Source: Populus alba | Lineage: Eukaryota > Streptophyta > Magnoliopsida > Malpighiales > Salicaceae | Reading direction: 5' to 3' | Length of the DNA: 64,000 nt | Assembly: GCF_005239225.2 (NCBI RefSeq) | Contig: NC_133291.1 | Span: 14,779,654 to 14,843,653 of the forward strand | Position numbers and translations under genes: made by a program | In this document: positions 1 through 64,000 of the stretch, one piece after another | Numbering within the stretch: the stretch's first letter is position 1 | Layout of the letters: each line of letters opens with the position of its first letter | The notes under the pieces: model-generated | What the model was told of the DNA's origin: nothing | Seen by the model: the letters and a program-made list of their open reading frames with translations, nothing else | Databases searched by the model: none

Positions 1-2279
1 CCCAACTTCTAATTGTTACAATCAAACCCCTCTTATAATATGATATGGTAGAAAAATAAAAAGTTTTATTCCAACTCTTTTTAATTTCGAGTCTATATGA
101 GATCTAATCATGATCTTAAAAAGCGACTTGGATAAAATTTTATTTAGATATGGTTTAAATAAATTAAAAAAAAAGCATGAACTTTAATGTTAAAAATTGT
201 TTTCTTGCTAATATACTTTAGATTTAGGCTTTCTATTTTTTTAAGAGTAGATATGGAGTTTATATAATTAATATGACATAAAATTTAACTTTGATTAATT
301 TTGTAATATGGATTTTATTTTTGTTTGAAGGACTCTCACTTAGTTGGTTAATTTGGTTAGTATAGAATTAATTAATACTCCTATTTAATTTATAGATTGA
401 TCAACTTACTTGAGGACTTGCAAATATAATTGATATAAACATATATATGAAGAGATTGGTTTTTAGGATAGGTTTGTACTTGTGCATATTATAAAAATAA
501 AATAATAACAATAATTGTTTCTTTCCTTTTATACATGTATATTTATTTATCTTCCTTTTTTTACTTCATGGATTCAATTTGATTATTGTTCATAATATGA
601 AGGAGTTTAATTTAAAGGAATTGTAAATGTGAAATAAATCAAATATGGTTACAATTTTTTTTCTTTAACATGTATATCTCTATAAATCCATGAACTCAAA
701 TTTTAAAAATATATTAAAGGTCATTATTCACAAGAATAAATTATATGATTTTTTTTCATGACTTTAGATAAAATAGGTAACTCTTTTATAAGGACACCTT
801 TAAGGTGTAACCAACCTCCTAACCTGAATTTTGGTGACAAGTGTAGAGTTTTTTCCTAGATCTTTATCTTAGGAAATTTAGGTGGCGACTCCATTGGTAT
901 TTACAACACACCTCTACATCATCTCGTGATAATATAAAATTATTTTTGAAATCTCATTTAAAAATTTAAATTTACAATTGAAACATGTAATAAAAAAAAA
1001 ATTAGAAATACACACGCGCACTCTGTGTGTGTCAATTTTATCTGGGGCAATTTTTTTATAAACAATTCAACAGAGTCTTCTTATATTTTTAATATCAAGT
1101 TATTGATTTAAAGACTTTCTCAACTTACAAATTACAACCATAGTGTTTCTCCATTTATATTGGACGTCACAACTCAACCAAAACATCAACTTTCCATTTT
1201 TTTTTAATAGAGTTAGCATTATAATATTCCATAAAACAAAATTCTAAAACTAATTAGTTCACGACAAGCATTAATTTCTGAAGAAAATAGATATGTTTAG
1301 TTTGGCATACAACAAAACTATATACTAATTTGATATGGACAATATCTTTAATTACATTGTCAAACAAAGATAATTTAAACATTTAAATTCTTAAATACAA
1401 AGATTACATAACAAAAAAAATATTAATGCCTTCGAATACTTAATGAATTTAAACAAAAGGCTTTTTTATCTATGCATCTACTTTTCAGCTCGAGAGTGTA
1501 AGGTACCGACCAACATATTTATATGAAATAAATATTAGGTAAAAAATAAATTTTACACTTTACAATAAACAAATAAAATAAGGACCATTTAATTCATACT
1601 CAATAATACATTCACTACATCATTTAATGGAGTAACTGATCATCGATATGTTAAAGTATATGTCAATCTTTAACTAAATATCTTTTCCATTAACCAAGAT
1701 ATAACCATCTCAACTCGTCGATCAATCAATACATAATTCCCGTTGTTTAGGAAATAATTTTTTGGACACCCCCATCTAACATGATATTATTTCCATTAAC
1801 TATAAAATAATATTTTGTTACACCCATTTAAAAAGACGTTATTTCAATTAATCAGGAAATGATCTTTCGACACATCTATTCAACAAAACATTATTTCCAT
1901 TTTTTTTCACAATTTTACAGTAAATTACAATTACAAGAAATTCCTTATAAAATTATAGAAATAAACAAATAATTTATTTTAAGGTGTTGAACACCTATAT
2001 GATGCTTGTGCATGTGATGTGGTCTCCTGATGTTGGTCTAACTCTACAGCCTCACTTGTATTACTCACTTGTATAACCAAAGATTTAATAATCGCTAACC
2101 GTTCATTTACTATAAGAATTAATCTTATTTTCCGTAGAAAATTTTTAAATTTAAAATTAACACAACTAAATACGATTCATGTATATTTTTTTAACACATA
2201 AATTAATCTTAATTAAACATGTTTCCTTCACTATCAAGGCCATAATTCAACCCTCTCATTTTTGGTAGTTTTGATCGAA
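1..2279. other. AT-rich intergenic DNA, no gene seen
   Basis: No open reading frame of note, no recognisable domain and no clear repeat boundary. Base composition is strongly A+T with short homopolymer runs. The minus-strand gypsy LTR further right may reach into the last few hundred bases, but its lower end could not be placed. Confidence 0.5.
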
Positions 2280-3184
2280 ACCAATAGAGAAGGTATATAA
2301 AGATCTCTTTAAAAAAAAAAAAAAAATCTTATTCTTTCACTCCATTTACATTTATTCACATGTTATTTAGCATAATTTTAACTAATTGTATTAATTCTCC
2401 AATTTCTTTCTCATTTCTTCCTTTTGGCTGAGAGTCACTACTAAAGAGAAGCGGTTTATTTCTTCCATTTTTTTTAAAATTAACCAATTATCCAATCTTA
2501 ACACAATCTTATAATCATCAACAAGCTATAAATTGCATCATTACACAATTCACAAAACAATTCCCTAATTTCACATAATATAAACAATTTCATTTCTTCA
2601 TCAAGGCATGAAATTAAAAAAATTAATTACATAGAATAGATCCATTACCTCAATGGAAGAATGTTTCAAGGAAAAAAAGCAAGAAAACCCCAAGTTCCCT
2701 TCTCCTCCTCCCTAAACCCTAGATTTTGATATTTTTTCTCTCTCTTCAAAATAATTCTATAATCTCTCAATCAACCATCTTGATTCCTCAACATAACTCA
2801 ACTTCCTTAATTACATTTAATTTCTCCCTTATTTGAGTGAATTAGGCAATAATTTGAATAAAAATATTCAAGAATTCTCCCTCCTCTCTTAGCATTCAAA
2901 ACTATCAGCCAAGAGAACAAATTTAGGCATTTATAAGCCTAAATTTTTAATTTTGCACATTAACCCCTTTTAGTTTAGTTTTTTTTCCCAATTTGCCCCA
3001 TCCTTTCCTTTTCAATTAATTAATGCCTTATAACTTTTCTTTGTTCAATTTCATCCCTCTCGTATACTTATCTATTTATTTTATTATTATTATTTTTATT
3101 CCAACCCTTTTTTATTTTCAGATTAAAAATAAAATATCTTCTTTTTTATTTTCGATCGGGTTAGATTATAACCGAGCTTTTACA
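2280..3184 (-). mobile_element. Probable 3' LTR of the minus-strand chromovirus
   Basis: Directly after the decayed integrase C-terminus, the minus strand reads TGTAAAAGCTCGGTTATAAT from 3184 downward. This resembles the TGTAA...CTCGGTTA start typical of plant chromovirus LTRs. The stretch below it has the pyrimidine-rich and AAACCCTAG-type sequence common in such LTRs. The lower boundary is a guess, because no second copy is present in the window for comparison. An unrelated intergenic segment is the alternative for its lower part. Confidence 0.35.
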
Positions 3185-5050
3185 TTCTACAATCCAAAAA
3201 GAAAATTTGATCCTTGGAATTTAAACCTCATACCTAAATCTAGAAACAATTCAAGGTATTTCTTTCTCATTTCAGATTCTATTTTCTAGGTCACCTCTTC
3301 AATTTAGGAGTTCCTCTATGATACATTGATCATCATAATTTTCATACTCCTCATTTCCTTTTCACTGTAATCTAACACTTTCACTGGTTTCACTTCCAGT
3401 GTCAAATCTTCATCAATTTCTAGAGGAATCTGAGGTAGGTCTCAACATGGATCCACTTCATCTCTTCTTAACAGGGAAATATGAAACACATCGTGGATTT
3501 TGGTCAGATGTGGAGGCAATGCCAATTTATAGGCTACAAGTCCAATCCTTTTGTTGACTTTAAATGGCCCTAATATACCTTGGCAATAATTTTCCTTTCA
3601 CACCAAGTCTTAACATTTGTTTCCACTGTGCAACCTTCAAAAATACTTTATTGCCAATACCAAATTCTAGAGGTCTCCTCCTGTTATCCATACAACTCTT
3701 CTGTCTATCTTGGGCTGTTTTCATCCTATCTTTTATGATCTTTATATTTTCTAAGGTAAATTGCACCAATTTTGGCCCAATTAACTGCCTATCCCCACCT
3801 CTTCCCAGCATATTAGTGTTCGACACTTTCTACCATATAAAGCTTTATAAAGAGCCATTCCTATTGTACCTTGGTAGCTATTGTTATAGGTAAACACTAC
3901 TAACGACATATGATCTTTCTAACACCTTCTGAACTCCAATATACAGGCCCTTAACAAGTCTTATAATATTTGAATAATTCTCTTAGATTGACCATGAGTT
4001 TGGGTATGAAAAGGTGTGCTTAGATTCAACTGTGTTCCCAAAACTTGTTATACACTTGGCTGCAATTAGGAGGTAAACCTAGGGTTTTGGTCTAAAACTA
4101 TCGACATGGACACTTCGTGTAATCTCACAACTTCATTCACATACAATTTTTTTCAATTTTTCCACTAAGTCCATCATTTTCATAGGTAAAAAAGTGCATA
4201 TTTGGTTAGTAGGTCAATGATAACCCAAACCGCATTGATGCCCTCTTTCTCCTAGGTAACCCCGATACAAAGTCCATCGTGATGTTTTTTCACTTTCACT
4301 TGGGTATTAGTAGTGGCTGTAACAACTTATTTAGTTTCCGGTGTTCCACTTTTACCTATTGACAGATCCCACACCTTGCCATGTATTCAACCAACTCATT
4401 TTTCATAATCAACCACCAATATAATTTCATTTAAATCTCGATACATTTTTGTACTCCCAGGGTACGTTGCTAGCCTCGACTCGTGAGCTTCTTGTAGAAT
4501 TTTGTTTTTTCAATGTTTCAAAGTGTCGATCTTATTTTTAACTAAGCTATCAAAGACTCTTTTGATCCTACCTCTTCTTGAGCACCGATCTTTCTTAGCT
4601 CTAACAATTCCCTTCCATCCAAATTGTCCCACTAAGTCCCCATTGACATATTCTTGTGACTAAAAGCATCTGCAACAACATTTGCTTTCTTTGGATGGTA
4701 TTCAATTACACAATCATAATCCTTGATTAATTCTACCCAACGTTCTTGTTGCATATTCAATTCCTTCTATGTCATCAGATATCTTAAACTTTTATGATTC
4801 CTAAATATTTGGACTTGAGACCCATATAAATAATGCCTTCAAACCCTTAGAGCAAATACAACAACGACTAATTCTAAGTCATGCACCTGATAATTGACCT
4901 CATGGCTTTTTAACTAACTTAAGGCGTAAGCAATCACTTTATCGTGTTGTATCATACACAACCTATACCTTTCTTTGATGCATCACTATAAACCATTAGT
5001 CCCTCTATTTATGAAGGAAGTGCTAATACCGGAGTGCCCATATCTATATT
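3185..5050 (-). pseudogene. Ty3/gypsy chromovirus pol remnant (RNase H to integrase)
   Basis: Minus-strand remnant of a retrotransposon polyprotein, readable only by switching frames. In order from 5050 down: an RNase H piece (VYSDASKKGIGCV, near 5000-4960); the RNase H end (near 4770-4660); the integrase zinc-binding linker (MARCGICQ, near 4370); the integrase core (HHDGLCIGVT to INAVWVIIDLLTKYA, near 4280-4190); and the integrase C-terminal region with DRRKSC-like and KVFLKVA motifs (3826-3560). The C-terminus ends near 3190 with a MRKKYLELF-type tail. Stops and frameshifts are everywhere, so it is non-functional. The order and motifs fit a Tekay/Del-like chromovirus. The upstream RT part is displaced and rearranged (see 5055-5900). 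Confidence 0.85.
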
Positions 5051-5054
5051 TTTA

Positions 5055-5520
5055 GATTGAGACCCCATGTTTACCTCCTGGTTGAGGCCAAGTGTATAGT
5101 AGGCTTTGGGAACAAAGTTGAATCTAAGGACAATTTTTCATACCCAGATTGATGGTCAATCTGAGATAACCATTCAAATATTAGAAGACTTGTTAAGGGC
5201 TTGTATATTGGAGTTCTAAGGGAGTTAGGAAGATCATATGTTGTTATTAAAGTTTACCTGTAACAATAGCTACCAAGCTATAATAGCAATAGCTCCTTAC
5301 GAATCTTTATATGGTACAAAGTGTCGAGCACTAGTATGCTGGGAAGAGTGGGGATAGATAGTTAATTTACGCTATAACCAAGAGGTAAACTTGATGTCTC
5401 GATCTAAATCTATCGATATGGGCATACCGGTGCAGTACTAAAATGGAAAACACCTACGAATGTGATTGAGATTCCTAGTTTATTTAGATTAGTAGGGTAC
5501 TATCAAAGATTCTCGGTCTT
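5055..5520 (+). pseudogene. Inverted integrase/RT fragment of the same chromovirus family
   Basis: Plus-strand sequence that matches, in opposite orientation, the integrase segment at about 3780-4105. It shares FHTQIDGQS-like and ILEDLLRACILEF-like peptides and a YESLYGTKCRALVCWEEWG-type stretch. It is then joined near 5430 to a reverse-transcriptase piece reading VLKWKTPTNVIEIPSLFRL. In an intact element the RT piece lies well upstream of the integrase, so the join is a rearrangement. Both pieces are interrupted by stops. Confidence 0.75.
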
Positions 5521-5599
5521 GAAAGCTTTCTTTATATTCTTTTGTCCATTCTTATTTTGTCTATTTCTAGGTCAATTGAGTCATGAGAATAGCTATCGT

Positions 5600-5900
5600 G
5601 GAAAATTGCTCTATAAATCTTTAATAGTACCCTGTTAATCCAAGAAAATTATGAATCTCAATCATATTCGTAGGTCTTTTCCATTTCAATATTACCTTGA
5701 ATTTTTTGGGATTCATTGATATTCCTTCAGTTGATATAACAAGTCCTTGGAAAATCACTTCTTTTAGACATAACTCGAACTTGCTAAGTTTGACATACAA
5801 TCGATGTTCTCTTAAGGTCAATAATAGTTGCCTTAAATGTTGTTCATGCTCAAGGTACAACTTTGAACAGACCAAGATGTTGTCTATGAACACTGTTGTT
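5600..5900 (-). pseudogene. Gypsy reverse transcriptase fragment
   Basis: Minus-strand RT palm/thumb piece. It begins at VFIDNILVCSK, where the usual catalytic motif is F(V/I)DDIL and one Asp of the YxDD-type box is replaced by Asn. It continues through LREHRLYVKLSKFE and WKRPTNMIEIHNFLGLTGYY. It covers about 95 residues of a domain that is normally much longer. The upstream side is cut abruptly at about 5895 and joined to AT-rich noncoding sequence, which supplies the unrelated N-terminal 35 residues of the open frame. The last 80 bases pair, as an inverted repeat, with the RT fragment at 5435-5517. Confidence 0.85.
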
Positions 5901-6905
5901 ACCCTTTTTTTCACCCTAAAAATAATTAAAAAATAGAAAAAAGAAAATAAACAAATACAAGAGAATACGCATAAAGAAAGCTTAAAAGACTGCTCAAGTT
6001 GATGGTGAAGGACCAAAATGACAAGTAAGAAGTTAGGAGACCAAAATATAGAAAATTAACTTTATTAGGGACTTAATTGGTGAAAATTAAGTTTGGAAGC
6101 CTAATTTAGGCTAAATCGAGAAGATTAAAATTTTAAAGGACCAAATTTAATTTTACAAAGTGACTTGGTTGAAATCAACGAAATAATTGCTAGAAAATCA
6201 AAGTTTAGGGTCAATTAAAGGTCAAATTGAAGACATTCACAACTAAGGATCTTTTTTAAAAAGGCATTAAACTTTGAGGACTTAATTTGGTTAAAAACAA
6301 GGGTGAAATTAAAGCAATTTGAAAGTAAAATGGTCAATTGAGGATCAATTCGTATAAATCCAAAACCAAGAATTAAAATGAAAAGGAGTTGAACTTTGGG
6401 GTTGATATTTGAGTTTGGCAAGAGTAAAAGCATATAAAATTAAAAGTTTGAAGTCAATTAGGGTTTTTATTAAAAGAAATCAAAAGATAAATGACTAAAT
6501 TGAATTTTAGTCAAATCCTAAATTAAAACCCTAAAGGTGTCAAAACGACACTGTTTCATTTAAATGAAAAGTGCATTTTGACAAAAAACAATTTGTTTTG
6601 GTACAAAAAGATGTCGTTTTGACCAATATAAAAAAAGGCCATTGTTCATCATTTTCAACCTTTTGTACTCAAAAAGCTATCCAAGTGACTACTTTTCACA
6701 AGCATTTAATGCCTCATCTCTCCACTATACAAGACAAACAAGATATCACTTGTATGACCTAACATCTTACTATGCCCAGCGTGATTCCCACCGGTTGGTC
6801 TACTCTATAAGAATTGCAATGCCACCTTAAAAAGGCTGACCCAATTAGCCTTTGCACCCCAATTTCATAGCTTATGATGGTGACGTTTGGCTTATGGTTG
6901 GGATT
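5900..6905. other. Noncoding, possibly LTR-like sequence
   Basis: No coding potential. The sequence is rich in A-runs and short phrases such as GGACTTAATT and AAAACCCTAAA that are frequent in plant gypsy LTR and untranslated regions. It starts beside the truncated RT with GTTGTTACCC and ends directly before a family A LTR start at 6906. I could not prove an LTR because no paired copy was found. Confidence 0.3.
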
Positions 6906-7158
6906 TGATTAGTACTTAAAAATGCATTCTCATTAAGGATTTAAATCATCATATTGCACTTAAAGTATCATTAAATTCCCTAACTTAAGCATGTTTTATA
7001 TTAACAAGTCTGATAATATAAGATAGCTTTAATTTATTGTAAATGCTCATTTTAAATGCAGGCATATCTCAAAATTCAAATGATTGACTGATGTGAGTAA
7101 CTATTGAACGTGAAAGGACAGAAAAAAGGGCTAAGCTTAGAAAAGAAATGCTGGTTCA
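6906..7158 (+). mobile_element. Truncated family A LTR, 5' end, plus orientation
   Basis: Starts with TGATTAGTACTTAAAAATGC, the same LTR start seen (reverse-complemented) at 12487 and 57319 and (one base changed) at 47014. Similarity to the 47-kb LTR continues for about 250 bases up to an AGAAATGCTGGTTCA-like phrase. It then switches abruptly to the 3' noncoding region of the minus-strand element. It is in the opposite orientation to family A copy 1 next to it, so it marks a rearrangement rather than a normal 3' LTR. Confidence 0.75.
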
Positions 7159-7678
7159 ATCATATGTTAAAGTGTGTGTGTGAAAATAAAGGTTTAAGAA
7201 TACTTGTTAAATGAGTATATGAGCAGATTTTTTTTTTTTTTTGATTCTGCGAGAGTATATGATTTTTTTTTTTTAATGAGTATATGATGCGAGAGTTTGT
7301 GAACTTGAATATTTCAAGAGAAGTATGTGATAGACCTTGTTATGAATATTGCAAATAACCATTGGAAAATGTTTACTAAGATACGTCTCAAGAGACAATA
7401 AAATTCTCCCTTACTCTGCCATCCTAGTAATAATAGTTTTATCAAATGGTTTTAATAATAGCAAAAATAGTTAATAAGATTTTTTTTTTAATGTTAACTA
7501 CTACCCTTTCCCCCAACCAAAACGAGACATTGCCCTCAATGTCCTAAGATAGAAAGATGAAGTTTAGAAGACATCACCTAAAACAACGAACACTAACAAA
7601 CCTGAAACACACTTAAACAAATATAAGAAATAACAAAACAAATAATGTGCTATTAACAAAACCAAAAGACACAAGGTT
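7159..7678 (-). mobile_element. 3' noncoding region of family A copy 1
   Basis: Minus-strand noncoding sequence downstream of the LOG reading frame. It contains the phrase ACATTGAGGGCAATGTCTCG (about 7529-7548). This is a hallmark of the region just upstream of the polypurine tract in many plant Athila/Tat-type gypsy elements. The whole stretch matches 58085-58565 closely, apart from small indels and T-runs. In the second copy the same region continues to a polypurine tract and LTR. Here the last ~750 bp and the LTR are missing. Confidence 0.7.
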
Positions 7679-8332
7679 TCACAAACGAAGGCTCAAATCC
7701 AATTTAAGCTTTTTATGGCTTTCTGTCATTGACCAATTTATGAGACTTATGGAGGGATCAATTACAAGGATGCAAGATTGTAGTTGGTCAATCAATTGTT
7801 CAACAGTAGTAGCAGAGATTATGATTTGTCATGCCGAAGATGTTAGAAATTGTTGTTTCATAGCTTGATCAAGAAAAGATAACAAATTATCATAAAAACC
7901 ATTAACATTTAACAAACCTATAGGTTTATGGTGAATATGCAGTTGGGCCCAAGAGGAAATATGAAAGATCTCTTCCAATGTGCCCAAACCACCTGGTAAG
8001 GCAATGAAGGCGTCAGCATGGTTAAACATTGTATTCATTCGATCAGACATTGTGGAGACTTGTAGTTCCTCTCCAATTATTTTTCCAATGATGTCCCCTT
8101 TTGCTAAAGCTTTGGGGACGACCCCCAAAACTTGACTGCCTCCTAAGAATGCAGTCGTTGACACACTCCCCATTAACCCAAGGCTGCCTCCCCCATATAC
8201 TAAATGAATCTTTCTCTTGGCTAATATCTGACCAAGATGATTTGCGGATTCTATAAACTCTTTTTCTTTCTCAGGATTAGATCCACAAAAAACACAAATA
8301 TTTTTTATTTTAAAAGCCAAGGATCCTGCCAT
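7679..8332 (-). pseudogene. LOG: LOG cytokinin riboside 5'-monophosphate phosphoribohydrolase, one nonsense codon, inside a retrotransposon
   Basis: LOG enzymes release active cytokinin bases from their nucleotide precursors. From ATG at 8332 the frame shows KNICVFCGSNPEKEKEF, the nucleotide-binding VYGGGSLGLMG and the family signature PGGLGTLEE, followed by WAQLHIHHKPIGLLNVNGFYDNLLSFLDQA. It stops at TGA 7829-7831 after 167 residues. Beyond that stop the same frame stays LOG-like (QIIISATTVEQLIDQL ... KLDLSLRL) to a natural stop at 7679-7681. Total length is 217 residues, normal for the family. The stop sits where the family usually has Arg, and the second copy at 58.7 kb has CGA there. There is no intron, whereas plant LOG genes usually have several; this suggests a processed copy. 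It lies in sense orientation between gypsy integrase and 3' noncoding sequence. It could make a truncated protein, but functional loss is more likely. Confidence 0.9.
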
Positions 8333-8535
8333 TTCAATACTTGTCTATGCTTGTATGGGTTAAGTAGAAATGAAGGGAAAAAGACGAAGGTTTTATAGAT
8401 GAGAAAAATAATATGCAATCATGGAAGCCAGCTGGAGTCTCTCTCTCTTTCTTCCTTTTTTTGTTCCTTTTTTTTTTTGGAAAAGCATGTGTATGTATAG
8501 GTAGTTGTGATTGTGGCTTATATCTTCCCTTGGTT
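8333..8535 (-). other. 5' flank carried with the LOG copy
   Basis: Noncoding minus-strand sequence between the integrase-fused open frame and the LOG start codon. It has an A-run, a purine-rich GAGAGAGAGA stretch and a TATAAAA at 8391-8397, about 60 bases upstream of the ATG. It does not look like gypsy coding sequence, so it probably arrived with the LOG gene as 5' UTR or promoter. Confidence 0.4.
8391..8397 (-). promoter_or_regulatory. TATA-box-like site upstream of LOG
   Basis: TATAAAA on the minus strand within CTCATCTATAAAACCTTC, 59 bases before the LOG start codon, followed by a pyrimidine-rich leader. Spacing and context suit a plant core promoter, but in A+T-rich DNA the motif is weak evidence by itself. 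If it is real, the captured segment includes promoter DNA, which is odd for an intronless copy. Confidence 0.3.
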
Positions 8536-9228
8536 TTACATCCAAGAACAGCTTAAACGCCCTCTATGAGTCGGGGATAGGCTTCCCATCCAGTTTTTTT
8601 TAAAATTGGCAAACATGGTCTTTTTTTTAGTCAGATTCCAAAGACTATGATGAGCATGTTCTTTATGAAAATGGGGCCATAAATCATGAATTACCCGATG
8701 CACATCTCCACTATGATGAGACTTAAGAGTCAATAGAAGATTATCTAAAGACTTTCTATGTTTTGAAATAAATCCCACCTTTTGACAATTTTGACAGGTT
8801 TTGCAGAATGCATATGAGTCCTTGAACATGGTGGGCTAGTAAAATCCACTTTGCAAGATTTTTACGGTCGTCTTTTTTGATGAGAAATGAGCCCCATATG
8901 CTTCAAAGTGATAAAATTTAATGACAATACTTACCTCATTGTCGGGAATGCATCTTTGAAATAATTGATCAGGACAATATTTGAATAAGGATCATCCCAA
9001 TAAAGGTTTTGCACGTCGCTCAAAAACTTTCTTTTATCTTGGTTATCCAAATGAGCTGGCAAAAATCCTGAAGCAAGAAAATTGTTATTTTTAGCAAACC
9101 AAGGCATTGAACTAATAGAAAGTAAAGATTCATCAGGAAAGTAATCATTGATTGGTGTGATGTTGGATGTCGAATCTATTGTCAATTTTGACAAATGATC
9201 CGTAACAACATTTTCGGTGCCTTTTTCA
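8536..9228 (-). pseudogene. Family A copy 1 pol remnant (RNase H end and integrase zinc finger)
   Basis: Reading down from about 9225: RNase H end and linker (KGTENVVTDHLSKLTID, YFPDESLLSISSMPWFA, DKRKFLSDVQNLYWDDPY), then the start of integrase. The zinc-binding Cys pair is visible as FCKTCQNCQKVGF near 8810-8770. Frames shift near 8930. After residue ~30 of the last open frame (8829-8536), the sequence stops resembling integrase and becomes an unrecognised peptide ending SLSPTHRGRLSCSWM. Catalytic integrase core and C-terminus are absent. This truncated pol is followed 200 bases later by LOG. Confidence 0.8.
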
Positions 9229-10892
9229 TCCTCGATTGCTTCCTGTTTGGTCATGGCATGAGGAAATGGAAGTGCTGACGGGGAATCAGTCTTTTCTTTG
9301 CAATGTTCAGATTCAACCCCTTCCTTACCCTTAAAGATTAACTCATCATCTTTCTCACAAGGTTCAAGAGTGGGTTTTTCAATAACCTTACCACTACGAA
9401 GAGTGATGACTAATTTGACTTGATCCATATGTTGGCTTCCGGAACTACTTGCATTTACATTGTATTTCCCCTTTGGATTTTGTTGTGGTTGAGATGGAAA
9501 CTTACCGTTCTCTTGAAAACTAAGAGCAGATGTGAATTTTGCAAGAGCATCTTTAAAACCTGTCATGTTTTGAGCAAGTTAAGTGTTGATTATCTTTTGC
9601 TTTTCATGAATGCATGCAATGTTTCCTCAAGATTTTTTCTAGGAGGTGAAGCATAATGAGGTGCATATCCATGAGAATTTTGAAAATTATGATGTGCTTG
9701 AAACAATGGCTGTGAAGTTTGTGCATTATTGTTATTACTCTTCCAACTGAAATTTGGGTGATTTCTCCAACCAGGGTTGTATGTTTGCGAGTATAGGTTA
9801 TGATTGAGCCTATGGAAATTGTTTAAACCATAGGCTTATTCATGGAAGCATTCCTTAAAAGAAGGAAAAGTTGGACATCCATTGGTTGCATGTTCATTTA
9901 TTTCATAGATTTGACACATCATGTCTTGAACAGATTTTAATTGACCACTCTTTTTCAATTCTAGTGCATCGACTTTTCTAGCTAAAGATGCAAACTTGGC
10001 TTGGAGGTCATGATCTTCCCTAAGGTTATACATACCTCCATTAGATGTATGAGGTTGGGTTTTACTTGGTGCCTCATAAGTGCCTATAGTGTACCAATTT
10101 TGCGTATTTTCAGCTAAGAAGTCTAGGTACTCCATTGCTTCATCAGGGTCTTTATATTTAAAAGTTCCATTGCACATCAATTCCACCATTTTCCAATCTT
10201 TAGGTGTTAACCCTTCATAAAATTATGAAATCAATCTCCATGTTTCAAAACCATGATGAGGGCAAGTATTAAGCAAGTTTCGATACGTATCCCAGCATTG
10301 GTAAAATTTTTCACCTGTTTTTTTGCATGAAAGTGGTGATTTGTCTTTTGAAAGAGTTGGTTTTGTAAAATGGAAAAAACTTCTTTAAAAATTATTGTTG
10401 CATTTCATCCCAAGCATGAATGGATCCTGGTCTCAAATTTTATAGCCATATTTTAGCTTTATCTTTTAAAGAAAAAGGAAAAAGCTTTAATCTGATGGTG
10501 TTCATGCTACAATTTGAGTCATTATAAGTGTTACAAACTTCTTCAAATTCTCTCAAATGCAAGTATGGATTTTCTAGATCTAAGCCATGAAAAAAAGGTA
10601 AAAGTTGAATAATGCCCAGCTTAAAATTAAAACAAGATGCATCAAGAGGGAAAACTATGCATGAGGGTGCACTTGTTCTTGTGGGATTCATGTGGTCTCT
10701 AAGTGTTCTAACACGGTTATTCTCATTATTCTCATTATGAAGTGAGTGGTTATCTTCTTCAAGTATATTTTCTGAAAATGATGAGGATACCCTACAAAGT
10801 CTACCATTTAATGTTCGTGACCAAACACTCATGCACATGTAGAAAGAGAATAAAAGGAAGAAGAAAAGAAAAATAAAAAGAAAAGGAGACAA
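9229..10892 (-). pseudogene. Family A copy 1 gag pseudogene
   Basis: Minus-strand gag of an Athila/Tat-like gypsy element. N-terminal part 10892-10440 (LGIIQLLPFFHGLDLENPYL, LREFEEVCNTY, LKLFPFSLKDKAK). Stops lie at 10440-10442 and, in frame, at 10392-10394. The middle part 10189-9836 holds a damaged zinc knuckle CQIYEINEHATNGC, with the second Cys now Tyr. The distal part 9566-9229 includes the ITLRSGK motif that ends such gag proteins. At about 9225 gag runs directly into the RNase H end, so protease and reverse transcriptase are deleted. The N-terminal hydrophobic run in the open frame before MSVWSRT is probably leader, not protein. Confidence 0.85.
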
Positions 10893-10974
10893 AACACAAG
10901 AGACAAAAGTTAGATAAAAGAAAAGTGAAAGGATAAAAATATAACAAAATTTATAATTTGTACAGAAATTTACC

Positions 10975-10994
10975 TCCCCGTCAATGGCTCCAAA
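10975..10994 (-). other. Primer-binding site of family A copy 1 (tRNA-Asp type)
   Basis: Minus strand TTTGGAGCCATTGACGGGGA, a slightly diverged form of the TGGCGCCGTTGCCGGGGA complement of the tRNA-Asp 3' end used by Athila/Tat elements. It lies four bases after the LTR end, as expected. Confidence 0.8.
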
Positions 10995-10998
10995 AACT

Positions 10999-12487
10999 TG
11001 ACATGACTAAAAGATTCATGTCTTCTTCCAAGTGCGGGAGTGTCGAAGTAATAAATAACCCGGTAAGACCGAGGTCAAACCACAAGGAGGTTAATTGTAT
11101 AAATTATAGACAACAATAACAATAACAATAACAATAACAACAATAATAATAATGAAGAAGTTGATGAGAACTTTGAGATGGAAGATTAATGTAAGGATTA
11201 AACAATGATAAAAATAGTTAACATGATCATATTAATTATCTTGTTTAAGTAACACCAAACTTTTAAATATTGTCAGGAATTCATGATGCTAACTTATGTT
11301 AACAACAAATCAAGTTCCTTCCATATCATAAGTGTAGGTAATACCATACGGTTGGGTTATGAGAGTGCTAAGCATTTGTTGTACCAAGTGTTATACAACA
11401 CAAATCTAGATTAACCATTTAACAAGCAAGGTATTAAGAATTAGTAAGATAAAAAAAAATAAGACATGTTAATATTAAACATTAAGGTCCATGTTGAGTT
11501 TACACTATACTTATTCTTACACAATTAGTGTAACCTTTTCACCTTGACATAATAAACTTAACTAAACATAATGAAGAAGAGAAACATAAATAAACAAAAT
11601 AAGAACATAAATAAGATACAAGTAAACTAAGTAAAGGAAAGGAAATGAAAAGCATAAACAAGATATTAATGAAAGCAAAACTTAAGAATTACAAAAAAAA
11701 ATATATATATATAAAGAAAGAAATAAAGAGAACTATTGATTTGAACAAAAAAATATATCTTGATCTGAACAACCAAATACCTAAATGCATGACAAATGCC
11801 TCCTTTTATAGGCCAAAATTTAAAACTATTGATTTGATGACTCATTGTTGAGTGGGTGGCCAACTCTTGACTTGGTGAAAATCCTTATCTTCTTGTCTGA
11901 ATAAAACGTCATTGCTAACATTAGAACTGGAACAAACTGTACTAATGAAAGTTATAGGAAATTTTCTTATTTTTCCAGAAAAAACAATTGAGGTCATTTG
12001 GACTTCTAGAACTCGAGATATGGGCTGAACACTGAACAGTGTCTAGGCTGCAAGACAGATTCAGACTTCTTCGTTGTTGCTATAATTTGGACTTGAAAAT
12101 AGCCTTTTTAAAATCTTGGACTCCACATGAAAGTTGTAGGCCTATGTCTTACCGAATCTGTCCAAAACATTGAGGTCATTTGGACATCTAGAACTCAAGA
12201 TATGACCCAATTACCGAACAGTGTTCTAGTTTGGACTGCACCAACATCTCTTTACTAAGTTTGGCCCTCTCTTTGTCCTTTCAATTTCAATACTTAAACT
12301 CATCAATCAATCTTTTCATTTATGTGATAGACCTGTATTTAAGATGAACATTTACCATAAATTAAAGGTATCTTATATTATTAGGTATGTTATTATAAAA
12401 CATGCTTTAGTTAAGAAGTTATTGATACTTCAAGTGCGAAATGATGATATAAAACCTTGATAAGGATGCACTTTTAAGTACTAATCA
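10999..12487 (-). mobile_element. 5' LTR of family A copy 1
   Basis: On the minus strand it runs from TGATTAGTACTTAAAAGTGC (12487) to TTAGTCATGTCA (10999), 1489 bp with TG...CA ends. The primer-binding site and gag follow. It matches the LTRs at 47014-48049 and 54130-57319. A poly-trinucleotide/AAC-rich stretch lies at about 11105-11160, and TTCGACACTCCCGCACTTGG-type sequence lies near the 3' end. Beyond 12487 the flank is family B sequence, so this element sits inside or against family B. Confidence 0.85.
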
Positions 12488-12490
12488 GTA

Positions 12491-13702
12491 CACATATCTC
12501 AAATGCTTGGGCAAAGACTTCAATTCCAACTTTGGTGCTTGTTAAATAAAGGGTAAAACCCTTTCATGAGAATTTGGTAATTGTAACGGAGAGTTACTAA
12601 CTTGTTTGGCATTTGAAATAGTGAATACAAAGACATAATTGTTTCCTTTATGTCTTCACTATTCTCCAACCTTGCATCCCTATTTGTCTTGCTTTGCTGT
12701 AATACAAAGTTCAATTCATCTTGTAAAAAAAATTGTTTAAAATCATCTTGCACAATGGGGTCAATTACAACAACATGAAAAATAGATTCAGAGTCACATA
12801 TCTCAAATGCTTGGGCAAAGACTTCAATTCCAACTTTGGTGCTTGTTAAATAAAGGGTAAAACCCTTTCATGAGAATTTGGTAATTGTAACGGAGAGTTA
12901 CTAACTTGTTTGGCATTTGAAATAGTGAATACAAAGACATAATTGTTTCCTTTATGTCTTCACTATTCTCCAACCTTGCATCCCTATTTGTCTTGCTTTG
13001 CTGTAATACAAAGTTCAATTCATCTTGTAAAAAAATTGTTTAAAATCATCTTGCACAATGTCAATTACAACAACATGAAAAATAGATTCAGAGTCACATA
13101 TCTCAAATGCTTGGGCAAAGACTTCAATTCCAACTTTGGTGCTTGTTAAATAAAGGGTAAAACCCTTTCATGAGAATTTGGTAATTGTAACGGAGAGTTA
13201 CTAACTTGTTTGGCATTTGAAATAGTGAATACAAAGACATAATTGTTTCCTTTATGTCTTCACTATTCTCCAACCTTGCATCCCTATTTGTCTTGCTTTG
13301 CTGTAATACAAAGTTCAATTCATCTTGTAAAAAAAATTGTTTAAAATCATCTTGCACAATGGGGTCAATTACAACAACATGAAAAATAGATTCAGAGTCA
13401 CATATCTCAAATGCTTGGGCAAAGACTTCAATTCCAACTTTGGTGCTTGTTAAATAAAGGGTAAAACCCTTTCATGAGAATTTGGTAATTGTAACGGAGA
13501 GTTACTAACTTGTTTGGCATTTGAAATAGTGAATACAAAGACATAATTGTTTCCTTTATGTCTTCACTATTCTCCAACCTTGCATCCCTATTTGTCTTGC
13601 TTTGCTGTAATACAAAGTTCAATTCATCTTGTAAAAAAAATTGTTTAAAATCATCTTGCACAATGGGGTCAATTACAACAACATGAAAAATAGATTCAGA
13701 GT
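12491..13702 (-). repeat. Four near-identical 304-bp tandem units from a gypsy protease-RT spacer
   Basis: Units start CACATATCTC at 12491, 12795, 13095 and 13399, with periods of 304, 300, 304 and 304 bp. They are almost identical; unit 2 lacks four bases (GGGG shortened and one A lost). On the minus strand each encodes the same roughly 77-residue peptide (DDFKQFFLQDELNFVLQQ to MKGFYPLFNKHQSWN). It is the downstream continuation of the family B protease region (KYPDDSESIFHVVVIDPIVQ). Because 304 is not a multiple of three, each unit changes frame and ends in a stop. The array therefore cannot encode one repeat protein. Very low divergence implies recent expansion. Confidence 0.95.
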
Positions 13703-14290
13703 CATCAGGATATTTCATAGCATAAAAATGTTAAATGTTACTATTCCCCATCAAACTCGCAAGATAAAATTCCTTTATGCACATCGATCTTAGTTCTTTT
13801 TGTTTTCATAAATGGTCTGCCTAACAATATATGAGTTGAGTTTGATGCAAATTCATCATCCATGTCTATAATATGAAAATCCACAGGAAAAATCAATTCA
13901 TTTATTCTAATTAAAACATCCTCAACAATGCCTTATGGGTATGAATTAGACTTATCTCCCAATTGAATTATTACCTTTATTTCTTTTAAATGTCCTAGAT
14001 TCAAAACCTTATAAATTGAAAGTGGCATAACATTGATAGAAGCTTTTAAATCAAGCATAGCTCTTTCCACCTTATGATTTCCAATTATATATGGTATAGT
14101 GAACATACCTGGGTCCTTGCATTTATGAGGAAATTTGCTTTGTATGACTATGGACACATTCTCTCCAACTTTTATTTTCTTAACAATGTTCAATTTCTTT
14201 TTATTGGTGCACAGTTCCTTGAGAAATTTTGCATATCGCGAAATTTGCTTGATCACATCCAATAGTGGAATGTCAACTTCAAACTTTCAA
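13703..14290 (-). pseudogene. Family B (Athila-type) protease region
   Basis: Minus-strand aspartic protease of an Athila-like gypsy element. It shows YAKFLKELCTNKKKL, KCKDPGMFTIPYIIGN, the active-site stretch AMLDLKASINVMPLS and then LGHLKEIKVIIQLGDKSN. The family norm is DLGAS at the active site, and here the Gly is Lys, which should inactivate it. After a stop at about 13933 the frame continues with a DEFAS...LGRPFMKTKRTKIDVHKG stretch and CEFDGE before the tandem array. Reverse transcriptase is not present downstream. Confidence 0.85.
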
Positions 14291-15960
14291 AAGGTTTCAA
14301 AAATATCATGTTTCGACTCTTCCTTCATTGCCATTGCTAATCTGCCAGGAAATAGAGATGCAACCAGATTCTTAGTGATAAGAAAGATGGGCTTACCACT
14401 TAACTTTATTCTTGGTGCATCCAAGATTATTAGTTCTATTTCCAACTTGTTGTTCTTGGTTTCTGCTAATTTTGGCGTTGAAGTTGGTAGTATATTTGTT
14501 GTCGATTCTGGTGTTGTAACTGGCTGGGTAGTATGCACTACAGTAGCTGTTGAATCTAGCTCTGTTCTTAGTATTGTTTCCAGTTTGTTGTTCCTAGTAG
14601 CTGCTGAATCTGATGTTGCAAAAGGCAATATGGTCTACACAATGGTAGCTGTTAATCCTGACATTGCAGCTGGCTGGGTAGTTTGTACCATAGTAGTTGT
14701 TGAATTTGGTCTGCACTTCCCTTCCACTTCTAAGATTCATGGCACTTGCATTTTCTTTTGGATTAATTTTAGCTTGAGATGATAGCTTCCCTCTATTTAT
14801 CTCAATGTTCCTCACAAACGATACAAGTTGTGAAATTTTAGTCTTTAAATTCTGGATGCTAGCTCTTGTTTCTTGGAACATTTGTGTATTAATGGCTAAA
14901 GATTTCACAATTTCTTTTAAAAACATGTTTGAATTTGATACTTGGTGAAGAGGAAAAGCTGAATTTTCATTGGCATATGATCGGAAGGGTTATTGATTTG
15001 GGGGTTGACCATACTTCAAGTTTGGGTGGTCTTTCCAACCGGGGTTGTAATGGTTTGAATATTGTTCATACTTTCTTGGCTGATTATCAAACCCTCCTAT
15101 TGCATTCACCTAAGGGTCTGCATCTTCTTGAAGTTGTGGGCACATGTTAATAGAATGTTCTAGGACTACACAATTGCCACACACTTTTGGATTGCCTAAC
15201 TTGCCCTAACACTACTTGTCTCACAAGAGAAGTTAGTTCTGAAAGTTGTGTCTCAATATTAGAATGCATCACCTCATTTACTTTTCTAGGAGTGTGGTCT
15301 GCTCTGATTCCAAATTGATGTGGGTTTGCTGCCATTTTAGAGATCAAATCTCTTGCTTCCATAAGAGATTTTTCTACAAGTGCACCACCACTTGCAGTAT
15401 CTATCATGCTTTGGTCCATAGGCAATAATCCTTTATAAAAACATTCCCAGTATTCATATAATGTTTCCCCATTATTTTGGTGCATTCCACTAATTTCTTT
15501 ACGAATTGTTCCAGCCCATAAGATTGAAAAGAATTTTTCCAAAAAAAAATTATTCAAATCATTCCATGTTAGTATTAATCCTAAAGAAAGGTAATAAAGC
15601 CAGTCCTTCACCTTGTTTGCCAAAAAGAATGGGAAAGCCCTCTATTTAATTTGTTCCTCTGTCACTCATTATGGCTTCATGGTTAAATAAACCACATGGA
15701 ATTCCTTCAAGTGCTTACAAGGGTCTTCACCTACAAAGCCTTGAAATGCTGTTAGTAAATGAATAAAACCAGATTTTAACTCAAACGCTACATCAATATT
15801 TGGAAATTCAATGTATAATGGTTGTTGGTTCACGTTGGGAGTTGCTACCTCCCTTAATGTTCTATGTTTGACATATTTTCAAAAACTTCTACTTCTCTTT
15901 CGCTTTTAGAATTACTGGTTGAAAGCGTTAAGGTTGGCAGGTTCTCCTCTCGCCTTTTTT
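14291..15960 (-). pseudogene. Family B (Athila-type) gag pseudogene
   Basis: Read down from about 15850: a GFIHLLTAFQGF and CKHLKEFHVVYLTM N-terminal part with stops; then VKDWLYYLSLG, NNFFLEKFF, RKEISGMHQNNGETLYEYWE and YKGLLPMDQSMIDTASGGA (15623-15150). About 20 residues that normally separate EYWE from YKGLLP are missing. A distal part (14926-14594) has MFQETRASIQNLKTKISQLV and NLRSGRE, the usual gag end. A Ser/Thr/Pro-rich linker follows at 14628-14287, with NNKLE repeated. Frameshifts and stops make it non-functional. Confidence 0.85.
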
Positions 15961-16074
15961 CCTTCCTATTTGCTCTTGTGGTTCTCTCAACTTCTAGATC
16001 AAAAACTAGTTCACTTGTATGAGAAGATCTTAGAATAAATTAGTTTACTATTGAAAGAAAATTAGATAAAAACT

Positions 16075-16092
16075 TCCTCAGCAACGGCGCCA
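16075..16092 (-). other. Primer-binding site of family B (tRNA-Asp type)
   Basis: Minus strand TGGCGCCGTTGCTGAGGA, nearly perfectly complementary to the 3' end of plant tRNA-Asp. It lies five bases after the LTR end and about 0.1-0.2 kb upstream of gag. Confidence 0.85.
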
Positions 16093-16097
16093 AAATT

Positions 16098-17110
16098 TGG
16101 TCGGTTATCGGAACCACCAAAATATAATTCTGACTTAAATATCACAAACAAAATAAATTTGTAGTATGATCGTGAAAACTAGATCGAAACCAAGGGAAAT
16201 TTCGTTTAATCTCCTACAATATAGTGAAACGAGAAAGAATGGGGGATTTGGATGAAAAAATCAAGAAACAATAATTCTGAAAATAATAAATTGATGTCGT
16301 TAAATCAGTCCAAGGGTCCACACATTCATTCCTATAAATCTGTTAATAATCAAAGTTAAATAAATATTCTTTCTTGTCAAGCAAATAAATTCGATATCCC
16401 TCGAAGCTGAGGGAAATCAATGAGATTACAAGTACATTAAGTAGAAAAACCTCTCTAATCAATTTCTTACCATTAAGCGAATGTAATATTGAAAGCAATT
16501 TTTATTCACTCGGTAGTAGTTTTAGGAATAAAATATATGCATTTATTCTAAGTAAACGTTCAAAAGCTTGACAATTTTAACTTAGTTTATTCTTCCCTAA
16601 TAAATCAAGATAAGAGTTGCAACAATCAAATTAACTCTTTTGCTTCTTACTCTAGTCCCTAACAATAATTATGGATTGAAAGAAACTAGAAAGCATTCAT
16701 ATCATCTCAAACAATTCAATAAGCTTAAATAACAATCAATAGCATAATTCTGAACAAGGAAAAATAAATACTTGAATCTAAAAGAATTATAATGATAATG
16801 TTACTTCTCAGAACGTGCTAATGAAGATGGTGTGTATCCCTCTTGAACTGAATTCAAGAGTGTAAGTTCATAGTTGCCAGAAAATTGACAAAAGCAGAGA
16901 AGAAATGAATGTTTTTTGAACCTTGTTTTCGTTGTGTTCTGCTCTCTTTAATAAAATCAGTATACCCAGGTTTCTTAGCGACCTTACCCTTGGAATCTTT
17001 AATAAAATCAGTATACCCGGGTTTCCTAGCGACCTTAAACCAAACAACCATGTGGTAACGCCTGCGATCCCCCAACATCGCGTGCCCATGTGCGACAGTA
17101 CATGTTTTCA
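16098..17110 (-). mobile_element. 5' LTR of family B (upper boundary uncertain)
   Basis: The minus-strand LTR ends ...CCGATAACCGACCA next to the primer-binding site. The other end is not fixed, since no second copy occurs in the window; 17110 is an estimate from the change in character of the sequence. It contains a 51-bp tandem duplication (16946-17047) and a GC-richer stretch near 17030-17100. Confidence 0.55.
16946..17047. repeat. 51-bp direct duplication within the family B LTR
   Basis: CTTTAATAAAATCAGTATAC begins at 16946 and again at 16997. The two units differ at a few positions (CCCAGG versus CCCGGG, TTCTTAG versus TTCCTAG). The period is a multiple of three, so open frames pass through both units, but I see no sign that it is translated. 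Confidence 0.85.
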
Positions 17111-19019
17111 TGCCTTCAAATTTGACGTAAACATGGTTTTGATATTGAATCTTAGTTTCTGGGTTTTCTTCACAAGTTTCTTGAGTGAATTCAAATGTTT
17201 TTTCCCACTTTGATCTTCATTCTTTATTTCTGATTTTGGATCATGTTTGTGGGCTTGTGTCTTTGGACCAAGAAACTCAGTCTATATGGATGGATTGAGT
17301 CAATTTTCAATAAAGTAGTGTTTAGCATGTCCAATTTTCATAAAACAAAAACACAATATTGTGTCCTTAAGACGTGTTTGCCGAACATAGCCTTAAGGCA
17401 TTTTTTAAGCCTTTTAATCTTTAGTTAAAGGCGTGTTTGGAAAGACTCCTTATTGTTTTTTCCAGCAAAATTTCTATTTTCTTGTTTTGTGTGCTTTTGC
17501 CAAACAAACCATCAAATGATTTCCAAAACATTCTAAATAAAATTTAGGGATCATTTTAAATTTATTTGTGGGTCCCTCGTGTGTTTCACATCCATGTCAT
17601 TTAATATTTAGGTTTAGGTTGTAAACTTACATTGTAAGATACTGGCCTAATATTCAATATACTTGCTTTTCCTAAAAATTTTAGGAAAAAAATAAAAAAT
17701 TCCTTAATTGAAAAGAATACAAAAAATATATTTTATTTATGTGCATACAACCAAATTCTAAAAATTCTCATGCATATTTTATAAATAGAAATAAAAAATT
17801 GTATTTTACATAGTCATAAAAAATATATTAAAATGATCAAATTAATGAGTATCATAAACAAGTTTGCAATTATTCATTAGGATTTGATAAAAGTTAAAAA
17901 AAAAAACTTTATTTATTTTTTAGAATTATAATGGTTAGGTTTTAACCTGATGAAATAAAAACCTTATTACCGAGGAGAAATTTTCTTAAATCATAGAAAA
18001 ACCAATGAATAGAAATGTGACAGAACAATTAATTTATAATGTAGCTTACCATAGACAGAGTGTACTAGGGGTAATATATATTCTCCATGCACAACTAATT
18101 CCTTTACCCAAACTCTCGCAGATCATTATGTTCTCAAATGACCATAATACTAGGTAACGACTTTTAAACTCTATTAATCATATTTTTATGATTAATTCAA
18201 ACACATCTAGAATCTCATCGATTTAGGAACCACACTTGTCATCCAACACCGTGCACATGGACAAGGAATATTTAATTGCCCCAACTATATTTGTTGCAGA
18301 GTTAAAGTAATATACCGTTAAAAGACAACAAAATACTTGAAACTTAATAGACAACAACTTGTATAAGTTTTTTTTTAAGAATTTTCTATTTTGTTTCTAA
18401 TAAATATAAATGGAGAGTTTGAAGAGGAGAAATAGAGAGAGAAAATGGTTGTTTTCTAAATTGATTTATGTTAGTATTAAACTTATATTTATCAGGAAAA
18501 TAATATCATTTCAAAACCAATGTGTTTGTAGAAATTGAAAAGAAAACTTTTTTAGACAAATTAACTAAAAACTTAGCAGAATATGTCATATACCATTAAT
18601 TAATTCCAAAATAAAAAATATTTTATTTTACATAAAGCTATATATATTATATATATATAAAGAATTATTTTCCCTCCAATATCCAAATTAATTAATTTGA
18701 TGTCTCTCACATACAATAAGACTTCTTACCTTTTCATTGTATGATAAAATTCTTTTTATTTCTCTATCTAATATGCATGTTATTGTGACACTATATAGCA
18801 TCCTATGTCGGTTTCTACATTAGAAAAATCAAAACTCATTCTAAAGAGACAAATAGATATAACTTGGGCATGTCTCTTTCAAAAGAGATAGCAAACAAAT
18901 ATAAGAAATCAACAAATGGATATTGATCACACGTTCAGTCTATCGATCGAGTTGTAATACAACAAAAATGTTTTAAATTCATGAAATTATTTATCTTACC
19001 TTAATGTTAAACCGACTTG
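17111..19019. other. AT-rich intergenic DNA
   Basis: No gene recognised. It contains phrases like GGCGTGTTTGG and TGCCAAACAAACC that recur in plant repeats, and an AT-rich palindromic patch near 18640-18660. Nothing else is supportable. Confidence 0.5.
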
Positions 19020-19740
19020 TCATGGAAAGGTGAGAGAGAAAGCCAACAAAGCTAGCTGCAAATCGGCACATCATCAGCCAAAAAATTCCCAAAATCTATC
19101 ATCGCCATTGACAGGAAGATAAAGCTTGCGTCTCGATTCGAAATTTCCATGGGCCAATCAGAAGCGATAGAAAAATGGTGCGAGTGAAGTGTGGCGGTGT
19201 GTCTGTCCATTTTTGCTGTGCATGCTTTACATGCACATGACAATGCAGTTATGATCCCACACGTGAACACCGTAAGAAATGGCTGGTTTTCTGGCAGGTT
19301 TCTGTATCGATCCCAAAAATTTGCGGGCCGGATATTCGCGGGGATGTTTGATTTGTGATGGTTCAACCTTTTTGATCTTTCTGTTGTACTCTTTCTTCAG
19401 AGAGAACAATCGATCGGTTCGAATGGCTGATCAACGGTTTGCTGCTTCTTTTTCTATAATTCAACACAAAATACAATTCAATATCTTCCAGCTGACCGAG
19501 TGCAATCGTTCTTCAGCTCTATCTTTCCACTGATTTCAACAATGAGTGAGAGGACAGCAAAAGTCTCGCGTGAATAGACCAAGATACATGCAATTAACGG
19601 GTTCATCAATTTGCGTTTTTGTGCGGCTTGAATATCTTTTCTCTTCTTGAGAATAATTCTATCGCTAAATTCGTGACCAGACGATGAAAATGACTTATTC
19701 ATCGACATTGACGAGCGAGGTTCGGAAAAATGTCACTTTC
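19020..19740 (-). other. GC-richer segment with unrecognised open frames
   Basis: The base composition is clearly less A+T-rich than on either side, with sharp edges near 19020 and 19740. Minus-strand open frames include 19708-19478 (76 residues, starting MSMNKSFSSSGHEFSD, basic, with a hydrophobic ACILVY stretch) and 19366-19052 (104 residues). A plus-strand frame of 84 residues overlaps at 19279-19533. I recognise none of them and cannot choose a strand with certainty. The composition suggests remains of a host gene or its first exon. Confidence that any of these is translated is low. Confidence 0.25.
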
Positions 19741-19825
19741 CAGTTATAACACGCGTTTTAAATTTTAAACTTTAGGCTTGTTTGATCGTGGTTTTTTTCT
19801 GTTTTTTTAAATAATAAAAATATTA

Positions 19826-20547
19826 GATAAATCGATATTAATTATATATCAGCAAACCTGAAGAATATTAATGATCTTTATAGAATTTTTATATAAATTG
19901 CAGAAAATTTAATTAATATATGGTATTTTACAATATAATTAATATAAATGTGTTTATAAAAGTATATAAATTTATATAATATATTAAAAAATTATTATAT
20001 AAGATTGGAGGAAGATCTTATCATTTTCATAGCTATTTAAACTTGAATACTTAAATAAAACTTATTTGTTAATAAGGTTTTACGATCAAGGCTAGTTAAC
20101 TTATGTTAATTTATTTATTTAATAAAAAATCATTGAATTTTAACTAATTCATAGATTAATTAATTTGAATTTTTAACCTGTTTTTTATTAAATCAATTAT
20201 TTCTTATTTTTTATAGTAGAGTTTAATAATAATATTTATTTTGTGATAATCGATTACTTGATGGTGTGATGATGTGCTCATTTCTTGATGGTGACTTCTT
20301 GATGATAAATATTTGCCATGCTTTTGTTTGATTTTTTTTTTTTCCATTTTAGAAGGATGGCAGATCAACTTGAAGGCAATTTTCGAAGAAAAGATAATTA
20401 TTATCAATCTCTCACTTAAAAAATATGGTAAGGGGGCTCCTAAATAAAACTTTAAACCTTGAGACTTTATTCAAAAATGAATCATGAGCTCACTAACAAA
20501 AAACCGACATGGACAGCTTGGAAGGTAGTGCCTCCCCCAAGCTAATA
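19826..20547. repeat. Tandem segmental duplication, copy 1
   Basis: This matches 20548-21515 along its length with many small indels. Shared phrases include GAGTTTAATAATAATATTTA, GGTGACTTCTTGATGATAAA, GCCATGCTTTTGTTTGATTT and GGACAGCTTGGAAGGTAGTG. It lacks the SINE present in copy 2 and so serves as the empty site for it. No coding function is evident. Confidence 0.85.
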
Positions 20548-21515
20548 AAATTGATATCGATATCTATAAATTAATAATATATCAGATATAAAATCCTGAA
20601 GAATGATTAATGATCTTTTATAAATTTTATAGAATCTGCTGAAAAATTAATTAATATGGTTTACAATCTATATATAATATAATGGTTTATAAATATAATA
20701 ATTATATATTAAAAAAAAAAACATTACAAAAGGATGAGGAATTTATAATACCATTTTCATAGCTATTAAACTTCGACTATAAACTTATTTGTTGTAAGTT
20801 TCCCCGATCAGGCCAGTTAATTTCTTATGTTAATTTATTTTTTTTCTAAGTGAGAGAAAAAAAATTTGAATTTAACTAATTCTGACTCATTAAAATATTT
20901 GAATTTTAACTGTTTTTTAATTAAATCAATTATTCCTTATTTATTTTATAAAACTTAAATTTAATGTTATAGGTTTATGAATTAATCTACAAGAGTTTAA
21001 TAATAATATTTATTTTGTGATAATGATTACTTTTTTTTTTTAGTTTAACATGGGTGTCGCGGTGTCAGTTTGTGCGCTATCTCGACTAATCACGGGCCCT
21101 GAAGTTTAACGACCCATGTAAGCCTCCAGTGGCCATCATATTGACAACTACAGGGCTTGAACCTGAGACCACGAGCGAGCATAACCTCTTGATCAAGCTT
21201 TTAACCATTGAAGCCACCACCTTAGATGGTTGTGATTAATGATGCTTGATTGGGTGTGATGATAGTGCTCCCATTGTCTTTGATGGTGACTTCTTGATGA
21301 TAAATATTGCCATGCTTTTGTTTGATTTTTTTTTTTTCCATTTTAGAGATGGCAGTCGAACTTCGAAGCAAGTTCAAGAAAAAGGATAATTATTATCAAT
21401 TTCACTTAAAGATATTGTAAAGGCTAATAACATAAAACCTTTGAGACTTTATTCAAAATGAATCAATGAGCTCACTAACAACGACAATGGACAGCTTGGA
21501 AGGTAGTGCCTCCCC
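20548..21515. repeat. Tandem segmental duplication, copy 2 (SINE-containing)
   Basis: Second copy of the approximately 0.7-kb unit, enlarged by a SINE at 21031-21229. Divergence from copy 1 is moderate, dominated by 1-5 base indels. This suggests an old duplication with no constraint. Its right end overlaps the end of the unrecognised frame at 21475-21714. Confidence 0.85.
21031..21229 (-). mobile_element. tRNA-derived SINE
   Basis: Minus strand, about 200 bp. It starts AACCATCTAAGGTGGTGGCT, then has an A-box-like region (about GGCTTCAATGGTTAAAAGC) and a B box GGTTCAAGCCC (near 21150), and ends in an A-run (21031-21041). It is absent from the duplicated sibling sequence. It is flanked by TTGTGATAATGATTA (21015-21029) and TTGTGATTAATGATG (21230-21244), a target-site duplication with small differences. 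It resembles SINEs I associate with Salicaceae; the family name is not verified. Confidence 0.85.
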
Positions 21516-21714
21516 AAGCTTCATTGAAATCATTGCTCCGCTGCTTATGAACTGTTATGAAATATAATCTTTCCAAATCATCTATTTTCATTTCACACCA
21601 TGTTTGATTTCGGAGCGCCGCTGCATTACACCTTGAATTTAATAAGAGCAACGCGTCCATGAAAGTACTTGGAAAGGCATTATTTATCACTTCCACGACC
21701 GTGGGGGCAAACAA
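21475..21714 (-). CDS. Unrecognised 79-residue open frame
   Basis: Minus-strand frame beginning MFAPTVVEVINNAF, with LLLLNSRCNAAALRN, KIDDLERLYFITVHK and SNDFNEAWGGTTFQAV, ending HCRC. Codon composition is richer in GC than the flanks and the peptide looks protein-like, but I recognise no family. Its 3' end lies in the 0.7-kb tandem duplication, where copy 1 carries only the last ~12 codons, mutated. It may be an exon or a relic of a host gene; a functional gene is not supported. Confidence 0.2.
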   Translation of the reverse strand: MFAPTVVEVINNAFPSTFMDALLLLNSRCNAAALRNQTWCEMKIDDLERLYFITVHKQRSNDFNEAWGGTTFQAVHCRC

Positions 21715-21759
21715 CTATTATAATATAATTATAACTTGCCGGTCAAGATTTTTCCTAAT

Positions 21760-24700
21760 AAATTAAAGATATTTTTTACATCATAAAATGTAATTTAGAG
21801 TATCTTAACTACCTGTTGCTTTATGATATTAGTTGAGATACTAGTGAAAAAAAAATCATTAAGTTAGATCAATAATTTTAATTTGTAAATAATAAAATAA
21901 AATCAATTTTATAAAAAAAAAAATATTAAATCAACTTGGGTTAAACTCGCAAACACGATATTGAGGAATGAGATTAAAAAAATAAATTCTAAAACAAAGG
22001 ATCTAGGAAACAAATCAAAAATTAAATCAATAAAAAAACTCAAGTCAAATACATGTTAACTTGACTAAACCTACAATTCAAAGATAAAATTAAAAACAAT
22101 ATTCAATTTTTTTTAAAAAAAAAAACTCGAGCTACTCGACATAACCTGTGACCCCGATATGAGGTAGGGATAATTCCAATCCAAAAAGAAAGTAGAACAA
22201 ATTATTAAAGTAGAAATAGTTGATGAAAATAATTAGGGATTTACATTGAAATAAAAAAAAAATGAAGAAAATGTAAAAAAAAAAAAAACAATTTAAAAAA
22301 ATAAGGACTAAATATGATACAAAATTAAATGAAATAAAATGTTGAAGGAAAAAATTCAAAAAAAATCTAGCAAAATCATAAAAAATAACAATAAAAAAAA
22401 TGCATAACCAAATTGGATACATAAATTACGTCAATCAACAAAAAACATATACTGCCAGTAAATGTTTCCTTCTGGGATCAGCTGTCAAGTAACTATTGGC
22501 TATTGAGTAAATTTTATGCCTGTGATCTATTGCATTGCGAATAACCACACACACAAATAACAAAACATTTTAGTCAATTTACCCTAATCTATTTCTTATG
22601 AACCAGCCATCATGAGATCAACAGCTCATTGACTTTCCTTCTTCCTTAATAACAGCAGCGTTTTTTTTTTTTTTTTTTTCATCAATCAACGGACACCTTT
22701 TAGTCTTCAGGGACTCTTTCATTTTTCACAACAACACTATCCTCTCTAGTCTTTAACAACGCTCTCTTCTTCCGGTCTTCAAAACAACGACTTCCTCTTC
22801 AACCTTCATCAACAAACAGTCTCCTTTTTTCATCATCCAACGATTCTCCTCTCATCGTTAAATTGTTTCATTTATAAAAATTCTAGAAATTGCAAGTTAC
22901 CAATACATTGGTTTTGAAAGTATCTATAACCAACCATTAATTCTCTCATCTTTTCTATTGAATTATCTCAAATGGGTGGGTCAAGATGTTTTTCTCTGTA
23001 TTTTTTTTCCAAAATCTACATCCTTTTTGTAGTTATGGCAAATAATTTGAATCATTTTGTTTTTCCTTCATGTGTTTAGAATCAGATATCTGGGAAATCT
23101 GTACCATGACAACTATTACTAGAACCAGGTCCACATCCCACCGACCAAATCTGCTACTCATTAAAAAAACTTTATATGCGCAAAATTATTCCAACCTAAG
23201 TAATAAATTTATTTCCATCAATCTTGCTTTTGGTTTAGTTGCTGAAGAGAGTATTATAGTTTTATGAACAACATATTATAGTTTTTATGAGCAACAGATT
23301 TTGGTAGAAACAAGTATTATGAATTGTGATCCTAGTTTTAGTTTTGCGAGTTTTTTATGCATTACTTTGAATTATACGAATTGTTATGTACACATGTATT
23401 TATGGTACTTTTTTTAACAAAAATTAATTACCAATCATAAAATGTTTGGATTGATTAAAAGAATATTTGAGTTGATTCTTGAATTGAACTTATGATATCT
23501 ATGAAAAATCTTCCTAGGTAATAGGCTTTGAGTGGGATGTTTAATGAAAAAATCCCTTTAATTATATATGAATTTTTATTTGAACATGTTTTTAAGATAC
23601 CCTTGAACTATATATGATTTTTATTGAACTAAATGTATTGAAAAAAATTCCTTTATGATTTTATGATTTGTTTTTTTACATCCGAGTTTATATAACATTT
23701 TCTTATGCTGTATCAAAAATACATTTTTTTGATAACCTTGATTCTTGATTATCATTGCCACAATCATTGTCACTATCTCACCTTTTATCATCACCACTAC
23801 TTTCATCGCTATCACCATCTTGCTAGTTTAACACTTACCCTGCTACCACCACACTCCTTATTATTATCATTTTTATCGACATCACCAACTTATATCAGCA
23901 TTATTGACACCGCTCCACTTTTATTTTCACTAACCATTACAATTATCATTTTAAACCACCTCCACCATTCAACTCTTTATCCTCATGGACAACTACTATC
24001 TCTATCATAACAATATATTATTAGTGTTTTTTATTATTATCATATTTTTATATTTAATTATTCAAACATCGGCTTAAAAACAAAATCTTTCATATTTGAA
24101 TGCAAAACAAAACGTTTTTTTTTATGTGTTGTATTTAATTGGAGAGCCATTTATTATCACACAATGGACATTATCTTCAGTTTAGCTAGTGGGCATTACT
24201 TAACACCATGAAACGTGGGATGTTATGCAGATTTCCCACGACTTGGTTTCTTGGCCAAAATTGTCAAGAAGAAGAAAAGGAGATTGAAATGAAATAAAAA
24301 AGATGCATGGATACCCATGGAAGCTTTAGAAATCGTCGCCCCCTTTTTGCAAACAGAGGCTGAGGTGCAGAGGCAGATTAAGCTTACAACACCCTTTACA
24401 AAAAGATGATTTTGACCCTTTCTTCTTATACCCATTTCCTTATTGTGAAACTTGAAAACCAAAAGATGTTTTTTGGGTATCCATTTGCCTTTTCAATATG
24501 GAGGGGTTATGAGTTCGGTTGTGAAGTGGGTATAAAGCCCTCCATTTTAACAGTTTGGATATGTGGCTTGAAAGGCCACAATTCTGAATGGTCCCATCAA
24601 CACATGTGTCCTTTTCTTTTCCTTTTTTTCCCTTTTTGTCCTTTTTTTCTTACAAGAATTCCCATTGCATTTATTTTCTATAGTTTAATATATCTAAGGG

Positions 24701-25659
24701 TATGTTTTTAGCATTATAATGCTTTATGGATTAGTCGAGAGTTACTTTAAGAAAATTATAAATTATAAAACAATTTTAAAATATAATTGGCGTTTAAAGT
24801 ATATACCATATTATATCAACTTCATTATAAACAACATAGTAAACAAAATAATGGAGGCAAAAACAATAAAATCCAACATTATTAGGTAAAAATAATTATT
24901 AACTATTTCATAAATAATTGATACTCAAAATTTATTTATATATAAGATTTTACATGGTTAATGTAATAATGTAATTTCTTGTAAATTAATTACTTGTGTA
25001 ACACTCCATGACCATTTCAGAATTGCATAAAACAAACCACCCACCCACAAATTAAATCAAATTAATCAAATCAAATAAAGGAGCATTTGCAAGTTTCATA
25101 GATGGTGATTAATTGTTACCATTAAAAATTGTGGTTTTATTTGGTGTTAGTGGTTGAACCATTATTTTTTGCTAATTTTGAAATTAATTAATTTAATGTG
25201 TAATGTTAAAAATATTTTTTAAAATATATATTATTCTAATATATTTAAAAATCGTGTTCTTATCTGATAATACCAAAGGAAAAAAAAGCAACACCTTAGA
25301 TACCCCACCCATTGTAATATATATACCATGTAGCTATCACGCTGAGAAAAAAGAAATACAGCTGCAAATCACAAACATGGACCCCACCATCCACCCTCTA
25401 AAGCCTACTGCTTCATGATTGATGAGCAGGTGCAGCACACACTAGTACGAAGCTTCCTCAAATGTACGCCCGCAAATATAGTTACTTATAACGACTCGAC
25501 AAGTTCATCCAGAGCATTGAAAAAAAAAAAGAAAAAAAAACCCTTGTTTCTCCTTATTCTCTCTTATGTTAAGTATTCAAAATTGTCTACTGAAAAGACA
25601 ATAAACACCACATCATGTAACAAAAGAGAAATTAATACAATTTCCAACATACCGAATAA
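21760..25659. other. Intergenic DNA with low-complexity patches
   Basis: No recognised gene. There is an A-rich block at 22250-22400, a T18 run near 22661, a CAT/CAC-rich low-complexity stretch at about 23750-23960 and an A-run at 25518-25541. The pyrimidine-rich 22640-22860 stretch resembles the 5' part of a plant transcript but leads to no convincing reading frame. Confidence 0.45.
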
Positions 25660-26707
25660 TTATTTTATAATCACAGATGGTGATTGCAACGATGACAAGA
25701 TTTTGTAGATGAATTTTTGGGTATTAATGTTTCGACTAGCGACGGGCGGCCATAAGCCGTTTTCAATATTGACCGACTCCGATGGTATAATGGGAGATAC
25801 ATGATTTTCTTCACAAAGAAATTTGTTCACAATCATTGTGCTCGGTCCTGCCACAATCTGGTCCCACAGATTTGTAGCCTCCTTTCCACTGCTTAGGAAA
25901 ACTTGGTGGTGTGAGGCATCGGATTCGGTGATTTCCAATTCCCATTGCTGCTAATGAAGTCCGAACGGGATTTTTTGTACTCTCGTCGACACTAGTTTGA
26001 TTTTTTCAATGGCTCATCAAACGAAGCTATACATACGTCGTTAGGCATCCACAAAGCGTCTCGTTTCTTAGAAATTGCATCTAATTTCGGGAACCCCAAT
26101 TAGCCGCTTGATCCTTTCGTGAATTAAATCATCGAATTTTTAGTTGGATCAAAACAAATCTCTCACCTTTCATTCAATCAAGGGTGTGGTGAGCGCGTGT
26201 GCGGACCCGATCTGATACGAATGAGGGTTTGGACACTCAAGCAACACTCATACCTCAATCGAAATCAGATCGTTATTGGCTAAAGCCTCCACGTAACGAA
26301 TTGGAATTCCCTCCTGGCCAATGATCGGCAGGGCCCGATCACGCGTGACGATGTGATTCGACAACAAGCGACGAGTGGTTGCCTGAAGTCATCGGAAGTG
26401 AAATCTGCATTAGGGTCTGCTATGCCAAGTTAAAAGATGGGCACGGCCTCGACGCTCCGCTTCCGTTCACCTTGTTTGTGACTATAATCCAGGCTTATAA
26501 ACTTGCATTTTGTCACAATCTCGACAACCTCGGCTGGGAAGTGGGTTGCTAGCGTCAATAGCCAGCCTGATTTTGCCAGTGCCAGATCGGTCCAGAACAA
26601 CAACTCTTATTCTTTTTCGACGAAAGAAAGGTCATGTTGACCCCCCCTGGAAATTCACACCGAGGCTGTACTTGTTTTTGTAGGAAGTTTAAAGCCTCGA
26701 TGGTCAT
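25660..26707 (-). pseudogene. IPT: Adenylate isopentenyltransferase (IPT) pseudogene
   Basis: Plant IPTs join a prenyl group to ATP/ADP, the first step of cytokinin synthesis. Read down from ATG 26707: MTIEALNFLQKQVQPRCEFP with GGVNM; then the damaged P-loop LDRSGTGKIRLAID (family GATGTGKSRLAID); then, after a frameshift, LATHFPAEVVE, DKMQVYK and LGIADPNADFTSDDFR. After more shifts come an LPIIGQEGIPIRYVEALANN region, FRLRYECC, an RIKRLIGVPE-type stretch and the C-terminal part FLSSGKEATNLWDQIVAGPS plus TMIVNKFLCEENHVSPIIPSE. The ~1.05-kb length equals the intronless IPT1/3/5-type genes. Multiple indels and stops make it dead. It may be a decayed paralogue; no retrotransposon signature surrounds it. 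Confidence 0.87.
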
Positions 26708-28359
26708 TTTGAATGTGCTGGACGTTGTGGTGGCCAGATTAAGAAAAAGATCAACGTGAGTGCGCGTGGCGTGTGTGCGGTGCTCTTTATGTTTTGTATG
26801 TATTACCTGCAAGATTTGTTGTTAATAATTAATTAGCAAACTCTAGTAAGCACAAAGAAACAGAGATTAAAACACAATTTATCAAGCATAATTACCCCAC
26901 AGATTGTTTATTTTCAGGACCACCATACCTTTTATGGATCAATATTGCGGACGGTTCGGGGAGGGAATGCCAGTTACTGCCTCTCTTTTTGCACAGGTTG
27001 GCAGTGCGATGGGTATGTGAAGAAAAAAAAGTAGGGAAGAGATCGTTAGCGATTGAGTTGAAGGGAAGACAGGGCAGGGGAATTGGGAAGAGAAATGGGG
27101 TGTTCTGTAACTATGTATGTTTTTCTGGCAAATTAAGGCGTTTTAGTGGCAGGCTGTGCTGGCGCCACCACAGGAAGCTCTATTCAAGTACTGTTTATCT
27201 ATACTATATATATTTACACTTTGAAAATCAGTATGATTAAGAAGCCACTCTTGAAAAAGATTTTATTAAGAGTGATATGACTAGGGAGAGCCAATCGAAC
27301 CTTCTTGGATCATATATTAGCCTGCTTAAGCTGGGTTATGCGCAGGTATTTTATACTATCATGACTTTGAAGAATGATAAACACACCAAACGATTGAGCG
27401 AGCGAGAGTGGGTGTGCGAGTGCGTGTGTGTGGAGGATATATATATTTAGGACACGTGTACATACATATATGAAGGCTTTCATCCCGCAATGTGCCATAG
27501 AAAAGAGATCAACTCATAATATATATAATCCTATCGAATCCATTATTTTTTTATATAAATAATCTCATTTCATTTCTTTAATAAAAATATCCTTGATTTG
27601 GGTATAACTAAGTTTCATTCATTTTTTTTCAAATAAAATCTAATTTAAATTAGACCTTAAATAAATAAATTAAATTAACTTGTTAAATCAATAACCCTGT
27701 TATAAATATCTAAATTCTATTGATAAATATTACTCTCTCTCTTCTCTCTCCTCCATCTGATGAATCCCTTAATAATGAGTGTTTACTTAAATATTAGTTT
27801 CAAAAAAAATAAAATAATAAACAAGAGTCAATGAGGGTCAATTTCAAAGGTTAGGTTCAAAACTCACCAAAGGGTCATTGCTGACTTGAACTTTTCTCAA
27901 AATTAAAATTTTATTAAAAACATTTATAAATTCTTAGCGTTAGTTTATATAGCAAGGACTACCCTCTATAGCTCCGTGGTGTTAAGTCATTCAATATGCA
28001 AAATATTTCACTTAAAAACATCACGGATATACATATATATATATTGTAGGTTTTTGGGTGTATAGTCAAACCTCAAGTAGAGGGTGGCTTCATAATTAAT
28101 GAGAGGATATATATATACATCACCCTTGTTTGTTTATTTAATCTAGGTTTAGTTGCGGCGATGTGTGAGTTAAAAGAGAGCATAGCACCTGCATATGGAA
28201 ACAATTATGAGTGGTTAGAATTGTTTTCGGCAAATTAAAAGCAAGTGTGCAAAAGAATTTTCGCGCGTGGTGTAATCTCTCGATACCTAATTATATATTT
28301 TATATTTTGCTCTGACATGACAAGCTAAACATATCGTTTTTATGGGTATAATTACATAT
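26708..28359. other. Region upstream of the IPT pseudogene and AT-rich spacer
   Basis: 26708-27240 is GC-richer and may be the old IPT promoter/5' flank; a short plus-strand frame at 26989-27240 is not recognised. From 27250 the DNA is A+T-rich, with GT/GA-rich patches (27390-27445) and no gene. Confidence 0.4.
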
Positions 28360-28384
28360 ATACATTATATATATATATATATAA

Positions 28385-28416
<32 letters not shown>

Positions 28417-28417
28417 T
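28360..28417. repeat. (AT)n microsatellite
   Basis: An interrupted run of AT dinucleotides with two ATAAATAT interruptions, about 58 bases. Confidence 0.9.
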
Positions 28418-31400
28418 TAGATGATTTTAAATCTTCATGCCCTTTAATGCGGTAGGAAAAAGGAGTCTTCTCTTCTAATTTTAACACCCATTTGAATTAT
28501 TTTTTTCATAGTTACTCTCTCTCTCTTGATACGAGGAAAAGAAGATATTTTACGCGTTGGAGGAGGTTATTTAGAGGTATTTGTTTTATTGCGCCCAGAC
28601 GATGGCTTGAAGAACACTGCAAGTTCTTAAAGGATGTATGATTCAAGTCTTATTTTACAAGCACAAAACATCAGCTTAATGGGTTCCATTGCCATTCTGC
28701 ACTATTCCGTGAGGCCATCCAATATGTAGTGATAAGTGTATATAAACAACAAAAATTATTCATTGTTTTTCTTTTCTTTTTTCCCTAATGTGCCTTCAAA
28801 TCACATTTTGTTATTTTGTGCATAGGGTGATACTTCATAGGCAACTTACCATTGACTTAGGATTTCAAGCTAAATCAAATTTTATAAACCAACCAGTTGA
28901 GAGTGATAGTGTTAATCACAACTTGGTCAAAATTTGAGGAGAACATAGTTTATTTAAAAATATATCTAAAATTATATTATTTTAAAAAATATTATTTTTT
29001 TAAATAATATTATTTTAATAAGCTCACTCAACTCATGAACTCAAAGTTTGAATTGGTCATGAAATGAGTTGAGTTTTATAACAACATAAAGAAGAGCAAA
29101 TAATTCATGGAAAAATTTTATTTTATTGGCATGGTATCAAAGGAAGGAGATATAAGACTTAAAATGGAATGGATGGAACTTATAGTTATCTTCTTTATTT
29201 TTGGTATACTATTTGTTAATGAAATTTTAATTTAAAGAAACAAATAGTTGTTCCGTTCACAACATTACAAGAAAATTTGTAGAATATCAATCACGTTTTT
29301 TTTTTCCTTTGAGACTCTCTTCTCTACTCGTAACGTAATTTTGTTTTTTTTTATTACAACTTTTATACATTATTTGGATTTAGGGCTTGATTAATTTGTT
29401 TCAATTAGCTTGCTATATAGTTTTTTTGCGAGTGTTAAAAAAAATCTTTTCAACTTTAAATTGATGCTTGCTTTTGCAAATTAATATTCAATTTTATTAC
29501 TAAAAAACTTTAAAATTTAAGGGACTGAATTTGACTATTAAACCAAAAGTGCAAATATTTTTTATTGTTCTTGATAACATTTTTAAAATTATGTTATGTT
29601 TTCTCATTTCATTATTTTGTTATCCTCCTCTCTCTCCTCTCTCTTGATCCTAACTATATATATATATATATATTTAGATTTCAGTCTATATGCTTGAGAG
29701 ATGAGAGATAAAGTCACTAGAAAAAGAAATAAGAGAGAAAGTGATCAGTTGAACACATCTCGATGACAAAATAGTGGGGGGTGTGGTGTCATATATATTA
29801 TTTGATGCGAAAGATTCCATTGAAGAATGTTTTTATTCCTATTTTGTCAAAGAGGTAAATTAGTCTCAGGGTTTTTTTTAATCATGGTGAAATTTTGGAT
29901 TTTTAAGGGATTAAGGTTGTTTGAGGTATAGATATAAGTTAACTAGGGATTGTAATGATTTTTTTTGAGGGTGAGTGTGTGTGAGGTGAAATTAAAATTT
30001 TTTTTGATCCAAATAAATGTTACCTTGATTTATGGGTGACTTTCCGACCATCTAAGCGGTGGATGGAGACAACAAACACATTATCAAATAATTTCCATGA
30101 CATATTGTTCATTCATTTTTAAAAAAGAGAAAATTAAAGGCCCAAGTAGGCCTATGTACCTAAATTTCTTTTTATTCCTGGCATAAAAGGCCAGGCATGT
30201 TGGTCTTTTTTTTTGCCTTTATGTTTTTTAATATATATTTTTCATCTAATTTTATTAAAATAAATAAATTAAAATAAGAAATCTTATTTTATTCAATATC
30301 GTTCGAGATTTTCAATTTATTTCTTCGAATAAGATATTATATATATATGTTTTTTTTATGTTGTGATTTTATTTTTTAAATTTTATTTTTGTGGCTTTTA
30401 TATGCATGTTTTTTACTATTCTCCAAATATTTAAAAAATAAAGTTGTTATTAAACCCAACAGATCCATTACCTGGTGTTGCTAGTTTGGCTAGCTAAACA
30501 CATAGGTTGACCTAATATATATACATATATTGCTCAATAGTTTTTTAAAATAAACATACATACTGGAAGGTCCCATATGATTAAACATCATTATCTTAAA
30601 TATTTTTTAAAAATAAAATGATGCGTTGTTTTTATTTTTTTAAAAAGTTAAATTAGGTTTTTTGAAAAGGGTTGATCGGGTTACGATATATACCTACCAA
30701 CTCTTATATAGGTTTACTATAAAAACCTGGTCACAATAGGTCGAGACCTTCCAAGTGATCAATCCAGCTAGCTGGCTTTAATAACACATCAAATACTTCT
30801 TCAAAGAAATGTGTGAATGTTGTATTATATACATATATATGTTTTTTATATATTTCATATTAAAAAAATATCATTAATATTATTTTTTCTTTAAAAACTT
30901 ATTTTTAATGCTTATAATAATATGTTGTCTTAAAAAGTGGAATATCTATGGTAAAAAAAACCACTCAACAATTAGATTGTAATAGATAAAACAAAGTTTT
31001 TAATTAGACAAGTACCGCTCTCTTCTCTCCTCTCCTCTCTCTCTTAGAAACATTTTGTGTTTGTATATTTTTTTGTTTTTTTTATTAAATAATGGACATA
31101 GAACAAAAAAATATATAATTTTTGTAGAGATAAAAGATATTAGTAAGAAGAAGGAATTATACTTGGCGCGTGTTTCATGTAGCGTCTCTATGATCACCTT
31201 TTTGATCAAGATTTGAGGTGTTGAAAGTAAAACAATGAATTTTTATCCTTTCATGATCTATAATATAGTTTGCCTCCTGTATTTTTGCGTCATTAGAACA
31301 TAATTGGTCTTTAGAGTATTGAATAAGGACTTGTTATGTATAGGAACATATATACACATACATATATAACATCCTATCTAAGGATAAACTGTATTGCTAA

Positions 31401-31914
31401 TTTATTTAATATTACTAAAGTTAATTAATTTGTCTATTAGCTATATATACACACACCAATAAAGTGCGGATCATGGCTTTATAGGTTAAGCTTGACGTTT
31501 TTAGAGCCACAACTTATTTTGCATTTGTTTCTTTTAATATCAAGAATTATGTATATAATTCTTGTATTAAAAAAAAAAATTATTTTGTGGATGTCAGGTC
31601 CATAAACTTGTATATACATAATGTTATATGAAAAATATATTTCTTGGGTATTTTAATTTTTGTATTTAAAGGTATTATAATAATATTCCTCGAAAATGTA
31701 TTTTCTTCATGAATATATATAAACTAAAAACAAAGGAAGAGGAAGAAGAAAACACCATAGAAGCCTCAAGAATATTTAAATAAATACCAAAAAAAAGCCA
31801 CATATGAGTCACAAGTTCCATTATATTAAAATTTTAAAGGATAAAAATGATATAAAAAGACCCAATTTAAATTTAATTTGCAAAATAATTCCCAAATAAT
31901 CTAGAAAAAAATAC
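28418..31914. other. AT-rich intergenic DNA
   Basis: No gene or element boundary could be supported. There is a short (AT)n run at about 29653-29673 and CTCTCT-rich patches near 29625 and 31020. A TGGTATCA at 29145 resembles a tRNA-Met primer-binding site but no element flanks it. Confidence 0.45.
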
Positions 31915-34900
31915 TGAATGGCATTTGGCAAAACATAAAAAATAAGTTAGGGCATGTTTGTCAAACCACATCCTTAGCAAAAAACACAAACCCTAAAGAT
32001 ATTTTAATGGTGTGTTTGCTAAATTTCTAAGGATCCAAAAATGTATTTTTATTTTTTCTTAGCAAAATTTGTTTCTTGCTAAACACTACCGTAAACCTTA
32101 ATAAGGGTCTAACCTAACCATATGGGTTGGGCTTCCCAACCTAGGGCCTAAGCCACCAAAAACATACCAACACTAAAAAAAAAAAAATCAAAGATCAAAT
32201 GGATGTTTTTAGTTGAATCAAAGAACAACAATGAACACAAGAAGAACCCCAAAAACCAAATTAAAGCTACAAAACCAGATTGTTATTAGATACATATGGG
32301 ACATAGAGACAAAAAACATGAATGATTAAAGTAGAATGCCGTGCATCAAAAAATGGAAAAAAATATCGGTATAATTTTGGATCGGAACCAAACAATTTTT
32401 AACCTTAACCTATGCATTTAAAAGTGTGAAGATACCCAATATGTACCTCAAATGGACAAAAATACAGAAAATAATCATTGAATGAGGTCTAAGTTTTTGA
32501 TCAAAGCACATAAGACAGATTAGAAAATACCAGTTCTAAAAGAATAGCCCATTAAACATTTCAACCCAAACCCCAAAATAAACCCAGAAACATGCTCAGG
32601 AAAGTGCTTTAAACTTATAGAACAACTAATTTTAAACGACCAAAAGCATGGGTCTAAGCTCGAACAACTTATAACTTCAAACATGCTTTATTTTACAACT
32701 TGTTCCAAACTTAAAGAAAACAAAGAAAAAATAATGTACAGATTATATAATCTTCAACACAGTAACTTCAAATGAATATTTCTTCCTACATTTAACATGT
32801 TACATTGCGACTAAAACTATTTCCAGCTAGACCAAATAATGAACATTGGCTTGTTGAAGAACATAAGTCTACCTAGAAAAACAAGTTAACATCTATATTT
32901 GATAATTCTCATGCAATCAACAATCAAACCCAAATGACCAAATTGAACTTTTAAACATCATTGTTGCTATCATAACAATTAACTAGCATGCTAAACAAAT
33001 AATCGTAATGGCATCAAACATGCACTAAAGCCCCTCTCACCTCTTCTTCTCTCTATGTATATTTTTTAAGAACTAAAATTATATATATAAAAAAAACAAA
33101 TATATTGATTTAGAACAATCGATTAATCATCAATAAGTACTAAACATTAAGTAAAACACTCATAATGTAACATAGCATTTAAAGGAGAGGTGTTGATACT
33201 TAAAGATACCTTGCTCTGTATCAAGTGAGGTTCAAGGTATTACCCTCTCAATTAACGATGTCTTTGGCTTTGGAATTTGTAACCCCTTTTAGACTCTCTA
33301 GAATTGTTGATGTTTCCAATCTTAATCTTGATTGTCGAAGTTCCCTTTTCTTATTACTTCTTTATCAACTTTGAACACTACTTTTTCTAGTTTTAATATT
33401 CATTATTCAATCAACTCAATAATTTCTCTTTGTTTTCTCTATGATTTTTTCCTTTTCTCTTTTAGAAAATCCTTCTACCTTTATTCCTCAAGAAACAACC
33501 TCCTCTTATATAAGCGAAGCCCTAACCGGTTACAAAACCATGGTGTTTTGTTAACAGGTTAAGTGATTATGGAAGATTCTTCCTCTCTCTCTTCTTTTAA
33601 CCTTCCTTTTAAAAAATTATAGTGTTTGGTCTCCCTCCTTTGTTCACTTTGAGAACTAAATCCTAGCATGAGAAAGTTAGACTCAAAGTTAGCTCACTGG
33701 TGAAATTCTTTTTCATTCAAGGTTGATTGGGTAGAGGTATTTTGTGTGGTAATTCATTGTGGAGACTATGATATAAATAAGTGATTTATGGGCCTGAAAT
33801 AATTAATATAAAGAGATGTGATGTGGTGTGTATCAATCTGGGAATAATAGGACTTTTGAAGGTCTAAAAGCTCCATATTCATATGATTGGAAGATTGGTC
33901 CTCAATCTATTTGAAACTGTCAACGCGGGTAGGCATAACTAGGGACATGTTATCAAGTTCTTTTCAAGCCACATATGGATAAACGTTTGATAAGAAATGT
34001 TCTAATATTTGTAAATACAAGTGTTTCTTAGTTATTTGGTACTGATTAGAGCCTTTAAGATGGTTGAAGATGCAACATTTATTTTTCTAAAAGTGACTCA
34101 TTGATCAACCTTCTGTGATCGAAAAAAAAAAAAAAAAAAAAAAAAACAATGAACGAATGACGTGCCACTTGTTCTCTTTAATTAAAGTTATGAGTGACAT
34201 GTCCACCTGTTTTAAACCCTAAAAAATCAAGGTTTTAAATTTGGGTTTTAAATTTTCAATATTGTCCATGTTTTTCTAATTCCAACATGTGAATTTTTAA
34301 TTAATCCAAAAACTTCTCAATTCTTTGCAATTTTATTCTTAGAAACATTGATAGGAAACCTTTAAAATTCACATTGCCTTATACAAATTAGTTCTTGGTT
34401 TCTAAATTATGATAATTGACTTTTATTATTCATCAATCTTTTAATTTGTCTCAAATTGACCCTTGGCAATTGACTAATTTTAGTCTTTGAATGCATTGCA
34501 TCTTTTAACAATTTGGTCATTTGGTTTTGAATTTCTTTGGATTAAGTCCTTAAGTAACCTTATAATACTTTAAGTTTATATTTTGATTAGACATCTGATT
34601 GCACAATTAGCTTTTAAAAAAAGTTCAATTGTGTCCCTGATCTTTTAATTTTTAATAAATTTTGATCAGAATTAAACCTTCACATACTTAATGTTTCTTC
34701 AATTAGAGTCCTTAATTAAGTCAATTAATCCCATTACAAGTTTTAGTTAAGCTCATAAACTTTAATAATTCTTTTAGTTTTGATTAAAATTGATGTTCAA
34801 ACTTAATTCGGCTTCAATTAAGTCCTCTCTCTTCATCCTATCTCGTTAATAATATTAAAATCTAACTATCTTCTAGCATTTTGACAACATTTGGCAAACT

Positions 34901-35039
34901 AAAAAACTCACATACTGTGTCTTAAGAATATTTTTTTTTATTTTCAATTTTATGATTTTTAGATATTTATTTGAATATTTCAAAAAAATATTTTTTTTTT
35001 ACATAAAAAAATTTTGGAGGACCCAAAATTAGTTATGAC
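31915..35039 (-). mobile_element. Candidate long solo LTR or LTR-like element
   Basis: The minus strand reads TGTCATAACTAATTTTGGGT from 35039, an LTR-like start. The sequence below contains AAACCCT-type and 'GTCCTTAATTAAG'-type phrases frequent in chromovirus LTRs. The left end TGAATGGCATTTGG at 31915 is preceded by ATAC, and ATAC also follows 35039, giving a possible 4-bp target duplication. No coding domains lie inside; there is a 25-base A-run at 34122-34146. No second copy is present, so this is only a candidate. Confidence 0.22.
34122..34146. repeat. Poly(A) run of 25
   Basis: An uninterrupted A-run between GATCG and CAATGAACG. It could be the tail of a short retroposon, but no target duplication or box motifs were found beside it. 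Confidence 0.85.
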
Positions 35040-38000
35040 AATACTAGTAAATTATTTTATGTTCAATGAAATTTAAAAACTCATTTTTATGTATAAATTT
35101 TTTTTGTATAAAGTAAATAAATACATTTTTAAAGTTTCTACAACACAAGATCACATATCTTAATAAGGAACCATCTCTTAGGTTTCCAACTTGGTTTTAT
35201 TGGCGTTAACAATTTCTTTTTTAATATTTATTTGGCTCATATAATTTATTATTCAATTTATTAAAATTATATATATAGTAAATTTTTGAATTACCACATT
35301 TAAGAATTATTTACCACTGAAAATGCATTAACAAAATTATGCACATTTCATTATTTAACATTTATAAAAAACTATTGATTTGAATTACAAAAAGCGTGGG
35401 TCAACTTACTAGTGATAAATTAGACTATTGTTATACTTTACATTTGCCCAATACCATCCTTCCTCTTTGAAGGATACTCGTTCGGGAACAATATGCGTTT
35501 TCTAACTAATGCTATTTTACTGGTTTTTCCATGAATAGCAACATAAAATTCATAGTGAGACCTAAATATAATATAATAAAGATGTGATAGATAAAGTTTA
35601 AAATTAAGGGCGGTGGGTAGGAATCTTGGAATCCTAATGTAAAAAATGAATGCTAAACATTGAGATTCTTGCAAGTATCCTTTCTTCAATTTACTTTTCC
35701 CAACTTGCCCCCATCATTTTTTTCTTTTTTGTGATATTTACTAATGGCTTTCGAAGCTGTTCACTAATGGGTTGTTTACGTTGTTTCATTATTTATTTTA
35801 CATGGTCAAGGAGCACATCAAAGATCATTGGCATGGGGCCAAAAAGTTTTTTCCCTGTAAAAAGGCAGAAGGAAAAAATATTTAAATATATTAAGTTAAT
35901 CTTCGTTAAACTAATAAAAGATTTTAAAGGTATTAAAATACAACCTTTTTTAGTAAAAAAAGGACCAAATTGGTTAAGTTTAGAGAGATGAGCTAACTTT
36001 CTATCCATGTATGGTCTAACTTACTAAGAAAAAATTTCCTTTTTTAATGAAAAAAGAATGATTATTTTTTAGGTTAAGTGTGTGGCATTATTATAAGATT
36101 GACTGGAACTCATAAAAACTATGATGTTATTTAAGGTTTTATTGTTGCTTATTATTTTATTTATGATTGGATAAAGGATGAATGTTGGATTTGAGAATAA
36201 AATTTGTGATTTTTTTAAATAAAAAACATCTATCTAATTAAATAAATATTTTTAATTTTTTGAAAAATGTATAGGAAAGCCAAAGAAGAAAAACAAAAAT
36301 AGTATATAACAAAGTTATTAAAATTTCATCACCTATACCTAGTCCTAATATTTTAGATTACAAGTTTGTGGATTATTTAGTAAATTTATTTCAATTTAAA
36401 AATAAAATAAAAATGTCATATTTTCATTTTAAAAAAATTAAATTAAATTTTAACTAGAACAATTAAATTTAATTCAAAATTTAATATAGGTTGATTTTTT
36501 TATGAAATTTAATCAAAATTAAAAAAAATTAAGGTTCCCTATAAAATGAGATACGGAACAAAAACACTATGAAGAAGTTCTAGGAGTTACAAAGAAAACT
36601 TCAAGCTCATATTAATTATGGTTGAAAACAGGAATTGAGCTCATATTAATTATGGGTTAAAAACGAGAATTAAACTCTATAAAATCTAATCTCCTGTTGT
36701 TTCTTGAGTTTTGAATAAACATGTTTGAACCGATAAGATTTTATAATTAAGGTATATAATGTACATGAACGAAAACCATATAAGAATTACCTCTTGCCGA
36801 CATGCAAAGTTGGTAAAAGTACTCATTTTAGTTAACATTATCGTTATTAATCGACGGGAAAAGACGTTATTTGACCTTCCTTCCTCCTTTTCGTGCATTA
36901 ATCATGAGATAAAATTATAAAACCACAGTCAACGTGATTTCGGCACTTCGTCGCCCATCTCATAGCTATAATGAAGAACAAATAGATAATCTTTTTTTTT
37001 TTTCCTCTCTTTCTTTATGATCATGGCGTACCATTATTTTCTTTCCTTTTTTCATTCGATCATGGCGTGCCATTTTCTGCCTTTTATCTATGGTGATCGA
37101 TGGTGGAAATTCGAGTGATAGTACCTTGGTATTAATTATTTGAAAGTGGGTTGTCACATACAGATATCAAAGTCTTGTCCTGTCAAGCAAAATCCAAGTT
37201 TTTGTAGGATCAAAATCAAACTTTCCACTACTGAAAATCTTTTGGCTTTCAAATCAAACGGGACATGATATGGATCGGTCCATGTAATCATTAGTCAGCG
37301 AGTATTTAACATTATCTAAGGCTCCCCAACTTGACAAATGAGCTATATATAATGTTCAACATTGTTCAAGATGCTATATTTACATGTCAAAAGCTCTGGT
37401 TTCTTCAGCCCCATTGATGCAAATGAAGTCATGATCGTACCAACGGAGCATTCTTTCTCTCTGACTTGGATGGCTTAAGCGTGCGTTAGGACCCAAAAAG
37501 TCACTTCGAATATCAAATATGAAAGGAAGCATAGCACTTAGATACAATGATAGATTTATAAAGGACAACCACAATCATATTTTTCTCACCAATGTCATTT
37601 GATTTATCCTTGGCTTATCATCATCATTCACACCATAACCATTATTTTTCTATATCCATCATTGGACGCGTGAAGTTTAGATTTCTAGTTGTTAGCATCA
37701 ATGTGCATTTCAAAATGTTTTAAAAGCATTTTTGGATTGTCTCCTGGTATTTGACTATTGTTTAGAGATAACAATAATGGAGATACATGAAACATGTTTT
37801 TCCGAAGCTTACTTGAATGAGTAGAATATTCATTTTTAAAATTATATTTAAAATAAATTTTATTTTATTTTTATTTTTTTGATCAAACACGTAATATGTT
37901 TTCCCGTATTTCTTATTTGAATGAGTAGAAATTCATTTTTAAAATTATATTTGAAATGAATTTATTTTATCTTTATCTTTATTTCTTTGATCAAACACAT

Positions 38001-40147
38001 GTAATTATTATTTATATGATTGTTTATTTATTTATTTTTCTAAAATACTAACAAAAAAACCACCTAGACACCACAATGTTTAAAAACTTTTAAAAAAAAA
38101 AACATTTATTTGATCTCAAACACACTTTATAAAAATAAATGTATTATGTTAGTTATCATATGCACAATAATTTCGTTTGAAAATCTATCCATTAAATTAC
38201 ATTCCCATCATGTCAATGCATGTGTATAACACAAATAATTAGCCATCTATGATGAACAAATTTCCCCACACACAAAAAAGAAAGAAAGTATAGCCTTTCA
38301 CTTCAACCACAAAGCATATGCTATATCAGTTTTCTCTTCTATTCATTCTCGTGGTTTTTATCTTTTGAGGAATCGCTTTCCTTTCGACATTGACAAAAGA
38401 AACTAGGAAGCAATTAATCATGAGCAAGTCAATAATGGGGTTAATTATGATCTACTTTTGTTTATAGAATCCAAATAACTAGATTTTAATAATCTTGGCT
38501 AAGGGACTTCGTGCGAAACCTTTATATGCACCGAGACCCTAAAGAGGCCTATTCACAACTCAATTGTTTGATATCTATCTTTTAATTTATTCAGAGGTCG
38601 TTTCTTCTTTTGAGCCCACCTTCTTTTGATTCCTTTCGACCCCACTTGTTGTTCAATGCATTCATCAAAAAATTCCATTTTCTGCTGACTGCCATGTTAT
38701 ATACGTGTATACTAGAAGCTCGCTGAAAACAAAGAAATTTGTCGAATTTATTGATTGAATTTGAATCGATTTGAATGCCAAGTCAAAACAAAATTGATTG
38801 TTTTTTGTTTTTTTACTCAATCCCAAATTTGGTGTTCGAAAGAAGCTTTGAAGTGGATAATTCTCAACGTTTCTGTGTTCTTGCATGGTTATGTCCTATT
38901 CGTTGGCTGTTCTTAAGAGCTAATCATATGGCAATAAGCATACGCATGGCCCAGCCTCTCCAGTGGAAGAAAAAAACTTATTGTTTTCTCGAGCGCCCAC
39001 CAATGCTAAAGCCAAACATTGGAACTTTGAAATTCAAAACTTTTCTTCTGGCTAATTTGTCTGTATTGTCTCAATCAAGCAAATGGAGAGAAGGGAGAAA
39101 CAAGTTTAATGCAAATCCTGCTTGTCCCGTCCATAACTTAGGACAAATTTACTCAAAGTCCAATTTTCAGGCTTAAAAGGGGTTCCGTTTTTCTGAAAGG
39201 GAGGATTTTTCAAAATTTCCTTTCACCGAATTTGAAGAAGTGACTCTTACACGTAGTTATCATACCTGCTCCGGCACAGTGAGCCGGGGATCCCGATTTT
39301 ATACGATGCTTTTATACGATGCCCATAAAAATTGCGACCTGAAATTATACCTCTATTTTTCCTAGCAAAGTGAGAATTTAAATCAAAGGCATTGGAGGAA
39401 AATATTCCCGGACACAAAAAGGGCATTGGGTTCAAGTTAAAGGAGGGACAAAAAAAAATTAAAAACAAGCGTCATTTCGCGTGTATAGGGTAATTGGAGA
39501 TTTTCATCTTCCGACCCAATCCCATGCATTAAAACTTACCACTCTTTTCATGTGAGTTGCTAACTCATATTAAAATTCAATGTATAAACATTAAAAAAAA
39601 TAAAATATTTTTTTTAATATTATAATTGAAAATCCATTAGCATATATCATATATTATATTCACAAGAAATATTTTTTATTTTAAATACTTCAATTTTAAA
39701 AGAAAAAGATAATATGTTTTAATATGAAAGAAAAAAATCTTTTATAATATATATAGCATATATTAATATAGATTGTTACTTAACTTTTTTACATAGTATA
39801 TTAAAATTTTAAATAAAGTTTAATTTTTCAAGACTAAGCCAGCCTAAATAATCTAGGACCAGTCAACTCCAACACGGACTCTAATAACTATGCTTTTACA
39901 GAAATCCAATATGTAATCTTTGACTACACCCACAAAATAATGCACTCAATGCCAATGATTATTAATAGAACGAACACTGTTTACTAATCCTTACTATTGC
40001 TCATTAATTATCATTAAATAGTGATTTTCCCTTAAAAGTTTTGGTGGGCTTCAGTGTTATGGTCGAGCTTTTAACCTCCCACTAACATTTCTACAAATTT
40101 ATATATGATCCTTTCACGGTCAAATAAATTTTGTGCTGATGCTTTCT

Positions 40148-40150
<3 letters not shown>
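35040..40150. other. Intergenic DNA; unrecognised open frame at 38775-39176
   Basis: Mostly A+T-rich and without recognisable genes. The longest frame is plus-strand 38775-39176 (133 residues, MPSQNKIDCFLFFYS to YSKSNFQA). It is unlike any family I know and lies in a GC-richer patch (38660-39480) that may be a gene relic. A short ATTCGATCATGGCG repeat occurs at 37018 and 37059. Confidence 0.4.
37800..38010. repeat. Two-copy direct repeat, period about 104 bp
   Basis: TTGAATGAGTAGAA at 37813 recurs at 37917. Each is followed by ATTCATTTTTAAAATTATAT and, later, TTTGATCAAACAC. Small indels separate the copies. Noncoding. Confidence 0.8.

Positions 40151-40185
<35 letters not shown>
40151..40185. 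repeat. (AT)17 microsatellite
   Basis: A pure run of AT dinucleotides, about 35 bases, between TCTGGC and AAAGCA. Confidence 0.95.
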
Positions 40186-40192
<7 letters not shown>

Positions 40193-42649
40193 TGGGATTG
40201 TGTACATGGCGTAATCCTAAGAAGAAAAATTATCTAGTGGCTATTACAAAAACGTTGCTGAAAGGTAGCCTTAAATCCAGAGTTAAGTGACTGCCTAATA
40301 TAGTTTTAAAATTTGGTCTAACCTATTAAGTCAACTTGAAACCCGACTGATCTAGAATTAAAATTGGGTCAGGTTTAAGAAAAAACCATTCAAAAATTTA
40401 GCTTGACAAAAACCGGTCGATCCGGACTTGTAAGACCCGAATAAACTCAGATGAGATTCGGTTGTTTACACACACATAAGTAAAACTTTACTGTTTTAGC
40501 TTTTTATTGTGAACTCATTTGCAACATAAAGACAGAAAACCTAAACTTTTTAATTTGTAAAGCCACATTTGTTATAAAAAAAAAACAAAAGAATTTAAAA
40601 TTTGAAAACCGTTTTTGCCTTCGCTTCCTCCTCAAATCTTAAAATCTTCTCGGCATGCAATGGGGAGAGAGATGCATGCCAGGTTGTGGTAGACGCTGTG
40701 GCTTGGTGGATGGATGCATTGGCGGAGCAGGGAGAGTTTGTTAAGTGATTGTTTGGAGGGAGGGTCAGATCTGGTTGTGATAATGGCGATTTGGTTTTGA
40801 TTTAGATGGGTGTGGATTAAGGGCTGCAAGGATTTTGAGGGTGAAGAATGGGGAAGATTAAAGAGAAAATGAAATAGTACGTTTGATGTGATTGCTAAGT
40901 AGGGATCTCGGGACAGAGGATGAGAGAGAAAGAAAAATGTTGGTTTTAGGGTGTTTGAGAGTGTGGTAGCGGTTGCTTTTCAAATAGTTTTTCGTGCCGA
41001 AAAGCATGCCAATAATGTTTTTTTATTTTTTTTTAAATCATTTTTTATATCAGCACATCAAAACGATCCAAAAAGTACAAACCACACTTAATTTTAGCAA
41101 AAAAAAAAAATTGGAATTTTCCGAAAAGCAGGTTCAACCTCAATGCCAAACATGCATTAAAATGGTGTGCTTGTGGATTGTAGAGAAGGTAGGTGCAGGT
41201 AAAAAAGTTACCATTAATGGATAGTTTTTGGAGTTTTATTGGAGAGATAATAGCCATAGATTTAAAGTTAGTGGAATTTTTTTTTGGGTTAATCCATCTG
41301 ACTTGTGACCCGATCATTATACCAGGTAGATCACTGGGTCAAGTTTAAAAACTATGCTAACCAGTGTATGAATAGTGACCACTAGTTTTTTTTTTTTTTT
41401 TTACATGTGCGATGTAACAGGGCTTCAAAATTTCATTTTTATTTAATTATCGAGTTAAAGGCTTATTTTTTTAGTCTAAACTCTTTTTTTTCTTATTCAT
41501 GTATTTTTTTAACATGATTATATGTTTTTAGTAGAAGTAAGCTTTTAAATAAAAACTCATCATCATTTAAAAAAACAAATTACAAAAAAAACAAACATCA
41601 TGTCTTAATAATTTTTACATAATTTTATACAAGATAAAAGAACAATCAATTTAAAAAACTTGTATAAAAATTTTATAATAAAAAACAACATAATTGTGTT
41701 ATGCTTCACATGACAAAAACAACAAATGAAAATAGAATTGTGTTTAGTAATGGTGTCCACGATAGAGTTACTATCTCGATGTCATGTTTATTTAATGGTG
41801 GACAAGATAAAATAAAATATTAAAAAAATCTATTTTACCCTTAACATGTATTATTATCAAACTTACATATAAAAAAATAATTAGACATTATTATTTATTT
41901 TTTAATTTAGTTTATATTGAGTGTCGATCTAGAGCCTGGACCGACTCGGGTTTAAGAAGAAAAAAAAAAGAATTGACACAACCTAACCCATTCAAAAACC
42001 CTGATTAATCGACGGTAAACGCAGTAAAACTTCGTTGACATTTTAGGGAGAGCTTTCTTAAGTCAAAATGATGTCATGACTTAGATTTTGCCTCGAGTTA
42101 AATTTTACAACTATGATAAGAGTATCTCAAGGAGGGATGTTATTTAGAAGAGCCAAAATAGTAACATGACTTTTTGAATAGAGCAAATATGGTTTTTTTT
42201 TCCTTACATTCACTCCCATTGTAAAAAATCATTTAGAAGAGCCAATTGTATTTTAATATATTTGATACACAATAATTTTAACAGCTCAATTGACTTTTAT
42301 AGGTTTAAAAATAACTTGAATGATTTTCAATCAACCTAATATTAAAGGATAAAATTAAAAAAAATCAATTAAAAAAAGAATAAAAAAATAACTCAGGACA
42401 ACCTAGATAAACTCGTCAAACCCTTGATACAGGTCATGAAACTAAAATAATCTCATAAAAGCAAACAAAAAAACATAAATTAAAAAAAAAATCAAAAGAA
42501 AAAAAACAAGTGAAAAAAATATTATTGCAATAAATAATGTTTTGATATTTTTGCAAGATATATAGGAATAATATTTTTGTGTTGAGAAATTGTAAAATGA
42601 AATTTTGTTTAGCACTACCTTTTCATAATGTAAAATAAGCATTAAAAAT

Positions 42650-42686
42650 CAATAATAATAATAATAATAATAAAATAATAATAAAA

Positions 42687-42717
<31 letters not shown>
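42650..42717. repeat. (AAT)n followed by (ATT)n, self-complementary microsatellite
   Basis: AAT units (42650-42686, with one interruption) run directly into ATT units (42688-42717). The two halves could pair into a hairpin of about 30 bases per arm. Confidence 0.9.
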
Positions 42718-43868
42718 GGCGACCCTGGAGATGCTAACTATTTTTATAATTATATGTTTTAATTGGATAATTTAAAATTAAAAGTTTGTTTATAAAGATA
42801 TTTTAATGATATAAACTGATTAATATTGTTTTGGAGACAATCTCTTGTTTACAAAAATTCTCTTCAAATTTAACTTGATAACATATTTATTTTTATTTCT
42901 TTAATAAGACATGTTTTTGTAATTATCATTAACAAATGCTACACAAATCTCATTGCTTCATTTGCGTAGAATAGCGATGTTGATCATATTTGATCATCTT
43001 AAAATCACACTTTATATGACTAAGCTAAATATAACTGAAGGGCACACTCTTTTCAGGAATAATTCAATTTACGTGATTATAGAAAATAAATAAGTGAAAA
43101 AACCTATCGAATTCTAGCATAAAAGATTCTATCAATCAAGCTTCTTATGCTTGTTTCTATTGGGTTAATGTATGTTTTCTCAATTTTCTCTTTAAGTTAG
43201 GTGGGGCTTCAAAATTCAACTTTTGAAACATCTTAGAAAATATAGGCCTTGATATTATTTAAATAACCTCAATTAAAACAGGGAACTCGTTATCCACTCT
43301 AGTCTAGAGTGAGCTTTTTAATGGCCCAAATCATTCTTCATTGACACCAAATAAGTTTAAAATGTAGGTCTTATGTAGCCTGCTTAAATGATATCCATAT
43401 AGCATGGGCTACGATCCAATTTAAAATCCCAAATCAGATCTAGTTGGGGGCGGTTGCGTGGTCACTAGTCAGTTATTTAGAAACCTAGGACTGTTTAGAA
43501 TCTTTTTTGTTTTTTGTTTCTGGTTTTTATTTTTGTTTTTGGATTTTTTTTATTTAAGCTTTTTACAAATTGAGAATTTATTTAGTTGGATGATTTTTTA
43601 GTTTTATTTTTTATAAAATACACTAAATCTTAGTCTATTTAATAAGAATAGTGATAAGTTATTAGTTAAATGATACAACCCTACTTAATTGACTTTTAAT
43701 TGTGCTATTGTGAACTTGAAACGCCTTTGAATGTAATTTTTGCTTGATTCCAATCACTGTAAATGTAATGTAATGAAACCTCAGACTCAACCTAAACATA
43801 GAATCTCTCTATTAGTATAGATGTTGATTTTTAATGTGATTTTCTCTTGAAATTTATCAAAATCATGT

Positions 43869-43877
43869 TTATATATA

Positions 43878-43910
<33 letters not shown>
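43869..43910. repeat. (AT)n microsatellite
   Basis: About 42 bases of alternating T/A with one ATTATA interruption. Confidence 0.9.
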
Positions 43911-45595
43911 CATACATATTTTTATTTTTCACATCAACACATTAAAACAATAAAAAATGTTTTAAAATTGTTAATTTGAAGCTTTTTCAAACAAAAAATA
44001 ATATATAAAAGCAGGGTCCAACCGTACTCCTAAATGGTGCTTTACTACTAATCTAATTCTCAAACATTCTTAGATATTTTGAATTCAAATTCATATAATC
44101 TCGAGTGCCACTAAATAGATACAACAATTTAATTCAAATTTGATGGATATCAACCCGACCTAAATTGATGATTATTTTTTGGATAGTTGATTTGCCCGAA
44201 AGATGATAAATAAAATATACATATTGTCAAACATGACCTTAAATCCATTTAAATCTAACCCAAAATATGATTTATAGAATATTTTATATTTTTTTAATAC
44301 AATATAATACATACATATCTCAATATTAACATAAAACACTTATATATTTGGGGGTGTCTACTCTTCGAATATATATTAATTATTTTATTTTTTATTTAAT
44401 AATAAATAATAGTAAAATAATAAATAATTATATAGATACTTAAAACTTGATAGATAATTTTAAAATATCTAAATATCTTTTTTGATAAGTAATGAATAGA
44501 ATATAAATATTAAAAAAATCAATATATAAATAACCATTACTATCCCTAATAAAAAACCCTATCATGTCTTAACCTTAAGTGCCTCGTATTTAATCCAACC
44601 TAATTACTATTCATGTAAAAACTCAACTTGAAAAACAACTTTTATTTTCGAAAGTTTTGATAACTTGTTATAGGTTCTTACTAGATAGTTTGTTCGTGTA
44701 TCGTCGTAGGCTAAGTTGATTTTTTTACAGAGTAAAAAAATGATGCTCAAGTGTTGTAAGTGTTTTTTTAAAGAAGAAGAAAAATCCATAACTCAACATC
44801 ATAAAAGGAGAATTGAAAAGAAAAAAAAAACATTTGTCAATCCCAATAGTCAAAATGTAGAAGGATGAATTTAGAAAAAAAAAATTAATGAAAAAAAAAT
44901 CTTAAAAAACAAAGCACCAACAAAACTGGGTGAGGTCGTCAAAATTCATAAGGAGGATCATGCGAATAGAATAATTCAATAGAAAACAAAACAAGAAAAA
45001 AGACAGTTTAACAAAAGAATCACCATTGTTCATATACAAAGCTTCTCATCCCTTTAACAAAAGAACCTACATAAAACCAAACCTTAGCTCAATATTAAGC
45101 CACTTTCCTCTAGTTTTCTATGTGAAAGAACAAAAAACAAAAGATAAATAAACCTTACCCTACCATTACAACCAACCCTATTGTTTCGTTTCTTCCTTCC
45201 CTAACAGTCCCACAAACATTTTCTTTTTGTTTGCCAACCAATATAGATAGCAATATTGTGGGCGTCAAGTTGTGCACTCCTTATGTCCTACTGGAGCATT
45301 GTCCAGCAGCTAGTAGCCAACAACTTTATTTTCTCTATACAACGCCACCATGGATCGCCACTGCCAAGAACCTTTGCCGTGAGACTATCATCAGGACCAC
45401 CAACCTAGTAACATCCCCTCTCGACCAACCCTTTTCCTTCTTCCCTTTCTTTATTGGCTTCTTTTCTTCTTCCTTCATAGGTTGGGTCAGTGATCAAGTT
45501 ATGTGGGTTGGACCCTTAGCCTAGCCTGTATGGCTAAGCTGGGTCCATCCCATCCTTATATAAAAAAAAATGATTGGGCTTTTAGTCATCCCAAT

Positions 45596-45840
45596 TAACT
45601 AGGCTAAGGTTGGGCCTTGGGCTCAGGCCCAAACAACCTAGCTCTTAGGCTAAGGGTGTGCAATCCATAGTAATTAAACTCGGACTGGCCTGGTGAGTCG
45701 ACCTGGGACTCGGTTGACCTAGTGGCTGGACCAGTACGGGTTTGCCAAAAGACTGGCCAGTGTAACGACTCGGCTAAACCCAGTCGACGCGGCGAGTTGA
45801 CCCATGACCTAGGCAAACCCGGGTGAGACCTGGTTTTTTT
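45596..45840. repeat. GC-rich dispersed repeat remnant
   Basis: An unusually GC-rich 200-base stretch (GACTCGGTTGACC, GGGTTTGCC, CCCAGTCGACGCGG, GGCAAACCCGGGTGAGACC) followed by a T-run. It resembles the degenerate repeats at 40.3 and 41.3 kb. Its class is unknown. Confidence 0.45.
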
Positions 45841-45944
45841 TTTCCTTTCAAATGAGGTTTTTCACCTATACCCCTTTTTTTCATTTTTTTTTTAGTTTGT
45901 TATTAACACTTCTTAAAGCTAACTATATAAATATTAGAAAAACA

Positions 45945-46500
45945 TTTTATTTTTTCATTGTGAGATTTGAAACCTTTTAGTATATATATACTCTATGTTT
46001 CTAGGAAAAAAATTATGTTTTTTCAATGTAGGATTTGAAACCCTTTAATATATACACTCTATATTCCCAAGAAAAAAGTTATTTTTTCAATGTGGGATTT
46101 GAAGCCTTTTTGTATATATATTATATGTTCACAAGAAAAAAGTTATGTTTTTTCAATGTGGGATTTGAAACTCATTGGTATATGTTCCAAAGAAAAAGTT
46201 AGTTTTTCAATGTGGGATTTGAAGCCATTTTGTATATATATACTATATGTTCACAAGAAAAAAGTTATGTTTTCTCAATATGGGATAAAAAATCTTTTGG
46301 TTTAAATACTTTAGCTTAAAGTGATAACATAATATTTTTTTTCAATGTGAGATTTGAAGCCCTTTAGTATATATACTTTATGTTCACAAGAAAAAAGCTA
46401 TGTTTTTTTAATGTTGGATAAAAAAAATTTTTGGTTTAAATACTTCAACTTAAAAGCATAACATATTATCTTTTTAATGTGGGATAAAAAACTTTTTAAA
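45945..46500. repeat. Minisatellite 1, about 65-bp units
   Basis: About nine diverged units with the core TTTTTCAATGTGGGATTTGA, then TATATATA and TGTTCACAAGAAAAAAGTTA. Some units are of an alternate type with GGATAAAAAATCTTTTGG. The units are short enough to create a spurious repeated peptide (SMWDLKPFCIYI) in a plus-strand frame. Confidence 0.85.
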
Positions 46501-46589
46501 ATATTCTTTTAAACTTCATTATTTACAACATATATAACCTATATTCATATGGATGTTTTTCTTAATTTTTCATATGAAATTTGTAATGA

Positions 46590-47013
46590 GTGGCATGCCC
46601 TGAAAAAATACAAAGATTTTTTATCAAGTGGTCTTATTGTAATGGGAGATATGCCAAGGAGAAAAATGTGTAGATTTTTCAAAGTGGTCTTATTGTAATA
46701 CGTAACCTACCTAGGTGAAAAATATAAAGATATTTGAGTGGTAAAAAATGCTAAGATTTTTAAAAGTAATGAAAAATGTGAAGAATTTATAAAGTGGTCT
46801 TATTGTAATGTGCGACTTGCCCATGTGAAAATGTAAAGTTTTTCAAAGTGGTCTTATTATAATAGGCAGTCTACCCAAGTGAAAAATATAAAGATTTTCT
46901 AAGTGGTCTTATTATAATTGGCGGTTTGCCCAAGTGAAAAATTACAAAAAAATTCAAGTGGTGAAAAATATGAAGATTTTTCAAAGTGGTTTTATTATAA
47001 TGAACGACTTGCC
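46590..47013. repeat. Minisatellite 2, left part, about 55-65-bp units
   Basis: Units contain AAGTGGTCTTATTGTAATGG, GCGACTTGCCCAAGTGAAAA and TGTAAAGATTTTTCAA. About seven units precede the retrotransposon insertion at 47014, and the array resumes at 49829. Confidence 0.85.
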
Positions 47014-47858
47014 TTATTAGTACTTAAAAATGCATATTTATCAAGGTTTTATATCATCATTTTGCACTTGAAATATCAATAACTCATTAACTAAAGCATG
47101 TTTTATAATAACAAGTCTGATACTATAAAATACCTTAATATATAGTAAATGTTCATCTTAAATGCAGGCCTATCACATAAATCAAAGGATTGATTGATGA
47201 ATTCAAGTATTGAAATTGAAAGGACAAAGAGAGGGTCAAACTTAGAAAAGAGATGTTGGTGCAGTCCAAACTGGAACACTATTCGGTAATTGGGTCATAT
47301 CTCAAGTTCTAGATGTCTAGATGATCTAAAATTTTTATAAAGATTCAGTAAGACATAGGCCTACAACTTTCACATGAAGGCCAAGATCTAAGAACGCCGT
47401 TTTCAAGTCTAAATTATAGTAACAACAGAGAAGTCTGAATCTACCCTGCAACCTAGACACTATTTAGTGTTCAGCCCATATCTCGAGTTCTAGAAGTCCA
47501 AATGACCTCCATTTTTTTTCCTGTAAAGCTAAGATAATTTCCTATAACTTTCATATGTATAGGTAGACCCAGTTTTGATGCTAGAAATGACGTTTTATTC
47601 AAACAAGAAGATAAGAATTCTAATGACAAATCATATGATTGGAACGTCCTTCGTGTGTGGTTTCTAGTTGAGTAATAAGAGTTTATACTATACTTGTTTG
47701 AAATACCATTAGTGAATCCTCTAACCTTGACACTTGTTTTTATCATTGTTTAATTCTCACATTAATCTTCCATCTTAAAATTCTCATCAACTTCTTCCTC
47801 TTCCTCTTCTTCTTCTTTATTATTAATATCATCATCATCATCATTATTATCATTATAT

Positions 47859-47896
<38 letters not shown>

Positions 47897-48049
47897 TTAT
47901 TGTTGTTGTTGTTGTTGTTGTTGTTGTATTATTGTTATTTATAATTTATACAATTAACTTCCATGTGGTTCGACCCCGGTCTTGCCGGGTTATTTATTAC
48001 TTCGACATTCTTACACTTGGGAGAAGACATCAATCTTTTGGTCGTATCA
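47014..48049 (+). mobile_element. 5' LTR of family A copy 2
   Basis: Runs from TTATTAGTACTTAAAAATGC (the first TG mutated to TT) to TTTTGGTCGTATCA. At 1036 bp it is about 450 bp shorter than the LTR at 10999-12487. It lacks the central AACATGATCATATTAATTAT / GCCTCCTTTTATAGGCC part. A compound microsatellite lies at 47791-47937. Confidence 0.85.
47791..47937. repeat. Compound microsatellite (TTC, ATC, ACT, TTG) in an LTR
   Basis: CTTCTTCCT units, then ATC, then ACT x about 12, then TTG x about 8. The corresponding site in the 10999-12487 LTR is an AAC/AAT-rich tract, so this is a hotspot of length change. Confidence 0.9.
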
Positions 48050-48055
48050 AGTTTT

Positions 48056-48073
48056 TGACGCCGTTGCCGAGGA
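48056..48073 (+). other. Primer-binding site of family A copy 2
   Basis: TGACGCCGTTGCCGAGGA, two changes from the tRNA-Asp complement, six bases after the LTR end. Confidence 0.85.
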
Positions 48074-48213
48074 GGTAAATTCTTGTACAAATTATAGTAT
48101 TTATTTTATTTTATCTTTTCTCTTTTCTCTTTTCATGTATCTAACTTTGTTTCTTTTGTTTTGTTTCTTTTTCTTTTGTTTTCTTCTTCCTTTTATTCTC
48201 TTTCTACACGTGC

Positions 48214-49425
48214 ATGAGTGTTTGGCCACATACATTAAGTGGTAGACTTTGTAGGGTATCCTCATCATTTTTCGAAAATATGACCGAAGAAGATAACCAG
48301 TCACTTCATAATGAGAATAAAAGTGTTAGAACACTTAGAAACCATATGAATCCCATAAGAACAAGTGTACCCTCATGCATAGTTTTCCCTCCTGATGCAT
48401 CTCATTTTAATTTTAAGCTAGGCATTATTCAACTTTTACCTTCTTTTCATGGCTCAAATCTAGAAAATCTATACTTGCATTTAAGAGAATTTGAAGAAGT
48501 TTGTAACACCTATAATGACTTAAATTATAGCATGAATACCATTAGATTAAAGCTTTTTCCTTTTTCATTAAAAGATAAAGCTAAAACATGGCTACAAAAT
48601 CTTAGGTCAGGATCCATTCGTGCTTGGGATGAAATGCAACAATAATTTTTAAAGATGTTTTTTCCATCTCACAGAACCAACTATTTCCAAAGACAAATCA
48701 CCACTTTCACTCAAAAACCAGGTGAAACATTTTACCAATGTTGGGATAGGTATCGAGACTTGTTTAATACTTGCCCTCATCATGGTTTTGAAACATGAAG
48801 ATTGGTTTCATAATTTTATGAAGGGTTAACACCTAAAGATAGGCAAATGGTTGAATTAATGTGCAATGGAACTTTTGAAGATAAAGACCCTAATGAAGCA
48901 ATGGAGTACCTAGACTTGTTAGCTGAAAATGTGCAAAATTAGGACACTACGACACTTATGAGGCACCAAGTAAAACCCAACCTCATACATCTAGCGAAGG
49001 TATATATAACCTTAGGGAAGATCATGACCTCCAATCCGAGTTTGTATCTTTAGCTAGACAAGTTGAGGCACTAGAATTGAAAAAGAGTGGTCAATTAAAA
49101 TCTATTCAAGACATTGTGTGTCAAATCTGTGAAACAAATGAACATGTAACCAATGATTGTCCAACTTTGCCTTCTTTCAAGGAATGCCTCCATGAACAAG
49201 CTCATGCTTTAAATAGTTTCCAAAGGCCCAATCATAACCCATACTCGCAAATATACAACCCTGGTTGGAGAAATCACCCAAATTTTAGTTGGAAAAGTGA
49301 TAACAATGATGCAGAAACTTCACAGCCACCATTTCAAGCACACCATAATTTTTAAAATTCTCATGGATATACACCTCCTTATACTCCACCTCCTATAAGA
49401 AATCTTGAGGAAACATTACATGCTA
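48214..49425 (+). pseudogene. Family A copy 2 gag pseudogene
   Basis: Starts MSVWPHTLSGRLCRVSSSF and shows LGIIQLLPSFHGSNLENLYL, LREFEEVCNTY, LKLFPFSLKDKAKTWLQNLR and AWDEMQQ, then an in-frame TAA at 48643-48645. The same TAA occurs at the same codon in copy 1. Downstream, after more stops, come QITTFTQKPGETFYQCWDRY, LTPKDRQMVELMCNGTF, an intact CX2CX4HX4C zinc knuckle CQICETNEHVTNDC (from about 49116) and a Pro/Asn-rich tail. It ends at RNLEETLHA, where RT sequence is abruptly joined. Confidence 0.88.
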
Positions 49426-49775
49426 ACTTGGAAAAGGTTTTGAACAAGTGTGAATAGAATAATCTTGTACTGAATTGGGAAAAATTTTACTTTATGGTAA
49501 CAAACGACATTGTACTTGTTCACATTGTTTCATCGAAAGGAATTGAGGTTGACAAATCTAAAATCGAGTTAATTGCCAACTTACCAACACCAAAATCTAT
49601 TAAAGATGTTAGATCATTCTTAGGACATGCTGGTTTTTACAGAAGGTTCATCAAAGATTTTAGTGTAATATCTAAACCATTATGTAACCTTCTAATAAAG
49701 GACAATGTTTTTTAATGGACTGAATAATGTGAAAAAGCCTTTGTTAAACTTAAAAGCTTGCTTACTATATTATTT
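49426..49775 (+). pseudogene. RT thumb fragment fused to gag, family A copy 2
   Basis: About 110 residues of gypsy RT: LEKVLNKCE, LNWEKFYFMVTNDIVLVHIV, SSKGIEVDKSKIELIANLP, RSFLGHAGFYRRFIKDFS and KPLCNLLIKDNVF, then the connection CEKAFVKLKSLLT. The catalytic palm is missing. Internal stops occur near 49455 and 49714. Confidence 0.88.
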
Positions 49776-49828
49776 AAGAGATGAGAGCTCAATCTTTAAG
49801 AGAAGACATCAATCTTTTGGTTGTGTCA

Positions 49829-49939
49829 TTGCTCATGTGAAAAATGCAAAGATTTTTCAAAGTGGTGAAAAATGCAAATGATTTTTTAAGTGGTTTTATT
49901 GTAATGGGCGACCTACACAAAAAGAAAATGCAATTTATT
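49829..49939. repeat. Minisatellite 2, right part
   Basis: The array interrupted by family A copy 2 resumes here with GCTCATGTGAAAAATGCAAA and AAGTGGTTTTATTGTAATGG. Two units follow before a transition to the next array. Confidence 0.8.
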
Positions 49940-50830
49940 TGCCGAAAGGATTCGGTTAGTGATGCCTTGAAGGGATGACATGATAGGACTTGAAGGCATA
50001 CTGTTTAAGAGATGGGAGCTCAAAGGATCACTCAAAGGAAAATAGATAGGGCTTGAAAGCGCACCATCTAAAGGATAAGAGTTCAAATTAGGACTTAAAG
50101 GGAAAAGAGATAGGCATGAAGGGGGACAAGGGCTAGAAGGTTTACTGGAAATGAGGTAAATTTAGAAACTGCACTACCCCAAAGATAAGGGCTCAAAAGA
50201 GCACTTGAAAGAAAGAAGATAGGGTTAGAAAGCGCTCTACATAGGAGATGAGGGTCTAAAGGCGCACTAAAAAAGGAGTAGGGTTAGAAAAAGTACTACC
50301 TAGAAGATAAGGGCTTAAAGGTGTACTTAAAATGGAAAAGATAGGGTTTAAAAATGCATTATCTAGAAGACGAGGGCTAGAGAGCGTACTCGAAAGAGAT
50401 TAAATATAGGGCTAGCAAGCACATCCAGAAGATGTAGATAAGATAAGGCTATAAAGTGCATTATCTACTATACGAGAGCTAGAAAGTGCACTAAAAAATA
50501 AAAAGATAGGGCCTGAAGGCACACTATCTGAGGGATAAAGGCTCAAAAGCGCACTCAAAAGTAGAAGATAAGGCATGAAGGCGCACTATCTAAGAGATGA
50601 GGGCTTAAAGGCACACTCAAAAAGAAATGAGATATAGAGATAAAGATAAGGCATGAAGGTGCACTATCTAATAAGTGAGGGCTAGAAAATGCACTCGAAA
50701 GGACAAGATAAGGCCTAAAGGAGCACTATTTAAGAGATGAGGGCTAAAAAACACACTCAAAGGGAGGTAAGATTAGAAAACACACTACCTAAGAGATGAG
50801 GGCTTAAAGGCGCACTCAGAAGGGATTTGC
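49940..50830. repeat. Minisatellite 3, about 60-65-bp units
   Basis: About 13-14 diverged units built on GGCGCACTATCTAAGAGATG, AGGGCT, GCACTCAAAAGG and AAGATAGGGCTTG. Frequent indels make unit length vary. No conserved reading frame. Confidence 0.85.
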
Positions 50831-51589
50831 TAGTGAGACACTAAACTGTCAAATATCAAAGTAATGCATTATGATCAATATATGTGTATACTTACCTCAG
50901 AAATATAAGCCCCTCTTCTTTATTGACTTTCCTCTTTGATATTTTAAGTCTTTGTCGTAAGCTTCGATGACTTTTTTACTCATGCTTACTTGAGTCACAT
51001 CCTGTGATTTTGACCTCTAGGAAGGGCACAAAATTAGTATACTCACAAACCTTTATCTTAAGTCATTAGCTCTACCTTATATTCTCTATTTTTTTAGAAA
51101 AAGGAATTATAGTGCCAACCCTATTATATGTTTTTTTATTACCTCCCAACCTGATCTTGCCCTTAGATGTTTCATTTAAGTTTCCTTTAGGGATGAGGTC
51201 GTGTAAAAGAAGATTTTTTTTTATTTACAATGAGTTGTTTCCATGGAGAATTTAAGGAATTTCAATGCTATTCTAAACACAAAAACCATTTTGACATTGG
51301 TTTAAAGCAAACTTGTTCCAAGAAATTCAAGTGATTCCTATAGGCATGTTTGAAGGTCTTTGTTTTGTTGTTTTGGTAAAAGCGTGAAGTGAAATTTTAT
51401 TAATCAAAAGGGTTGAAGCTTCAATTTGAGGGTTTCAAAGAACTATTATGTAAAGCATTCATTATATTTGTATGAATAATGAAGCTTATTTTGCACCATA
51501 AAGCATTAATTGCCTTTAGATCCATTGGATGATATGGCTTCTCATGCTCTAATGAGACCATCTGAGTCCTTACAGGGACGAACCGTGGA
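50831..51589. other. Noncoding region before the plus-strand chromovirus
   Basis: No domain seen. It may be leader or LTR sequence of the chromovirus that follows, but I found neither a primer-binding site nor an LTR end. Confidence 0.35.
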
Positions 51590-54091
51590 AGTTAGAGGTG
51601 AACATGTCCCAAATTAAATGGAAGAAGTACACCCAACAGGGGTGGGGTTGCAAGGGAGAATGGAGGTCCCCCAAACAGTCCTAACGAGGGTGCCCCCACC
51701 ATATGTAGACCCGGGGATCTTAGTCCAAATAGTTAACGCGGTGATGGAGAGCATGGCTAGCTTTACAACACAAACAACTTTAGTAACATAGATGCTACAG
51801 GCCACTCTTAGGATTGCCTTGACTACGGACAACGTGGTGAAGCTCGTATAGTTGGTCAAGCATAAGAGAGATGGGTTGCAAATCATATTTGGGGGAACAA
51901 GATGCTGAGATATCCGAAAGGTGGATTAGGAAGGTGGAAAAGATTTTGATTCATATTAATATACTCGAAGGCTTATAGGTAAACTATGCTACTTAATTAT
52001 TATCTAACCGGGTCATAACGTGGTGGGAAACTGTTCAACTGAGGCATGCAATCGAAACACTGACCTGAAGCGACTTCAAATTGGATTTTGCAAATCAATT
52101 CTATTTCAGGTACCATCGCCAAGTGAAGGAATAAGAATTCTTGGCATTGAGACAAGGTGAAATGTCAGTTTTGGAATATAAGCGGAGGTTCCACGACTTT
52201 TCACGGTTTGCTTCGTAGTACATCCCTACCGAAGAACACATGATTGAGAAGTTGAGAGATGGGCTTTATTAGGAATTAAGGTAAGGGTTTATTGCCTTAG
52301 GGTTCAAGTTAGTGAGAGAATTGATTAAAGCAGCATAAGCTCTAGAAGCTTGCATTAAAGAAGGTCAACAAGGGCATCAAGAAGCAAGTAAAAAGAGAGA
52401 TAGGGATGATTTTACCAGCAAATTATTGCTTTCAAAGAAGGGAAAGAGTGGGATGTTTAAAAAGTATAAGAAGAAGGGAATGTTAACAGTGTTGTCTTAC
52501 CATCAACCAAGCGGAAAGATGATGAACAGACAGACTCAAGGGCAAACCCTTCAGATAAGGCTATGGATTGGAAGAATATGAACTACCCCCATCGAGAGAC
52601 TACTCTGATTCATCAGGGCGATGTTTTATATGTAGAGGAAAGGATCACAAATGGAGAAACTATTAGTATTTGAGGCAAGGATGCCATTACTATAACGAAA
52701 AAGGCCATTATAAGAAGGAAGCCCTAATAGGAACACTAGACAGGCTCAGGACTATAGACAACCGAGTCAAAGTCACCAACAGTATATCACCACAAATAGG
52801 CCAGTGAGATCTTCCCAATCTAGAACAAACTCCAGCCGAGGAGGACCAAAGGTACAAGATGATCTAAAAAAGGTCTTTCACCACTACAAAATGGGAATAG
52901 GTATGCCACTAATAAATAACTTTAATATGTATGTCTTGTCTGATCCGAGTGCCACCCGTTTATTTACTACTAGGTAGACTACCACCAATATAGGGAAAAA
53001 AGTGAAAGTAATAGAAAAAGGTATGCATAATTAGAACTCCATCGAGGAACCGTGTAGAAACAAAGTATGTATGTTAGGGTGGGGATTAGTTTAGTTGGGT
53101 AGGAAACAAAACTAAACTTGATGCCCTTAGAATTAAATGATTTTGGTATAATCCTAATCATGGATTGGCTGAGTATGTATAAGGCCCATATAGACTACTA
53201 TACTAAAATTGTTACATCCCAAATACCAAGGGTTTTGAGGCTATAATGATGACTCGAGGAAAGGGTTGGGGTGCGTTTTAATGTAACATGGAAGGGTGAT
53301 CGTCTATGGGTCGAGAAAATTAAAGATTTATGAAGAGAATTATTTGGTGCACGACCTGGAATTAGTCGCATGGTGTTTGCATTGAGAATATAGAGACATT
53401 ACTAGTACGGGTCTCGAACCCAAATCTTACTAATCGTAAAAGTTTAAGGTATTTGATGTCGTAAAAAAGGGTAAAACATGCAACAAAGAAGGTGGATAGA
53501 ACTGGTTAAGAACTATAACTACACCATAAAATACCACCCTGGAAAAACAAACGTGGTGATGGATGCTCTCAGTTGCAAGAATAGAGCAACCCTTAAGTTT
53601 AGTGTAGGGGGATCAGGTGGTCCTAAAAGTAGCCTTGTGGAAGAACATGTTGAGGTTTGGATTGAAAGGAAAGCTAGCTCCCCGTTTCATTGGATCTTTT
53701 AAAACCTTATAGCAAATCATGTCGGTAGCCTACAAAGTACATTTACCCCCCGTAATTAGCCAAGGTCCATAAAATATTCCATGTCTTCTTGTTATGAAAG
53801 GCCGACATGGATCCCACTCGAGTACCCCAAGTCTAGTAAAAATCAAGGAAGACTTAACATTCAAAGTGAGGCCCCTAAAAATTCTGGATTAGGGAGTGAA
53901 GGAACTAGAATAAGAAGATCCCCATCGTCAGGGTCTTATAGCAAAGCGCCAAAATAAAGAGAAAACTTATGAGGAGGAAATCAAAATGAGGAAGAAGTAT
54001 CCCAAACTATTTGAACAAACCAAGTATGGGATGTAAAACCTCTTAAATTTCGAGGATGAAATTTATATTAAGAGAGGAGAATGTATAGCCC
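51590..54091 (+). pseudogene. Ty3/gypsy chromovirus (Tekay/Del-like) gag-pol pseudogene
   Basis: Plus-strand remnant with many stops. Gag: an AEISERWIRKVEKIL stretch, an EFLALRQGEMSVLEYKRRF motif, HDFSRF and EEHMIEKLRDGL. Two zinc knuckles lie near 52625-52720 (CFICRGKDHKW and CHYYNEKGHYKKE, each missing a Cys). The protease site is reduced to VLSDPSATRLF, then a GIILIMDWLSMYKAHIDYYT-like protease/RT linker. RT is absent; the sequence jumps to the RNase H end (IKYHPGKTNVVMDALS, from 53478) and then the integrase C-terminus (VAYKVHLPP, KVHKVFHVFLL). It ends in LNFEDEIYIKRGE (near 54045-54080), followed by TGTATAGCCCAAAAA, which looks like the 3' LTR start. Confidence 0.85.
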
Positions 54092-54129
54092 AAAAAAAAT
54101 TTCAATAAGGCCGATCTATGATAGGAGGG
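54092..54129 (+). mobile_element. Start of chromovirus 3' LTR, interrupted
   Basis: TGTATAGCCCAAAAAAAATT directly after the end of pol resembles chromovirus LTR starts. After 38 bases it is cut by the family A LTR at 54130. The remainder of the LTR was not found. Confidence 0.45.
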
Positions 54130-54243
54130 TGACATGATCAAAAGATTGATGTATTATCCTAAGTGCAAGAGTGTCGAAGTAATAAAATAACCTCGACAAA
54201 ACCGAGGTCGAACCATAGGACGTAACTATATAAATTACAAATA

Positions 54244-54274
<31 letters not shown>

Positions 54275-57200
54275 TTAATAAAAATAAAATGTTTATGAGA
54301 ATTTTATGGGATATTAATGTAAGGATTAAACAATAATAAAAGAATTATCAAAGTTAGAGGATTCCACTAATGGTATTAGAAATAAAATATAGTTATAAAC
54401 TCTTTTTTATTAATCAACTGGGAAACCACACACAAAGGAGGTTCCAATCGAATATTTATCCTTAATAGTTCATTATAAATTGTTAACATGATCATATTAA
54501 TTATCTTATTTAAGTAACACCAAACTTTTAAATATTATCAGGAATTCATGATGCTAACTTATGTTAACAACAAATCAAGTTCCTTTCATAGCACAGGTGT
54601 AGGTTATAGACTATGAAAGTGCCAAGCATTTGCTATACCAAGTGTTATACAACACAAATCTAGATTAACCATTTAACAAGCAAGGTATTAAGAATTACTA
54701 AGATAAAAATGATAAGACATGTTAATAGCAAGTTGTTTAGGATATAAGTATTAAAGTCCATTTGAGTTTATATTATATTTATCTTAATACCATTAGTGAA
54801 ACCTTTCACCTTGACATAATAAACTTAGCTAAATATAATGAAGAAGATAAACATAAATAAACAGCATAAGAACATAAGTATAGTAAAGGAAATGAAAAGC
54901 ATAAACAAGAGATTAAGAAAAATATAACATGAAATAAAACTTAAATATTAAAAAAAATATAAATTAAAGAAATAAAGAAACATTGATCTTGATCTGAAAA
55001 CAAGATGCCTAAATGCATGGCAAATGCCTCCTTTTATAGGCCAAAATTTGGAACTATTGATTTAATGACTAATTGTAGAGTGGGTGGCCACATTATGATT
55101 TGGTGACAATCCTTATCTTCTTGTCTAAACAAAACATCATTGATAATGTCAGAATTTGAACAGACTTACACTACAAGATTTAACAGTTTTACCGACGGAA
55201 TTTTTCCGTCGGCGTAAGACACATTATTCTGTAATTAATTTACCGACGAAATCACCGACGGAGAATTTCCGTCGGTGAATCTTTCGCCGGTAATTTTTTT
55301 TCCATCGGTAATTCCATTGGTAATAATTATTACCGATGGATTTACTGGCGGAACAGACGCGTTAGTAAATTTTTTTTTTTTTTATTACCGACGGATTTAC
55401 CAAGGATTTACCGACGGATACTTAAATTTCCGTCGGTAAATCCGTCGATAATTATTTAAAAATATTTTTTTAAAAAAATTCATTTTATAAAATTTATAAA
55501 AATAATTAAATTAACTAAATCAACATTGTATAATATATACTTCAAAATGCTTGGAAAAAGAATAAGAAAATCAACTCAAACAAAATTTGCAACAAAAAAA
55601 TAAAACAAAAAATTAATTCAACTAAAAAAATTCATATGAAAAAAAATGAAGTTGCAATTGCTAAAAATTTAAAAATCCTATAAATAAATCAAATAAAAAT
55701 TGATCTCATATGAAGAAAAAAAATCTCACAACAACATTTATACAATTATTAAGAACAAAATCAATTAAAATTAAATAAAAACAAATATAGTGAAAAATCA
55801 TGAAAAAATAAGAAAAAAGAAAGATCTTACCTTAATATACTTGCAAGTGAAGCTTAAGGAAAAAAAAAATCGTGAAGCATATATTAATTAAAAAAAACTA
55901 AGAGGATAAAAGAAGAAAGAAAGAAGAAGGAAGAAGAAGACATACCCGAGCATGGAGGAAAAGAGAAGGAGATGAGGAGAGAAAAGAAGAGAAAGAAATA
56001 GATATTGATGTTTTTTACATGTAGTGAAGAAGAAGAAGAAGAAGAAGAAGAAGTAGAAGTAGAAGTAGTAGAAGAAGTAGAAGTAGAAGTAGTAGAAGAA
56101 GAAGAAATAGAAGTAGTAGAAGAAGAAAAAGAAATAATGAGTCTGTCTCTTGTGAAATAAGCGGATTCAGGTTTTTTATTGGGGCGCTTTACCGACGGAT
56201 TTACCGACGGATAATTGAATATTAATATTTTTTAATTATTCCGTCGGTAATATTTAATTTAAATTTTTAATTTCGTAAAAAGTTTTCAGAAACCGCCAAA
56301 AATTACCGATGATTTTTTAATCCGTCTGTGATTTCGTCTGTAATATTTAAATGAAAATTTTAAATCAATTGAATTTTTTCAGAAAACCGCCAAAACACGC
56401 CGATGAATTTTCAATCCGTCTGTGATTTTGTCCGTAAAGTAAAACAATTAACAGTGCAATTGGAAGATGAACAGTTCTGGAGCTCTCTGTAAAATACCGA
56501 TGGAAAAATTCCGTCGGTAATTCCCTTTATAATTGACATGATGATCAATGTTCACATTTTACCAACGGATTTCCCAACGGAATTACCGATGGAAAAAAAT
56601 TCCGTCAGTAAATCCGTTGGTAAAAAATGACACGTCATCTTTTTTTTTTGCTTTGCTTTTAATTTTTTTTTCCCACGGTAATTCCCTCGGTATATATACT
56701 GAGGGAATCTTTCCGTCGGTAAAAATCCCTTGGAAATATTTCCGTCGGAAATATTCCCTCGGTATTTCCATTTGTATTTATTGATTTTCTGGTAGTGTTA
56801 ACCATGAAAGTTCTAGAAAATTGTCTCAGCTTTCCAACAAAAAAAAAATTGAGGTGATTTGGACTTTTAGAACTCAAGATATGGGTTGAATACTGAATAG
56901 TATCTGGGCTGCAGAATAGATTCAGACTTCTCCATTGTTGCTATAATTTGGACTTGAAAATGACCTTTTTAAATTTTGGGCTCCGCATAAAATCTTAGAG
57001 CAGACCTAAATCCAAGTTCTAAAGCTCTAGTTATGATCCAATAACCGAACAGTATTTCAGTTTGGACTGAACCAACATCTTTTTTCTAAGCTTGGCCCTC
57101 TCTTTGTATTCTCAATTTCAGTAGTTAAACTCATCAATCAATCCTTTGATTTATATGATAGGTCTATATTTAAAATGAACATTTACTATAAATTAAAAAG

Positions 57201-57319
57201 TATCTTATATTATTAGATATGTTATTATAAAACATGCTTTAGATAAGGAGTTATTGATACTTGAAGTGCAAAATGATGATATAAAACCTTGATAAAAATA
57301 CAGTTTTAAGTACTAATCA
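54130..57319 (-). mobile_element. Family A copy 3 3' LTR, interrupted by a CACTA element
   Basis: On the minus strand, from TGATTAGTACTTAAAACTG (57319) to TTTTGATCATGTCA (54130). Removing the CACTA insertion and its 3-bp duplication leaves about 1558 bp, close to the 1489-bp LTR at 10999-12487. A polypurine tract and 3' noncoding region lie on its high-coordinate side. An (AT)n run lies at 54246-54272. Confidence 0.88.
55169..56797. mobile_element. Non-autonomous CACTA (En/Spm-type) transposon
   Basis: Ends are CACTACAAGATTTAAC and (reverse complement of the right end) CACTACCAGAAAATCAA. It is flanked by TTA on both sides (55166-55168 and 56798-56800), the 3-bp duplication expected for CACTA elements. 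Both subterminal zones (55185-55450 and 56185-56765) are packed with direct and inverted copies of ACCGACGGA / TCCGTCGGTAA, the presumed transposase-binding repeats. The interior is A+T-rich, with a GAAGAAGTA-type microsatellite (56025-56130). There is no transposase frame, so it needs an autonomous partner. Confidence 0.93.
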
Positions 57320-57336
57320 CACCCCCAACCAACTTA
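57320..57336 (-). other. Polypurine tract of family A copy 3
   Basis: Minus strand AAGTTGGTTGGGGGTG abuts the LTR start TGATTAG. This purine-rich stretch fits the primer for plus-strand DNA synthesis. Confidence 0.7.
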
Positions 57337-58565
57337 TTACTAGTCCCCGGTAATCAAAGCGTTAAAATAGAAAAACAATTTACAAGTTCCACAAAGCAAG
57401 ACATTCATCATTCAACTTCCATTAATTCATCCAAATAAACAAACTCTCATTAAATTTATATATCAGCTTCATACTTCTTAAACAAGATATTAATAAACAT
57501 TTTTTTTGTGCTCAATATATCAACATATAGTAATGAGATCTTTACTTGGAAGAAAACAAAATTTTGTTCTAATGTTTAAGGTTAACTTTCTTGGGTTGAG
57601 ATTATTTTTTTTTTTCTTTTTTTTAATATATATATATTATATATATATATAGACACACACACACATAACTTTTTTTAAAAAAAAAAAAACAATGCATCTT
57701 TAACCCATGTAACGAGCTTTAGGCATTAGGTGTTGAGACACCTCTTCTAGCTTAGTAACTCGGGTTGCAGATACTTATTTGTAGATAGTGCAATGTTTGA
57801 TTCCCTTAAGCTTTTCTCCTTAACTCATGTAACAAGCACTGGGCCAATAGCTCCCAAGTCAGTTGATTTTAGGGTATTAAGTGTTAAAATACCCCATCGG
57901 GCTTAATTGCTTAAGTTAGGGAGGCTACGAAACCAAACTTATCTACGTTTTTATTTATTTAGTTAATTACATTTATTATCATTTTGTTTTTTTTTTTTTT
58001 TTTTGCAAATTATATACTATCTCTTTCTCTTAGTTGTTACCTATAAGAAAAGAACTTAAAATAATGTAATAATCCAATATACAACCCACAATCGTATGTT
58101 AAAATGTGTGTGAAAATGAAAGTTTATGAATACTTGTTTAATAAGTATATGAGCAGAATCAATTGATACTAATGCGAGAGTTTGTAAACCTGAATATTTC
58201 AAGAGAAGTATGTAATAAACCTTGTTACGAATATTGCAAATAACCATTGAAAAATGTTTACTAAGATGCGTCTCAAGAGTCAATAAAATTCTCCCTTACT
58301 TTGTCATCCTAGTAATAATAGTTTTGTTAAATGTTTTTATTAACAACAAAAGTAGTTAGTTAGTTTTTTTTTTTAATGTCAACTACTACCCTCTCCCTTC
58401 AACCAAAACGAGACATTGTCCTCAATGTCCTAAGGTAGAAAGATAGAGTATAGAAGACATCACCTGAAACAAAGAATATTGACAAACCTAAAACACATTT
58501 AAACAAATATAAGAAATAACAAAACAAAATAATAAGCTATTAATAAAACCAAAAGACACAAGGTT
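57337..58565 (-). mobile_element. 3' noncoding region of family A copy 3
   Basis: Noncoding minus-strand sequence between the LOG fragment and the polypurine tract. It includes ACATTGAGGACAATGTCTCG near 58410-58430. 58085-58565 matches 7165-7678 of copy 1; 57337-58084 has no counterpart there. Long T-runs and an AT/AC run (57630-57665) occur. No coding. Confidence 0.75.
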
Positions 58566-58762
58566 TCACAAACAAAGGCTCAAATCCAATCTAAGATTTT
58601 TACGACTTTTCTTAGTTGACCAATTTATGCGACTCATGGAGGGATCAATTACAGAGATGAAAAATTATAGTTGGTCAATCAGTTATTCAGCAGTAGTAGT
58701 AGAGATTATGATTTGTCGTGCCAAAGATTTTAGAAATTCATGTTCCAAAACTTGAAAATAGC
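58566..58762 (-). pseudogene. LOG: LOG C-terminal fragment in family A copy 3
   Basis: Minus-strand homologue of the last ~60 codons of the LOG copy at 7679-8332. It reads ARQIIISTTTAE, stop, LIDQL, stop, then VIDPSMSRINWSTKK and LRLDLSLCL before the same natural stop position (58566-58568). It keeps Arg (CGA) at the codon that is TGA in copy 1 but has its own two nonsense codons. Upstream of about 58762 the LOG similarity ends and family C leader-type sequence begins. Its position relative to the 3' noncoding region is identical in both copies. Confidence 0.88.
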
Positions 58763-59006
58763 GGAATTTGGCCTTGATAAAGTGGGGCTAGTGGTTTACC
58801 ACTAGTCCTATTTAGAACGTCGTTTCCCTTCAGGAAAAAAAAGGTCAATACCTAATTCCACCAAAAAAATATGTTTTGAAAAGTACTGTTGCCATAATGA
58901 ACAGTACATAGTAAGCAAAATTTCTTTGTTTTTTTTTTTTTTTTAGAAAAAGAAATAAAAATCACAGCAAATAAAAATAATAGCACAAGAATCAACTAAA
59001 ATTACT
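58763..59006 (-). mobile_element. Leader sequence downstream of the family C primer-binding site
   Basis: Noncoding sequence on the minus-strand 3' side of the primer-binding site, with a T-run at about 58927. It presumably is the untranslated leader of family C, truncated where it meets the LOG fragment. Confidence 0.5.
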
Positions 59007-59024
59007 TCCTCGACAACGACACCA
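59007..59024 (-). other. Primer-binding site of family C (tRNA-Asp type)
   Basis: Minus strand TGGTGTCGTTGTCGAGGA, a diverged form of the tRNA-Asp complement, five bases from the LTR end. Confidence 0.8.
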
Positions 59025-59029
59025 AAATT

Positions 59030-60661
59030 TGTTGCGATGTCGCAGTCGCACAAATTAATTACCCTAGCTTCAAACACAACACATAAGATAGTATAGAGCA
59101 AGCAAGGGGTCGATCCCACGAGGAAGGTTCAAGTCAGATTTTTATGCTAGATGATATGCAATTTAGGGGGGGTTGGACGTTATCTAGGCTAAACTAAAAG
59201 AAAATAGAAAACTATCAAACAAAATTTAATAAAATCAGAAAATTATCAAGAGAACAAACCTTGGTCGCAAGCACACATCCACCTATAGAAATCAGAACTG
59301 ATCATGGAAACGAGACATCAATTTATATTTTGAATAATTATCTCTTCTTAACATTGGTTAGTTAACGGATCCGTTGTATAACTAACCCTAACCACCAAAC
59401 AACCATAGTGTCTGCACTAGTAATTTAATTCAATGACAGCCTTAATAACTAGATAAGTTTATTAACCAAGAAAACATAACTGTCTGCAGTCTATGTTTGA
59501 TTTGATCGAATGTTCTCCCTAAGAATAATAACATAGATCCGCCACAATTATTAAACTCAGTTGCTTCACAAGTTCATATACCACAACTCCGGTTTTGATA
59601 TCAAACTTAGCAATAGATTGTCTATAATAAAAACTTAGAGTCCGCTCTAGCAATTAAAATAAACAATCATAAGAAAAATAAGCATAGGAGAACAAATATA
59701 TTCATCATATAAACTGAAAAGAAAAGGTAAAATAAATCTCACAGTTCTTAAAATCCGAAGGTTTCCGTGTCCTTGCAACCAAGAAAACAAGTTTAGCCTT
59801 GCATGTTTGTTGAATAACTAATTAAAAAGATGGAAGAATGCATAATTTTGGGTTTATTAGAGTAAGGGGCGTTTTTCTCCTCTTGGGTGGCTGGTTGCCC
59901 CCCCCCCTTTCTTCTCTCATTCTTTTTATATGCTAGGAAACCCTAATCTCTATTTTACAAAATAGTCCTCCCTTAAGTATACAGTTTACATTTAAGTAGT
60001 TCAATAACTATTTTTTCTAAAAAAGGAGAAATAGCATTGCATGAAATCTTCAAGCTTTGACTTAGAGGAGCTAAATTGCTGAAATAAAAACTTGGATGTT
60101 TGTTTAGATGTTTTAGAACGTAATTTGGACTCATTTCTTCACAGAACCTATTTGCTGGTAGAATTAAGTTGTCATATTTGAAAACTCATATCTCCCTCAT
60201 ATGACATCGTTTTTTGCTGAACTTTGGAGTTTTTATAGGTCTTTTAGTCAGGAATCCAAAACAATTGAGTGTGCATCAATTAGACTTTTGTAACTCCAGA
60301 TATTCAAGTTGGAATGACCAAAGGTCAACACTAGCAGATTGCGAGATTTGACTTTGAAAGCTGCGATTTCCATGCTCTTCCTTAGTTTATTGTCTTGCCT
60401 TAGATGTACAGAAAGGTATGGATGTTAGCTTTTTAATGGCACTGGAATCACTTCATTTCAACGTTTAGAGCTCATGCTCTGCATAAAATATCGACTCAAG
60501 GTCAAATATGCTAATTACCTCCAATTTACTCCTTTTTACATCTTTCATCCAAAAGTGCCTTCAAAACATAAAACAAAGAATATCAAAGCATTTTATATAT
60601 AAAACATATGCAAAACACTAGTTAAATATGGGTGAAACTATCGAATAATATGGTTGCATCA
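59030..60661 (-). mobile_element. Family C LTR
   Basis: On the minus strand it runs from TGATGCAACCATATTATTCG (60661) to CGACATCGCAACA (59030), 1632 bp with TG...CA ends. It has a purine-rich tract before its start and a primer-binding site after its end. The internal region is therefore present on both sides, which is not the arrangement of a single complete element. A C-run of nine lies near 59899. Confidence 0.85.
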
Positions 60662-60680
60662 AATACCCCCACACTTAGCT
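60662..60680 (-). other. Polypurine tract of family C
   Basis: Minus strand GAGCTAAGTGTGGGGGTATT directly precedes the LTR start TGATGCAACC, the usual pattern for Athila/Tat-like elements. Confidence 0.75.
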
Positions 60681-62123
60681 CTTGCTCGTCCTCGAGAAAG
60701 GATAGGTAAAATCAAATTGAAGTTAAATTAAATCAAATCACTATAACCAATCTCCTAATCTCCCATCAATATCCAAGAATATATGCATTATAAACAAGAA
60801 CACAATTAAGAAGGATAAAGAGTATAAATTTTCATGAATTTATTTATATGTAAACTTCAAAACTCAATTAATCGTCGGGATTTAAATGAAATCTATGTCA
60901 TGCCAAAGTGATAGGTCCTCTCATTGATATACACTCCAACACTCATGTGTTTAAGGCTTATGTGTTTAAATCTCTCAAATTCAATCAATGAATATGTTCT
61001 ACCATAAGCTTGCTCTTTAATCTCATCTTCATTACTAACATATTACAAAAAATGCATGAATCAAAATGTCTTATTTTCTGGTTGTAATAGGGCTAAGGTT
61101 AAGATGAGGTAAAAGAGAGTAAAAGAAAAGGTTCAAACCAAAGAAAGTAGAGCATTTTGAAAAATAATATTTCAAACAAGATAATTCCATCAAAGCACAT
61201 AAATTTTCCATCTTTAATCACCAATGCTTAACTTCTTTTGATTTCAAGCTTTTTCAATCTTAAGAACATAAAGGAACATTTTTTTTTTTTTTTTTTTCTT
61301 TTTTCATTTTCTTTTCTTTTTCTTTGCCCATCTTTTCATCAAGCATCACTTCTTCTTTCTTTTCATATAATTTCCAACCATAATTCCATGAAATATCATA
61401 AGTATATGCTCTACTAATCCTTTTCTAGGGGAAAAGGAAAACATATATAAAGTTAAGGCTTATACATGGATAAAGCAAAGAAAAGATAAACAAGCTCAAA
61501 AGGGCCTCACTTAGGATAATATGCTTTAGGTTGGCTTATTGGCTCAAGTGGTTAAAATTCCTAATGCCTTTATCATCTTCATGTATATGTGTAATGCAAA
61601 TGTAATCTCAACAAGATATGAAGCAAGTTCTAGAGATACATATCATTAAAAGAATGCACAATCAAAGAATATAATGTTGAAGGCTCAAAAGCTTGCATTG
61701 GTATAACACTATAAAGTCAACATGGCATATTCTCAAAGTCAATCCCTAAACCAATTAAACCTTACAACTTACATGCACTCCTTCATTTGATTCATATCTC
61801 AATTAATTCTCATATGTAATACTCACATTCTCATAAACTAATAGGAGTTTAAAATAGCACACATAGAAATTTGTTTTTTTTTTAGAACAACAAAGAAAAT
61901 CAAAATAAGAAAACCAACATTCTCCCAGTACCCCCACACCTAAAAGACAACATTGTCCTCAATGTTGAAATAAAAGAAAAGAACTATAGGAGAATGACAA
62001 AAGTAAAATGTGAAAAATAAAAGATAAGGGAAAAAAAAAGCAAATATTTAATTTTTTTTTTGTGCTAGGTTGCCTCCCAGTAAGCGCTTTTGTTTTATGT
62101 CATTGGCTCAACATGTTGCATGC
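60681..62123 (-). mobile_element. 3' noncoding region of family C
   Basis: Between the pol stop and the polypurine tract. It contains AACATTGAGGACAATGTTGT-type sequence near 61950, close to a second GTGTGGGGGTACTGGG at about 61926-61940, and a T-run at 61280. Near pol it has TTACTGGGAGGCAACCTAGC. No extra gene is seen here; families A and C differ in that A carries LOG in this place. Confidence 0.75.
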
Positions 62124-62640
62124 TCATTCTTCATAGATTGGTTCAGCTAACTCTGCAAAAGCGGTGAGTTCTGCCGTCCAACCTTCATTGAAAGGTTTTA
62201 AACGATGCCCATTGACCTTGAGTACTTTGTTGGTTTTCAAACTTGTAATTTCAACTGCACCATAAGAAAAAAATATTAGAAACATCAAAGGGTCCAATCT
62301 AACGAGAGCATAACTTTCCAGGAAAAAGTTTCAAACACGAATGATAAAGAAGGACTTTGTCTCCAACATTAAACTCTTTTCTTGTAATCATTCGGTCATG
62401 GAGACTCTTAGTCTTTTCTTTGTAAATCCTTGCATTCTCATAAGCATCATTTCGAATCTCTTCCAAATCTTGTAATTGCAACTTTCTTGTAATCTTGGTA
62501 GCATCATAATCCATGTTACATTTTTTAACGGTCCAAAAAGCTTTGTGTTCAAGCTCCACCGGTAGATGACATGCTTTTCCATAAATCATCCTATAAGGCG
62601 ACATTCCTATAGGTGATTTGTAAGCAGCCGATAAGCCTAA
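62124..62640 (-). pseudogene. Family C integrase C-terminal part
   Basis: Minus strand: [70 protein letters not shown] and [16 protein letters not shown] frameshift near 62300 follows, then a KTNKVLKVNGHRLKPFNEGW tail and AEPIYEE ending at TGA 62124-62126. Typical Athila/Tat integrase C-terminus. Confidence 0.88.
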
Positions 62641-63480
62641 AGTGCATCACCAAGTCGTAGACTCCAATCTCGCCGATTAGGTTGCACTGTCTTCTCCAAA
62701 ATGGACTTGATTTCTCAATTTGAAATTGCAGCTTGGCCATTTGTTTGAGGATGGTATGCTGTGGAAGTCCGATGAGTCACATGATATTTGCGTAACAATG
62801 CTTCCATTGAACGATTGCAAAAATGAGTGCCACTATCACTAATGATAGCTTTAGGGATTCCAAACTTGTCAAATATGTGAGTCCTAATAAAATCTAAAAC
62901 AACCTTAGCATCGTTAGTTCGTGTGGGTTTTGCCTCAATCCATTTGGACACATAATCAACAACAAGAAGGATATAAAGATTGCCAAAAGAAGAAGGAAAT
63001 GGACCCATAAAATCAATACCCCAAACATAAAAAAATTTCACTTACAAGAATATTCATTAAAGGCATTTGATTCTTATGAGTGATATTACCTGTTTTTTGG
63101 CATTTTTCATATGATTTGCAAAAATTATATGCATCCTTAAAAATAGAAGGCCAATAAAAACAATTTTCAAGTACCTTGTGGGCCTTTTTTTTGCTCCAAA
63201 ATGCCCACCACAAGAATGAGAATGACAAAAGGTAAGAATGGAATGAAATTCATCTTGTAGTACACATCTCCTAACTACTTGATCCCCACAAAATTTCCAC
63301 AGATAAGGAATATCCAAAAATAATATTTAGCATTAGCTTGTAACTTGTCTTTTTGGGATGTAGACAAACCTAGATGGAATTCTTTGGTGACTAAATAGTT
63401 CACCATATCAACATACCATGGTCTTGTAGTGGAATGTAACACATACAACTACTCATCAGGGAACGTCTCTCGTATTGTTT
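62641..63480 (-). pseudogene. Family C integrase zinc finger and core, catalytic Glu lost
   Basis: The zinc-binding region reads CHSHSCGGHFGAKK and, after a frame change, FCKSYEKCQKTGN (63230-63060). The core shows [58 protein letters not shown] and [14 protein letters not shown]. The first and second catalytic Asp (IDFMG, ISDSG) are present. The Glu expected in NGQAE is Ala (GCA), and two codons later a TGA replaces the usual Arg. The enzyme would be dead even without the frameshifts. The spacer toward RNase H (63317-63505) is also readable with stops. Confidence 0.9.
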
Positions 63481-63505
63481 TGGTTTGTATATCCTTAGTC
63501 CTCAG

Positions 63506-64000
63506 TCAACTTAAGTGATCAGCCACATGGTTTTTGGCACCTTTGTTGTCTTTAATCTCGAGATCAAATTCTTGTAAAAGCAAGATCCACCTAATCAATC
63601 TTGGTTTGGACTCCTTTTTCTTCAAAAGATACCTTAAAGATGCATGGTCGATAAAAATAATGACTTTTGTACAAAGTAGATATGACCTGAATTTTTCAAG
63701 AGCAAACACTACTGCAAAATGTTCCTTTTCAGTTGTATGGTAATTGCATTGTGCTCCGTCCAACATGCGGTAAGCATAAGCGATAACATGCAAATTCTTC
63801 CTTATTCTTTGCCCAAGGACAGCCTCTATCGCATAATCACTCGCATCACACATTATCTCAAAAGGCTCATCCCAATTTGGTGGTTGGATGATAAGGGCAG
63901 AAGTGACACGCTTTTTAAGCTCATTATGGGCATTTTTACATGCTTGATCAAACACAAAATCCACTTCTTTGGCTAATAGTTTGCACAAGGGTGCTATAAT
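63506..64000 (-). pseudogene. Family C RNase H and RT connection, cut by the window end
   Basis: An open frame of 160 residues running to the window edge. It includes [100 protein letters not shown] and VADHLS. The RNase H acidic residues (CDASD, TEKE, FIDHA) are present. This piece is intact here, but the downstream integrase is broken. The reverse transcriptase proper lies beyond 64000. Confidence 0.9.

Follow-up and report, generated by a model that had tools for sequence, protein, structure and literature searches.

An LTR element with host gene sequence is found in maize, where Bs1 represents a partial and more recent host-gene capture; the poplar elements described here likewise carry a host-type gene, LONELY GUY (LOG), but differ from Bs1 in that the capture appears old and in that LOG is present at high copy number and often open. 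According to the available sections of PMC9289625, the consensus sequences of LTR elements from two Citrus species contain a YgdH domain, which is otherwise known from the LONELY GUY family; with a filter switched off, P. trichocarpa elements contain it too, in agreement with Steinbauerova 2011 as cited there (PMC9289625). The LOG/Gypsy association in Citrus and Populus is already known from these sections (PMC9289625); an earlier, sequence-only reading of the present DNA, whose observation is confirmed here, had overlooked that the domain had been published in such elements. Those elements resemble ours in having a LOG-family domain inside a Ty3/gypsy element and, in part, in the host genus; they are described there by domain presence only, whereas position, open frames, selection, a pol-less subfamily and a zinc-finger neighbour are reported here (PMC9289625, available sections). 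A host-type enzyme has likewise become fixed as an extra frame in orchid Gypsy elements encoding an AlkB RNA demethylase, which is of another enzyme class and has been assayed, whereas poplar LOG is known here from sequence alone (PMC9289625, available sections). In general organization the poplar elements correspond to Athila (Neumann 2019, PMC6317226), sharing gag-PR-RT-RH-INT and one or more frames between pol and the 3′ LTR; unlike Athila as presented in the accessible part of that work, their accessory frames are CRP-like and LOG, with no Athila ORF-1 match. The accessible part also indicates that extra frames of at least 250 codons only were surveyed, a threshold that would miss the zinc-finger and LOG frames, both of which are shorter (PMC6317226).

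The other accessory frame matches models of viral proteins. Carlavirus and mandarivirus cysteine-rich proteins (CRPs), as described in the available text of PMC12172455, share with the poplar frame a basic stretch followed by a cysteine finger and the families PF05515/PF01623; unlike them, the poplar protein is retroelement-encoded, has a length of 182 aa and a finger with the spacing C-x2-C-x4-C-x3-C. The same text presents viral CRPs of carlavirus type as reported silencing suppressors, and p12 of chrysanthemum virus B as a transcription factor inducing hyperplasia (PMC12172455). In the literature searched (titles and abstract starts), nothing was found that places a carlavirus-type CRP in a retrotransposon; the Pfam numbers retrieved papers on glyoxalases, judged by title, and among the matches listed none combined carlavirus, LTR retrotransposon and nucleic acid binding. 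The available sections of PMC9289625 name no Carla protein, and those of PMC7264820 name no LOG, lysine decarboxylase, Citrus or Populus.

The window, by which we mean the whole stretch of 64,000 nucleotides analysed, lies on contig C8 of a 416-Mb, 96-contig Populus alba assembly that was searched genome-wide. It contains three members of one LTR family (Table 1). With a probability of about 0.7 we read the LOG-bearing copy (copy 1) as a degenerate member, with pol deleted, of a Gypsy lineage in Populus that has two accessory genes after the integrase, the first of which would encode a zinc-finger protein of carlavirus-CRP type and the second LOG.

Table 1. Features of the three family members in the window (strand: + forward, - reverse,. 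junction).
Feature	Position	Strand	Basis or remark
5′ LTR of copy 1, TGATTAG...GTCATGTCA, 1489 bp	10999..12487	-	LTR matches, ends read
Primer binding site of copy 1, TGGCGCCGTTGCCGGGGA-like, 3 mismatches	10975..10992	-	
Leader and decayed gag of copy 1	9239..10974	-	aligns to L032 gag frame
Internal deletion 1 junction, copy 1	9238..9244	.	protease, RT, RNase H lost
RNase H/integrase linker and integrase H2C2 finger remnant	8760..9238	-	collinear with L032 pol frame
Internal deletion 2 junction, copy 1	8752..8760	.	integrase core and start of zinc-finger frame lost
C-terminal remnant of putative carlavirus-CRP-like zinc-finger frame	8536..8752	-	collinear with L032 6049-6263
TATAAAA motif	8391..8397	-	~60 bp upstream of LOG start; putative promoter
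LOG frame with premature TGA	7679..8332	-	frame reading, Pfam, structure-database match
Element 3′ noncoding region, copy 1	7159..7678	-	adjoins LOG in relatives
Inverted LTR fragment replacing 3′ end of copy 1	6895..7161	+	matches 12487-12234 reversed, 81%
LOG C-terminus, copy 2	58566..58755	-	match to copy 1
3′ noncoding region, copy 2	58089..58565	-	match to copy 1
Polypurine tract of copy 2, before its 3′ LTR	57320..57335	-	read
3′ LTR of copy 2, split by insertion ~55167-56803	54130..57319	-	LTR matches
Third family member: 5′ LTR, primer site 48056-48073, gag	47013..49423	+	LTR match, Pfam

The anatomy of copy 1 can be read directly from the window. Its LOG frame starts with an ATG and stays open for 167 codons (8332-7829), until a premature TGA at 7828-7826, after residue 167, downstream of which the remainder of the 217-codon frame is readable in-frame to the stop at 7681-7679. 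The frame has no intron, belongs to PF03641 (Pfam, E 1.9e-33) and has Arabidopsis At2g37210 as its closest solved structure (E 1.8e-49); owing to the premature TGA it falls short of a full LOG frame, and this copy is a dead fossil. The intronless LOG frame inside an LTR element that had been proposed earlier was confirmed; the frame is broken and the element pol-less. The 5′ LTR matches the LTRs on the 47013 and 57319 sides as well as those of copies retrieved elsewhere in the genome. Three TGGCGCCGTTGCCGGGGA-like primer sites occur in the window, where 0 are expected by chance; we take such a site to pair with tRNA-Asp, and a tRNA-Asp primer site is typical of Athila. Two frames of the decayed gag region gave no Pfam match, and the L032 gag frame to which it aligns belongs to PF03732 (E 3.1e-19). 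The two internal deletions are revealed by comparison with the pol-bearing loci L031-L033, in which the gag query aligns as two blocks with pol between them and the integrase-side query breaks at 232/240. The linker and H2C2 remnant matches PF17921 weakly and under the cut-off (E 0.018 and 0.028). The earlier assignment of 8536-8930 to an integrase remnant stands in part: 9238-8760 is integrase-side, whereas 8752-8536 corresponds to the end of a separate 182-aa zinc-finger frame, as L032 6049-6263 does.

Neither copy 1 nor copy 2 is a complete element. Most of pol is gone from copy 1, which also has no 3′ LTR, its 3′ region ending abruptly at 7157-7161 against the inverted LTR fragment; from copy 2, everything upstream of the LOG C-terminus is gone. 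Positions 58172-58755 match 7287-7868 at 88% over 584 bp in the same orientation, which bears out the claim that a second family copy has a LOG C-terminus beside the same 3′ region. At the polypurine tract of copy 2, ggttgggggtg precedes an LTR beginning TGATTAG at 57319, and the same motif precedes the 3′ LTR in L009, L012 and L015. The insertion in its 3′ LTR contains a serine-rich frame at 55884-56231. The gag of the third member belongs to PF03732 (E 3.8e-5). We also would like to point out other repeats in the window: directly beside the 5′ LTR of copy 1, at 12491-13704, stand four tandem units of 300-304 bp with an open frame, of which three do not differ and the fourth matches less well without gaps (~99% overall); imperfect direct repeats, TTTTTTCAATGTGGGATTTGAA-like units, are clustered at 45936-46496; and a second LTR family occupies 59050-60000 and 62299-64000, where an LTR with a primer-site-like gtcgttgtcgagga is preceded upstream by two frames, one for RNase H and one that is integrase-like and without Pfam match. 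LTRs related to this second family are present in L010 and L015.

Relatives of the window LOG are numerous: in the DNA search, each of the best 40 of 1183 candidates aligned over 621 or more of the 654 bases, with 90-100% identity. Flanks were surveyed in 20 of the 39 matches other than the window's own. All 20 have the integrase-side remnant upstream of LOG; gag lies upstream on the same strand in 18 (all but L010 and L013), an LTR upstream in 17 (all but L010, L019 and L026) and an LTR downstream in the same orientation in 17 (all but L018, L019 and L025, with L013 and L028 having fragments only). The 3′ noncoding region adjoins LOG in the 20 retrieved copies, reversed and partial in L014 and L021, and also in L029-L033. 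Since the gag-to-integrase junction is crossed unbroken in 17/20 of these relatives, pol was lost before the pol-less subfamily spread. LOG is open over 216 codons in only one of the 20. Paired LTRs, primer site and polypurine tract were all found in the family, which is a real LTR lineage carrying LOG; usable LTR pairs came from 13 of 26 oriented loci, some possibly not sister LTRs, and the target duplication of the one copy examined is non-identical (GTGAT/GTTAT). The element flanks common to the 20 relatives support the proposal that LOG was captured by an LTR retrotransposon family and moved by it, and flanks shared on both sides of LOG fit a single capture, possibly of a host LOG transcript as the earlier reading supposes. 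Neither LOG in conserved host flanks nor a family whose copies are without LOG throughout, two outcomes named beforehand as speaking against capture, was found.

Pol-bearing copies reveal the fuller organization. L031-L033 have gag sequence, RNase H and integrase domains, then the zinc-finger frame, LOG and an LTR, their 5′ LTRs lying outside the stretch retrieved. Among the three, the gag Pfam match is in L032, which has a partial RT only and a protease match slightly below its cut-off; in L031 and L033 the RT match passes the threshold. In the pol frames of all three, Pfam detected no extra RNase H between RNase H and integrase, and the absence of an additional RNase H speaks for Athila under the scheme given in the accessible part of PMC6317226. 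No match to Athila ORF-1 was found in the frames scanned. The lineage is most likely Athila, within the Populus Gypsy LTR elements. L029 and L030 have neither RT nor RNase H, yet their LOG is open, and their LTRs are nearly identical (K2P 0.0013 and 0.0043; the other 11 loci for which a pair could be used gave 0.02-0.17). Such copies may have been assisted by copies that have pol. The zinc-finger frame of L029 is open too.

In copies with pol, the 182-aa zinc-finger frame lies between integrase and LOG; the sequence-only reading had overlooked this frame. Its linkage to LOG is directly observed: when the best 150 of each list are compared (for the zinc-finger frame, the best 150 of 1765 candidates in P. 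alba), it stands 234-280 bp upstream of LOG on the same strand in 44 of the best 150 LOG matches, and pairs within 3 kb in any other order number 0. Six extra copies, taken at even steps of the LOG list, all have it upstream, five whole and one partial. The frame passes the curated cut-offs of both PF05515 Viral_NABP and PF01623 Carla_C4 at the four loci L029, L031, L032 and L033; at E <=0.001, PF05515 is matched by 23/23 aligned relatives (best 3.5e-8) and PF01623 by 21/23. The cysteines C-x2-C-x4-C-x3-C are invariant or nearly so and are preceded by a basic stretch. A database search yielded 613 relatives, the 120 listed including named proteins of Populus, Xanthoceras and Acer. Viral contigs, scanned with LOG by itself, with a LOG alignment and with an alignment of the zinc-finger frame, yielded matches to the pattern and among them no relative. 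By both viral models the frame appears to be of carlavirus cysteine-rich-protein type; its predicted structure is poor (pLDDT 55.7). An element-born finger resembling the viral models by chance or convergence would account for the modest E-values of PF05515 (3.5e-8 to 1.6e-6 among those printed) and for a match centred on the basic, Cys-rich stretch; we consider this explanation less likely than not, as the printed members pass the curated cut-offs of both viral models and E 0.001 is reached by no further Pfam family in any of the 23.

Whether any LOG copy is intact had been left conditional earlier, and many are open. With the P. trichocarpa LOGL10 protein P0058 as query, 1750 candidates were obtained, of which the best 150 are full or nearly full length, lie on 22 contigs and have 82-85% identity to the query; 136 show no stop where they match it and the other 14 have one or more, a best-scoring set that overstates the intact share, the true copy number being higher. 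A sample blind to LOG was drawn with the 3′ noncoding region of L029 as query (40 places of 1327 candidates). In it, 21 places, including L029, adjoin LOG without stops, and 6 of the 18 retrieved from the other 19 have an open LOG, giving 27/39 open. The 12 non-open ones comprise 7 with stops or shifts and 5 without LOG except for its last codons. In these five young copies (L040, L041, L048, L049 and L051) hardly any sequence separates the zinc-finger frame from the final codons of LOG. They constitute a LOG-deleted subfamily that has spread, and since their 3′ regions are still 98-99% identical, LOG is not needed in cis for spread.

Decay is near-neutral in the pol-less subfamily. For LOG in its 21 copies, observed over expected N:S was 0.88 for private and 1.33 for shared changes; the corresponding values were 1.13 and 0.97 for gag (n=16) and 0.96 and 0.64 for the dead zinc-finger remnant (23 shared changes). 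Pairwise LOG dN/dS was 0.78 (210 pairs, n=21), and selection on LOG was looked for in this subfamily, the window's own, and not found. Open copies have a lower dN/dS, 0.24 as ratio of means in 11 copies (median 0.25, range 0.03-1.33, 55 pairs; mean dS 0.12, mean dN 0.029), taken from a protein-score ranking that favours low dN and biases the ratio downward. Pair by pair, five of the 11 gave 0.03-0.30, and the zinc-finger frame gave 0.11-0.41. In the LOG-blind young sample dN/dS was 0.42 (8 collinear copies of the 18 retrieved), with observed over expected values of 0.84 for private changes and 0.33 for shared ones, the latter on 7 changes only (3 N, 4 S). Constraint in source lineages combined with drift after insertion would give this pattern, that of a selected element gene, the unbiased sample being small. 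A TATAAA stands ~60 bp upstream of the LOG start in 25/26 aligned copies (all but L018), and in 10/10 pairs of five open copies the spacer with this motif has diverged less than the 3′ region, barely so in the closest (0.040 vs 0.043); LOG may have a promoter of its own or a splice acceptor.

LOG might instead be a neutral passenger, captured, copied along and open only since many copies are young, a reading that is compatible with the near-neutral ratios of the 21 pol-less copies, with the spread of LOG-deleted copies, with two open copies having nearly identical LTRs and with the young sample's ratio of 0.84 for private changes. We judge it improbable, because silent divergence among open copies averages 0.12 while dN is 0.029, because the frame has kept its 217 aa in P. 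alba copies and in the P. trichocarpa type although the proteins are only 82-85% identical, and because the spacer is less diverged than the 3′ region in all ten pairs. That LOG is a selected accessory gene of the element is, in our judgement, likely.

With regard to origin, the element LOGs compared have 44-51% identity to two Arabidopsis LOGs, because of which the capture looks old, and 56-63% to two LOG-like stretches of Xanthoceras; a tree of 14 rows groups the latter with the element LOGs (92/90), followed by Arabidopsis. The database holds many 217-aa frames of element-LOG type on single contigs, mostly in metagenome or ENA entries, and the organisms named are Populus, plus two Xanthoceras. 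P. trichocarpa and P. x canadensis proteins have 94-97% identity among themselves, and none of the best 150 of 1750 P. alba matches reaches 94-97% to P0058. The element LOG family also includes three proteins that go by the name LOGL10 in P. trichocarpa and P. nigra (P0058, P0115 and P0121); their genes may be those of elements, annotated as if they were the host's own. A bacterial rather than plant origin of LOG, to which the absence of introns and a PGGLGTLEE loop as in one bacterial LOG would point, is very unlikely, since the tree, which has only 4 outside references and long bacterial branches, places element and Xanthoceras LOGs with the two Arabidopsis LOGs and away from the two bacterial ones (100/97). 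That LOG forms part of normal host DNA, as a segmental duplication or a processed pseudogene, and has an unrelated element for a neighbour is scarcely credible despite the two copies within one window, as element flanks stand on at least one side in 20/20 retrieved copies, LOG matches occur on contigs C1 to C19, and at both window loci host DNA was ruled out by the shared element context.

Element LOGs carry the PF03641 domain and the PGGxGTxxE motif of LOG phosphoribohydrolases, nearly invariant in 21 aligned proteins, in which Arg 98 and Glu 121 are invariant. The M-H-x-R-K of the two Arabidopsis LOGs, retained in Xanthoceras, is M-[SFY]-[DE]-R-[ML] in the aligned element proteins; with this motif altered and its Arg kept, activity or substrate may have changed. 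That the element LOG is an active enzyme is somewhat more likely than not. Within the preferred reading, of a selected accessory gene, intact copies would make active LOG, converting cytokinin ribotides to free cytokinin, from a TATA-containing unit of its own or from a spliced RNA; the zinc-finger protein, by analogy to viral CRPs, might act in the nucleus or against silencing; and both together could maintain division, or weaken silencing, in cells that express the element, so that the germ line would receive new copies. The step from a selected LOG to hormone manipulation is one that we infer, and hormone manipulation as the benefit of LOG to the element is a tentative suggestion, to be treated with caution because M-H-x-R-K is altered and LOG-less copies spread. 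More speculative still is a virus-like module, in which a silencing- or growth-acting finger and a cytokinin-activating LOG would push cells towards division or meristem fate and so raise transmission. This module, or at least the zinc-finger gene, may be common to related elements across Malpighiales and Sapindales (Populus, Xanthoceras, Acer).

With a zinc-finger gene of viral type next to LOG, it seems that RNA viruses and plant retroelements have exchanged genes. Poplar LOGL10 gene models are possibly element genes, a point to bear in mind when cytokinin genes are counted or their expression is studied. If the LOG of intact copies is active, poplar harbours a mobile element many copies of which encode an enzyme that activates a hormone, and plant hormone level could form part of the life cycle of the element.
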